39,265 nucleotides of DNA from a virus. Position 1 is the stretch's first letter; each line of letters opens with the position of its first letter. Under the pieces are notes generated by a model that saw only the letters and a program-made list of their open reading frames with translations, had not been told where the DNA came from and did not search any database. The stretch lies in IMG/VR virus record IMGVR_UViG_3300010397_000064, positions 1-39,265 of that record; one strand, written 5' to 3'. Below are positions 1 through 39,265 of the stretch, one piece after another. The position numbers were made by a program, and so were the translations under genes.

Positions 1-109
1 CGGGGACGGGGACGGGTACGGGTACGGGGACGGGTACGGGGACGGGTACGGGTACGGGTACGGGTCCGGGGACGGGTACGGGTACGGGGACGGGTACGGG
101 TACGGTTTT
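1..109 (+). repeat. GGGTAC/GGGGAC hexamer tandem repeat, left contig end
   Basis: Hexamers of GGG plus TAC or GAC run from base 2 to about 106, with one GGGTCC variant near 62. Regular G3-4 runs separated by 2-3 bases fit the G-quadruplex pattern on the plus strand, in DNA and in mRNA. The same array in the same orientation fills 39182-39265. Confidence 0.9.
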
Positions 110-112
110 TGA
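1..112 (+). CDS. Gly-Tyr/Gly-Asp repeat protein, 3' part (5' part at 39143-39265)
   Basis: The window opens in the middle of an open frame of alternating Gly with Tyr, Asp or once Ser, ending ...GYGF and TGA at 110-112. The same frame starts at ATG 39143 and runs off the right end. The first 13 bases equal the last 13, and removing one copy joins the two parts in frame into about 73 codons. The repeat unit is the hexamer GGGTAC/GGGGAC. No function is known to me. The product is a small, aromatic/acidic low-complexity protein, and its repeat number may be wrong because assemblers collapse such repeats. Confidence 0.75.
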   Translation, partial: GDGDGYGYGDGYGDGYGYGYGSGDGYGYGDGYGYGF

Positions 113-214
113 TTGCGATAGCGGTTGAGTTCGGTTGAATGAAGGCCGACTGCGTTGTGATGTGGTGTAGTTGTCCTAACGTTGTCGGATTTGATTTAAT
201 GGAAAGGCTGGAAG

Positions 215-352
215 ATGAAGATTGCTGAACCGTTGGTGATAATGATTGGTTTGGGTGTTTCGTTATTTCTTATGCAAAACGGAAACCCATTATTTGGTAT
301 GTGTCTTGGATTGATTTGTTTAAGTGTGTTGATGCAAGGAGCGAAGCCATGA
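215..352 (+). CDS. Small two-helix membrane protein
   Basis: ATG 215 opens a 45-residue frame (MKIAEPLVIMIGLGV... to ...QGAKP). It has two hydrophobic stretches separated by a polar QNGNP turn, as in a small hairpin inner-membrane protein. A GGAAAGG site (201-207) lies 7 bases upstream. Its TGA overlaps the next ATG at 349 (ATGA), so translation is probably coupled. Function unknown. Confidence 0.6.
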   Translation: MKIAEPLVIMIGLGVSLFLMQNGNPLFGMCLGLICLSVLMQGAKP

Positions 353-657
353 CCCACAAAGAGCCGGCGACGGAAGAATCGAAAGGAGTCGATCAGAACA
401 GAATGGTTGCGTATTGTCCGAAGGATAATTGCGGCCACGAAGTATGTATCGGCTCATTGGATCCGGATATACAGTACCTAATCCTCAAAGGCCAAGCCTG
501 GGATGAGTTGGAGAGGTGGCTCAAATCCTTAACCGAAACCGAAAAACTAAGTGAACCAACTCCTGAAAGATCGGCAACTGTTGGAACGCTTATGCGTCTG
601 AAGTACAAAATGTCCTCGCTGATCGGGGAGAAGAAAATTGAGAAGGAGGGGAAATGA
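349..657 (+). CDS. Hypothetical protein, 102 aa
   Basis: I place the start at ATG 349, which overlaps the preceding stop, and not at the in-frame ATG 301, because 349 forms a coupled ATGA junction. The protein begins MTHKEPATEESK, has a short Cys/His cluster (CPKDNCGHEVC, residues about 24-34) and a charged helical C-terminus. I do not recognise a family. The end overlaps the next gene by 4 bases. Confidence 0.7.
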   Translation: MTHKEPATEESKGVDQNRMVAYCPKDNCGHEVCIGSLDPDIQYLILKGQAWDELERWLKSLTETEKLSEPTPERSATVGTLMRLKYKMSSLIGEKKIEKEGK

Positions 658-899
658 CACAGGTTAAGCAACACGGCGATAGCGTTTTCGATTGGGAGAC
701 TATTACCGATGAGCCGATTTATTACCCGGCCCAATGTTCTTGCGGTCACCTGATCTTCGAGAGGTATTGCGTGAAAGTTGACGAGAAGACTGTGAGGCCG
801 TTTGTTTGGTGCGGGTTTTGTAGAAAACGAACTGACCTCGGAGATAGGCCGGGAACCATTGAACTTCGGCCCACCAAGGAAAAGGAGACTAAGGGATGA
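654..899 (+). CDS. Small zinc-ribbon-like protein, 81 aa
   Basis: Begins MTQVKQHGDS. CSCGH near residue 28 and WCGFC near residue 52 form two Cys pairs able to bind one zinc ion. The start overlaps the previous stop and the stop overlaps the next ATG. No specific function can be assigned. It belongs to a genome unusually rich in tiny Cys-pair proteins. Confidence 0.75.
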   Translation: MTQVKQHGDSVFDWETITDEPIYYPAQCSCGHLIFERYCVKVDEKTVRPFVWCGFCRKRTDLGDRPGTIELRPTKEKETKG

Positions 900-1312
900 C
901 TCACGCACTCTCGGCGCTATTCTCAAAGAAGTCGGATCATTGGTCAACGCCGAAAGATCTGCTTGCCGAATTGGATAAAAAGTACGGGCCTTTTACATTG
1001 GACCCGTGCCCGCTTAATGGTGAAGGTGGACTGGATATTGATTGGGCCGGGCGAGTGTTTGTGAACCCTCCTTATTCAAACGTGGGAGCTTGGATGAAAA
1101 AAGCGCGATACGAGACGCTCATTAAATGCCGCCCCGAGATCGTGGTTTGTCTTGTGCCTGCGAGAACCGATACCAAGTGGTTTCACGAGTACTGTTACGG
1201 AATTGCACAAGGCCCTGAAATCAAGTTCTTAAAGGGGCGTCTGAAATTCGGAGATTCAAAGAACTCAGCGCCATTCCCATCAATGCTAGTGATTTACAGG
1301 AGACTCCAATGA
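896..1312 (+). CDS. Phage DNA N6-adenine methyltransferase (Dam family)
   Basis: 138 residues with the layout of the phage N-6-adenine-methyltransferase family: SDHWSTPKDLL near residues 13-23, DPCPL near 36, the catalytic NPPYS near 57-61 and LVPARTDTKWFHE near 85-97. It transfers a methyl group from S-adenosylmethionine to adenine in DNA, probably to protect phage DNA from host enzymes or mark it. Length matches the compact phage form. GATC and GGATCC sites are common here, so recognition sites are not being avoided. The target sequence cannot be read from the protein. Confidence 0.88.
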   Translation: MTHALSALFSKKSDHWSTPKDLLAELDKKYGPFTLDPCPLNGEGGLDIDWAGRVFVNPPYSNVGAWMKKARYETLIKCRPEIVVCLVPARTDTKWFHEYCYGIAQGPEIKFLKGRLKFGDSKNSAPFPSMLVIYRRLQ

Positions 1313-1539
1313 CCCCCACGCCATCAGAGCCGAAGAAGGCCAGCAAAGATAACGAACTTGAGAAGGCGCTATATGGCCTCGATTTCGAGACGAAGGGTAT
1401 TATCCGTGCCAGGTTGAAGACGCTGGTTCAACACGCTTTTGAAATCGGTATTGACCTCGGGCACCAACTTTCGACGGATTCAAAGGGAATGAAAAAACAC
1501 GCCAAGCGATTCGAGAAGTCTTTTGGATTCCGCCCATGA
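1309..1539 (+). CDS. Hypothetical protein, first of a tandem paralogous pair
   Basis: 76 residues (MTPTPSEPKKASKDNELEKA... to ...FGFRP). It aligns with the next gene through the N-E-[LV]-x-KA start, a basic helix (RARLKTLVQHAFEIGID against RRRLRKLVREAYLRGCD) and the same FGF[RK]P end. This suggests tandem duplication. Basic, helical and without recognisable catalytic residues. Coupled by ATGA to both neighbours. Function unknown. Confidence 0.75.
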   Translation: MTPTPSEPKKASKDNELEKALYGLDFETKGIIRARLKTLVQHAFEIGIDLGHQLSTDSKGMKKHAKRFEKSFGFRP

Positions 1540-1766
1540 CCACCCACCACTCGAAGAAGGCCATTAAAAGTAACGAGGTTGATAAAGCGGTGGTTCAGGC
1601 TTGCGGTTGGGAGATGAACACGATGCACGCAATGAAACTCCGCCGCCGTCTTAGGAAGTTGGTGAGGGAGGCGTACTTGAGGGGATGTGACAATAATTGC
1701 AATTGCTATGGGCCGTGTGGATGTAGAGAGGCCGGATTTGTGAACCGTTTCGGATTCAAGCCATGA
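1536..1766 (+). CDS. Hypothetical protein, second paralogue with Cys-rich insert
   Basis: 76 residues, a diverged copy of the preceding gene. It keeps the basic helix and the RFGFKP end but carries a Cys-rich stretch (CDNNCNCYGPCGC, about residues 50-62) that the first copy lacks and that could bind metal. Start and stop are both ATGA overlaps. Function unknown. Confidence 0.75.
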   Translation: MTTHHSKKAIKSNEVDKAVVQACGWEMNTMHAMKLRRRLRKLVREAYLRGCDNNCNCYGPCGCREAGFVNRFGFKP

Positions 1767-1984
1767 CCCACAAACAGGAGAAGGTGCCGCTACATTATAA
1801 GACCACATCTGGAAACCTGGCTTTTATCCAAGGAAAGGTAGAGGGAACGATCATGGCTATTGCAACGCCAGGTTACGTCAAAAAAAGTCTTTCAAGGGTT
1901 TTGAGTGAGGTCGCCGAATCGCTTTCTGAAATTCGGAAAGAGGTTTATTTACTGGAATGCCGAGCGAAGGAGAGAAGGAAATGA
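1763..1984 (+). CDS. Hypothetical protein, 73 aa
   Basis: Begins MTHKQEKVPLHYK. The N-terminal part is beta-like, followed by an amphipathic helix (SLSRVLSEVAESLSEIRKEV) that could form a coiled coil and a basic end (ECRAKERRK). Coupled by ATGA on both sides. No family recognised. Confidence 0.7.
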   Translation: MTHKQEKVPLHYKTTSGNLAFIQGKVEGTIMAIATPGYVKKSLSRVLSEVAESLSEIRKEVYLLECRAKERRK

Positions 1985-2184
1985 ATGAACACCACTCTAT
2001 GGACGGAATACAAATATTTGAGTGCGACCTTGAAAAAGAGGCGGTTGTACCAGATTTAAGCGCTTACGAGATTCCAATATCCTGCCAAAGATGCGGGAAG
2101 ACGGTAGTGATGAGCGCTTTTATGTTTGATGGCCAGGACGTTTTTTGCAAGGCGTGTCGGATATATCTAAAGTTTACGTTGTGA
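1981..2184 (+). CDS. Small zinc-ribbon protein, 67 aa
   Basis: ATG 1981 overlaps the previous stop and follows a strong AAGGAGAG site, so I prefer it to the in-frame ATG 1957. Two Cys pairs (CQRC near residue 38 and CKAC near 58) make a classical small zinc ribbon with an acidic N-terminus. Function unknown; a nucleic-acid or protein adaptor role is possible. Confidence 0.75.
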   Translation: MNEHHSMDGIQIFECDLEKEAVVPDLSAYEIPISCQRCGKTVVMSAFMFDGQDVFCKACRIYLKFTL

Positions 2185-2198
2185 GGGGAGAGAAGGAA

Positions 2199-2588
2199 AT
2201 GAGCATGGAAATAAATAAGTTGGCTAAGAAGAACCACGTTTTAGCGTTGAAGAAGTGTTTTTGGGATGATGAGCAACTGGCGGTTCGCTATCCGGACGGC
2301 CTTCACGTTTACACCAAAACAGTGTTTGTTGACCAGACGGCCCAAAAGCTGGCGATGGTTCACGCGGAAATAAGCGAGGCGCTAGAAGAGGCCAGTAAAA
2401 CCGATGATTACAGACTAATCTATTTCAGTAAGGGCAAAAAGCCGGAAGGTTTCGGGGTTGAACTGGCTGACGCCATGCTCAGAATAATGGACCTCGCCGA
2501 GAGGCGGAGAGTGGACTTGGAAAAGTGTATTCGGCTCAAGTTGAAGTACAACGCCACCAGGCCACACAAACACGGAAAGCGATACTAA
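2199..2588 (+). CDS. MazG-like nucleotide pyrophosphohydrolase
   Basis: 129 residues from ATG 2199, which follows GGGAGAGAAGG. The in-frame ATG 2145 lies inside the upstream gene and is rejected. The all-alpha NTP-pyrophosphatase pattern is visible: EISEALEE (near residues 55-62) and ELADAMLRIMD (near 86-96), supplying the ExxE and ExxD magnesium-binding acids. The tail (KYNATRPHKHGKRY) resembles MazG-like phage proteins. It would hydrolyse NTPs or dNTPs to monophosphates, adjusting nucleotide pools or damping host (p)ppGpp signalling. Confidence 0.82.
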   Translation: MSMEINKLAKKNHVLALKKCFWDDEQLAVRYPDGLHVYTKTVFVDQTAQKLAMVHAEISEALEEASKTDDYRLIYFSKGKKPEGFGVELADAMLRIMDLAERRRVDLEKCIRLKLKYNATRPHKHGKRY

Positions 2589-2597
2589 GGAGCCCAA

Positions 2598-3242
2598 ATG
2601 AGCCATTCTAGCGAACGGGAACCGAAGTGCCCAAAATGTGGTAATCCTCACACAGACACGCACCAAGAAAGCGTTGACGTTGGAGTGGGTGTAATCAAAG
2701 GGCCAATAAATTATATCTGCGAAAGATGCGGCATAGGTTGGTGTCCAGATGAGGAAATGATAAAAGCGGCCGCGAATTTGGCGGAGAACGAAGAACCCTT
2801 CGCACACATCCCGCCCAAGGAAGAAGCGCCACTAACGAAAGAGGGGCCGTATAGCGCAACCTTAACCGGGCTTGGAGTAATTGGCCCAGGACTTGGTGAC
2901 CCGGCTGTCACGCTAAGACTTGCTCAAGCCGGAACGTGGTTGGAGGGCGCTAATTTTGGATTCCGAGAGGGCGCTAAATCCACCCAAGCCAAACTTGAAA
3001 GTGAGATGCAATTGTGCCAAGAGTTTAGAAAAGCCTGGTTGGTTGGAAACGAAAGGCAAGCCAAACTGGAAGCCGAAGTGGCTAGACTTCGTGAGGTTTT
3101 GAAGGCCGTGCCAGAACCAAGACTTTTCACGGAAGAGGAACTTGAGTTGGATTATTACGGGTGTTGCGATAATAAAGTTCAGGGGCCGCACAAGGCCGAC
3201 TGTTGGTGGGTGCGAGTAATGTCAGCGAAAGGCGGTAAGTGA
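2598..3242 (+). CDS. Zinc-ribbon and coiled-coil protein, 214 aa
   Basis: Starts MSHSSEREP after AAGGAG. N-terminal CPKC (about 11-14) and CERC (about 41-44) form a zinc ribbon. A long charged helix follows (about residues 120-170: AKLESEMQLCQEFR, ERQAKLEAEVARLREVL), probably a coiled coil. A Cys/His cluster lies near the C-terminus (CCDNKVQGPHKADCWW). This modular layout is typical of uncharacterised phage middle genes. Ends TGATG with the next gene. Confidence 0.75.
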   Translation: MSHSSEREPKCPKCGNPHTDTHQESVDVGVGVIKGPINYICERCGIGWCPDEEMIKAAANLAENEEPFAHIPPKEEAPLTKEGPYSATLTGLGVIGPGLGDPAVTLRLAQAGTWLEGANFGFREGAKSTQAKLESEMQLCQEFRKAWLVGNERQAKLEAEVARLREVLKAVPEPRLFTEEELELDYYGCCDNKVQGPHKADCWWVRVMSAKGGK

Positions 3243-3511
3243 TGGGACGCAGAAAGAGATTCCCGGATAGGTTAAACCTCCCCGTTGTGAGGGATAACTG
3301 CTGGTTGCCAATGAAGGACTTCCCTAAAATTAAGCGTGAGGTTGAACTGGAACGAACAGTGCGGTACGAAATCAGGTACTTCCTAATGATGGACGGCATG
3401 GGAGATATTGTTGCGAACTGGTTTGTTGGAGAAGATAGCGGATGGTTTCATGGAAAGCCTAATGAGTTTGTTGCGTGGGCAGAAGTGCTGAGACCAAGGG
3501 AGGGCGAATGA
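3242..3511 (+). CDS. Hypothetical basic protein, 89 aa
   Basis: ATG 3242 overlaps the previous stop as TGATG and is preferred to GTG 3239. The protein begins MGRRKRFPDRLNL and has a WLPM...R.VELERTVRYEIRYF core and a Trp-rich C-terminal half. No family recognised. Confidence 0.65.
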   Translation: MGRRKRFPDRLNLPVVRDNCWLPMKDFPKIKREVELERTVRYEIRYFLMMDGMGDIVANWFVGEDSGWFHGKPNEFVAWAEVLRPREGE

Positions 3512-3594
3512 TGAACACCCAAAGGATAAGTGAGATCTATGAAAAGAATTTGTCCCGAGTGCAAAGAACCTTTATTACCAAAAACAGAATTTAA
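3508..3594 (+). CDS. Possible 28-aa micropeptide
   Basis: ATGATGAACACC overlaps the stop of the upstream gene and follows GAGGG. The frame gives MMNTQRISEIYEKN... and ends at 3594, overlapping the next gene out of frame. It may only be a coupling ORF that carries ribosomes to ATG 3539. Evidence is weak. Confidence 0.3.
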   Translation: MMNTQRISEIYEKNLSRVQRTFITKNRI

Positions 3595-3784
3595 TGGTCG
3601 AATTTATGGAAACTTCTGGTGCGATGGAATTTATGAGCCATTCAAGACTTGGGAAGAAGGTGGATGGTGGATATTTAAAGACACTAAGATTAAACGAGAA
3701 AGATTGCCTAATTGCGGATTGAGATTAAACCACAAGTCTCACATGGTGTATAGGTGTCCTTGCGGATATGCGTGGGGTAATTAA
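3539..3784 (+). CDS. Zinc-ribbon protein, 81 aa
   Basis: Starting at ATG 3539 (MKRICPECKEPLLPK), it has CPEC near the N-terminus and CPCGYAW at the C-terminus, the two halves of a zinc knuckle, with a Trp-rich middle (EEGGWWIF). GTG 3530 is a weaker alternative start. The stop TAA is followed at once by the ATG of the next micro-ORF. Function unknown. Confidence 0.7.
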   Translation: MKRICPECKEPLLPKTEFNGRIYGNFWCDGIYEPFKTWEEGGWWIFKDTKIKRERLPNCGLRLNHKSHMVYRCPCGYAWGN

Positions 3785-3829
3785 ATGTGCGAATCCTGCG
3801 GTCTACCAGACGAAGAAAGGAAATTATAA
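3785..3829 (+). CDS. 14-aa CxxC micro-ORF
   Basis: The frame MCESCGLPDEERKL starts directly after the previous TAA and ends TAATG, sharing a base with the next start. It may be a real micropeptide or simply a ribosome relay. The CESC pair echoes the many Cys-pair proteins here. Confidence 0.3.
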   Translation: MCESCGLPDEERKL

Positions 3830-3924
3830 TGGATATGGATGATGTTGCGATTACAATAATGCGATGGGGTATTGCCGCCATTCTTTGGGCTATTGCTATA
3901 TTTATATTATCTAAGGCTTTCTAA
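3829..3924 (+). CDS. 31-aa single-span membrane micropeptide
   Basis: ATG 3829 follows GAAGAAAGGAAA. The peptide MDMDDVAITIMRWG... has an acidic N-terminus and then about 20 hydrophobic residues (AAILWAIAIFILS), a likely single transmembrane helix. The stop overlaps the next start as TAATG. Function unknown. Confidence 0.5.
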   Translation: MDMDDVAITIMRWGIAAILWAIAIFILSKAF

Positions 3925-3992
3925 TGTGTGACTGCGGAGGAGTGACGGAATATGACTGTACCTGTGAATTTGCGAGGGAATGTGGTGTCTAA
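3924..3992 (+). CDS. 22-aa Cys-rich micropeptide
   Basis: The frame MCDCGGVTEYDCTCEFARECGV has five cysteines in 22 residues (CxC twice), so it could bind metal. It is coupled by TAATG to the previous ORF and overlaps the start of the next gene in another frame. It contains the GGAGGAG that serves as ribosome site for the 3952 gene. Possibly only a relay. Confidence 0.35.
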   Translation: MCDCGGVTEYDCTCEFARECGV

Positions 3993-4110
3993 CGAAGTTT
4001 GCTCGACGTGTAATAGGATATTCCCCTATAATGGTCCCGTCACCATAATCATGCAATGCGATCAATGCCGCGAAAGGACGCTACTTGAACTTCCCGGGAC
4101 CGGAAATTAA
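3952..4110 (+). CDS. Small zinc-ribbon protein, 52 aa
   Basis: ATG 3952 follows an excellent GGAGGAG site (3936-3942). The protein has CSTC near residue 17 and CDQC near residue 36 with typical zinc-ribbon spacing, and ends RTLLELPGTGN. The last 26 bases overlap the TTG start of the exonuclease gene. Function unknown. Confidence 0.65.
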   Translation: MTVPVNLRGNVVSNEVCSTCNRIFPYNGPVTIIMQCDQCRERTLLELPGTGN

Positions 4111-4861
4111 GAGGCCGCGAGTATTTATATTCGATCTGGAAACAACGCCTAATTTGGCTTATGTGTGGGGTAAATATGAACAGGATGTGATCGGGGATTT
4201 TGTTAAAGAGCGGATGATTATGTCGATAGCTTGGAAGTTTCTCGGGGAGAAGAAAGTACAGACGTTATCGATCCCAGACTTCTACGGATACAATAAACCG
4301 ATTACCGAGAACAAGAAATTAATCGTTCAGATCCATAAACTATTCTGTCTCGCGGATGTGCTGGTTGGACAGAACGGTGATAACTTCGATATTAAGATGG
4401 CTAATGCAGAGTTTGTTCAGTATGGGCTTAAACCACCACCTCCACAGAGAAGCGTGGACACGCTTAAAATAGCCAAGGCTAAGTTTCGATTTAACTCCAA
4501 CAAGCTCGATGATATGGCGGCTCGATTGGGTATTGGGCGTAAGATGAAAACTGGCGGGTTCGATCTCTGGAAGGCTTGTATGGAAGGCAAGAAAACTGCC
4601 TGGACTAAGATGATTAAATATAATAAGCGAGACGTTGAGATTCTTGAGAAGCTTTATATCCGGTTCCGTCCGTGGATGAAGAACCACCCGAACCTGAACA
4701 TGGCCGATGGATCCAGTGGATGTGTGTCGTGTAAGTCGGCGCACATAGCCCCGCGAGGCTGGTTCTTCACCCAGGTGGGGCGCAAACAGAGATATAAGTG
4801 CCTTGACTGCGGGCGCTGGATGTTGGGGAAGTTAGAAAGTTGGGGGGTGGCTATCCGATGA
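4085..4861 (+). CDS. DEDD-type 3'-5' exonuclease with C-terminal zinc ribbon
   Basis: A TTG start at 4085 has AAAGGA upstream. FDLETTP (about residues 16-22) gives the first DxE, VGQNGDNFD (about 94-102) the second Asp and YNKRDVEIL (about 179-187) the third, as in the RNase H-like DnaQ/PolB exonuclease fold. A CVSC...CLDC ribbon is appended near the C-terminus. It would degrade or proofread DNA 3' ends. No polymerase domain is fused or adjacent, so it acts alone or with a host polymerase. An RNase role is an alternative. Confidence 0.82.
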   Translation: MNFPGPEIKRPRVFIFDLETTPNLAYVWGKYEQDVIGDFVKERMIMSIAWKFLGEKKVQTLSIPDFYGYNKPITENKKLIVQIHKLFCLADVLVGQNGDNFDIKMANAEFVQYGLKPPPPQRSVDTLKIAKAKFRFNSNKLDDMAARLGIGRKMKTGGFDLWKACMEGKKTAWTKMIKYNKRDVEILEKLYIRFRPWMKNHPNLNMADGSSGCVSCKSAHIAPRGWFFTQVGRKQRYKCLDCGRWMLGKLESWGVAIR

Positions 4862-4983
4862 CATACGATGATTGGCTGACTACCGAAGATGATCGGCAGT
4901 ATTGCGAATGTGGTAAAGTTCTTCACGATGGTCAAGAAATATGCCCAAGATGTTTTAAAGAAAGTGTTGACCCAAGAGTTTAG
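4858..4983 (+). CDS. Zinc-ribbon protein, 41 aa
   Basis: ATG 4858 overlaps the exonuclease stop. MTYDDWLTTEDDRQYCECGK... has CECG near residue 16 and CPRC near 30, a minimal zinc knuckle with an acidic N-terminus. It is the last gene before the structured RNA at 4993. Function unknown. Confidence 0.65.
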   Translation: MTYDDWLTTEDDRQYCECGKVLHDGQEICPRCFKESVDPRV

Positions 4984-4992
4984 GTGGGTTAT

Positions 4993-5105
4993 GCTGTGGG
5001 TGTCGGAGTGATGACCGACAGCAAGAGCCTTTGTTAGAAGGCCTCCGCCCTGTGCAAAACATAGGGTCATCACCGGAGGCTTATTAACAAAGGCTCTTTT
5101 ATTTT
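4993..5105 (+). ncRNA. Structured RNA element with loop-bulge pairing, ending in terminator-like stem
   Basis: Hairpin 1: TGTCGG (5001-5006) pairs with CCGACA (5015-5020) around an 8-base loop. Hairpin 2: the 14-base arm 5023-5036 pairs perfectly with 5085-5098, continues through GCCTCCG (5041-5047) with CGGAGGC (5074-5080), and is capped by CCCTGTG (5048-5054) with CATAGGG (5060-5066, one G-U). The 7-base bulge TCATCAC (5067-5073) is exactly complementary to GTGATGA (5008-5014) in the loop of hairpin 1, a likely tertiary contact. TTTTATTTT follows, so the 3' stem could terminate transcription. I do not recognise a known riboswitch or ribozyme. Confidence 0.75.
5085..5105 (+). terminator. Intrinsic terminator-like 3' arm
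   Basis: The long stem closing at 5098 runs straight into TTTTATTTT, giving an intrinsic-terminator layout at the end of the upstream gene block. Whether it terminates, or is regulated by the loop-bulge pairing, is inference. Confidence 0.55.
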
Positions 5106-5117
5106 AAGGAGGAATTG

Positions 5118-5342
5118 ATGAGGTATAGAGTAATTAAAACATATGTCGATTTGCTTTGTTGGGAAAATGATATTGTTTTAATGAAAACAACATCTTATAT
5201 AGATGCCACGGAAAAGGCATCTTTGATGAATGATGGCTGTATATATAAAGTCCAAGAAAAAAATGGAATTTTTTCTTGGAAATTAAGAGAAGCATATCAA
5301 TACAAAAAAAGAATTGATCGTTGTGATTGTAGAACAATTTAA
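5118..5342 (+). CDS. AT-rich hypothetical protein, 74 aa
   Basis: ATG 5118 follows AAGGAGG (5106-5112). The protein MRYRVIKTYVDLLCWENDIVLM... is a small mixed fold with an N-terminal hydrophobic strand and a basic Cys-containing end (RCDCRTI). Base composition is clearly more AT-rich than the replication genes, which suggests separate acquisition. Function unknown. Confidence 0.65.
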   Translation: MRYRVIKTYVDLLCWENDIVLMKTTSYIDATEKASLMNDGCIYKVQEKNGIFSWKLREAYQYKKRIDRCDCRTI

Positions 5343-5353
5343 GGAGGATTAGG

Positions 5354-5569
5354 ATGAAAGGATTTTTTGTTTGGTTTTATTGTATGTATAGTATTTTGTT
5401 AAGTGGTGAGTTTGTTGTGGCCGCATTGTCAGAAAAGTGGGATGGCTTTACTCCACATCAAACAGAACCTTTGCCGTTTTGGCTTTTTTTATTTTTGTTT
5501 GGGTGGTTTTGTTTGTCTATTGCCAATGCTGTTATTTGTTTGCCTAAATGTATAAAGGAGGATTTTTAA
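5354..5569 (+). CDS. AT-rich two-helix membrane protein, 71 aa
   Basis: Starts MKGFFVWFYCMYSILL after AAGGAGG. Two hydrophobic helices (about residues 2-24 and 41-62) flank a polar loop. In the first 60 bases around its start (5341-5400) only 16 are G or C, against 27 of 60 at 6181-6240 in the next gene. With 5118-5342 it forms a moron-like pair behind the RNA/terminator. Its function might be superinfection exclusion or membrane modification, but that is a guess. Confidence 0.65.
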   Translation: MKGFFVWFYCMYSILLSGEFVVAALSEKWDGFTPHQTEPLPFWLFLFLFGWFCLSIANAVICLPKCIKEDF

Positions 5570-6424
5570 ATGAAACTCAGTAAAGGAAAACAGTCCAAGC
5601 CAGAGTTGATTTGGATCTATGGCGTGGATGGGATTGGGAAATCTTCATTTTGTGCGGATGCCCCGGACCCGTTCGTGATAGATACAGAAGATAGGACGGG
5701 TCACCTAAATGTTGACCGCGCAGTAGTGCATTCTTTGGAAGAATTTTATGAAGCTCTTGAATACTTTAAGAAATCCAAGAAATTAACGCTGGTCATTGAC
5801 TCGTTGGATTGGCTGGAACCAATGTTGATTGCTGTGGTTCTTAAAAAGTCGGGAAAGAAAAAGATTCAAGAAAAGAATGACTATGGCGAGGGCTTTACTT
5901 TATTGTTGGATGAATATCGAAACCTCATTCAAGCCTTAATGCCATTGCGTGGCGAACGCAATATCATCTTCACCGGCCATTCTGAGGTGAAGACGATTAA
6001 CGATCCTCAGACCGGACCTTTCGATAGGCACCAGCCAAAGTTATATAACAAGGCTTCTGCCCTGTTCCGCGAGTTCGTGGACTGCGTTCTATTCGCCAAC
6101 ACGGAAGTTTTGGTGAAAGAGAAAGAACGGCGTGGATTTAGCGATAACGTCCGGTGGCTGTTCACCGAACGTCGTCCGGCCTATGACGCTAAGAATAGTT
6201 TCGATCTGCCGGAGAAGTTCGAGCTTAAACAGCAAAACCCGTTTAAGTATTATATCGAACTCAAGGGAGTTGGAGCCAAGCCAGAGGATATCCGAAAGAC
6301 CATCGAAGCGTGGTTGCCAAAGTTGAATGACGAAGATCGTAAGTTGGTTGAGTCGAAGATGGTTGGTGCTGATGTGGATGGGCTGAAAAGGATTAAAAAT
6401 AAAATTGAGGAGATGTTTAAATGA
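5570..6424 (+). CDS. P-loop ATPase (phage RecA-like AAA_24 type)
   Basis: 284 residues with Walker A GVDGIGKSS (18-26) and Walker B TLVIDSLDW (about 75-83), then GHSEVKTINDP and a conserved-looking tail. The layout matches the phage nucleotide-binding family often found beside an ssDNA-binding protein and YqaJ exonuclease. It probably acts in recombination or strand annealing as an ATP-driven DNA-binding factor. AAGGAGG precedes the ATG, and the stop overlaps the next start. Confidence 0.82.
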   Translation: MKLSKGKQSKPELIWIYGVDGIGKSSFCADAPDPFVIDTEDRTGHLNVDRAVVHSLEEFYEALEYFKKSKKLTLVIDSLDWLEPMLIAVVLKKSGKKKIQEKNDYGEGFTLLLDEYRNLIQALMPLRGERNIIFTGHSEVKTINDPQTGPFDRHQPKLYNKASALFREFVDCVLFANTEVLVKEKERRGFSDNVRWLFTERRPAYDAKNSFDLPEKFELKQQNPFKYYIELKGVGAKPEDIRKTIEAWLPKLNDEDRKLVESKMVGADVDGLKRIKNKIEEMFK

Positions 6425-6864
6425 GGAACGGTTCGTTTAAAGGAGTTGTGCTAGATTATGGTATTAACAAGGCCCAGACTGGAACGCTGTCTGTGTTCTT
6501 GCGTTGCGCCATGGAAGTGGATGGGAACCTGGAGGAACTTACTTGGTTCGGGTATTTGACCGATAAGGCCAAAGCCAGGACCATCGAGACTCTGTACAAG
6601 ATCGGGTTCAATGACGATATCGAAGGGCTTGCGAAGGGCAAGGAATCTAATGCGATTAACACGGGTACGTCTCTGATGTTTGTGGTCGAATCCGAGGTCT
6701 ACGAAGGCAAGGACCGGTTCAAGATTAAGTGGATTAATCTGCCTGGCGAGACTGGCGGCATTGAACGGCTCGATGCCGTTTCCGCGAAGGTCGAGTTGGA
6801 GAAGTTGAAGGCTGATTTTCTGTCGAATAAGCCAGTGATGGCGAAGAAGAAGTTGTCATTATAA
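6421..6864 (+). CDS. Probable single-stranded DNA-binding protein
   Basis: 147 residues (MRNGSFKGVVLDYGINKAQTG...), strand-rich in the manner of OB-fold or DUF669-like phage proteins, with a basic C-terminus (AKKKLSL) rather than the acidic tail of host SSB. The position between the P-loop ATPase and YqaJ exonuclease is the standard place for the ssDNA-binding partner. The assignment rests mostly on context. Confidence 0.55.
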   Translation: MRNGSFKGVVLDYGINKAQTGTLSVFLRCAMEVDGNLEELTWFGYLTDKAKARTIETLYKIGFNDDIEGLAKGKESNAINTGTSLMFVVESEVYEGKDRFKIKWINLPGETGGIERLDAVSAKVELEKLKADFLSNKPVMAKKKLSL

Positions 6865-6874
6865 CGGAGGCTAT

Positions 6875-7441
6875 ATGCAACAAGGCACCCAAGAATGGCT
6901 GGAACGTAGACGGCAGAGCATCGGATCCTCGGATACGCCGGTCATTCTTGGGCTGTCCCCATATAGTCACCCCACGATTGCAGAACTGATTAAGGAAAAA
7001 CGCGGTGAAGCACAACCAAGGAAGAACGAATGGGTCTTACAAAAAGGCCACGAAATCGAAGCCAAGGTCAGGGCTAAATTTGAGCTTACGAGCGACGGGG
7101 AGTTTCCACCCGCATTTATGGAAAACGGTATATATCATGCAAGCTTGGACGGCTTTAACTCCAAAATCGGAATGCCGATTGAAATAAAATACGTCGGGGC
7201 GAAAAACGTAAACAACATACCGGCTCACCATTACGCGCAGTTAATGCACTTGATGTATGTTTCTAAGACAGATAAGATATTATTCATTAGGAGTAACGAC
7301 GGTATTAATACTTTCGAGACTTTTGTAGAATTCAATCCATGGTTCTGGAAGAAGGCTATGCCAGAACTGGAAAGGTTCTGGAAACGTGTTAAGACCATAC
7401 CAAGAACTAGCAATAAAAAATATCATTTCCGCGCTGGCTGA
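6875..7441 (+). CDS. YqaJ-type viral recombinase exonuclease
   Basis: 188 residues from ATG 6875 (MQQGTQEWLERRRQSIGSSD). The lambda-exonuclease-like fold is marked by W-ERR-IGSSD, GHEIE (about residues 49-53), ASLDGF (about 90-95), PIEIKYVG (about 101-108) and the Gln in HHYAQLMH. It would resect dsDNA ends for recombination with the neighbouring ATPase and ssDNA-binding protein. Its end overlaps the helicase start by 56 bases. Confidence 0.88.
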   Translation: MQQGTQEWLERRRQSIGSSDTPVILGLSPYSHPTIAELIKEKRGEAQPRKNEWVLQKGHEIEAKVRAKFELTSDGEFPPAFMENGIYHASLDGFNSKIGMPIEIKYVGAKNVNNIPAHHYAQLMHLMYVSKTDKILFIRSNDGINTFETFVEFNPWFWKKAMPELERFWKRVKTIPRTSNKKYHFRAG

Positions 7442-8717
7442 TGGTCATCGCCCACTGCTTCATCTAGAGACGGGTGCGGGCAAGACTGTAATTTTCTGTG
7501 AGATCCTTAAGCGCCTCAATGGCCGTCACGGAATCATGGTTGTGCGTGGTCGTCAATTGGTTAATCAGGCGTCGGCCCGTCTCACGAGAGAAGGCGTCAA
7601 GCATGGGGTAATGATGGCGGGTCATCCCGGGTATCGCGAGAAGGAGCCTATCCAGGTTTGTTCTGTGGATACCCTGCTGGCCAGGGGAACTAGGCCAAAG
7701 GCTGATCTGATCGTGATAGACGAAGCTCACCTAGCTACGTCCGAAGGATACTCGCGGTTACTATCACACTATGATTGCCCAATACTCTCTGTCACCGCTA
7801 CGCCTTATGTTCCAATGGCCAATATCGCCAACGTCGTTATCAGGCCAACAACGTTCGATGAACTAGTTCGTGATGGCTACATAGTAAGGCCACGGTATTT
7901 CGCTCCGTCTATGCCTGATCTCCAAGGCGTTCATACAGCCAACGGAGAATATGTGCAGTCCGATTTGGAGAAGGCGGTCAATAAAGGAAACTTAATCGGG
8001 GATATCGTGGCTCACTATAAAAAGTACGCCTCGGATCGTAAGGCACTGTGTTTCGCTGTAACTGTAAACCACAGTTTACAGTTGGCTAAGACGTTCAACG
8101 AAGCTGGTATTCCAGCTAGGCACGTAGACGCCGATACGCTAGACCATGAGCGCGTTAGTGCGTTAGATGATTTGGAAGCTGGACGTTTGAAGGTTATCTG
8201 CAACGTAGGTGTCATGGGCCTGGGGGTAGATGCGCCGCCCGTTGATTGCATTATCATGGCGAGGCCAACCAAATCCGAGATGCTTTATATCCAGCAATTG
8301 GGACGTGGAACCAGGCCATATCCAGGCAAAAAAGACTTCCTTGTTTTGGATCATTCTGGTAATGTGCTTAGGCACGGATTCATGGAAGAAGAACGCGAGG
8401 CTTGTTTAAAATATGTGGAACACACCAAGAGAACCAAATCACTTACTACTTGCCTTAATTGTTTTGCTGTTTTTAGTGGCTCTGTTTGTCCGGACTGTAG
8501 CAATAGCAACCCTATTAAGCTTCGCAAAATAGATGTCCGCGACGGCGATTTGGTTGAGATGACGCCGGAGATGGTTCGCAAAGACATAGACCGCACTCGC
8601 AAGGAAAAGGGTTATAAGTTGGGTTGGAGATATTGGGAAGCGCGTCGGTTGTACGGCGAGGAAACCGCTGAGAAGTTGTTTCCAAAGAGGTTTGTGCCGG
8701 AGTGGGTGAAGAAATAG
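7386..8717 (+). CDS. SF2 DEAD/DEAH-box helicase
   Basis: The GTG start at 7386 yields LRPYQELAI, the usual opening of this family. Motif I ETGAGKT (28-34), DEAH (VIDEAHLA, about 108-115), motif III SVTATPY and motif VI QQLGRGTRPYPGK are all present. A C-terminal CLNC...CPDC zinc knuckle follows. It would unwind DNA during replication initiation or recombination, as restart-type phage helicases do. Length (443 aa) is normal. Confidence 0.92.
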   Translation: MLRPYQELAIKNIISALADGHRPLLHLETGAGKTVIFCEILKRLNGRHGIMVVRGRQLVNQASARLTREGVKHGVMMAGHPGYREKEPIQVCSVDTLLARGTRPKADLIVIDEAHLATSEGYSRLLSHYDCPILSVTATPYVPMANIANVVIRPTTFDELVRDGYIVRPRYFAPSMPDLQGVHTANGEYVQSDLEKAVNKGNLIGDIVAHYKKYASDRKALCFAVTVNHSLQLAKTFNEAGIPARHVDADTLDHERVSALDDLEAGRLKVICNVGVMGLGVDAPPVDCIIMARPTKSEMLYIQQLGRGTRPYPGKKDFLVLDHSGNVLRHGFMEEEREACLKYVEHTKRTKSLTTCLNCFAVFSGSVCPDCSNSNPIKLRKIDVRDGDLVEMTPEMVRKDIDRTRKEKGYKLGWRYWEARRLYGEETAEKLFPKRFVPEWVKK

Positions 8718-8721
8718 ATGT

Positions 8722-8750
8722 GCCAGGTTCGATTCCTGGTAGCCAGACCA
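8722..8750 (+). other. tRNA 3'-end-like sequence (possible attP core)
   Basis: CCAGG (8723-8727), loop TTCGATT and CCTGG (8735-8739) form a perfect T-arm with the canonical T-loop. TAGCCAG, discriminator A and an encoded CCA (8748-8750) follow. The matching acceptor arm CTGGCTA, D-arm and anticodon arm are absent upstream. It sits exactly in the short gap after the helicase stop. A tRNA 3' end without the rest is what a phage attachment site would carry, but no integrase is visible. Confidence 0.5.
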
Positions 8751-8767
8751 GATTAAAGGAGATTATT

Positions 8768-8995
8768 TTGGAAAAGTTTAGAGTTTTCAAGGTTTATGAA
8801 TTTACATTAAAAGAAGAACTGGTTGCCGAAACATCTTCATGGATTGAAGCCGAAAGACACGCCGAAGAATGTGCGGAGGGTCTATACCATCCAAGGGCCG
8901 TTATCAGAAAAAAAGAATGGCTTCATTGGCGATTGTATGCCAAGTATTTTCAGGGCAAACGCATCATCTGTACCTGTTGCAAGGCCCACAATTGA
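8768..8995 (+). CDS. Hypothetical protein, 75 aa
   Basis: I choose TTG 8768 because AAAGGAG (8755-8761) lies 6 bases upstream. The longer frame from ATG 8702 would translate the tRNA-like sequence. The protein EKFRVFKVYEFTLKEELVAETS... looks like a small beta-alpha fold and ends CTCCKAHN. The stop overlaps a possible TTG start at 8992. Function unknown. Confidence 0.6.
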   Translation: MEKFRVFKVYEFTLKEELVAETSSWIEAERHAEECAEGLYHPRAVIRKKEWLHWRLYAKYFQGKRIICTCCKAHN

Positions 8996-9213
8996 ACTGC
9001 CTCCAATGCGGTAAATATCTTAAGAACAGTATGGCCATGGGTATCCCATTTCCATATCATGTGAGGTGTCCGAAAAATGTCGCCACTAAGTCACAGAGAA
9101 CTGGTAAACGGAATACTCGCCAACCTTGGGACGGATCCAAGGGTAAGGCTACACAAAAACGTGGTAGGGTTATTCAGGACACCGAACGGATTGACCGTTC
9201 GAGTTGGGGTTAA
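8992..9213 (+). CDS. Possible Cys-containing basic protein overlapping VRR-NUC gene
   Basis: The frame from TTG 8992 (TTGA overlap with the previous stop) reads MNCLQCGKYLKNSMAMGIPF... with a zinc-knuckle-like CLQC...RC start and a very basic tail. The last 137 bases overlap the nuclease gene in another frame, so the tail may be only a by-product. The N-terminal third looks genuine. Confidence 0.4.
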   Translation: MNCLQCGKYLKNSMAMGIPFPYHVRCPKNVATKSQRTGKRNTRQPWDGSKGKATQKRGRVIQDTERIDRSSWG

Positions 9214-9403
9214 GGGTAGCGCTGATATAGAGGGCATACGTCGAGACGGGAAGTATGTGGCCATAGAGTGTAAGGTTGGCCGAGACTTTCAACGCCCCGA
9301 ACAGATCGCATACATGAATATGATCCGCAAGTTCGGCGGAGTTTACGTGTTGGCACATGAAATAAAAGACGCGGAGGGCATCTTTGCTGGACTCAGTAAT
9401 TAG
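9077..9403 (+). CDS. VRR-NUC domain nuclease
   Basis: 108 residues (MSPLSHRELVNGILANLG...). GSADIEGI (about 49-56) and VAIECKVG (about 63-70), followed by RPEQIAYMNMI, give the D...ExK...Q catalytic pattern of the PD-(D/E)XK VRR-NUC family. GGVYVLAH is typical of its end. These small phage nucleases cut branched DNA, probably in recombination or replication. The gene overlaps the next by 20 bases. Confidence 0.88.
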   Translation: MSPLSHRELVNGILANLGTDPRVRLHKNVVGLFRTPNGLTVRVGVKGSADIEGIRRDGKYVAIECKVGRDFQRPEQIAYMNMIRKFGGVYVLAHEIKDAEGIFAGLSN

Positions 9404-11654
9404 TCAACTCCGCCACGATGGATTCGAGATTTCGGAGGTAATACCAGATGGGAAAATACATAGATTCAAGCGCTCTCCGCAGGACAGAAATCCAGATTGC
9501 TGGTATGTGTGTTACGCCTTCAATGGCCGCCACGGCGATCAGGCGTTTACTATTATCTACTCCGACTGGCACTCGGCTGACGTGTACAAATACTGCTCCA
9601 TCCAACCCCACGGTCAAGACCGCGAACTCTACGAAAAGCAAATTCAGAAAGCACAAAAGGATGCAGAGAAAGCCAGGGAGGTAGAGTATGAAGCGTGTGC
9701 CGCAGAGTCTAAGGTTTACCTGGCTGGACTGGGTTCTGAACTCACGCCTTATGCGAAGACTAAGCGGTTGCCGAATCTATTTGGGGCGTTCAATTCCGGC
9801 CAGGATACTATCATCCCATGCGGAAATGGATATCAGATCATATATCCAGATGGAACCAAGCGGTTCAAGCTCCACACGAAAAAGAAGGGCTCCTATTTCA
9901 CGATCAAAGGCAACCCCAAGACCTGGCTCACGGAGGGTTGGGCTACGGGTTGCACCGTCCACATGGCAACGGGGGACACCGTTGTTGTGTGCTTCGATGC
10001 TGGTAACATCCCAGAGGTCAAAAAAGCCTTCCCGGACGCGATTCTAGCGGGGGATAATGATGAGGCGGGTAAGAAGTACCCCGGCATATTCCCGGACCAG
10101 GAAGGCTATGACTGGAACGACGTTTATTGCGAGTTCGGGATCGAAGCGGTACAGCATGGCCTAGCCCAGGAGCCCGAACAATGGGTTAGGCCGCTTGGGT
10201 ATAAAGACGACACTTACTTTTACACCTCATCCAGTAACCGGCAGATTGTGGCGTTGCCAGCCTCCGCCCATACCGAGGCGCACTTCTTCCATCTGATGCC
10301 CCAAGAGTATTGGAAATCAGCCTACCCTCAGAAGACTGGATACAAGGATGCCGCAAGCGAACTCATGGGTAAATGCCGAAAGCTCGGTATCTTCAATCCA
10401 AAGAACGTTCGCGGATCAGGTGTGTGGAAGGACGAAACGCTGGCGGTGAACTGTGGCGGTTTCGTTTACCCGAAACACCCCAAGAGTAAGTACACGTACA
10501 TCATCAGTAACCCGATTCCACCTCCGGGTCCAGTCGAATCGGATCCTGCGATTCTGTTGGATATCCTAACCTGCATTAACTGGAAAGTTCCCGAACACGG
10601 TAAGCTTTTGGCTGGTTGGTTGGCCATCGCCCCATTCTCTGGTGCCCTCCAGTGGAGGCCTCATCTTTGGATCACTGGATGCAAGGGTGCTGGTAAGTCT
10701 GTGGTTGTGGACAAGATCATCGGTGAGGTCTTGGGAGATTATAAGATTTACCCGAAATCGAACAGCACCGAAGCTGGTATACGTCAGACGTTGGGGCATA
10801 ATGCCCTGCCGATTATCTTTGATGAATTTGAACAAATGGGGGACAAATCAGATGAACGCAATAAAGCGGTGCTGGATCTATTCCGTCAGGCTTCGTTTGA
10901 ATCTGGGGGAGAAATTATTAAGGGTTCCTCTGGTGGAAACTCTGTGCCATATTCCCCCCGTTTTTGCGCTCTGGTTGCGTCTATTCGGATTAATCTTGAA
11001 AATGACGCAGACCGATCCAGATTCACCGTTCTTGATCTCGATATACCCAAAAACAATTACGACGAGTTCCAGAAAAAGATTGCGGTTCTTACACCTGAGT
11101 ATTCAGTCGGCCTGTTCACATACTTCTACAACCGTTGGGCTGAATTAGATCGGAAGATTCACGAGATTTATAATCTGCTGTGTGCGAATAACACTGCTAG
11201 GTTCGCACAGCAACACGCTCCATTGATCGCCGGGTACGCCATGTTCAACCCAAATTGGTCATTGGATGAGTTTAAGTTTGCTAACCACGAGGATGAGAAG
11301 GATGAGGAGTCGTGCCTTGACCATCTCATGGGGTCCATGATTAAGGTTGAGTTGGCCGTGACCAGAGAACGCCCGATTCAGGAGTGCATTAACTATATCC
11401 AGAACGAGACTACCTCGGACGTGGTTTATCACCGTGAGGCTCTGGAGCGCCACGGCATCAGAGTGTCGGATGGCGGAGTGTTTATCGCCGGACAGCACTC
11501 TCTATTGAAGAAGATTTATCGCGACTCTAGGTGGGCTCGTGGGTGGGTAAAATCCCTATCCAGGATTGACGGTACCACCTCCACCGTGGTTAAAATGAAT
11601 GGTAAGAGCGTGCGTGGTTGCAGGATTCCAATTGATAGGGTGATTGAGTTATGA
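9384..11654 (+). CDS. TOPRIM primase-helicase
   Basis: 756 residues from TTG 9384, with GGAGGG 6 bases upstream. A TOPRIM-like region contains EGWATGC (about 184-190) and AGDNDEAG (about 221-228). A second half has Walker A GCKGAGKS (about 431-438) and Walker B PIIFDEFE (about 475-482), as in AAA+/SF3-like phage helicases. It would prime and unwind DNA at the phage fork, the central replication protein since no phage polymerase is present. An N-terminal zinc-binding primase domain is not obvious. Confidence 0.83.
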   Translation: MLDSVISQLRHDGFEISEVIPDGKIHRFKRSPQDRNPDCWYVCYAFNGRHGDQAFTIIYSDWHSADVYKYCSIQPHGQDRELYEKQIQKAQKDAEKAREVEYEACAAESKVYLAGLGSELTPYAKTKRLPNLFGAFNSGQDTIIPCGNGYQIIYPDGTKRFKLHTKKKGSYFTIKGNPKTWLTEGWATGCTVHMATGDTVVVCFDAGNIPEVKKAFPDAILAGDNDEAGKKYPGIFPDQEGYDWNDVYCEFGIEAVQHGLAQEPEQWVRPLGYKDDTYFYTSSSNRQIVALPASAHTEAHFFHLMPQEYWKSAYPQKTGYKDAASELMGKCRKLGIFNPKNVRGSGVWKDETLAVNCGGFVYPKHPKSKYTYIISNPIPPPGPVESDPAILLDILTCINWKVPEHGKLLAGWLAIAPFSGALQWRPHLWITGCKGAGKSVVVDKIIGEVLGDYKIYPKSNSTEAGIRQTLGHNALPIIFDEFEQMGDKSDERNKAVLDLFRQASFESGGEIIKGSSGGNSVPYSPRFCALVASIRINLENDADRSRFTVLDLDIPKNNYDEFQKKIAVLTPEYSVGLFTYFYNRWAELDRKIHEIYNLLCANNTARFAQQHAPLIAGYAMFNPNWSLDEFKFANHEDEKDEESCLDHLMGSMIKVELAVTRERPIQECINYIQNETTSDVVYHREALERHGIRVSDGGVFIAGQHSLLKKIYRDSRWARGWVKSLSRIDGTTSTVVKMNGKSVRGCRIPIDRVIEL

Positions 11655-11896
11655 AATATCTAAAGGGCAAAGGCTGGCACTACGTTGATGGAGAGTGGTT
11701 CGACAGCCTGTCGAACTGGCCGGATGGCCTAACCGAGGATGAGGCTACGATGATCCAGAGTGCGAGAGAACATCTAGAGCGCCAGATGAACTCCAGCCAT
11801 AATCCGAAATGGATTCGGCTGAATAGCTGTCTGGATACCGAATGGACCGATAATCCCTGCGTCGAGGGTTATGACACCGGGATAGAGGAGCCCTAG
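11651..11896 (+). CDS. Hypothetical protein, 81 aa, last gene of the plus operon
   Basis: Starts MKYLKGKGWHYVDGEWF, coupled by ATGA to the primase gene. Trp- and acid-rich with a charged helix in the middle. Its last 123 bases overlap, antisense, the end of the minus-strand membrane gene (11774-12235). Function unknown. Confidence 0.65.
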   Translation: MKYLKGKGWHYVDGEWFDSLSNWPDGLTEDEATMIQSAREHLERQMNSSHNPKWIRLNSCLDTEWTDNPCVEGYDTGIEEP

Positions 11897-12235
11897 CCCG
11901 ATAGTTCCGCGCTTGGTTATTTCCTCATGCGATTTGCTTGAGCTTTCAGTGCTAGTCGTAGAAACTTCCGCGTGACTGGATGTACTTTCCCGATAAGCGA
12001 TTGTACCTCCAATATAAACCGGGATCCGTTCTGTGACTGTAACGACTCGGACGTTTTGCGAGAGCTTTTTTGCTTCTTCATATTTATCACTCACCCTCTT
12101 ATAAGCCGGAGCCAACCAAGCCAGAACACAGGCTAAGATAATTAATGGAATGATGTATCGGTAAGGAGGAGGGGGGGCAGTTTGGGTCTGCCCCCCTGAT
12201 CCAACAGCCGGGAAAGGGAGCGGCGTGTCGGTCAC
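11774..12235 (-). CDS. Membrane-anchored periplasmic protein (possible spanin-like), 153 aa
   Basis: The GTG start at 12235 overlaps the previous stop (GTGA). A Pro-rich N-terminus (TAPPPPYR) is followed by one transmembrane helix (about 28-45, IIPLIILACVLAWL) and a charged, Ser/Thr-rich exported part. Last gene of the late operon, directly after the lytic genes, so an inner-membrane spanin-type role in disrupting the outer membrane is plausible. No Rz homology can be asserted. Confidence 0.6.
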   Translation of the reverse strand: MTDTPLPFPAVGSGGQTQTAPPPPYRYIIPLIILACVLAWLAPAYKRVSDKYEEAKKLSQNVRVVTVTERIPVYIGGTIAYRESTSSHAEVSTTSTESSSKSHEEITKRGTIGLGLLYPGVITLDAGIIGPFGIQTAIQPNPFRIMAGVHLAL

Positions 12236-12348
12236 GGAAGTCCGAGAATGCTTTTAATGCGGTTATAAAACACCATCACACCCAACCCACCGACCAGCAA
12301 TCCAGTCAACAAACCCACATAAAAATAAACATCAAAAATAAGAGCCAT
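12232..12348 (-). CDS. 38-aa single-span membrane protein
   Basis: ATG 12348 follows AGGAGG. MALIFDVYFYVGLLTGLLVG... is a single hydrophobic helix with a basic end (NRIKSILGLP). It lies between the transglycosylase and the spanin-like gene and overlaps both. A holin or antiholin role is possible but unproven. Confidence 0.55.
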   Translation of the reverse strand: MALIFDVYFYVGLLTGLLVGGLGVMVFYNRIKSILGLP

Positions 12349-12922
12349 CGTGTTCCTCCTGAAATTGAATCCACTGTTTCGTACACCAGTCTATATCAAT
12401 TGGGTAGTGTTGTCCACGACCTTTTAACATCCCGTTATATCCGGCGTTATAGGACATCTCGGCCTGTCGCTGGTGCTTATGACACCTGTGATCCAGCAGG
12501 AAACGCATCTGTTCTGCCCCCAAACGCACGTTTAAATCGAAGTCTAGGACAAGATCCCTGCCGGTAATAGATCGTTCAATTCTGAGGCGTTTGAGAGCCC
12601 TTTTGGCCGTCTCTAGCTGGATACCAGTAAGCCCATAGGACCAGGAATTAAACGGTAGCTTCCTGTCGCGTATATTATTAACGAACCCAGATTCCCAGTT
12701 TACCAGGGCTATAAATCTGGATTCGTTGAGGTGGTATTCAGCGCACCAGTGGATAATGGAATCGGCATAGTCAAGAGAACGGGCCATATCCATGCGAGCG
12801 CTGTGGTGTGTCGAGTCCCAATAGACGTGCCTAATCCAGCACGCAACTGTATCGCGGTGGGTGGGTCGACTCTGAGCGGGGAGAGAAACTAGGAGGGTTA
12901 GGATGAAAGCGAGAGCCTTCAT
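12332..12922 (-). CDS. Lytic transglycosylase (SLT-type) with signal peptide
   Basis: 196 residues. The N-terminus MKALAFILTLLVSLPAQS is a Sec signal sequence. VNWESGF (catalytic Glu about residue 77), SWSYGLTGIQLETAKR (about 92-107) and MSYNAGYNG (about 155-163) match the Slt/GEWL fold. It cleaves the MurNAc-GlcNAc bond of peptidoglycan after export. It could serve in lysis or local wall opening. The start lacks an adjacent Shine-Dalgarno; a hairpin at 12926-12940 separates AGGA from ATG. Confidence 0.85.
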   Translation of the reverse strand: MKALAFILTLLVSLPAQSRPTHRDTVACWIRHVYWDSTHHSARMDMARSLDYADSIIHWCAEYHLNESRFIALVNWESGFVNNIRDRKLPFNSWSYGLTGIQLETAKRALKRLRIERSITGRDLVLDFDLNVRLGAEQMRFLLDHRCHKHQRQAEMSYNAGYNGMLKGRGQHYPIDIDWCTKQWIQFQEEHDGSYF

Positions 12923-12925
12923 TAT

Positions 12926-12950
12926 GCGCCAGTTAGGCGCTGATAGTCCT
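12926..12950 (-). promoter_or_regulatory. Hairpin-bridged ribosome-binding site
   Basis: On the minus strand AGGA (12950-12947) is followed by 6 bases, then GCGCC-TAACT-GGCGC (12940-12926), then ATA and ATG 12922. Without folding the spacing is 24 bases, too long. With the 5-bp stem formed, only 9 bases separate AGGA from the start codon. Confidence 0.5.
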
Positions 12951-12956
12951 GTACAT

Positions 12957-13403
12957 TTATGAAACCTCCAATAAGAATGGCTGGCCTTCTAAAGCATCCT
13001 CAAAACGTTTCACGGCAGATTGCGAATCCAAGACCGCTTTCTGCCCAAGCTTCTTTCCAAAAGCGTTTCCAAGCAGTATACAGCCTTCCACGTCAGAAGT
13101 ATAGCCCATATCGACATCACCGCAAACGTTTCCAGGGTGGATTTCAACGTTGGCCATTTGTCCAGTTTTATCACGGCCTTGAACCCCCATCACATGGTAA
13201 ACGTTGCGTTTGAAGTGAGGCGAGAATAACATTCTAACTGGATATGTCCCGACTGGAATTCTGGACTTCCCAGGGATATTCGAGCGCCAAGGCAACTCAC
13301 CAGTGAAAAACAAATTCTCGCCAGGTAAATTAATCGAACCGAACGTACCTTGGTCGGTAGATTCGGTTCGTAGTAATTTAACGATTCTCAAGATGGACGC
13401 CAT
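12957..13403 (-). CDS. DUF5675 family protein, candidate endolysin component
   Basis: I choose the start at ATG 13403 (MASILRIVKLLRTEST), which overlaps the end of the upstream gene. The conserved DUF5675 pattern is clear: GTFGSINLPGE, FTGELPWRSNIPGKSRIPVGTYPV, VEIHPGN and GCILLG, with a C-terminal helix. The family lies in phage lysis cassettes and has a His/Asp/Cys set suggesting peptidoglycan chemistry, but its activity is not established. No signal peptide. Confidence 0.75.
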   Translation of the reverse strand: MASILRIVKLLRTESTDQGTFGSINLPGENLFFTGELPWRSNIPGKSRIPVGTYPVRMLFSPHFKRNVYHVMGVQGRDKTGQMANVEIHPGNVCGDVDMGYTSDVEGCILLGNAFGKKLGQKAVLDSQSAVKRFEDALEGQPFLLEVS

Positions 13404-13609
13404 CCGTGGATCCAACCCATAAGCATAAGAACCCCCGCAACAACAGTGGCCCCCAATGCGTAAAAAGTCCACTTGCCAAACTGAGCAAATTTCTCATCTA
13501 GCCATTCTTTTACCGCTTCTTGATAAGCCTCTTTGGCCAACTGCTTCATTTCTTCTTTTCCGACTTTTTTAAATATATTTTTAATTTCTTCCGTGTGATT
13601 GATTGGCAT
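13388..13609 (-). CDS. Small membrane protein with amphipathic helix, 73 aa
   Basis: MPINHTEEIKNIFKKVG... has a long charged helix (about residues 5-44) followed by one transmembrane segment (WTFYALGATVVAGVLMLMGW). It directly follows the holin-like gene, so a lysis role such as antiholin or pinholin partner is plausible. No family recognised. Confidence 0.6.
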   Translation of the reverse strand: MPINHTEEIKNIFKKVGKEEMKQLAKEAYQEAVKEWLDEKFAQFGKWTFYALGATVVAGVLMLMGWIHGWRPS

Positions 13610-13849
13610 TTATTTTCCTTGGGACATAGCATCGGTCTTATCAGCACTTCCCTTAGACGAACCAAAATAAAAATTAACAATTGCCGTGGCCCATCCCAAG
13701 ATTGTACCAACTGCGGCCATAACAATATCGCGGTTGGACTGTGGTATCTCAGTCGTGAATAGTCTACCAATAATATAGGCCGTAGCCACAATAATTAATC
13801 CAGCAATTACATACGAGCCGATTTCTCGGCCAAATCGTTTCCAGTCCAT
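13610..13849 (-). CDS. Holin-like protein, 79 aa
   Basis: ATG 13849 overlaps the upstream TAA (TAATG). Two hydrophobic helices (IGSYVIAGLIIVATAYIIG and VMAAVGTILGWATAIVNFYFG) are followed by the polar tail SSKGSADKTDAM, which resembles small phage holins. It would form the membrane lesion that releases lytic enzymes. Context supports this: it begins the lysis cassette. Confidence 0.68.
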   Translation of the reverse strand: MDWKRFGREIGSYVIAGLIIVATAYIIGRLFTTEIPQSNRDIVMAAVGTILGWATAIVNFYFGSSKGSADKTDAMSQGK

Positions 13850-14517
13850 TAGTGAGCCGCCCAACCAAGGGTGGAAGCGGCAGACGCCGTAACGGTAACT
13901 CCACCAGCAACGGCCACGTAATCCACACCAGGAGCGCCAAACGGGTTCCCGCTGATCTGAGCGAAGCTATACACCGTCGAAGTGGTCGCACCCGGAATGG
14001 AGATAAACACCGGCGTCGGAGTCCCACCAGCAATCGTGGTGATAACCGTGCCGCGAGCAATCGGTGTGCTAGTCGGAGTGGCGGAAGCCGTAGGCGTAAT
14101 CGTGGCAGTCGCCGTGGCAGTAGCCGCCGCAGGAGTATTGGTCGCGGTCGCAGTTCCGTTGAGGTTGATGTAGAAATTCCACACCTCTTGGGTCTGCATC
14201 GCCTGTGGCGTCGAAGCCCGAGTCACGTTAAGCTGGTTCCTCGTGATCGAATTCAACGTCATCCACTCAGCGTGCGGATCCGTAGGAGTACCCGCAACCA
14301 CCGGAGTGGCGTTATAGCTAGACCGATAAGCCAAGATCTGATACTTACCACCGTAGGTCGCGATTGGAACCACCTTCGTAATCTGCGTGGTCGGCACGTA
14401 GATCGTGGTCTGGCTCGTCGACACGGGAAGCTGAATCAGAACGTATTGCGTGGTCACAATCGCCCAAGCCACCCCAAACAATCCCATCATAAACAAAAAC
14501 GATAAAAGCTTTTTCAT
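13849..14517 (-). CDS. Exported Thr/Ala/Pro-rich protein, 222 aa
   Basis: The signal peptide MKKLLSFLFMMGLFGVAWA is followed by a compact domain (about 25-115), a TATAT/TPT-rich linker (about 122-152) and a C-terminal beta-like domain. Export from the host cell is unusual for a gene between tail fiber and holin. It might act in the periplasm during lysis, alter the envelope or be a virion accessory. No family recognised. Confidence 0.65.
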   Translation of the reverse strand: MKKLLSFLFMMGLFGVAWAIVTTQYVLIQLPVSTSQTTIYVPTTQITKVVPIATYGGKYQILAYRSSYNATPVVAGTPTDPHAEWMTLNSITRNQLNVTRASTPQAMQTQEVWNFYINLNGTATATNTPAAATATATATITPTASATPTSTPIARGTVITTIAGGTPTPVFISIPGATTSTVYSFAQISGNPFGAPGVDYVAVAGGVTVTASAASTLGWAAH

Positions 14518-14693
14518 TTCATTCTCCTTAATTTAGCTCTTTCCTTCATTGGACTTGAGGCTGGGCCGGTGGAGGCGAAATCATGCAACTGGGCGAGGGA
14601 CATTTGGGGATCGGATGCCATTGGATGTCCAGCTTTCGCCCTCGCGTAAGCGGCACCCATAAGGTGCTGTTGTGCCTGTGAAACTGATGGCAT
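14514..14693 (-). CDS. Small conserved-looking phage protein, 59 aa
   Basis: ATG 14693 follows AAAAGGA. MPSVSQAQQHLMGAAYARAKAG... ends SSPMKERAKLRRMK, like the short proteins often found in podovirus late operons. Its stop TGA overlaps the next ATG (14517). Function unknown. Confidence 0.6.
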   Translation of the reverse strand: MPSVSQAQQHLMGAAYARAKAGHPMASDPQMSLAQLHDFASTGPASSPMKERAKLRRMK

Positions 14694-14706
14694 ATTATAT
14701 ATCCTT

Positions 14707-17052
14707 TTAAGAAGTGGCGGTACTAACTTTTCGGGCCCAAATTTGAACAGTTATTCTTCCTGTGGAAATATTGCCTAAAGAGGCGAAAGCATTCAAATAA
14801 ACATCGGTACTGGAACTGACCGCCACGAGAATAGACTGACATTGGCATCCCAAAGAAGATTGAGTAATACTATTGCCACGCCAACATCCCGTTCCGGCCA
14901 AGGAATTTCCCGTACTTCCAGTGGGATAAGCCGTTCCCGCCTTGAGAGTTATTGCTCCGCCGGTAGCAAGGACGGTTGGAAGTGCAGAAGTATCCGCTCC
15001 GTTTGCCGTTCCGAAAGCGTAGTCTGCCACGGAGTAAGAAGCGTTTCCTGCGTTGGCCCCGAAGATAACCATCCCGTGAATTTCCCAGGTGCCAGAAGTC
15101 AAAGTTATTTTATTAGAGCTTGTGGCGAATTGTTGCCAGTTTCCAGAGGCGGATGGTGTTTTTTCTGTTGAAGTTGCGTTCAGAAATGAAATCGAAGACG
15201 GAAGAGACGCAGAAGCCGCCGCATCCGCATAAGCTGTGGTGGCCAACTTCGTCGAGTTATCGTTTGCCGCCTGCGTAGTCGATGTGCAATTGGCTAAATT
15301 CCCTGAAGCCGGAGTTCCTAGCGCGGGAGTGGTTAGCGTGGGCGATGTAAGTGTCTTATTGGTGAGAGTTTGAATGCCATCTAACGTCACAATCGTTGAA
15401 GGCTTTAAAGAAAATTCAACGAAGGTTAATGGGTCCGTCCCAATAGTCGCCACTTGAGAAGTCAGCACCCACGTGGTTGTCCCATTTGAAGTTCCATTTA
15501 CTACGGGTATCGCCCCCGTATTATTTATGTCGGATGGTTGGTCGTAATCCAGCGCCCTCGTTAAAACAACTCCCTGTAAAACACCTTGTAGTGTCGTGAC
15601 GTAATAAACTCCATTAAAAGCACCGGATGGACTTTGGGTGTCATTTTTTACTAACACCCTTTGACCCAATGTGGTGAATGTAAACCCGTCCACAGTAAAG
15701 GCTGTGTTGTTTGGACCAGTTAATGTGGCTCCGATTCCACTTACTCCATTGTTGTATGTAAATCCACTTGTATCCGCCGCTGCCGTTGTTGCCGCTTGAA
15801 CAGCCATGGCGGGGTTAACTCCAGCAATCGCATTTGAAATTGCGGTTGTTACATAAGCCGTAGTTGCGATTTTGGTTGAGTTGTCGCTTGCTGATTGAGT
15901 TGTGGTAGTGGGTGATCCGGCAAGAGAGACGCTTGTTTTGATAGTAGCGACGCCGATATTCGATATTGTAAAATCACCACTTATGGCCCTGGTAACCCAC
16001 GACGAACCATCTGCAATTAATATATTGGCGGATGTAGCCGTGGTTGAACCAAGCGAAACTCCGTTAATCTTAGCGACGGTTGGATTTGGATAAGTCCCAG
16101 ATAAATCTCCGCCAGCCGTTCCGCCTGGAGCGGTGCCAGTTATTAAAACGCTTGAGGCGGCTGTAATTAAGCCTTTCCCGTTAACCGTGAACTGCCCAAC
16201 GTGCGTGGCGTCTCCCCAAGTTCCGGTATTTGTATTCACGGTTGACAAAGTAAATGCCACAGAACCTGGTCCACTAGCAGTGCCATCCCCAGTAAGGGCG
16301 GTGATATAACTACCGGCTGGCTGTTTTGAATTGAATGTATTCCAATCCGTACTACTCAGCCAACCATTTACTGATCCAGATGCCTGGGTTTCGCTTATAT
16401 TCGGAGTAGTCCCGCCGCTACTCGACAACGGTGGCGTCGCGGTAACTGAGGTAACTCCGGTTCCGGGAGGAACCGCCCAGGCTCCGTTGCCATTCATAAA
16501 CTTAGTCGAATCTCCGTCGAGGGCTGGCATTAACCCATACTGCGAAGTGTTCACCCATCCGGAGTGAGCGAGTACGTCCCAGTATAAATTATCTGGATCT
16601 TGGAGATTGCTATATAGTATTAAGTTCTGTTTCTCAACATCAGACGAAGTAATCATGTCCCCAAGATCAATCGAGGCATACCCTCCGCCCTCAAACGAAT
16701 CCGTGGTAGTCCTGATTTTAGCGTGACCACCATTACCGAGAGCCGTAATATTTTTAACGATATATAACACCGGCGATGTTAACGTGCTTAAATTTGGTAG
16801 AGTTAGCGTCACATCGCCAGCGGGTGTTGGTATCCCGCATTGAATCTGGATTATGCAATCCAGTATCGTGGCTGTGTAATTCGATGAAATAGTACGAACC
16901 GAGAGATGCCCCAGATTCTTAACCGTGGCAGTGCCAATCAACAGATATAATTGCTGACGAACCCGTTCAAACACATCTCGGTCATCACCGAAAACTTGGG
17001 TGATTACTTGCTTATAATTTAGGTCACCGCTATTGGGTTGGATGAGGCTCAT
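14707..17052 (-). CDS. Tail fiber/appendage protein, 781 aa
   Basis: The N-terminus (about residues 1-110) would attach to the virion. The middle has tail-fiber repeats such as GGDLSGTYPNPTVAKINGV (about 312-330), STKIATTAYV and STKLATTAYA, and LDGIQTLTNKTLTSPTLT. A C-terminal jelly-roll-like region (about 640-781) probably binds the receptor. Gly, Ser and Thr are very abundant. No chaperone or peptidase tail motif is visible. ATGA coupling with the upstream gene. Confidence 0.82.
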   Translation of the reverse strand: MSLIQPNSGDLNYKQVITQVFGDDRDVFERVRQQLYLLIGTATVKNLGHLSVRTISSNYTATILDCIIQIQCGIPTPAGDVTLTLPNLSTLTSPVLYIVKNITALGNGGHAKIRTTTDSFEGGGYASIDLGDMITSSDVEKQNLILYSNLQDPDNLYWDVLAHSGWVNTSQYGLMPALDGDSTKFMNGNGAWAVPPGTGVTSVTATPPLSSSGGTTPNISETQASGSVNGWLSSTDWNTFNSKQPAGSYITALTGDGTASGPGSVAFTLSTVNTNTGTWGDATHVGQFTVNGKGLITAASSVLITGTAPGGTAGGDLSGTYPNPTVAKINGVSLGSTTATSANILIADGSSWVTRAISGDFTISNIGVATIKTSVSLAGSPTTTTQSASDNSTKIATTAYVTTAISNAIAGVNPAMAVQAATTAAADTSGFTYNNGVSGIGATLTGPNNTAFTVDGFTFTTLGQRVLVKNDTQSPSGAFNGVYYVTTLQGVLQGVVLTRALDYDQPSDINNTGAIPVVNGTSNGTTTWVLTSQVATIGTDPLTFVEFSLKPSTIVTLDGIQTLTNKTLTSPTLTTPALGTPASGNLANCTSTTQAANDNSTKLATTAYADAAASASLPSSISFLNATSTEKTPSASGNWQQFATSSNKITLTSGTWEIHGMVIFGANAGNASYSVADYAFGTANGADTSALPTVLATGGAITLKAGTAYPTGSTGNSLAGTGCWRGNSITQSSLGCQCQSILVAVSSSTDVYLNAFASLGNISTGRITVQIWARKVSTATS

Positions 17053-19985
17053 TGGCCACTTCCTGGGACATATGATTCGTCGTTTAATTTCTGTAACAAA
17101 GCGTCAATCGGTCCCGTCGAAGACCCGCGATTCTGAGCGTGTTTCTTGGAGATCATCAGATCCTGTTTGCGCCGGGCATAAGCCAGTTTGGCGAAGTCGG
17201 TGGCCTTATTTAGATCAATGGGCTTAACAGAGATTCCTCCGATGTTGGCGGCAACGGTATCTGCCGGTTCGCCCATGAGAGTATTAATCATATTCAACGG
17301 TCTGATATCCCTCAGCCAGTTCAATGTTTTCTTCTGCACGTCTTGACCAAAAAACTTACCAGTCTCACCTGGATAGTTCTCAATCTTTGAAGGTTCACCG
17401 CCAGCGGTCTTAAAGAACATTGATTGATTAAAATTATTCTCAAGCGAAGTCTTAATAAATGGCGACAACGAAGATTCCATCATATCCACGAAACGAGAGA
17501 TGGACGTGAAATCCTCAAGGTCAGCCGACGGGATGGTGTTCTTCAATCGAAGGTAATTCCACTTGCCGGTCTTCTGATCGTAGTTAAGTCGTATATGCCA
17601 GTCGCCTTTTATGTATTCGTCCAAGGCTCGCTCGTCAGGCTTCTCTCCATTGGGTCCACGACCAATGGTGGCTTCGATGTTTTCCTTGGCCCGTTGAGGA
17701 ATAGCGAATTTACCCGGCCTGGTTAAAATATGCTCCATCATCACCGGAACGTTTAACCGAGTCCAGGACAAGAACGGAAAGGCAACCTTAAGCTTCTGCA
17801 ATTGAGGCGAGATTCCGCCCATGTAATCATAGAGATACTTACGCACATCATCAATGGCGGCTTGAGGAGTCCACCCCTGTAAGCGCCTAGTAATATAGTG
17901 CTGGATACGAAACACGTTTTCCACGAGTTCGTTTGCTTTTCCCGAGATTCCAATACCGATCATTCTCTCGGCTTTGGAGAGGCCCTTGCCGAACATTTCT
18001 TTGGTGAAGCCTTCGTTGAAAAGGTTAGCGTCTTTCATGGTGGCTAGTTCTTTACCTAGATCCAGGCCGAATTGTTCTCCTGCCTTGGAGGCCAGTTCAG
18101 CGAACTTGGCAGGATTATCACCAGCTTTTCTAAGAATATTACCGAGATAAAGAGCCGCCTTGGCACCTGATGGCGAAGTTGCACCCATAAAAATTTCCGG
18201 CCTTCCCGCAACGTGACCAATGTATGTTGGACCGGCCATTGCTGATTGCATTCCATTGGACATAATATTTCTAGACATAAAAGGAAAAGTTCCGGGAGGA
18301 GCCAATAATGTGATTCGCTTAAATAGATTTGTTGCCGAAACTAATGGTTTAATAATTGTTTGGATGAAGCCCCAGGCATGATTCATCTGGTCTTCGTGGG
18401 TCATCAGGCCAATGAAATTCTTGAACTCGTGCGCCGTTTCTGGGGTCATATACATATGGCCCAGATTCACGTTCTCACCAGATTGCTTAAGGTGGCCCAT
18501 GATAGTCTGGAATTCTTTCGGGATATCCACCCTCACGGCCGGCGTTGTGCCGAAGTCTGCCCTCGAAGCGCGAGCGATGGTTGGATCCTTCATCATCTGC
18601 CCCACCGTTTCGCCAGTGGAAATCTGCCTAGACTTATTCTCTAGGTATTTACCAAATGCCTTCTGTGTATTCTGTTCATAGAACGAGGCCGCTTGGGGAT
18701 CTCCGGTTTTAAACATATCTAGGACATTTGGATTCTTTTTAACCTTATCGCCCAGAAGGCGGTCAAATAACTGAGCCCTCATTTGCGGGTCACGTTGAGC
18801 CGCCTCGATCTGCCCTTGGGTTAGGTCCGTAAATACACGTTGAGCCCTACCACCAGAGCCATTAATACCCTCCCCACCAGCCTTGGATATGGCGTTCTTC
18901 GTCTCTTGGCTGATAATACGAGGAGCGCCAAAGAACTCTCCCAGAGAACCATTTAAACCCATAGAGGCAGATCTCACACCCAAGCGTTGAATCGTTCCGC
19001 GTTGTAAATCGGCCAACTTTTCAACAGCCGGAACAGATGGTCCGGCCACAGGAATCTTGGTCACGAACTCTTTGACTGCCGGAGCGGCAGTGGCTGATAA
19101 CCCGCGCTCGGCTATTGGCTTATCCAACGAACGCTTAATTTCCGAGTCAACAATTTCTTCGGGCTTAAGACCCATGGACTTATAATGGTCGGCCATGGCC
19201 GGGTTGGTCTTATCCAGTTCTCCGGCCTTAATGGAATTGGTGGCTTCCTTGCGAAGTCCTTTCCAAGTATCGGCTTTAGACGCCAAGGACTCGGCATTAA
19301 ATATATTCGCCGCTTTAGAGGTGGCGATATTCGTATACTGCCTCAGCTTATTAAACTGAGGCTTCATAAAATCTAGAGTTTGTTGAACGCCGGGAATGGC
19401 CTTGAAAGCTTTACCCGTTCCCTCCAATAGAGAACCGGCAACCTTGCTACCAAAATCAGGTAACAATGGAATGGCTGTCTTGGTGAATGGAGCCCTCATA
19501 GCTAAGAACGAGCGTTCGCCGTTCTGGAGCCCCTCGGTAAACTTAGCTAGATCACCAGTGGCCTGAGCGGCTTTACCAGCCTTAGTAAGCTCACCAACAC
19601 CGATCCAGTTTAATGGATCTCCCGGGTTTACCACATCCCCAAGAAACCCACCAACGGCCAAGGCGGCTCGACCTAGTTTTGAGTCCGGCAACTGGCTAGT
19701 ACCTCGAAACGCCTGAATAACATCGGAGCCGGTGGGAACGGGCTTCTCGCCATGCAACTCGGCTTCGATATCTTGACCAGCAGGATTGCCTTGGGCCAAG
19801 TTAATTAGGAATTGTTTACTCGGAGCCCCGGTCCTAGACAGAAAAGACATAGCCTTTTCCAGATTCGATCCCTCAGTTTCAAGAGCCCGATCGCCGGTTT
19901 TCGATTTCGGAAACAACGAAGACTTCGGAGTTTTACCGCCGAAGATACCAGTCGTTGGTTTGTTATTTCCGAAGATCGAAGGCAT
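17049..19985 (-). CDS. Large internal virion / DNA-ejection protein, 978 aa
   Basis: Starts MPSIFGNNKPTTGIFGG after AGGA. The protein is long and mostly helical with hydrophobic patches (LGRAALAVGGFLGDVV, KVAFPFLSWTRLNVPVM). The latter and MSRNIMSNGMQ recall large polyvalent phage virion proteins carried into the cell. Position between two Gln-rich virion proteins and the fiber fits a podovirus ejection protein that helps form a channel through the envelope. No transglycosylase motif seen. Confidence 0.65.
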   Translation of the reverse strand: MPSIFGNNKPTTGIFGGKTPKSSLFPKSKTGDRALETEGSNLEKAMSFLSRTGAPSKQFLINLAQGNPAGQDIEAELHGEKPVPTGSDVIQAFRGTSQLPDSKLGRAALAVGGFLGDVVNPGDPLNWIGVGELTKAGKAAQATGDLAKFTEGLQNGERSFLAMRAPFTKTAIPLLPDFGSKVAGSLLEGTGKAFKAIPGVQQTLDFMKPQFNKLRQYTNIATSKAANIFNAESLASKADTWKGLRKEATNSIKAGELDKTNPAMADHYKSMGLKPEEIVDSEIKRSLDKPIAERGLSATAAPAVKEFVTKIPVAGPSVPAVEKLADLQRGTIQRLGVRSASMGLNGSLGEFFGAPRIISQETKNAISKAGGEGINGSGGRAQRVFTDLTQGQIEAAQRDPQMRAQLFDRLLGDKVKKNPNVLDMFKTGDPQAASFYEQNTQKAFGKYLENKSRQISTGETVGQMMKDPTIARASRADFGTTPAVRVDIPKEFQTIMGHLKQSGENVNLGHMYMTPETAHEFKNFIGLMTHEDQMNHAWGFIQTIIKPLVSATNLFKRITLLAPPGTFPFMSRNIMSNGMQSAMAGPTYIGHVAGRPEIFMGATSPSGAKAALYLGNILRKAGDNPAKFAELASKAGEQFGLDLGKELATMKDANLFNEGFTKEMFGKGLSKAERMIGIGISGKANELVENVFRIQHYITRRLQGWTPQAAIDDVRKYLYDYMGGISPQLQKLKVAFPFLSWTRLNVPVMMEHILTRPGKFAIPQRAKENIEATIGRGPNGEKPDERALDEYIKGDWHIRLNYDQKTGKWNYLRLKNTIPSADLEDFTSISRFVDMMESSLSPFIKTSLENNFNQSMFFKTAGGEPSKIENYPGETGKFFGQDVQKKTLNWLRDIRPLNMINTLMGEPADTVAANIGGISVKPIDLNKATDFAKLAYARRKQDLMISKKHAQNRGSSTGPIDALLQKLNDESYVPGSGQ

Positions 19986-19987
19986 TA

Positions 19988-20518
19988 TTAATATCCTGGT
20001 CCCGGCAACGAATTCATCACGTCGGGAGGAATTGTGTTGGTCGGTAACTGCAAAGCTTGACGTTTACGATTAACGAACGGGCTCTCTGGATTACCTTGGA
20101 AACCCGTAGCCGGAGCATACAACAGTTGACTAATTCCGGGAGCGCCAAGCTTCTGCGGGCTATACTGGCTACCCACATACGCCTTCTGATCTGGAGGCAA
20201 CTGAGAATAAACCTGTTGAGCCACGGTCGGATAAACACTCTGAATCGTCTGATCGTTAATCGGCATCGGATTCGCGGGGTTCATTTGATTGTGCTGATTC
20301 AGAGTGGCGATAGCCTTCATCTTCACCGCATCATTAAACTGCTGTTGCGCGATCTGTTGGTTATATTTCTCCATCTGCAAGTTCTGGAAACGTTCTTGCA
20401 TGGCGGATTTTTGTTTTTCCATGCCTAATTGACGGTCAACATTCTGCTGTTGCTGTTGTTCCTGTCCGAGATTCATCAACGTCCCAGCAAGGAAACGAAC
20501 TGAGTCTTTATTGGCCAT
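19988..20518 (-). CDS. Gln-rich internal virion protein, 176 aa
   Basis: ATG 20518 follows GGAGGTG; the longer frame from 20608 is not used. MANKDSVRFLAGTLMNLGQEQQQQQNV... begins with a Gln-rich helical stretch (about 18-75), followed by Pro-rich segments. Probably a virion or ejection protein by context. Confidence 0.6.
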   Translation of the reverse strand: MANKDSVRFLAGTLMNLGQEQQQQQNVDRQLGMEKQKSAMQERFQNLQMEKYNQQIAQQQFNDAVKMKAIATLNQHNQMNPANPMPINDQTIQSVYPTVAQQVYSQLPPDQKAYVGSQYSPQKLGAPGISQLLYAPATGFQGNPESPFVNRKRQALQLPTNTIPPDVMNSLPGPGY

Positions 20519-20861
20519 TACGAACACCTCCGCCGAATCCGGCCAAACCGCCAGAAGCCCCATTACCGCCAAACATACCTTGGCCGTAAAGCTTATAAGC
20601 CGGAGCAATCAATGACAGGTAATCAAACGGAGTGGCCTGTTGCCCTTGATCTTCAATTCCCTGCATAGTCTTCCCGGCGTTGTACATATCCTGGTGCTGT
20701 TGGCCCATCTGGTTAAGTTTGTACATAGCCAACTGTTGTAGTGCGGATCTTTTATTACCCTGCGCCAAACGTTGAGCTTGCCCAAAATCAGCGTTGGTGG
20801 ATGGCGCTCCAGCCAGCGTCGGAATATTAGCGATCTGCTGTTCGTTCAAAAATTGGTTCAT
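20508..20861 (-). CDS. Gln/Gly-rich virion-associated protein, 117 aa
   Basis: MNQFLNEQQIANIPTLAG... has a helical middle (RSALQQLAMYKLNQMGQQHQ) and a Gly-rich tail (GMFGGNGASGGLAGFGGG). It resembles its neighbours in composition, and the three consecutive Gln-rich genes may form one ejection complex. Family not recognised. Confidence 0.6.
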   Translation of the reverse strand: MNQFLNEQQIANIPTLAGAPSTNADFGQAQRLAQGNKRSALQQLAMYKLNQMGQQHQDMYNAGKTMQGIEDQGQQATPFDYLSLIAPAYKLYGQGMFGGNGASGGLAGFGGGVRNGQ

Positions 20862-20862
20862 C

Positions 20863-21669
20863 TCAACCCCCTAAGTATTTACCGACACTAGCGCTCAACC
20901 CAAGGATATCGAATGGGTCAAACGCCTGTTGCTGTTTAAGTTTCTGGGCGGCGGCTTGCTGTCCTTGCAAACTATTCAAGAAATCCTGATAATTAATATT
21001 GCTTCCCTTGAGCCCTTGGGTCAGCGAGTCGGACAAGGACTGATACCCACCCTGAATGTTCGATAGTTCGGATTTCTGGCGATTGGCTAATTCGCTTAAC
21101 CCGCCACTTCCGGATCCGCCAGCCAACACCGAAGAACCAAGACCACGAGAGTTCAGCATCCCAAGCATCTGGCGTTGAACGAATGGCGACGTGCGGTTGA
21201 ACTCGTTTACATCTGCCTGTTCGGCCGGCACCAAAGCCGATTGGGCTTGGTTGTATGAATTCGTAACATCGGCTTGGCCCTTAAGCGAATTGATTACAGT
21301 TTGAAGATCACCAACAGAAGTATTGCCGAGTCCGTATTTATTGAAGGTCTGTTGATACGGTTGGAGTTGGCCGGTGGTTAATCCACTCGTGCCGGCCAGG
21401 TTGCCGGAGTTAGCCATGGCGTATAAATCATTGACGTTCTTGCCCGCATTCCACTGTTGGTTCTTCTCTAGGGCCTGTTGAGCCGCCAATAGATCGTTAT
21501 ATTCTTGGGTCTTATCAAACGTAGCCTGTGGCGCTGTAATCGCCCCAGAAGTAGAGGGGGCTGGAGCCATAGTCTGTGGGGCCACCTGGGGCGGAGGAGC
21601 CATAGTCTGCTGAGTCGCCAGTCTACGATTAACCAGAGGGCTAGTTTGTTGGGTCTGAGGCCAAGCCAT
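20863..21669 (-). CDS. Gln-rich virion/ejection protein, 268 aa
   Basis: ATG 21669 overlaps the upstream TAA (TAATG). Pro/Gln-rich N-terminus (about 1-50), then helices including SELANRQKSELSNIQGGYQSL-type heptads and RQMLGMLNSRGLGSSVLAGG, typical of internal virion proteins. Hydrophobic C-terminus (DILGLSASVGKYLGG). Function by context. Confidence 0.6.
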   Translation of the reverse strand: MAWPQTQQTSPLVNRRLATQQTMAPPPQVAPQTMAPAPSTSGAITAPQATFDKTQEYNDLLAAQQALEKNQQWNAGKNVNDLYAMANSGNLAGTSGLTTGQLQPYQQTFNKYGLGNTSVGDLQTVINSLKGQADVTNSYNQAQSALVPAEQADVNEFNRTSPFVQRQMLGMLNSRGLGSSVLAGGSGSGGLSELANRQKSELSNIQGGYQSLSDSLTQGLKGSNINYQDFLNSLQGQQAAAQKLKQQQAFDPFDILGLSASVGKYLGG

Positions 21670-24107
21670 TAGATATTCTCGATTTCTGACCAAGTAAACG
21701 AATAACCGGAAACCATCACCGCGTTAGTCTTTTGGTCTGTACAGGTTCCGCTAAGTTTAGAAGCAACTGACCTACCAGAAACGCCGGTAGTGGCAAGCTG
21801 GAAAGCGTTGTTCGTCGGGTAGTAAGTATTCCCGTCTTGAGTCGTGTTCACATACAATGATACTGATGCAGTGGTCTTAGTCAACGAATTGGCGGTAATC
21901 GTCACTGGGTCCAGATTCGTTCCAGCCAATGTTCCTTGGAACGTAAGCGTAACCAACGTCGCCAGTGTTCCAGTAACCACCACGTTTCCAGAACCAATCG
22001 AGGCCAGCGCTTCGAGAGCCGCCTGAATCGTCGCCGCTGAATCGTTCCAGTTCAGGTCCGTTGTTTCATAACCGGAGTAAGTAATCCTCCACAGACCCGC
22101 ATCGGGGGGCGTAGACGGAGTGATCGTCTGAATCTCGTTCTGAGCCTGAAACGTCTGTCTGGCCGTCGATGGATCGAAGTCCGAATACATAACCACCGTA
22201 GAAGCTGGCTTATTAATACTGGACTGATCGCGCACATACCAGGTAAACGAATCATGGTCCTTAATAAGGTCCGGCCTACCGCCTTCGTTCCACTGGGTTT
22301 TAATGAACCACGGCATCGAAATTGCGGTTGGGGTGGATGGATCCACCTGGTAAAATTGCAACCCACCGTTGAAAACCAATGGCTTAGAATAAGCCGAACC
22401 CGCCCAAGCCAGTCCGAAGAACTGCACAGAAACCGCATCGTCGAAGGCGCCCATTTTGCCCCAGGCCTTGAATGTTGGACAGAACGTCAGTTGGAAGAAC
22501 GTTGTTTTATTTGATACCGGCACCGCAAAAGAATCCGGCACAAAATTAAAAACCACCAAATCCCTAATTTCGTTGTAATAAATCGAGCAAAGAATCTTGC
22601 TATATCCAGTAAACAACGAATCTAGTGGGCCGCTCACCGATACGCTTTCGTTTCCGTCAAACACACAAATTTCGTTGCCGTCGAAGTAGTAAATCGACCG
22701 ACCAACCTTGCAGGCCGATTTCATCTCCAATGGGCCAGATTTGGCATTAGACCTCAACAGATTAAAATCCGTAGTGGCCGAATCTGGGTTAGAACCATAT
22801 AGTTTCCAGATTCCGTCATTACGGAGAATCGCGAGATATTCATCCATTGAGATTAGGCCAGTCACATACGAACCTGAAATATCGGGCAATGTAACAGCGT
22901 TAACGGCTGTCAGCGTTGTTGGGTCGTTTACGTCTGATGGTTGAACCGCGTTTGGGGCCGCAGGATTACCAGCTAACATAATCATATTGCGGTGAGAACA
23001 AATATACTTATAAGCCGTCGAAGCTATCCTGGCGTTCTGGCTACCGGCAGAGGCATTTGGATCGTAGCTAAAATACCCGTCTTTACCATTAACATAATAT
23101 TCGATATTCTGCGAAGGTGTTGAAGGATTCTGGAACTGGGCGAAATAAAAGTTTGTTCCGGAAGATGCGTTAAGTGTATTTGTGAATCCAGCCTTAATAA
23201 CTTGGCCACCCAAATTCGGAAGATTATCACTAAGTTGATTAAGCGCGCCAACGAATAAGGCGTCACCAGAAGTAAAAATAAACGAAGATTCCGCGAGCGT
23301 GTTCGAATTAAGATTACCGTCCAATATGGCGGCGTTATAAACGTTGGCTCCGTTAGTAACGATATTCCCATCAGACATACTGGACGAAGAAAATGAAGCG
23401 GTTCTTAGGTTATCGAAAATAACTGTAATTGAACCACCGGCAGTAGCAGTTAAACTAATAGAAACATAATTCGTTGTAGTTGGAGATCCAACCGTTGAAG
23501 ACGGGGCGTGAGCGTCGAACTTTAGAATAGTGTTACCCGTCGCCACTGGAGCCGTAATATTATATTGCCGATAGTTGGAGGAATCTGTCCCGATTCGGAT
23601 ATATCCGCTAGAAAAGTGGGAGATGTTGTTCCAGTTCGTATCCACGGCCAACACCGAACCCGAGGCCGTAGAAAACGTAGCGGCGGCAGGAAGCGTACAA
23701 GTTCCAACTGCCGTTTGGCTGGCAGTGCAAGCCAACGATAAAGCCTGATCTCCCTCGGAAATAGCCGTAGTCAGCGACGCAGTTCCGGTTCCAGAGAATG
23801 ACCACGTTTCATTTGGCCAATCAGTGTTCTCAAAGGTGGCAATCGTGGTTTGTGAAACTGGCGCCGAATACGTGAAAACCGTCGGCGAATAAGTCGTCCC
23901 AGTAATAATCTGTGTCGGAGGCGGAGTCGTAACCGTCCTGGACGTGGATGAGCCATCGAGATATCCGGTTGGGTTAGAAATTATCATGTTCTGACAATCG
24001 GCCCACATGGCCTCGTCTCGGCTGTTTATGATGTCCGTATTCGTAGCCAGCCCACCCATAAGTGAGCGCTGGATTACAAACTGACGGCCCTCAATATCTC
24101 CGGCCAT
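21669..24107 (-). CDS. Neck/tail hub protein, P22 gp10-like stabilization candidate, 812 aa
   Basis: MAGDIEGRQFVIQRSLMGGL followed by TNTDIINSRDEAMWADCQNMI resembles the opening of podovirus tail-stabilization proteins. The middle (about 330-560) has propeller-like repeats such as YFDGNEICVFDGNE. Residues about 655-755 are a copy of the domain shared with 24296-25012 and 25693-26316. A role closing the portal and building the short tail is inferred from order and the opening motif. Confidence 0.6.
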   Translation of the reverse strand: MAGDIEGRQFVIQRSLMGGLATNTDIINSRDEAMWADCQNMIISNPTGYLDGSSTSRTVTTPPPTQIITGTTYSPTVFTYSAPVSQTTIATFENTDWPNETWSFSGTGTASLTTAISEGDQALSLACTASQTAVGTCTLPAAATFSTASGSVLAVDTNWNNISHFSSGYIRIGTDSSNYRQYNITAPVATGNTILKFDAHAPSSTVGSPTTTNYVSISLTATAGGSITVIFDNLRTASFSSSSMSDGNIVTNGANVYNAAILDGNLNSNTLAESSFIFTSGDALFVGALNQLSDNLPNLGGQVIKAGFTNTLNASSGTNFYFAQFQNPSTPSQNIEYYVNGKDGYFSYDPNASAGSQNARIASTAYKYICSHRNMIMLAGNPAAPNAVQPSDVNDPTTLTAVNAVTLPDISGSYVTGLISMDEYLAILRNDGIWKLYGSNPDSATTDFNLLRSNAKSGPLEMKSACKVGRSIYYFDGNEICVFDGNESVSVSGPLDSLFTGYSKILCSIYYNEIRDLVVFNFVPDSFAVPVSNKTTFFQLTFCPTFKAWGKMGAFDDAVSVQFFGLAWAGSAYSKPLVFNGGLQFYQVDPSTPTAISMPWFIKTQWNEGGRPDLIKDHDSFTWYVRDQSSINKPASTVVMYSDFDPSTARQTFQAQNEIQTITPSTPPDAGLWRITYSGYETTDLNWNDSAATIQAALEALASIGSGNVVVTGTLATLVTLTFQGTLAGTNLDPVTITANSLTKTTASVSLYVNTTQDGNTYYPTNNAFQLATTGVSGRSVASKLSGTCTDQKTNAVMVSGYSFTWSEIENI

Positions 24108-24109
24108 GA

Positions 24110-24286
24110 TTAGCCTTTCATCGCCTTATGCTTGGCGCGTTCCGCTAAGTGGCTAAACTTTTCGTTACCGTACTTTTTCCTGCCGATGTAGGCGGCGAGG
24201 GCTCCCGGGTTCTGAGCGCCTTTATTCGCAAGCTCACCCCTCAATTTCTCAAACCTTCCACCACCACCCAATTCCATGCTTTTCAT
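24110..24286 (-). CDS. Small Gly-rich basic phage protein, 58 aa
   Basis: ATG 24286 follows AAGGAG. MKSMELGGGGRFEKLRGELA... with GALAAYIGRKKYG and a basic tail is a layout I have seen in short phage virion-region proteins. Its end overlaps the ribosome site of the next gene. It might be a capsid or DNA-associated peptide; no function is proven. Confidence 0.68.
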   Translation of the reverse strand: MKSMELGGGGRFEKLRGELANKGAQNPGALAAYIGRKKYGNEKFSHLAERAKHKAMKG

Positions 24287-24295
24287 AAAATCTCC

Positions 24296-25012
24296 TTACT
24301 GTAAAAGTCCCGTCAAAACCTGTCCGGCATTGGTCGTGGGAACAATGTGGTAACCAACGTTAATATTCACGTTCGGGGTTCCGCTATCAACCACGGAATA
24401 ATAAACTCCGATTCCGCTAGTGTAGTGACCACCGTTTCCGGGCTGAGGATAAATCGCGTTCGTGGATCCAGATGCAACCATCTTGGCCACCACGGGGTTC
24501 TTAGCGTTTCCATCGAACCCAACCTGGAACGAACCAGAGGAAATCGTACCCTCCATGTAAATCGAGTCAATCTCATAACGGATACCAGCCGTAGGAGCCA
24601 GTAATTGAGTGCCAACGTTGACGCCTGGGGTAGTCGTGGACACCGCCAGGGTGACAGCAACGGCAGACTTGGTAAGCGTGGAGGTCGTAGTAACCGCAGG
24701 AACGTTCTGTTTCCCGAGATCCGCTTGGAACGTAATCTGCACCGTGGTCCCCAGCGTACCGCTAATTGCGATATTTCCAGTTCCAATCGAAGGCAACGCA
24801 TAGAGGGCGTCACGGATATCGTTAGCCGAAGCGTTAGCCGCCAGAGCGGAGGTGGTATATCCCCTAAACGTGATCGTCCAAGTTCCGGCGTCTGGGGTCG
24901 CGTCGCTCGGAGTAATTAATTGAACCTCATCGGTTCCGGTTCCAGAATCGGCAGACGTAACGAGCGCCGAAACGTACTGAGTTCCGTACGTCATGTAATT
25001 TCCATAAGCCAT
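24296..25012 (-). CDS. Virion protein with shared beta domain, 238 aa
   Basis: ATG 25012 follows AGAGGTGA. Residues about 30-128 (TPSDATPDAGTWTITFRG...) are the second copy of the roughly 95-residue domain also found at 22135-21840 and 26034-25745. The C-terminal half (IRYEIDSIYMEG... to ...VLTGLLQ) is beta-rich. Probably a head or neck decoration or tail protein. Confidence 0.65.
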   Translation of the reverse strand: MAYGNYMTYGTQYVSALVTSADSGTGTDEVQLITPSDATPDAGTWTITFRGYTTSALAANASANDIRDALYALPSIGTGNIAISGTLGTTVQITFQADLGKQNVPAVTTTSTLTKSAVAVTLAVSTTTPGVNVGTQLLAPTAGIRYEIDSIYMEGTISSGSFQVGFDGNAKNPVVAKMVASGSTNAIYPQPGNGGHYTSGIGVYYSVVDSGTPNVNINVGYHIVPTTNAGQVLTGLLQ

Positions 25013-25025
25013 CTAAATCACCTCT

Positions 25026-25691
25026 TTAGTCCGACGTGCAAGGCGTTTCTCCCATGAAATCCACGGGAGCCATCGCTTGATCGGCGGTGTCATTGTATTT
25101 CTTAATCTCGCCTTCGTAGCTCTTGAGCCAATATCCAGATTTATAGTTCATCTCGCGTCTGGATTCCATAATTTTTTCGCAAGTGTAATACACAACAGCC
25201 ATATCCAGCCGACGATCCAAGTCTGGTGAATCAGACTGATTCACCATCGCAGTTGGCTTGCGTATATACCACAACGCAATCGGGTAAATCGCCTGAGGCG
25301 TATACCAGATTCCGAAATCAGTGGTCGCCTGTTTCTGCATCCAGTAATAAAGCGGTATACCCGGATACGTCCATTGTTGGTATCCAGTCTGGGCGTTTAT
25401 GAAATCCATCGTTTTTCGTTGGACTCGCCACACCGAAATCTTCATCTCAACAATTTCCAAGCAATCCGTTGGCATGGCGTACATATATTGTCCAGCCACC
25501 GTGTTCAACGTTGGTTGACCAGTCGAATTCGGAACGTTGGACGACATATAGCATTTCGTCCTAGAGGCGATTTCGTTCTGGGCAAAGTTCGCAAACGTCA
25601 GTATGCGAGCATTAGTCGCAAACGTAGGCGAACTTGGTGTCGGTTCCTTTGTCAGGAACCGAACCATATCCTGGATCTCGGACAGCAACAT
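25026..25691 (-). CDS. Head-to-tail adaptor-like protein, 221 aa
   Basis: MLLSEIQDMVRFLTKEPTP..., with TFANFAQNEIASR and GQYMYAMPTDCLEIVEM, has the helix-plus-beta layout of phage adaptor proteins that sit below the portal. CEKIMESRREMNYKSGYWLKS-type helices end it. No clear Shine-Dalgarno; translation probably re-initiates after the preceding stop. Confidence 0.65.
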   Translation of the reverse strand: MLLSEIQDMVRFLTKEPTPSSPTFATNARILTFANFAQNEIASRTKCYMSSNVPNSTGQPTLNTVAGQYMYAMPTDCLEIVEMKISVWRVQRKTMDFINAQTGYQQWTYPGIPLYYWMQKQATTDFGIWYTPQAIYPIALWYIRKPTAMVNQSDSPDLDRRLDMAVVYYTCEKIMESRREMNYKSGYWLKSYEGEIKKYNDTADQAMAPVDFMGETPCTSD

Positions 25692-25692
25692 A

Positions 25693-26316
25693 TTAAGTAT
25701 TCTTTAACACTAACCAATCGAACGTAACAGAGTTCGTAAAGGTAGTGGTCGTATCCGCCACGGTCAACGTCACAGGAACGGCAGAAGCCGTCAGGGACGA
25801 AGTAGACGTAGGAGCCGGAACGTCTTGCAAAAGCATCTTGGCAGAAAACACAATCGTAACCACGGTGGCCATGGTGCCGGTAACAATCACCCCACCAGGA
25901 GCCATGTTACTCAGCAACAACAGCGCGGCTTGAATATCGGCGGCAGAAGCGTTATAAGCCAAGTCCGAGGTAGTCTGACCGTTAAACGTGATCGTGAACG
26001 TACCAGCATCTGGAGCCGCACCGGGCGTAATCGTGAACGTCTGTTGAGCGCCAAAGCTCCCAACCACGAAAGCCCCGGTGTTTCCGGTGGTGCGAACCAG
26101 AAGGCTGTTATCGTATTTAATCTCGAACAACTGCCCTACAGTAGAAGCCGAGGTAGTCGTCTGCATAATACGAATCACGCTGTCCTGAGTAAGTTCACCA
26201 CAGGCAACCGTCACCTTAGAAGCGCTGGCTGGAATGGTAACTTCACCATACGTCGCAGGACCTTCATTCATGCCAACCTTGTAACCCTGAGAAGGAATCG
26301 AAATTCCTAATGTCAT
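25693..26316 (-). CDS. Virion protein with shared beta domain, 207 aa
   Basis: ATG 26316 follows AAGGAGG. Residues about 1-90 form a beta domain. Residues about 94-190 (TPGAAPDAGTFTITFNG...) are one of three copies of the shared domain, followed by a short end (FDWLVLKNT). It lies two genes after the capsid gene, so a capsid decoration role is plausible. Confidence 0.65.
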   Translation of the reverse strand: MTLGISIPSQGYKVGMNEGPATYGEVTIPASASKVTVACGELTQDSVIRIMQTTTSASTVGQLFEIKYDNSLLVRTTGNTGAFVVGSFGAQQTFTITPGAAPDAGTFTITFNGQTTSDLAYNASAADIQAALLLLSNMAPGGVIVTGTMATVVTIVFSAKMLLQDVPAPTSTSSLTASAVPVTLTVADTTTTFTNSVTFDWLVLKNT

Positions 26317-26327
26317 TTCATTCCTCC

Positions 26328-26648
26328 TTAAGTATTACGATAGACATGGACTTCCAGCAAAATGGTGGAAGCGGGAGTCGTGGATCCATCAATCGGCTTG
26401 ATGGTCACGATGCCTTGTCCAGCATTAGAAGTAGTACGAGAAGCCTTCACCTCGCAAAACGCAACGTGGCTCGCCACGGACTGAACCGGGAAAACCTCAA
26501 CCAAATCATCATTGGAGAGATTTCCGACGGGACAGGTCGCGGAATCCGAACTGATGGGGAAAGTCCCCTGACGAACGGTCATGGTTCCCTTGCCATACGG
26601 CCCGGGAGAACCATCAAGAATCGTAGAAATCGAACTAAGATTGGCCAT
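26328..26648 (-). CDS. Small head protein (decoration candidate), 106 aa
   Basis: ATG 26648 (MANLSSISTILDGSPG) follows GAGGAGG and is preferred to the frame start at 26696. The protein is beta-rich and ends LEVHVYRNT. Directly downstream of the major capsid gene, the usual place of a decoration or stabilising protein. Not recognised by sequence. Confidence 0.65.
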   Translation of the reverse strand: MANLSSISTILDGSPGPYGKGTMTVRQGTFPISSDSATCPVGNLSNDDLVEVFPVQSVASHVAFCEVKASRTTSNAGQGIVTIKPIDGSTTPASTILLEVHVYRNT

Positions 26649-26707
26649 TAAAGCCTCCTCAAAAATAAACGGGGGAGGGGATGCCTCCCCCGCCACAACT
26701 CCGTTTT

Positions 26708-27676
26708 TTAGACGGACATATTGGTCCAGCCACCAGTCGTCCTACGCAGGGTAGAACCAATCAGATAGGACGAGAACACCCCGCCGTTCTGAATGTTGTA
26801 CAGGTTAAGGCCAGAATTAACTTCGCCGGGCATCACGGTCTTCATAAATTCGACGCTCGACTGATAAAGGTGGATGTTGTCCATATCCAGCAACCAGAGG
26901 TTGGAGGCGGGCATATCATCGTCCCAGTAGATTTCGCAGTTCTTGGTGGCTTTTGCGCCGCGAACATTGAGGGTCTTAAGGCCATAGGTGGCCTCGCCAG
27001 AATCCTTGGCATCATAGGTCAAACCAGCGCCAAAGATGGCCGAGCAACGAGAGAACAGAGCGCGAGTCGTGGGACCGGCGCTAGGAGCATCTCCCATCCA
27101 AGAGGCCGCATTCAGCATGGTTTCGATGACCGAGGGGCCGGAGAGAACCGTGGCAGAAGTCGTGGTCTGAGGAACCCAGTCGGTATCGTCAGCAGGAACC
27201 ACTCCGCCGAAAGTGGCGGTAGGGGTCACGAGCTTGACCAAGCCATAAGGCAAGTTGCTGGTGCCGTCGCCGTTAATCACGCCGTTGGCAAGCAATTGCA
27301 TATGGTACATCTTGGCCGAATACTTTTTTGATTCCAGAGCCGTGATCTTAACCAGGGGGGAAGTCCCGGTCACGATACGGTCAGAAGCCAACAGGGTGAT
27401 GGCGTTAGCCAAATAAACCCAGTTATAAACTTCGTTCAAGATGTTGTTTCCCTGAGCCGTGGTCGTCACGGCAGAGGTCGTGGTCCCGGCGTAGTAACCA
27501 CCGTTAGAATCAACGGTAGCCATACGAGTCGGGCTCCAGTTCAACCCACCGTCTTGCTTCTCATTTTTATCAATGAGGGCCTTCGTGGTAGGATGCAAAA
27601 TATTAACGTTATCCCAGAACTTGTCCGGGATATTGGGCAGAGCAACCATGCTCTGCGCGTAAGAGGTAGCGCCCAT
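26708..27676 (-). CDS. Major capsid protein (HK97-fold candidate), 322 aa
   Basis: MGATSYAQSMVALPNIPDKF... follows AAGGAG and sits directly after the scaffold gene. SKKYSAKMYHMQLLANGVI, LWLLDMDNIHLYQ and MPGEVNSGLNLYNIQNGGVFSS resemble the core of HK97-fold coat proteins of podoviruses. Length is typical. It would assemble the icosahedral head with the scaffold. Called by position and fold-like patterns. Confidence 0.8.
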   Translation of the reverse strand: MGATSYAQSMVALPNIPDKFWDNVNILHPTTKALIDKNEKQDGGLNWSPTRMATVDSNGGYYAGTTTSAVTTTAQGNNILNEVYNWVYLANAITLLASDRIVTGTSPLVKITALESKKYSAKMYHMQLLANGVINGDGTSNLPYGLVKLVTPTATFGGVVPADDTDWVPQTTTSATVLSGPSVIETMLNAASWMGDAPSAGPTTRALFSRCSAIFGAGLTYDAKDSGEATYGLKTLNVRGAKATKNCEIYWDDDMPASNLWLLDMDNIHLYQSSVEFMKTVMPGEVNSGLNLYNIQNGGVFSSYLIGSTLRRTTGGWTNMSV

Positions 27677-27680
27677 GTTT

Positions 27681-28556
27681 TTATTCTCCTTCGACTAATT
27701 TAAAAAATTGTGTTTCGTTTTGGATACCCAACTGAGGTCCATACTCCTCAAAGAGTTTGCCAACCTTAGTAGTGTTACCCTCAACAGCCCTGTAGGCTTT
27801 GCGTAATTGATCGACCAATTGAGGAGATTTTCCAGTGGGCAGGTTATCGACCATGCCATTAGGAAGCTTCGGAGAAACCCTCCGACCTTCGGCAATCCAT
27901 TTGTCGCGTTCGTTTTGCATGAAAAAGTTAACCAGTTGAGAATCCGTAAGATGCTCGTATTTCGAGTAAGCGAATGCCTTCGCTTGTTCTAGGGCGCGTT
28001 GAGCGTCCTGACGAGTCATAAACGGACCCATATTCTGGTAAGCCTTCTGTGCTAGAGCATCGACCTGTTCGCCAAACCGCTTTTCGAACTCCTTATAAGA
28101 GTCCTCGTTCATCCACGGATTGTCCTTGAAAATCTGAGTCTTGGAACGCTCCACATCCATCTCAGCGGCCTTTTCCCGAATTGGATCCAGGCTGCTTTGA
28201 AGGCGACTATTCACAATCTCTTCGATTTTTTTAGGATCAAACTGTGGCTGTTGCGGTGCTTCCTCTTTCTGAGTTTTAGCTTTCGTCCCAGGAATCTCCA
28301 TCGCCTTAAGCATTTCGTTGAAGTCTTTGCCTTCTTTGGTGGCTTGCAAATAAACACGAGCCCTAGAAGCGGCCACTTCGTCTTTTTGAAGATAGCCCTC
28401 CAACAACTGCATCGCCGATTGATCTTCCTTGTATGTTTTTTCCAGTTCAGAATACTTGGAATTAAGCTCCTCATATTGTTTCTGATAATCCACCGTCGCG
28501 GGGGCAGTGGTTTCCGTCTGGGTCTGAGTCGTTTCAGGCGTTTGAACGTCTGGCAT
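27681..28556 (-). CDS. Capsid scaffolding protein, 291 aa
   Basis: Strongly charged and helical: a Thr/Gln-rich start, a coiled coil (about 23-60, YQKQYEELNSKYSELEKT), KAKTQKEEAPQQPQFDPKKI and long helices to the end. This composition directly upstream of the capsid gene is typical of internal scaffolds that direct head assembly and then leave. AAGGAG precedes ATG. Confidence 0.8.
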   Translation of the reverse strand: MPDVQTPETTQTQTETTAPATVDYQKQYEELNSKYSELEKTYKEDQSAMQLLEGYLQKDEVAASRARVYLQATKEGKDFNEMLKAMEIPGTKAKTQKEEAPQQPQFDPKKIEEIVNSRLQSSLDPIREKAAEMDVERSKTQIFKDNPWMNEDSYKEFEKRFGEQVDALAQKAYQNMGPFMTRQDAQRALEQAKAFAYSKYEHLTDSQLVNFFMQNERDKWIAEGRRVSPKLPNGMVDNLPTGKSPQLVDQLRKAYRAVEGNTTKVGKLFEEYGPQLGIQNETQFFKLVEGE

Positions 28557-28646
28557 CTTAAGGCTCCTTAAATCTGTTTTTTTATGAGTCGTAAGACTGG
28601 GCCATCTACATACGGCCCCGATTCCGTGGCGAGATATCGGGTGTTG

Positions 28647-28979
28647 TTATTGAGGGTTTTGGATATTCCTCATTTGCATTAGGGCTCTCAACATCAATGG
28701 AGAGGTGGCGTTGTTTGGCAGTCCGTTAAGATATTTATCTCTATCAAGACCCTTATCACTAAAAAATCTAGAAACCCCAGAAATTGAATCGCCCATTAAA
28801 TCGCCAACAGTATTACCCATATTATTTAAAACGGTTCCGGTTGGTAAATCTAAAAGTTTTTTCCCATATTGTTCTTTAATATCATTCCAAATCGCTGGCC
28901 ATTGAGATTTCTCGGGTGCGCTAGACCCTTGAGAATTAATCGAAGCAACAATTCCACTTCCATATCCACCGCTAGCCAT
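28647..28979 (-). CDS. Hypothetical protein after portal, 110 aa
   Basis: ATG 28979 (MASGGYGSGIVASIN) overlaps the portal stop and is preferred to the longer frame. It has a Gly/Ser-rich start and helical middle (WPAIWNDIKEQYGKKLLDL, GDSISGVSRFFSD). Function unknown; a virion role is likely from its place between portal and scaffold. Confidence 0.65.
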   Translation of the reverse strand: MASGGYGSGIVASINSQGSSAPEKSQWPAIWNDIKEQYGKKLLDLPTGTVLNNMGNTVGDLMGDSISGVSRFFSDKGLDRDKYLNGLPNNATSPLMLRALMQMRNIQNPQ

Positions 28980-31077
28980 TCTGTTGTCCAGTCTGCAACG
29001 CGGCACCGCTAACAGCATTAGTCTGCTGTGCCACATTCGCTAGTTCACTCATAACTTCGGGCGTCACGCCCAAACCAGCCTTCTGCATATTCACGATAAT
29101 CCACGCCACGGCTTCCTGCACGGAGGCACCGGCCTTAATTTCTTCGATATCCAGCTTACGTTCCATGTTCGCGTGGTTCGAGGCAATCTGTTGCTGTTGA
29201 ACCTGTATCTGTGCCTGTTTCTGTTGAGCTTCCATCTGCGTCTTCTGCTGAACAGCCGCCTCGAAACGAGCGATAATCTGTTCCTTGCCAGGAATATCCA
29301 TAGCCTGTAACTGCAACCGGAACGATTCCACTGGCGAAATCTGAGCGAAAATCTTTGCGATGTCAGCGTACTGAGCGGCCCGAGTCGCCTGGGAAACGGG
29401 CTTCTTAACGTCGATGTCGATCACGTACTTATACTTACCAATCGTCACATCGTTCTGCGTGACCGGCTTGCCCCCGTCAACAGTGTAGCGGTTTACAACC
29501 GCTTCTTCCATCTGGTCCTTATCCATGAAATAAATCTCTCGTTCGTCACAGCAAAAATTCTGTACAAACCAGAGCTTCATTTCTCCCAACTGTTTCAGAC
29601 ACCTATTCTTCTGCCTCAGCCTGGGGGTCACCTTACCCAACGCCCCATCTTTCAAATTCTCCAACTGCAACGAAGAATAATTCCCCGTGGGATTCACGCC
29701 ACCCAAAACCGAGTTCAGCCCAGACGTATTCTCCCAGTTCTGCTTCCGGATCCCCGCAACCTCAAGAACTCCGGCGGGGGCAATCGGGCCAGTGGCAATC
29801 GGCTTAATCTCGCCGTTCGTCTGCATAATCGAATTCGGCTGGGTGGCAATCTGTTTCAGTTTCCCGCCAGCATCACCGCGTAACGAAATTTCCTGATACA
29901 CCGGGCGGAGGTTATAGTCCAGGTTCATCGCCAACGATGCCATCAGGAGGTGGTAATTCTGAACAGGTTCCCTAACCACCTCACACACACCCTTCGCCCA
30001 AAACGCCTTCGGACGAGCGAAACATTTCTGCTCAAAAAACGGGAACCGATAATACGGGTTCGCCACGTCGTTGAGAACCAAGTCGTTTGTGGAGAGAATC
30101 ATCCGACCGAACGGGTATTTCTTAACAGTGAGTTTCGTCCCCGAATTCATAGAGTCGGACATCTGTTTCCGATACGCATCAATCACACACTGACTAAACT
30201 TCGCCGTCCCGAACCCCGGATTCGAGGCCACCCAAACCATCAACGCCGCATCGGACGTAATCTCCTGGGTCTGCGGATCCATGTAATAAAACTCGGTCAA
30301 CATCGTCTGGAGTTTCGGGCTCTTATCAAACATTCCAACGACGTTATTTGCGAAATTCTGAATCCCATTCAAATACTGAACAGAAATAATTCCGCCACCA
30401 TTTCCCTGTGATTTATAATCTGCATCAGAAATCGAAGCGTCTGGTTTAATCGCCTTCGCCTTATCTGGGAACTTCGCCTTCAATTCAGACGTTGGAACTG
30501 GACGTTTCCACCCGCAGAATACAGCGTCCTTAAACGAACTCGCACCCGGAGAAATAAAAACCTGGCGAGGGTCAACCACCTCAACACCGGGCCACCAATA
30601 TCCTTCACACTGAAACGGTTTAAACTTATAAATCCCAACGCCCATCTGCCCGGAAAGTTTTGTACAATCTTCTTCCTTCTGTTGAGCGTCATCCAGGTTA
30701 TCGGCATATTCGAGAAACTTACCGAACAGATCGGCTGATATGGAATAGGGTTGTTCGCCGATCTGTTGGATAAATTCGGAATACTCGTACTGGTTCAACA
30801 GCGTAGAATTGAAATCCACCAGGTCGCGGTAAATATCCTCTTTGCACTCATAGGACATTTTCTGGCGCTTATCGTAGAGCTTGCCGTTGTACAATGCCTC
30901 GTACTTCCCGGCATCTTGAGCCCAGGAATCGGACATGATCGCAAACTGGTTACGATAAATATCCGAAGTGGAAATACTTTGACTAATTAATTTTAGGAGG
31001 TCTTTGTCGGATGCGTCAGAAATAGCCGGATCTACCGCTTGGTTATCTGTGAACTGATCCGGTTGGTATGTAGGCAT
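28972..31077 (-). CDS. Portal protein (P22-like), 701 aa
   Basis: Length close to the P22-type portal. The start MPTYQPDQFTDNQ, the early helix NQFAIMSDSWAQDAGKYEALYNGK, GVEVVDPRQVFISPGA, and a long Gln-rich C-terminal helix (about 615-660, KTQMEAQQKQAQIQVQQQQ) fit a dodecameric portal with a barrel. It forms the DNA entry vertex and docks terminase. Overlaps the zinc-ribbon gene by 35 bases. Confidence 0.85.
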   Translation of the reverse strand: MPTYQPDQFTDNQAVDPAISDASDKDLLKLISQSISTSDIYRNQFAIMSDSWAQDAGKYEALYNGKLYDKRQKMSYECKEDIYRDLVDFNSTLLNQYEYSEFIQQIGEQPYSISADLFGKFLEYADNLDDAQQKEEDCTKLSGQMGVGIYKFKPFQCEGYWWPGVEVVDPRQVFISPGASSFKDAVFCGWKRPVPTSELKAKFPDKAKAIKPDASISDADYKSQGNGGGIISVQYLNGIQNFANNVVGMFDKSPKLQTMLTEFYYMDPQTQEITSDAALMVWVASNPGFGTAKFSQCVIDAYRKQMSDSMNSGTKLTVKKYPFGRMILSTNDLVLNDVANPYYRFPFFEQKCFARPKAFWAKGVCEVVREPVQNYHLLMASLAMNLDYNLRPVYQEISLRGDAGGKLKQIATQPNSIMQTNGEIKPIATGPIAPAGVLEVAGIRKQNWENTSGLNSVLGGVNPTGNYSSLQLENLKDGALGKVTPRLRQKNRCLKQLGEMKLWFVQNFCCDEREIYFMDKDQMEEAVVNRYTVDGGKPVTQNDVTIGKYKYVIDIDVKKPVSQATRAAQYADIAKIFAQISPVESFRLQLQAMDIPGKEQIIARFEAAVQQKTQMEAQQKQAQIQVQQQQIASNHANMERKLDIEEIKAGASVQEAVAWIIVNMQKAGLGVTPEVMSELANVAQQTNAVSGAALQTGQQNG

Positions 31078-31339
31078 CCAGTTTGTCCGTTCGACCGGTC
31101 AAGATATTCGTCCGGTAGAAATTTTCATCCATCATCTGGACCCTCTCGCGGCCTCGACGCATTACGTTTCCGTAACCGTGTGCCCAATAAGGTCTTCCAA
31201 TGGCTCGGTCAAACTGGCTCACAATCATGTGAGACGCTTCACTTCCACATCTCGGGCAGATCTTGGGTGATCTGCCAGGTAAAATATCGGTAGCGTGAGA
31301 ACTATAACGGCAATACCAACACCACCTAGGTGTTTGCAT
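31043..31339 (-). CDS. Zinc-ribbon protein before portal, 98 aa
   Basis: ATG 31339 (MQTPRWCWYCRYSSH) overlaps the previous stop. CWYC and CPRC give a zinc ribbon, and a charged C-terminal half follows (RGRERVQMMDENFYR). It resembles the small zinc proteins that sit between terminase and portal in some phages. Function unknown. Confidence 0.65.
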   Translation of the reverse strand: MQTPRWCWYCRYSSHATDILPGRSPKICPRCGSEASHMIVSQFDRAIGRPYWAHGYGNVMRRGRERVQMMDENFYRTNILTGRTDKLDAYIPTGSVHR

Positions 31340-31586
31340 TCTTCTCCACCCTAGACGCACCCTTGAATAATTCTATAATACTTTCCCTAGGTTCGTCAAC
31401 CTTTTTAAATAATTTCTTATAATCGCAGTGGGGGCACCGGATCTCGATCCACTTATCCTCTGGGAGGTCGTTCATCCCTTCCCCGGTGGATATCTGCCAG
31501 TGGCACCGTTCCTCTGAGTATTTCCCTGATTTCTTGCGTTTCTGGTAAAACCCACAGTCTGGGTTCTCACACCTATATCGTTCCAT
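31326..31586 (-). CDS. Zinc-ribbon protein, 86 aa
   Basis: MERYRCENPDCGFYQ... has C-x4-C and a second CPHC pair (about residue 51), a zinc ribbon, then a charged C-terminal helix. Lies between the terminase nuclease gene and portal. Function unknown. Confidence 0.7.
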   Translation of the reverse strand: MERYRCENPDCGFYQKRKKSGKYSEERCHWQISTGEGMNDLPEDKWIEIRCPHCDYKKLFKKVDEPRESIIELFKGASRVEKNANT

Positions 31587-31588
31587 GG

Positions 31589-32326
31589 CTATATCTCCCT
31601 TGGTCCCGCGTCTCTGTCTCCAGGCTTACGCAGACCGGCCACGATCCGATCCTGCCACGTCTCAACATACGGCTTCTCAACAACCGGTGGGTCGAATATC
31701 GGCCCCATCCGTTCCCTACGTACCCAATTCGCGATATACAAAGCCGACACCCTATCATCGTACTTACCGTGAACGGCTTCGGGCCTACCAGTCTTCGCGT
31801 TCCTTTTAAAGAACATCAACTGCGTCGACGTATCCTTATCGTTCACAAACACAGCCCGCTTACGTTCTGCTGGGATACCCGACATACTCCAACCTATATC
31901 CCGTTGGAGCCAGTCTATGGCCGTCTGGCGATATTTCCTGGCGTCCCAGCCCCACTCGGTCGCCCCACCTCGGAAGCTAATCAGGTTCCGATCATGGGCA
32001 TAAATATTCGGGTACTGTACCTCAATCAATTTATTGATTATGGTCATGCCGTGATATTCCTTCTCCACGGCAATCTCACACGGCATTTTCTTATGAGCGT
32101 AAGCGTGACCAGCCCCAATCACTCCACCGGCCATTTCCTCTGGGGTAAACTTACCCGCCATAATCGCGACCTGTTTACCAGTGTGAATACTCAGAATCGT
32201 GGCTACGGATTCGTTTGCGCCCAACTTACCGGATGCCGTATCCACTCCCATGCAATATAACTGGTCTGGATCTGGCTGTTCAAATACGTGCCAGCGACCA
32301 CCGCCGACTTTTACGGGGTTAGGCAC
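31589..32326 (-). CDS. Terminase large subunit, nuclease half, 245 aa
   Basis: GTG start at 32326 overlapping the upstream stop. GVDTASG (Asp about 29), IAVEKEYHG (Glu about 88) and KYDDRVSAL (Asp about 190-191) are the three acidic sites of the RNase H-fold terminase nuclease that cuts packaged DNA. There is no P-loop: the ATPase half is a separate gene at 33082-34011. The two gene products must work together on the portal. Confidence 0.82.
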   Translation of the reverse strand: MPNPVKVGGGRWHVFEQPDPDQLYCMGVDTASGKLGANESVATILSIHTGKQVAIMAGKFTPEEMAGGVIGAGHAYAHKKMPCEIAVEKEYHGMTIINKLIEVQYPNIYAHDRNLISFRGGATEWGWDARKYRQTAIDWLQRDIGWSMSGIPAERKRAVFVNDKDTSTQLMFFKRNAKTGRPEAVHGKYDDRVSALYIANWVRRERMGPIFDPPVVEKPYVETWQDRIVAGLRKPGDRDAGPREI

Positions 32327-32891
32327 TGCCGGGGGTACTCAGCCCACGGAAAATCACACCGCCACTTGCCTCTCGCATAGATGTTCCACAGGTTTCACAA
32401 ACATGATCTCCGGCCCAAATTCTTTCTACTTTTTTCAATTTATCTCGGCAATCATTATTCCAACACTGAAACGTGACCATCGGTGTTCTGGGTTTATCTG
32501 CCACAGCTTCGCGGGCCGCTCGTCGATCTTCGTCCAACCGCTTCTCATAGGCTTCAATCTCGGCATCATCAAACATATACTTACCCTTCCACTCCGATTC
32601 CTCTAACACGCATCCAATATCCTCTGACCTGGTACACACAACGTCTTTCCCAATAACCTCAAACTGAATCGCCCCAAACGATTCCCAAACAATCACATCA
32701 TCCTTTTTCACGATATTCGGAATCCACTCGCCAGTCCTGAGTAAAATACCGGGGCCAGCGCTAATAACCTTACCAACATTTAACTTCGTTTTCCCATTAT
32801 CCACGGCAGACGTAGCCAGGATAATCTTTCCGGACGTGGACTCCGGCATATACGCCACGCGGCAAATAACCCTATCATTCACAGCGATCAT
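32319..32891 (-). CDS. GroES-like cochaperonin with C-terminal zinc ribbon
   Basis: Residues 5-97 align by eye with GroES: mobile loop ESTSGKIIL (17-25, the IIL matching the IVL tripeptide that contacts GroEL), GKVISAGPG (40-48), VKKDDVIVWESFG (61-73) and SEDIGCVLE (89-97). A charged helix (about 108-132) and a zinc ribbon (Cys 143, 148, 165, 168) follow, absent from host GroES. It probably caps host GroEL to fold capsid or terminase parts. ATGA overlap with the upstream gene. Confidence 0.78.
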   Translation of the reverse strand: MIAVNDRVICRVAYMPESTSGKIILATSAVDNGKTKLNVGKVISAGPGILLRTGEWIPNIVKKDDVIVWESFGAIQFEVIGKDVVCTRSEDIGCVLEESEWKGKYMFDDAEIEAYEKRLDEDRRAAREAVADKPRTPMVTFQCWNNDCRDKLKKVERIWAGDHVCETCGTSMREASGGVIFRGLSTPGSA

Positions 32892-33085
32892 AACCCAAAC
32901 CTTTCCATTTTAAACTTTTGATAAGCTTCTTCGGACTCAAAATCGCTGGCATTTTCTGCGGCCCAAATCGCCTCATCAAAATACTTTTTAACATATTTAC
33001 GAAAACCCTTAATCCATTGTGGGCGACAGCTTAACTGCCAATCCCTACACGCCTTATCCACAATACGATCAACCGCCGTTTTCAT
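32888..33085 (-). CDS. Hypothetical protein inside the terminase locus, 65 aa
   Basis: MKTAVDRIVDKACRDWQLSC... is helical, basic at first and acidic at the end (SDFESEEAYQKFKMERFG). Coupled by overlaps to the ATPase-half gene and the cochaperonin gene. Function unknown. Confidence 0.65.
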   Translation of the reverse strand: MKTAVDRIVDKACRDWQLSCRPQWIKGFRKYVKKYFDEAIWAAENASDFESEEAYQKFKMERFGL

Positions 33086-34011
33086 ATAAACTCCATCTCC
33101 TCGAATTTCTCTTTCTTCGCCCGATTCATATACGTGTCAATCGCCTGTGTGGAAAATATCGACTGGCCAGATATCGGGATATATTTACCGTCAAACCGGA
33201 CAGCCGCCTCCTCTTCACTCCTCAGCGCCGTTCTGCGTCTATGCTCTGATATCTCATCCGGATCCAGCATCGGATTTTCTTCCATCCGAAGATCCTTACC
33301 AACCAACTCAATAAACTTAGACTCCCTGGACCCTTCTAAAACCGGAGTTATAATCCGGTCAAACATCCACGAAATCCCATGCTCCCACATCGTCGCGGCA
33401 ATTAATACCTGTGCCCTGGTATCGATGGTTCTAACGAGTGCAGAATCGAAAATATCTTCCTGGGGTTCTTCGTCGAAGGCGAGCCTATGGATCTTCGACC
33501 CTTCATAGGACGCTCGGCCAGCTTCCTGAGATTTAAACACAATCTCCGACCAATCGTTCGGTCCACATTTAACATAAATCGTTTTTCGGTTTTCGTTATA
33601 CTCCCACCTACTCCCGCTCGGCCCAAGCTTCTCTCGAAACTTCGGGTACAAAACCTGTGGTATTTTGTCGTTCTTCTCCACCGATATCCAGATTATGGCG
33701 TTCCTGGGGGTCTTCACCGTGGGGTGCCTCCCCTGGGCGAACCACGTCAGATCCGCCGTCAACCAGTCCGATTTCCCCATGCGGTTCGACGATATCATCG
33801 CCAGGATTTTTTTCTTGCTGTAGAACAGTGGATTCTGGTACGAGAACGGGATAAACAGGCTCATCGGGTCGATCATCTGCATCATCCGTAGGTGTTCCTG
33901 AATCCTCGCCAGTTCCAACATCTTTTCCTGGGGACTCAAGGATTCGAGCGACCAATCTTTGGACTGCGTTATTTGGCCATCTTTTAGCGTCTTCAACGAT
34001 TTCCCAGGCAC
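33082..34011 (-). CDS. Terminase large subunit, ATPase half, 309 aa
   Basis: GTG start at 34011 with AAGGAG upstream. Walker A-like SSNRMGKSD (74-82) and Walker B RLAFDEEP (176-183) followed by the coupling region LIAATMWEHG. The end (FDGKYIPISGQSIF...) is where the nuclease domain normally begins, but the frame stops after EEMEFI. It powers DNA translocation. The first 404 bases also encode the end of the preceding gene in another frame. Confidence 0.88.
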   Translation of the reverse strand: MPGKSLKTLKDGQITQSKDWSLESLSPQEKMLELARIQEHLRMMQMIDPMSLFIPFSYQNPLFYSKKKILAMISSNRMGKSDWLTADLTWFAQGRHPTVKTPRNAIIWISVEKNDKIPQVLYPKFREKLGPSGSRWEYNENRKTIYVKCGPNDWSEIVFKSQEAGRASYEGSKIHRLAFDEEPQEDIFDSALVRTIDTRAQVLIAATMWEHGISWMFDRIITPVLEGSRESKFIELVGKDLRMEENPMLDPDEISEHRRRTALRSEEEAAVRFDGKYIPISGQSIFSTQAIDTYMNRAKKEKFEEMEFI

Positions 34012-34513
34012 GTTTAATTAACTCCTTGGTATCCTGGTCTTCAACGTTATCCGCGAACGTCGTGTCAATCTTCGGTAGGCCGAACTTATCCATGGCGAAT
34101 ACAACGAATTTCAGGGCCTCGTCAATCTTCTTCAAATCCGTCCCAGCCCATCCGCCACACGTCCCACACTTACGGATTTCCCTAATCTGATTCATATACT
34201 GGATTATCGTATATCGAACCGTGGGAGCCACATCACTGATCGTCTGCTGGACCTGCTGGGCGGAACGACTTAATCTAAACTTTAAATATCTGGGATCATT
34301 CGTAATTCGGTCAAACTCATCGGGCGGAATCTTCGTTCGTTCTTCGATATCCTTCGGCTTAAACGGCTTAATCCCTATCCGTTCGCGTTCGTTGTTTATG
34401 AACTGGATCTTAAATACCGCGTTCCATTTCGCGTCTTTCGTATCGAAATAACCCTCTGGGACCGCAGTAATCTGTAGCTCATCTGGCGGTTTACCGCCGG
34501 TTCCCCAGGCCAT
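33608..34513 (-). CDS. Probable terminase small subunit, 301 aa
   Basis: MAWGTGGKPPDELQITAV..., then helices (about 55-130) with IPPDEFDRITNDPRYLKFRLSRS-type content and a CGTCGG Cys pair, fit a DNA-recognising small terminase just upstream of the ATPase gene. The last 135 residues are acidic and Gly/Pro-rich and are read from the same DNA as the ATPase N-terminus. The assignment is by position; DNA binding is not proven. Confidence 0.55.
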   Translation of the reverse strand: MAWGTGGKPPDELQITAVPEGYFDTKDAKWNAVFKIQFINNERERIGIKPFKPKDIEERTKIPPDEFDRITNDPRYLKFRLSRSAQQVQQTISDVAPTVRYTIIQYMNQIREIRKCGTCGGWAGTDLKKIDEALKFVVFAMDKFGLPKIDTTFADNVEDQDTKELIKRAWEIVEDAKRWPNNAVQRLVARILESPGKDVGTGEDSGTPTDDADDRPDEPVYPVLVPESTVLQQEKNPGDDIVEPHGEIGLVDGGSDVVRPGEAPHGEDPQERHNLDIGGEERQNTTGFVPEVSREAWAERE

Positions 34514-34689
34514 TATTCAACTTCAACGGAAACATCGCCATACACAACGCGCTTCACCTTCGTAATATCCACGTTACCGAATCCAGCAACGGCGTTCATT
34601 AGGCACCGGAACTGATTCAGATCTAACGTCACGGACTGGTCACCAACCTTCACCACAATATCCCCAACCGTAGGCTTAATTAATTCCAC
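34513..34689 (-). CDS. Small beta-rich protein, 58 aa
   Basis: The GTG start at 34689 with AAGGGGG upstream gives MELIKPTVGDIVVKVGDQ... and ends VYGDVSVEVE. The stop shares a base with the next ATG. Strand-rich, possibly a small DNA- or virion-associated protein. Function unknown. Confidence 0.55.
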   Translation of the reverse strand: MELIKPTVGDIVVKVGDQSVTLDLNQFRCLMNAVAGFGNVDITKVKRVVYGDVSVEVE

Positions 34690-34876
34690 TTTTCTTTACC
34701 CCCTTATACGCTTCAATAATCGACGCCAACATCTGCGGCAACGTCGTCGGAAATCTACCCCCACCCACCTGAATCGTTACCGGCCAACTCGCGAACGTAT
34801 ATTCATCCATACCCGGAGGAAACAAATCCGATCCATCCAGTTCTTCATAGACGCGATACAGAAATTCGTCGGTCAT
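34676..34876 (-). CDS. Hypothetical protein, 66 aa
   Basis: MTDEFLYRVYEELDGSDLFP... is coupled by ATGA to the upstream gene. Acidic helix at the start, Gly-rich turn (VGGGRFP) in the middle, helix and basic end (EAYKGVKKSGIN). No family recognised. Confidence 0.65.
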   Translation of the reverse strand: MTDEFLYRVYEELDGSDLFPPGMDEYTFASWPVTIQVGGGRFPTTLPQMLASIIEAYKGVKKSGIN

Positions 34877-34998
34877 TTCCTTCGTGGCCCCCCAATCGAG
34901 TATGTTCCATCCATGTACAAATACAAACGGACCAGGTTACCCTTATCCGATATCATCAGATACCGTCCTTCAATCCTCAGACAACGGCCTTTCTTCAT
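34873..34998 (-). CDS. Small basic protein, 41 aa
   Basis: I take ATG 34998 (MKKGRCLRIEGRYLM) as start because a purine-rich AAGGGGGG lies upstream. The longer frame from 35061 overlaps the previous gene extensively. Strand-rich and basic, ending GGPRRK. Function unknown. Confidence 0.5.
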   Translation of the reverse strand: MKKGRCLRIEGRYLMISDKGNLVRLYLYMDGTYSIGGPRRK

Positions 34999-35107
34999 AC
35001 CGACCCCCCTTATCCCCGGTCCACTCAGCCATCGGTAATCCAACGTACTCTGGTGCGGCAATCCTACGTCCTATATACAACACCCAACCAGCTACCTCGA
35101 TAATCAC
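34970..35107 (-). CDS. Small protein, 45 aa, GTG start
   Basis: GTG 35107 overlaps the previous stop (GTGA). MIIEVAGWVLYIGRRIA... has a short hydrophobic start and then charged residues (MAEWTGDKGGRYEE). Overlaps the next small gene by 29 bases. Function unknown. Confidence 0.5.
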   Translation of the reverse strand: MIIEVAGWVLYIGRRIAAPEYVGLPMAEWTGDKGGRYEERPLSED

Positions 35108-35667
35108 TTAACCGTGCTCCGCAATCTTTCAACCTCGGCTTCCAACTCCTGCACGCGGGTAACGGGAATCACCTGATCCTTAAACGGATCTGGGTGTTCC
35201 TTATACGCGGCCACACGCCACTCTTTATAATAAATATCCGTCACGTTCTTCCAGTGGTCTGGCCTGTTCTTCACCTTACGATCAACCCTGGTATATTTAT
35301 TTCCATCCCAAACGTGCCACAACGCCATCTGCACCTTACTCGGCTTACCACCAATCTTCTCCTCGGCGGTTCGAATATCTTCCGGAGCAATACCCCACAC
35401 GTAACCCAACTTAACTTTCTTCGGATCCTTACCCGCCCCAGTAACCTCCCACATCTTAATATCCTGACGCCTATACCCAATTCGCTTCTTCACCTTCCGA
35501 ATCACACCATCCTCGCCCTCTTCCTCCGTCTCGGCATATTGCGGCAACGTAAACCACTGCGTCATTCCATTCTTATCATCAATCTGGAACCTATAAACAT
35601 CACTCGCCGGATTATTCCCGTCCTTGTCCGGATAAAACTGCATCGGCCATTGGTCTACGTGGATCAT
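35104..35667 (-). CDS. Hypothetical protein with C-terminal coiled coil, 187 aa
   Basis: MIHVDQWPMQFYPDKDGNN..., with a charged domain (WFTLPQYAETEEEGEDG, VRKVKKRIGYRRQD), then DHWKNVTDIYYKEWRVAAY and a heptad-rich tail (RVQELEAEVERLR). ATGA-coupled. First sizeable gene of the late operon; function unknown. It might bind DNA, but no motif proves it. Confidence 0.6.
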   Translation of the reverse strand: MIHVDQWPMQFYPDKDGNNPASDVYRFQIDDKNGMTQWFTLPQYAETEEEGEDGVIRKVKKRIGYRRQDIKMWEVTGAGKDPKKVKLGYVWGIAPEDIRTAEEKIGGKPSKVQMALWHVWDGNKYTRVDRKVKNRPDHWKNVTDIYYKEWRVAAYKEHPDPFKDQVIPVTRVQELEAEVERLRSTVK

Positions 35668-35843
35668 TCTTGCGACTCCTTAATTTTATATATTGGCATA
35701 AGCGCCCTTAGGATTTCCATTCTCTCTTGGTGGCCGTGTTCTTCAATTGCGATTAAAAGTTTTTTAAGATCTGGATCCATTGGTATCAACTCAATATGGT
35801 CGACTCGTCCAGTTAATATTTCTCCAGGACCGCGCCTATGCAT
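35664..35843 (-). CDS. Hypothetical protein, 59 aa
   Basis: I choose ATG 35843 (MHRRGPGEILTGR), which overlaps the stop of the 36-residue leader ORF by 8 bases. The longer frame to 35921 would run across the terminator-like hairpin. Charged, helical C-terminal part (LKKLLIAIEEHGHQERMEILRAL). Function unknown. Confidence 0.55.
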   Translation of the reverse strand: MHRRGPGEILTGRVDHIELIPMDPDLKKLLIAIEEHGHQERMEILRALMPIYKIKESQE

Positions 35844-35946
35844 TCTTAACTCTAATCGCCAATGGCCCAATAATAAAAAAACCGTTATCCATACGGATGA
35901 ACGGTTTATCGGCGTCTTCATAACGGGCTTTAAATATCTTAATCAT
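35836..35946 (-). CDS. 36-aa leader ORF at head of late operon
   Basis: ATG 35946 follows AGGAGGAG at optimal spacing, one of the strongest ribosome sites here. It encodes MIKIFKARYEDADKPFIRMD and then NGFFIIGPLAIRVKNA. An intrinsic-terminator-like hairpin lies inside it, so translation may control transcription of the operon behind it. It could also be a functional small protein. Confidence 0.6.
   Translation of the reverse strand: MIKIFKARYEDADKPFIRMDNGFFIIGPLAIRVKNA
35874..35908 (-). terminator. Terminator-like hairpin inside the leader ORF
   Basis: On the minus strand AAACCGTT pairs with AACGGTTT, then ATCC pairs with GGAT (one bulged C) around loop GTAT, followed by seven T in a row, the layout of an intrinsic terminator. 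It is about 70 bases downstream of the predicted late start. Confidence 0.65.
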
Positions 35947-35982
35947 GGCGGCTCCTCCTGCTGGTTTACTAACTACGACCTT

Positions 35983-36010
35983 AATTTAGTCCAACTCTGG
36001 TGCCGGGTCA
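35983..36010 (-). promoter_or_regulatory. Candidate late promoter
   Basis: On the minus strand TTGACC (36010-36005), a 16-base spacer and TAAATT (35988-35983, 4 of 6 to TATAAT) fit a sigma-70-type promoter. The leader ORF begins about 35 bases later. Confidence 0.5.
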
Positions 36011-36256
36011 AGGGAATTCTTAAACTTTCTCGCACTCGATCGTTATTAGATATGTCATATTCTCTCCAATAACCAGGCCCATTTTGGAGCTACAATCCAG
36101 AAAAAGACCCCCACCCCCTCCGAGTAAATCATGAGTTTTCCCTTATTATCGTGCCTTTGGGTTAAAGCCTTTGGGCATTACTTCTATAACCGTTATTATA
36201 GAATTTTCTTTAACGCGATTTCGCGATGAGGAAAGGGAAAACCTTATCCATACAAT

Positions 36257-36271
36257 TGATAATGATTCTCA
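36257..36271. promoter_or_regulatory. Fur-box-like palindrome 1
   Basis: TGATAATGATTCTCA differs by one base from the 7-1-7 Fur consensus TGATAATnATTATCA. It is part of a 20-base sequence (36253-36272) repeated inverted at 36371-36390 with one mismatch. Confidence 0.45.
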
Positions 36272-36307
36272 ACCAAAACCATTTAAACAAGCCAAATTCA
36301 GCGTTAA

Positions 36308-36721
36308 AAATTTTGTAACCTTTTTGTAGTAAGCATATTTTCCATATTCTAAGCCAATTCTAGAATCTAATTGAGAATGATTATCAATTGAAGTGGCCTT
36401 AAATAAGGGTTACAACGTGATTGTAGTCAAAAAAATGGTTTTTAACCGCTAAAACCGTTATCCAGTAATGATATTGTGATGAAATTAGAAAGTTACAAAA
36501 TTTCCGAGAGACAGCCACGCAAAAATAAATATGAAGTTACAAAAATATATTCTCTTATATCTATCTATCTTTTGTAGTAGGTAAGTAATAATAAGGCTTT
36601 CCTGCATATTATTTTTTCAATATCGTTGAAAAATATAGTAAATCTAAACTTTTGTAGGCGGCTGTAGAAGTTGTAGAAATCGAGGAAATTCGATACTAAA
36701 TTTTGTAACAGATTGTAGTAA
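36308..36721. repeat. Iteron-like repeats, core TTTTGTAAC
   Basis: TTTTGTAAC occurs at 36311 and 36701 on the plus strand and, as GTTACAAAA, at 36492 and 36536. In three of these the match extends to AAATTTTGTAAC. The two plus-strand copies are each followed 3-4 bases later by TTGTAGTAA. Further TTGTAG words lie at about 36325, 36421, 36572, 36652 and 36671. Confidence 0.7.
36372..36386. promoter_or_regulatory. Fur-box-like palindrome 2
   Basis: TGAGAATGATTATCA also differs by one base from TGATAATnATTATCA. It mirrors palindrome 1 about 115 bases away. It could instead be the operator of a phage regulator such as the RHH protein at 38488. Confidence 0.45.
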
Positions 36722-37029
36722 TTGTAGCTCGTAAAACCGTTGTGGAGTAATGGTTTTGGAAGATGGCGTAAAAAAGTTTTGAAAGACATGGTTTAGCCGT
36801 TGATAGGTAGACCACGCGAGGATCTAAACTGGCGTTGCCAGCCGGTAAACCAGGTCTTGGGGATTATAACACGCCCCATAGGCGTTTGTCTTACACTACG
36901 TTTCGTTTTAAGGCCCCTAAAATTTTTGGGTGGTGTGATTGTATGGTGTCGAATAGACACGAACACTGGAATTCTGTAGTGCCGATAAGGTGCCGTTATT
37001 TCACTGGATAAAATAATTTAAACGAAAGC

Positions 37030-37058
37030 TTGACAAGTTATTTGAGTTGGAGTTAAGG
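37030..37058 (+). promoter_or_regulatory. Possible early promoter
   Basis: TTGACA (37030-37035) is a perfect -35 box. The -10 region 17 bases later (TTAAGG) is poor. It is well placed before the first rightward gene at 37102. Confidence 0.35.
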
Positions 37059-37101
37059 TGTTCTTGTAAGACGCCACTAGGCGAAAACAAGGGAGGGCGG
37101 A

Positions 37102-37374
37102 ATGAAAGTTAAGAACCCAAGCGGAGACACGAAGTTAAGGGGTCATCACGATTCCAAGTTGACTCCGAAGCAGATGGCGAAGAAGGCTTTCGAGGATTTG
37201 ATGAACAGGGGTTGGGATTTGCCTTTCGGGTATGGTGACAAGGGCGACGACTCAACCGGGTTTCACTCCTCAACCGAGCGCGTTCAAAGGTTGGCAGAGG
37301 CGCAATTCGTGAAGATGTTGAACCGTGCGCTAAAGGCGGTCGGAAGCCAAGACTACTACGAGCCGGGGGCCTAA
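37102..37374 (+). CDS. Hypothetical protein, 90 aa, first rightward gene
   Basis: ATG 37102 follows AAGGGAGGG. MKVKNPSGDTKLRGHHDSK... is basic, then a helix (PKQMAKKAFEDLMNRGWD) and a Ser/Thr-rich turn, ending AVGSQDYYEPGA. The leader AACAAGGGAGGGC is repeated before the next gene. Function unknown. Confidence 0.65.
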   Translation: MKVKNPSGDTKLRGHHDSKLTPKQMAKKAFEDLMNRGWDLPFGYGDKGDDSTGFHSSTERVQRLAEAQFVKMLNRALKAVGSQDYYEPGA

Positions 37375-37398
37375 CAACAAACAAGGGAGGGCAAGAAG

Positions 37399-37893
37399 AT
37401 GAAAGAACTCGAAAAGCTGAAAAAGTTAAGCGCCTGTTCAGGTGCTTTAGAGTACGTGGAAACCAAGAAAACGTTTACTGAGGCTTGGAAAGATTGTGAG
37501 CGTGGCAATTGGATGCTCTGGTTGATCGGAAAGACCGTTGGAAAACCTGGCGATAAGTCTAGGCGTAAATTGGTATTGGCGGCTTGTGACTGTGCCGAGC
37601 TGTCTTTGAAATATGTCAAAAAAGGCGAGACCAGGCCAGCGGAAGCTATTAAGGTTGCTAGGGCTTGGGCCAATGGCGAAAAGGTAACGTTGGATGAGGT
37701 TAAAGCCGCCGCCGACGACGCCTACTTCGCCGCCTACCACGCCGCCGCCGACGCCGCCTACGCCGCCTACGCCGCCGACGCCGACGACGCCGCCGACGCC
37801 GCCGACGCCGCCGACGACGCCGCCAGATATAAGGTATTAAAACAATGCGCTGAAATTGTTCGGAAGTATTATCCGAAACCGCCTAAATTTTAA
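37399..37893 (+). CDS. Imm-5-like putative immunity family protein, 164 aa
   Basis: The first 100 residues match the layout I know for the Imm-5-like family: EAWKDCERGNWMLWLIGK, KLVLAACDCAELSLKYV, RPAEAIKVARAWANGE and VTLDEVKAAADDAY. An Ala/Asp/Tyr tract of about 45 residues (110-146) then leads into KVLKQCAEIVRKYYPKPP. The tract is encoded by GCC-GAC-GCC-GCC repeats. Family members occur in phages and bacteria. The immunity name is historical and the role in a phage is unknown. Confidence 0.72.
   Translation: MKELEKLKKLSACSGALEYVETKKTFTEAWKDCERGNWMLWLIGKTVGKPGDKSRRKLVLAACDCAELSLKYVKKGETRPAEAIKVARAWANGEKVTLDEVKAAADDAYFAAYHAAADAAYAAYAADADDAADAADAADDAARYKVLKQCAEIVRKYYPKPPKF
37710..37826 (+). 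repeat. GCC/GAC/TAC codon repeat in the Imm-5-like gene
   Basis: Near-pure GCCGCC, GACGCC and TACGCC units differ sharply from the surrounding AT-balanced coding sequence, so the repeat has probably expanded by slippage or recombination. Confidence 0.75.
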
Positions 37894-37895
37894 CC

Positions 37896-37907
37896 GCCCC
37901 AAGGGGC
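37896..37907 (+). other. Short GC hairpin between genes
   Basis: GCCCC-AA-GGGGC lies 3 bases after a stop codon and just before the GAAAGGAG site of the next gene. No T-run follows, so it is not a normal intrinsic terminator; it may shape translation start. Confidence 0.35.
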
Positions 37908-37922
37908 CAACGAAAGGAGCGT

Positions 37923-38228
37923 ATGGATAACTACCTAGATAATGTCCGCCGTCTGTTGCGAGCTGGCTGGCAAACAAACGGTGATCGATGGATTAAAGAT
38001 GGATTTAGTTTAAGTTTATCTGAAGCCGTTTCGCACCAGGACGCACTAGACTGGGAGAATAGATACCACCGCGAGGAAGAGGGGTTAAAAAAGCACCAGG
38101 TTCTATTCTGCGTGGCCAAAACCGGAGTCGTTATCCATGTATGGGCCCGCGACGAATATCACGCAAGGGCGATAGTAAAGAATGCACATCCAAGGGCCGT
38201 GGTGAAGGAGGTTTTATGTTGCGATTGA
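37923..38228 (+). CDS. Hypothetical protein, 101 aa
   Basis: MDNYLDNVRRLLRAGWQTN... begins after GAAAGGAG. A helical N-terminal half (LSEAVSHQDALDWENRYHR) and a beta-like second half (HQVLFCVAKTGVVIHVWARDEYHARAI). No family recognised. Confidence 0.65.
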   Translation: MDNYLDNVRRLLRAGWQTNGDRWIKDGFSLSLSEAVSHQDALDWENRYHREEEGLKKHQVLFCVAKTGVVIHVWARDEYHARAIVKNAHPRAVVKEVLCCD

Positions 38229-38320
38229 TTTGCTGGCTGTTAGGCCACCGCCTCACCTGGAAACGATGGGCATTCGTGCAATGTGAAAGATGTGGGGGAA
38301 GTGTGGAGGTGATTAAGTGA
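38216..38320 (+). CDS. 34-aa protein with CxxC pair
   Basis: ATG 38216 follows AGGAGG. MLRLICWLLGHRLTWKRWAF is followed by QCERCGGSVEVIK. A short hydrophobic start and one Cys pair; similar LLGH...C-x2-C micropeptides are common in phages. The stop overlaps the GTG of the next gene. Confidence 0.55.
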   Translation: MLRLICWLLGHRLTWKRWAFVQCERCGGSVEVIK

Positions 38321-38484
38321 AACGATGGATAACTCGGTTGGTTATATTACACGGTCTATTAAGTGGCCCCTGCGCTTCAGAGGCTCTTAAGGATCCAGAG
38401 ACTTTGGCTGGAGCGGTTGAAGATATTTGTAAATTAATGGTTGACAAGGTTGCGGTGAAGGTTTATAAGAAAGAAAAGGAGTAA
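38317..38484 (+). CDS. Hypothetical protein, 55 aa, GTG start
   Basis: GTG 38317 with GGAGGTGATT directly upstream. MKRWITRLVILHGLLSGPCA is followed by SEALKDPETLAGAVEDIC, then a charged end. A helical protein with a hydrophobic start. No family recognised. Confidence 0.6.
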   Translation: MKRWITRLVILHGLLSGPCASEALKDPETLAGAVEDICKLMVDKVAVKVYKKEKE

Positions 38485-38487
38485 TTA

Positions 38488-38634
38488 ATGTTCCGTAAAG
38501 TTCCTGGCGTTGCGAAGAAAGATGGTTTCGTTTCGTTCTGGCTCACTAAAGACCAAATTAATAAGTTGAATAAGATGGTTCCGAAGGGATCGGATAGAAG
38601 TGAATATATTCGCTCGAAATTGGGTTTAAAGTAA
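38488..38634 (+). CDS. Ribbon-helix-helix DNA-binding protein, 48 aa
   Basis: ATG 38488 after AAAGGAG. The core VSFWLTKDQINKLNKMVP is followed by KGSDRSEYIRSKLGLK, a classic RHH (Arc/CopG-like) pattern: a beta strand, then two helices with a conserved RSEYIR in the second. It would bind palindromic DNA as a dimer and is the only visible transcription-factor-like gene in the phage. Targets may be the palindromes at 36257 and 36372. TAATG overlap to the next gene. Confidence 0.75.
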   Translation: MFRKVPGVAKKDGFVSFWLTKDQINKLNKMVPKGSDRSEYIRSKLGLK

Positions 38635-39143
38635 TGGGTTGTTTCGCTGTTGGTACAGAGGTTATGTGTATTGCCGGTTGTGCGCAAGGGTATTCTGGAA
38701 AGGTGATAGAAGATTTCGGTGGATTGATTGACCCGGAAAGCGGGGCCTGTTTTGAAGATCTAACGGGTGAGAGGCATTGGGCGAGTCGTGAAAATTTAAA
38801 GGAGGTTAGGATTATGAGTGAGCCTAAAACGCTGATGGTTAATGACGTTAAATACGTGCGCGAGGATTCGATGAATTTGAATCTGAGTAAGGACATCCGA
38901 ATCTGTATTTTGCAACGCGGTTGGGTGGCCGTTGGTCGATTCATCCAGAAAGATTCGGATTGCGTTTTGGAAACGGCCTCGGTTATTCGTCGGTGGGGAA
39001 CATCGAATGGATTGGGGGAGTTAATTTCGGGTCCGTTGCCAGACACAACGCTAGATAAGTGCGGAACGCTTCGTTTTCACGAATTGGCTATTGTTGCTAC
39101 TCTGGATTGCGAGGCTGGAAAATGGGAAAAACACCTGAAGTGA
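38634..39143 (+). CDS. Two-part hypothetical protein, 169 aa, with internal start
   Basis: The frame from ATG 38634 has an N-terminal SH3-like piece (about 1-58) and a second part from Met 61 (MSEPKTLMVNDVKYV). The latter has its own strong AAAGGAGG site (38798-38805) at the right distance from ATG 38814. The second part (ILQRGWVAVGRF, IRRWGTSNGLGEL, CGTLRFHELAIVATLDC) resembles a small family I have seen next to Gly-Tyr-repeat genes. Both the long form and the 109-residue short form may be made. Confidence 0.68.
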   Translation: MGCFAVGTEVMCIAGCAQGYSGKVIEDFGGLIDPESGACFEDLTGERHWASRENLKEVRIMSEPKTLMVNDVKYVREDSMNLNLSKDIRICILQRGWVAVGRFIQKDSDCVLETASVIRRWGTSNGLGELISGPLPDTTLDKCGTLRFHELAIVATLDCEAGKWEKHLK

Positions 39144-39265
39144 TGTCTAGCCTGGGAGACGAGGCTCAGGCTTCGTTGTCCGGGTACGGGTACGGGTACG
39201 GGGACGGGTACGGGGACGGGTACGGGGACGGGTACGGGTACGGGTACGGGGACGGGGACGGGGAC
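39143..39265 (+). CDS. Gly-Tyr/Gly-Asp repeat protein, 5' part
   Basis: ATG 39143 overlaps the upstream stop as TGATG. MSSLGDEAQASLS leads into GYGYGYGDGYGDG... until the window ends at base 39265. It continues at base 1 and stops at 112. The N-terminus is ordinary; the rest is the hexamer repeat. No function known. Confidence 0.7.
   Translation, partial: MSSLGDEAQASLSGYGYGYGDGYGDGYGDGYGYGYGDGDGD
39182..39265 (+). repeat. GGGTAC/GGGGAC hexamer tandem repeat, right contig end
   Basis: Fourteen perfect hexamers to the last base, matching the array at 1-109 in orientation and frame. The terminal 13 bases (39253-39265) equal bases 1-13. Confidence 0.9.

Follow-up and report, generated by a model that had tools for sequence, protein, structure and literature searches.

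An isolated, strongly folded RNA element with terminator-like anatomy between early genes of a tailed phage

Several described RNAs resemble the element reported here in one feature or another. In intrinsic terminators and attenuators, a G+C-bearing stem runs straight into a U-tract, ahead of a Shine-Dalgarno site and a start codon. In the early mRNA of phage T7, the R sites are long bulged hairpins between early genes that are cut by RNase III. In the phi29-type prohead RNA (pRNA), a hairpin loop and the bulge of a second hairpin pair between molecules, by which a dimer or ring is formed. The lambda OOP RNA is a short RNA of the replication region that has its own promoter and a terminator end and is antisense to cII (PMC12197685). 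The put RNA of HK022, an early phage transcript of about 70-100 nt with two adjacent stem-loops, suppresses termination by acting on RNA polymerase, and its structure involves a triplex, not loop-bulge kissing (PMC9378689).

The present element belongs to an IMG/VR tailed-phage contig with a P22-like portal. The whole stretch of DNA analysed, 39,265 nucleotides, is referred to as the window. The element occupies the interval between the end of a 41-aa frame (4983) and the start of the next gene (5118). The features of the locus are as follows.

4085-4861, DnaQ/PolB-type exonuclease, upstream of the element
4858-4983, plus strand, upstream 41-aa reading frame with CxC...CPxC; stop codon just 5' of the RNA
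4967-4995, plus strand, promoter-like TTGACC-17-TATGCT, sigma70-like (consensus scan, 9/12 matches)
4992-5023, plus strand, alternative 5' hairpin TGCTGT/ACAGCA, predicted to supplant hairpin 1 in RNAs whose 5' end is 4993 or further upstream
5001-5020, plus strand, hairpin 1, TGTCGG (5001-5006) with CCGACA (5015-5020), 6 bp
5023-5098, plus strand, long hairpin of 15+9+7 bp, from sequence and folding
5067-5073, plus strand, 3' bulge TCATCAC, complementary to loop positions 5008-5014
5097-5105, plus strand, U-tract TTTTATTTT, 8 T in 9 bases, in the manner of an intrinsic-terminator tail
5106-5342, plus strand, small gene 1, AT-rich, 74 aa, Shine-Dalgarno AAGGAGG at 5106-5112, ATG at 5118
5354-5569, plus strand, small gene 2, AT-rich, 71 aa, with its own AAGGAGG

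Re-reading of the sequence bore out the 6-bp hairpin, the 14-bp outer stem and the 7-bp apical stem described in the first-pass annotation, together with their coordinates. The loop of hairpin 1 is AGTGATGA (5007-5014), that is, A5007 followed by GTGATGA at 5008-5014. The outer stem of the long hairpin is a perfect 14 bp (5023-5036/5085-5098), or 15 bp (5023-5037/5084-5098) when a G-U pair is counted, and an A5038.A5083 mismatch separates it from the inner stem (5039-5047/5074-5082). The inner stem had been given as 7 bp; it is present, and its length is 9 bp once G-U and A-U pairs are counted. The apical stem (5048-5054/5060-5066) includes one G-U among its 7 bp. No direct repeats were found in 4840-5600.

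The folding energy of the element is far outside the range of chance. Its minimum free energy is -62.1 kcal/mol compared to -35.3 +/- 3.9 for shuffled sequences (z -6.8), and none of 200 shuffles was as stable. A perfect short-span inverted repeat of at least 14 bp occurs in the window at this site only, and in none of 100 first-order resamples. These results sustain the initial claim that such a fold is improbable by chance. With the exception of a low-complexity GCC-repeat gene, whose sequence at about 37700-37830 gives the sole more stable fold within the window, the element is the most stable 110-nt segment. The GCC-repeat stretch (37694-37840) is an Ala/Asp-rich tract within a 164-aa frame at 37399-37893. 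Among all U-tract sites of the window with an adjoining hairpin end, on either strand, the present hairpin is the strongest. The minus-strand RNA of the element folds more weakly (-54.5) and has no U-tract. On the minus strand, 26669-26695 forms another strong hairpin of terminator type, CGGGGGAGGCATCCCCTCCCCCG with TTTATTTTT directly behind it.

The stable stem, ending at 5098, runs straight into the U-tract at 5097-5105, as in an intrinsic terminator, and a hairpin and U-tract directly before a Shine-Dalgarno site read as attenuator-like anatomy. With moderate confidence, 5001-5105 is regarded as an intercistronic, leaky intrinsic terminator/attenuator with an unusually long bulged stem in an early operon. 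Polymerase would pause at TTTTATTTT while the 15-bp outer stem closes, and most transcripts would stop near 5100-5105. A fraction would read on into the two AT-rich genes and then into the recombination/replication genes. The Shine-Dalgarno site of small gene 1 begins at 5106, the base right after the U-tract; because the two abut, the mRNA of this gene would apparently need to run through the hairpin, and since there is no room for a promoter in between, expression of gene 1 would come via the hairpin. If the element terminates, it is a control point within a one-direction phage replication operon and rations two small genes of no known family. A terminator was among the functions first suggested, and the anatomy (stem, U-tract and position) supports it well; termination itself is what we infer from that anatomy. 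Compared with ordinary intrinsic terminators and attenuators, the element differs in its long bulged 15+9+7 bp stem, its separate 5' hairpin and the absence of any competing antiterminator helix in full-length folding; this absence counts in favour of the terminator reading. Against that reading, a strong stop in a replication block that runs in one direction could be passed only by readthrough or antitermination, and a search of the gene content gave no antiterminator gene. Also against it, very stable or very long stems are atypical of sRNA terminators; Morita et al. reported that when the terminator stem is extended, the U tail becomes shorter and Hfq no longer binds (PMC5558911). In the related phage L089, a Y-shaped RNA with a long imperfect stem and a T-rich tail, TTTTTCTTT, lies at about 6480-6560 (+), behind the primase region; by analogy, the hairpin near L089:6548 may be counted in favour of the terminator reading.

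The promoter-like site would place the RNA start at about 5002 (range 5001-5003), where hairpin 1 begins. By an estimate from the scan, a start this close to hairpin 1 (within 3 nt) has a chance of roughly 0.5%; the coincidence was noticed post hoc. The region has about one plus-strand match of like quality per 1.5 kb, and promoter-like matches are not enriched (15 vs 15.5 expected from shuffles). The match is weak on its own because such matches sit at background density; nevertheless, its placement at hairpin 1 is suggestive of a separate RNA start. If this promoter is used, the terminated product would be a discrete two-hairpin RNA of about 103 nt. Such an RNA, reaching from the promoter match to the U-tract, is plausible from the sequence, and to this extent the earlier small-RNA idea is retained. 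It would be similar to OOP in being short, and in its putative own promoter, its replication region and its terminator end. Unlike OOP, the element is intergenic, and no antisense target was seen. The put RNA is comparable in size, in its two adjacent stem-loops and in its early transcription. However, the element has no sequence likeness to put and ends in a U-tract. In a search for put sites in phage records at E<=10, each of the matches listed covered about 20% of the element or less. A put-like antiterminator was dropped for want of likeness.

According to predicted folding with varied 5' ends, the 5' part of the element has two folds. The long hairpin forms with a pair probability of at least 0.999 in all contexts tested, whatever the 5' end. 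Hairpin 1 is dominant when the RNA starts at or after 4995, with its loop 96-99% unpaired. When the RNA starts at or before 4993, the 4992-5023 hairpin is predicted, and the loop bases are about 40% unpaired. Since the fold flips with the 5' end, the two-hairpin structure originally drawn fits a short transcript and not upstream readthrough: its long hairpin is predicted in every context tested, and its hairpin 1 is not the fold predicted for transcripts begun upstream of 4994. Hairpin 1 is also predicted when 4970-4996 is forced single-stranded. In this model, a ribosome at the upstream stop codon that holds 4970-4996 unpaired might favour hairpin 1.

The loop GTGATGA had been described as perfectly complementary to the bulge TCATCAC, and the match is exact over 7 nt. 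It extends to 9 nt (GTGATGACC / GGTCATCAC) at the cost of stem bases. For a random 8-nt loop and 7-nt bulge, 7 Watson-Crick pairs have a probability of about 1e-4, or 2e-3 with G-U pairs. Leaving any kissing penalty aside, the loop-bulge duplex is worth about -7.7 kcal/mol. Complementarity by itself does not show tertiary pairing. To reach the bulge, some 25 base-pair levels above the base of the stem, hairpin 1 offers 6 bp and a 2-nt linker. According to a rigid A-form model, which is crude in that bending and A.A mismatch details are left out, the contact can be reached in cis only if 3-4 pairs at the base of the outer stem are open: about 4 for the full 7 bp, 3 for a contact of 5-6 pairs, and 2 for one of 4 pairs. 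As modelled, the initial picture of a compact RNA held in cis by a static loop-bulge contact is unlikely, and the refolding predicted for transcripts from upstream also speaks against it. The contact could instead be made while the RNA is being transcribed, in trans, or as a competitor of closure at the terminator base.

There is a substantial chance, somewhat short of even, that the match is a coincidence, or a protein-binding DNA repeat, atop a plain terminator; this is compatible with the terminator reading. The match was found post hoc, and 9-mers like GTGATGACC, with one mismatch allowed, are mildly enriched (13 in the window vs 7.4 expected, with as many in 2 of 100 shuffles). However, the exact GTGATGACC 9-mer occurs elsewhere in the window at only two positions, 16980 and 37141, the latter within a listed reading frame.

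The main rival to the terminator/attenuator is RNase III processing. The element would be an mRNA stabiliser, with a cut in the roughly 24-bp stem giving separate stable early mRNAs. The 15+9 bp stem has internal asymmetry and a compatible length, and its position, with a stop codon on one side and a Shine-Dalgarno site on the other, midway along an early operon read in one direction, agrees with the long bulged hairpins between early genes of T7. However, the element adds a U-tract and a 5' hairpin, which RNase III processing neither needs nor explains, and no similar hairpin is found between other early genes of the window. On balance, this explanation is unlikely.

A switchable attenuator is a more doubtful proposal. 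A co-transcriptional kiss of 5008-5014 with 5067-5073 would keep the basal stem open and permit readthrough, while basal closure would break the kiss and bring about termination. Whether the loop is free would depend on the 5' end of the RNA or on a ribosome at the stop codon upstream. In the rigid model the cis kiss and the last 3-4 basal pairs are mutually exclusive, hairpin 1 is predicted to displace the 4992-5023 hairpin with a start at or after 4995 or with 4970-4996 blocked, and the 7-nt match has a probability of about 1e-4. However, the duplex at about -7.7 kcal/mol is far below the 15-bp outer stem, and the exclusion depends on a crude rigid model. That the kissing loop sterically blocks the last terminator pairs, with loop availability governed by which 5' fold is adopted (hairpin 1 or the 4992-5023 hairpin), is highly improbable; the support for a kissing switch consists of geometry and complementarity, and ends there. 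If the exclusion were true, the element would be a compact terminator switch that works without protein.

It is improbable that the element is a phage small RNA acting in trans, with its loop or bulge paired to a target or to a second copy (dimer or ring): the promoter match and terminator bracket an RNA of about 103 nt, and the mutually complementary, exposed loop and bulge suit intermolecular better than intramolecular pairing, but no target was identified and no Rfam family or relative was found. By analogy to phi29-type pRNA, the loop and the bulge of the second hairpin could pair between molecules; unlike pRNA, the element has no Rfam match, comes from a phage with a P22-like portal, and differs in helix position and order.

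Other identities were considered and dropped. A type III toxin-antitoxin RNA was rejected, as there are no tandem direct repeats and the downstream genes have no ToxN-type endoribonuclease match. A tRNA or tmRNA identity was also abandoned. For C/D-box RNA, the loop GUGAUGA resembles a C box; Rfam gave only a chance match, and inspection found no CTGA in 4993-5105.

Searches for relatives, in collections that may lack near-identical records, gave no homologue of the element in any of three sets: phages and plasmids (blastn), IMG/VR and GTDB genomes (exact loop/bulge patterns), and about 1.3 Mb of related loci plus 48 records (covariance model R1, of low power for diverged copies, as the present sequence was its only source). 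Rfam covariance models, including that of the phage prohead RNA, gave nothing at gathering thresholds and only chance matches up to E=10. One pattern match (L003) sits inside a 1196-aa reading frame and was rejected as chance. Another (L294) has TCATCAC 51 nt downstream without a matching long hairpin or U-tract, and was likewise set aside. The nearest relatives are L009/G001 (exonuclease 56%, Sak4 52%) and L089/G002 (primase 53%), and an RNA of this kind is absent from the equivalent junctions in both. Behind the exonuclease of G001, a short gap leads to another gene, and Sak4 comes after the primase. Because gene order differs in G001, the RNA and the two AT-rich genes of the window are located at a rearranged module boundary. 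The suggestion of a new regulatory RNA class is not upheld, as the searches gave no homologue that could show covariation and no second copy. The element is isolated and strongly folded, with no relatives found, and as a terminator/attenuator it would be ordinary in kind.

The gene map agrees with the location first described, between the exonuclease block and two AT-rich genes. Downstream of the two small genes, the order is a Sak4-like recombinase, a 147-aa protein, a YqaJ/RecE-like exonuclease, a helicase and a primase. Family searches gave no match for the 147-aa protein, and neither a family match nor a database relative for small genes 1 and 2. By inspection, the product of small gene 2 has two hydrophobic stretches. 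The two small genes, with their strong Shine-Dalgarno sites, form an island of 32% GC at the module boundary (5106-5569), which looks like a recent insertion. Within small gene 1, a perfect 12-bp hairpin at 5246-5285 is terminator-like on the minus strand. Elsewhere in the window, a phage protein with a GroES-like Cpn10 domain is encoded at 32319-32891 (-). A terminase N-terminal domain is encoded in a 309-aa frame at 33082-34011 (-); the nuclease half did not turn up in this frame, and the terminase may be split or frameshifted. Additionally, a frame running off the window end (39059-39265) encodes repeated Gly-Tyr-Gly-Asp units.
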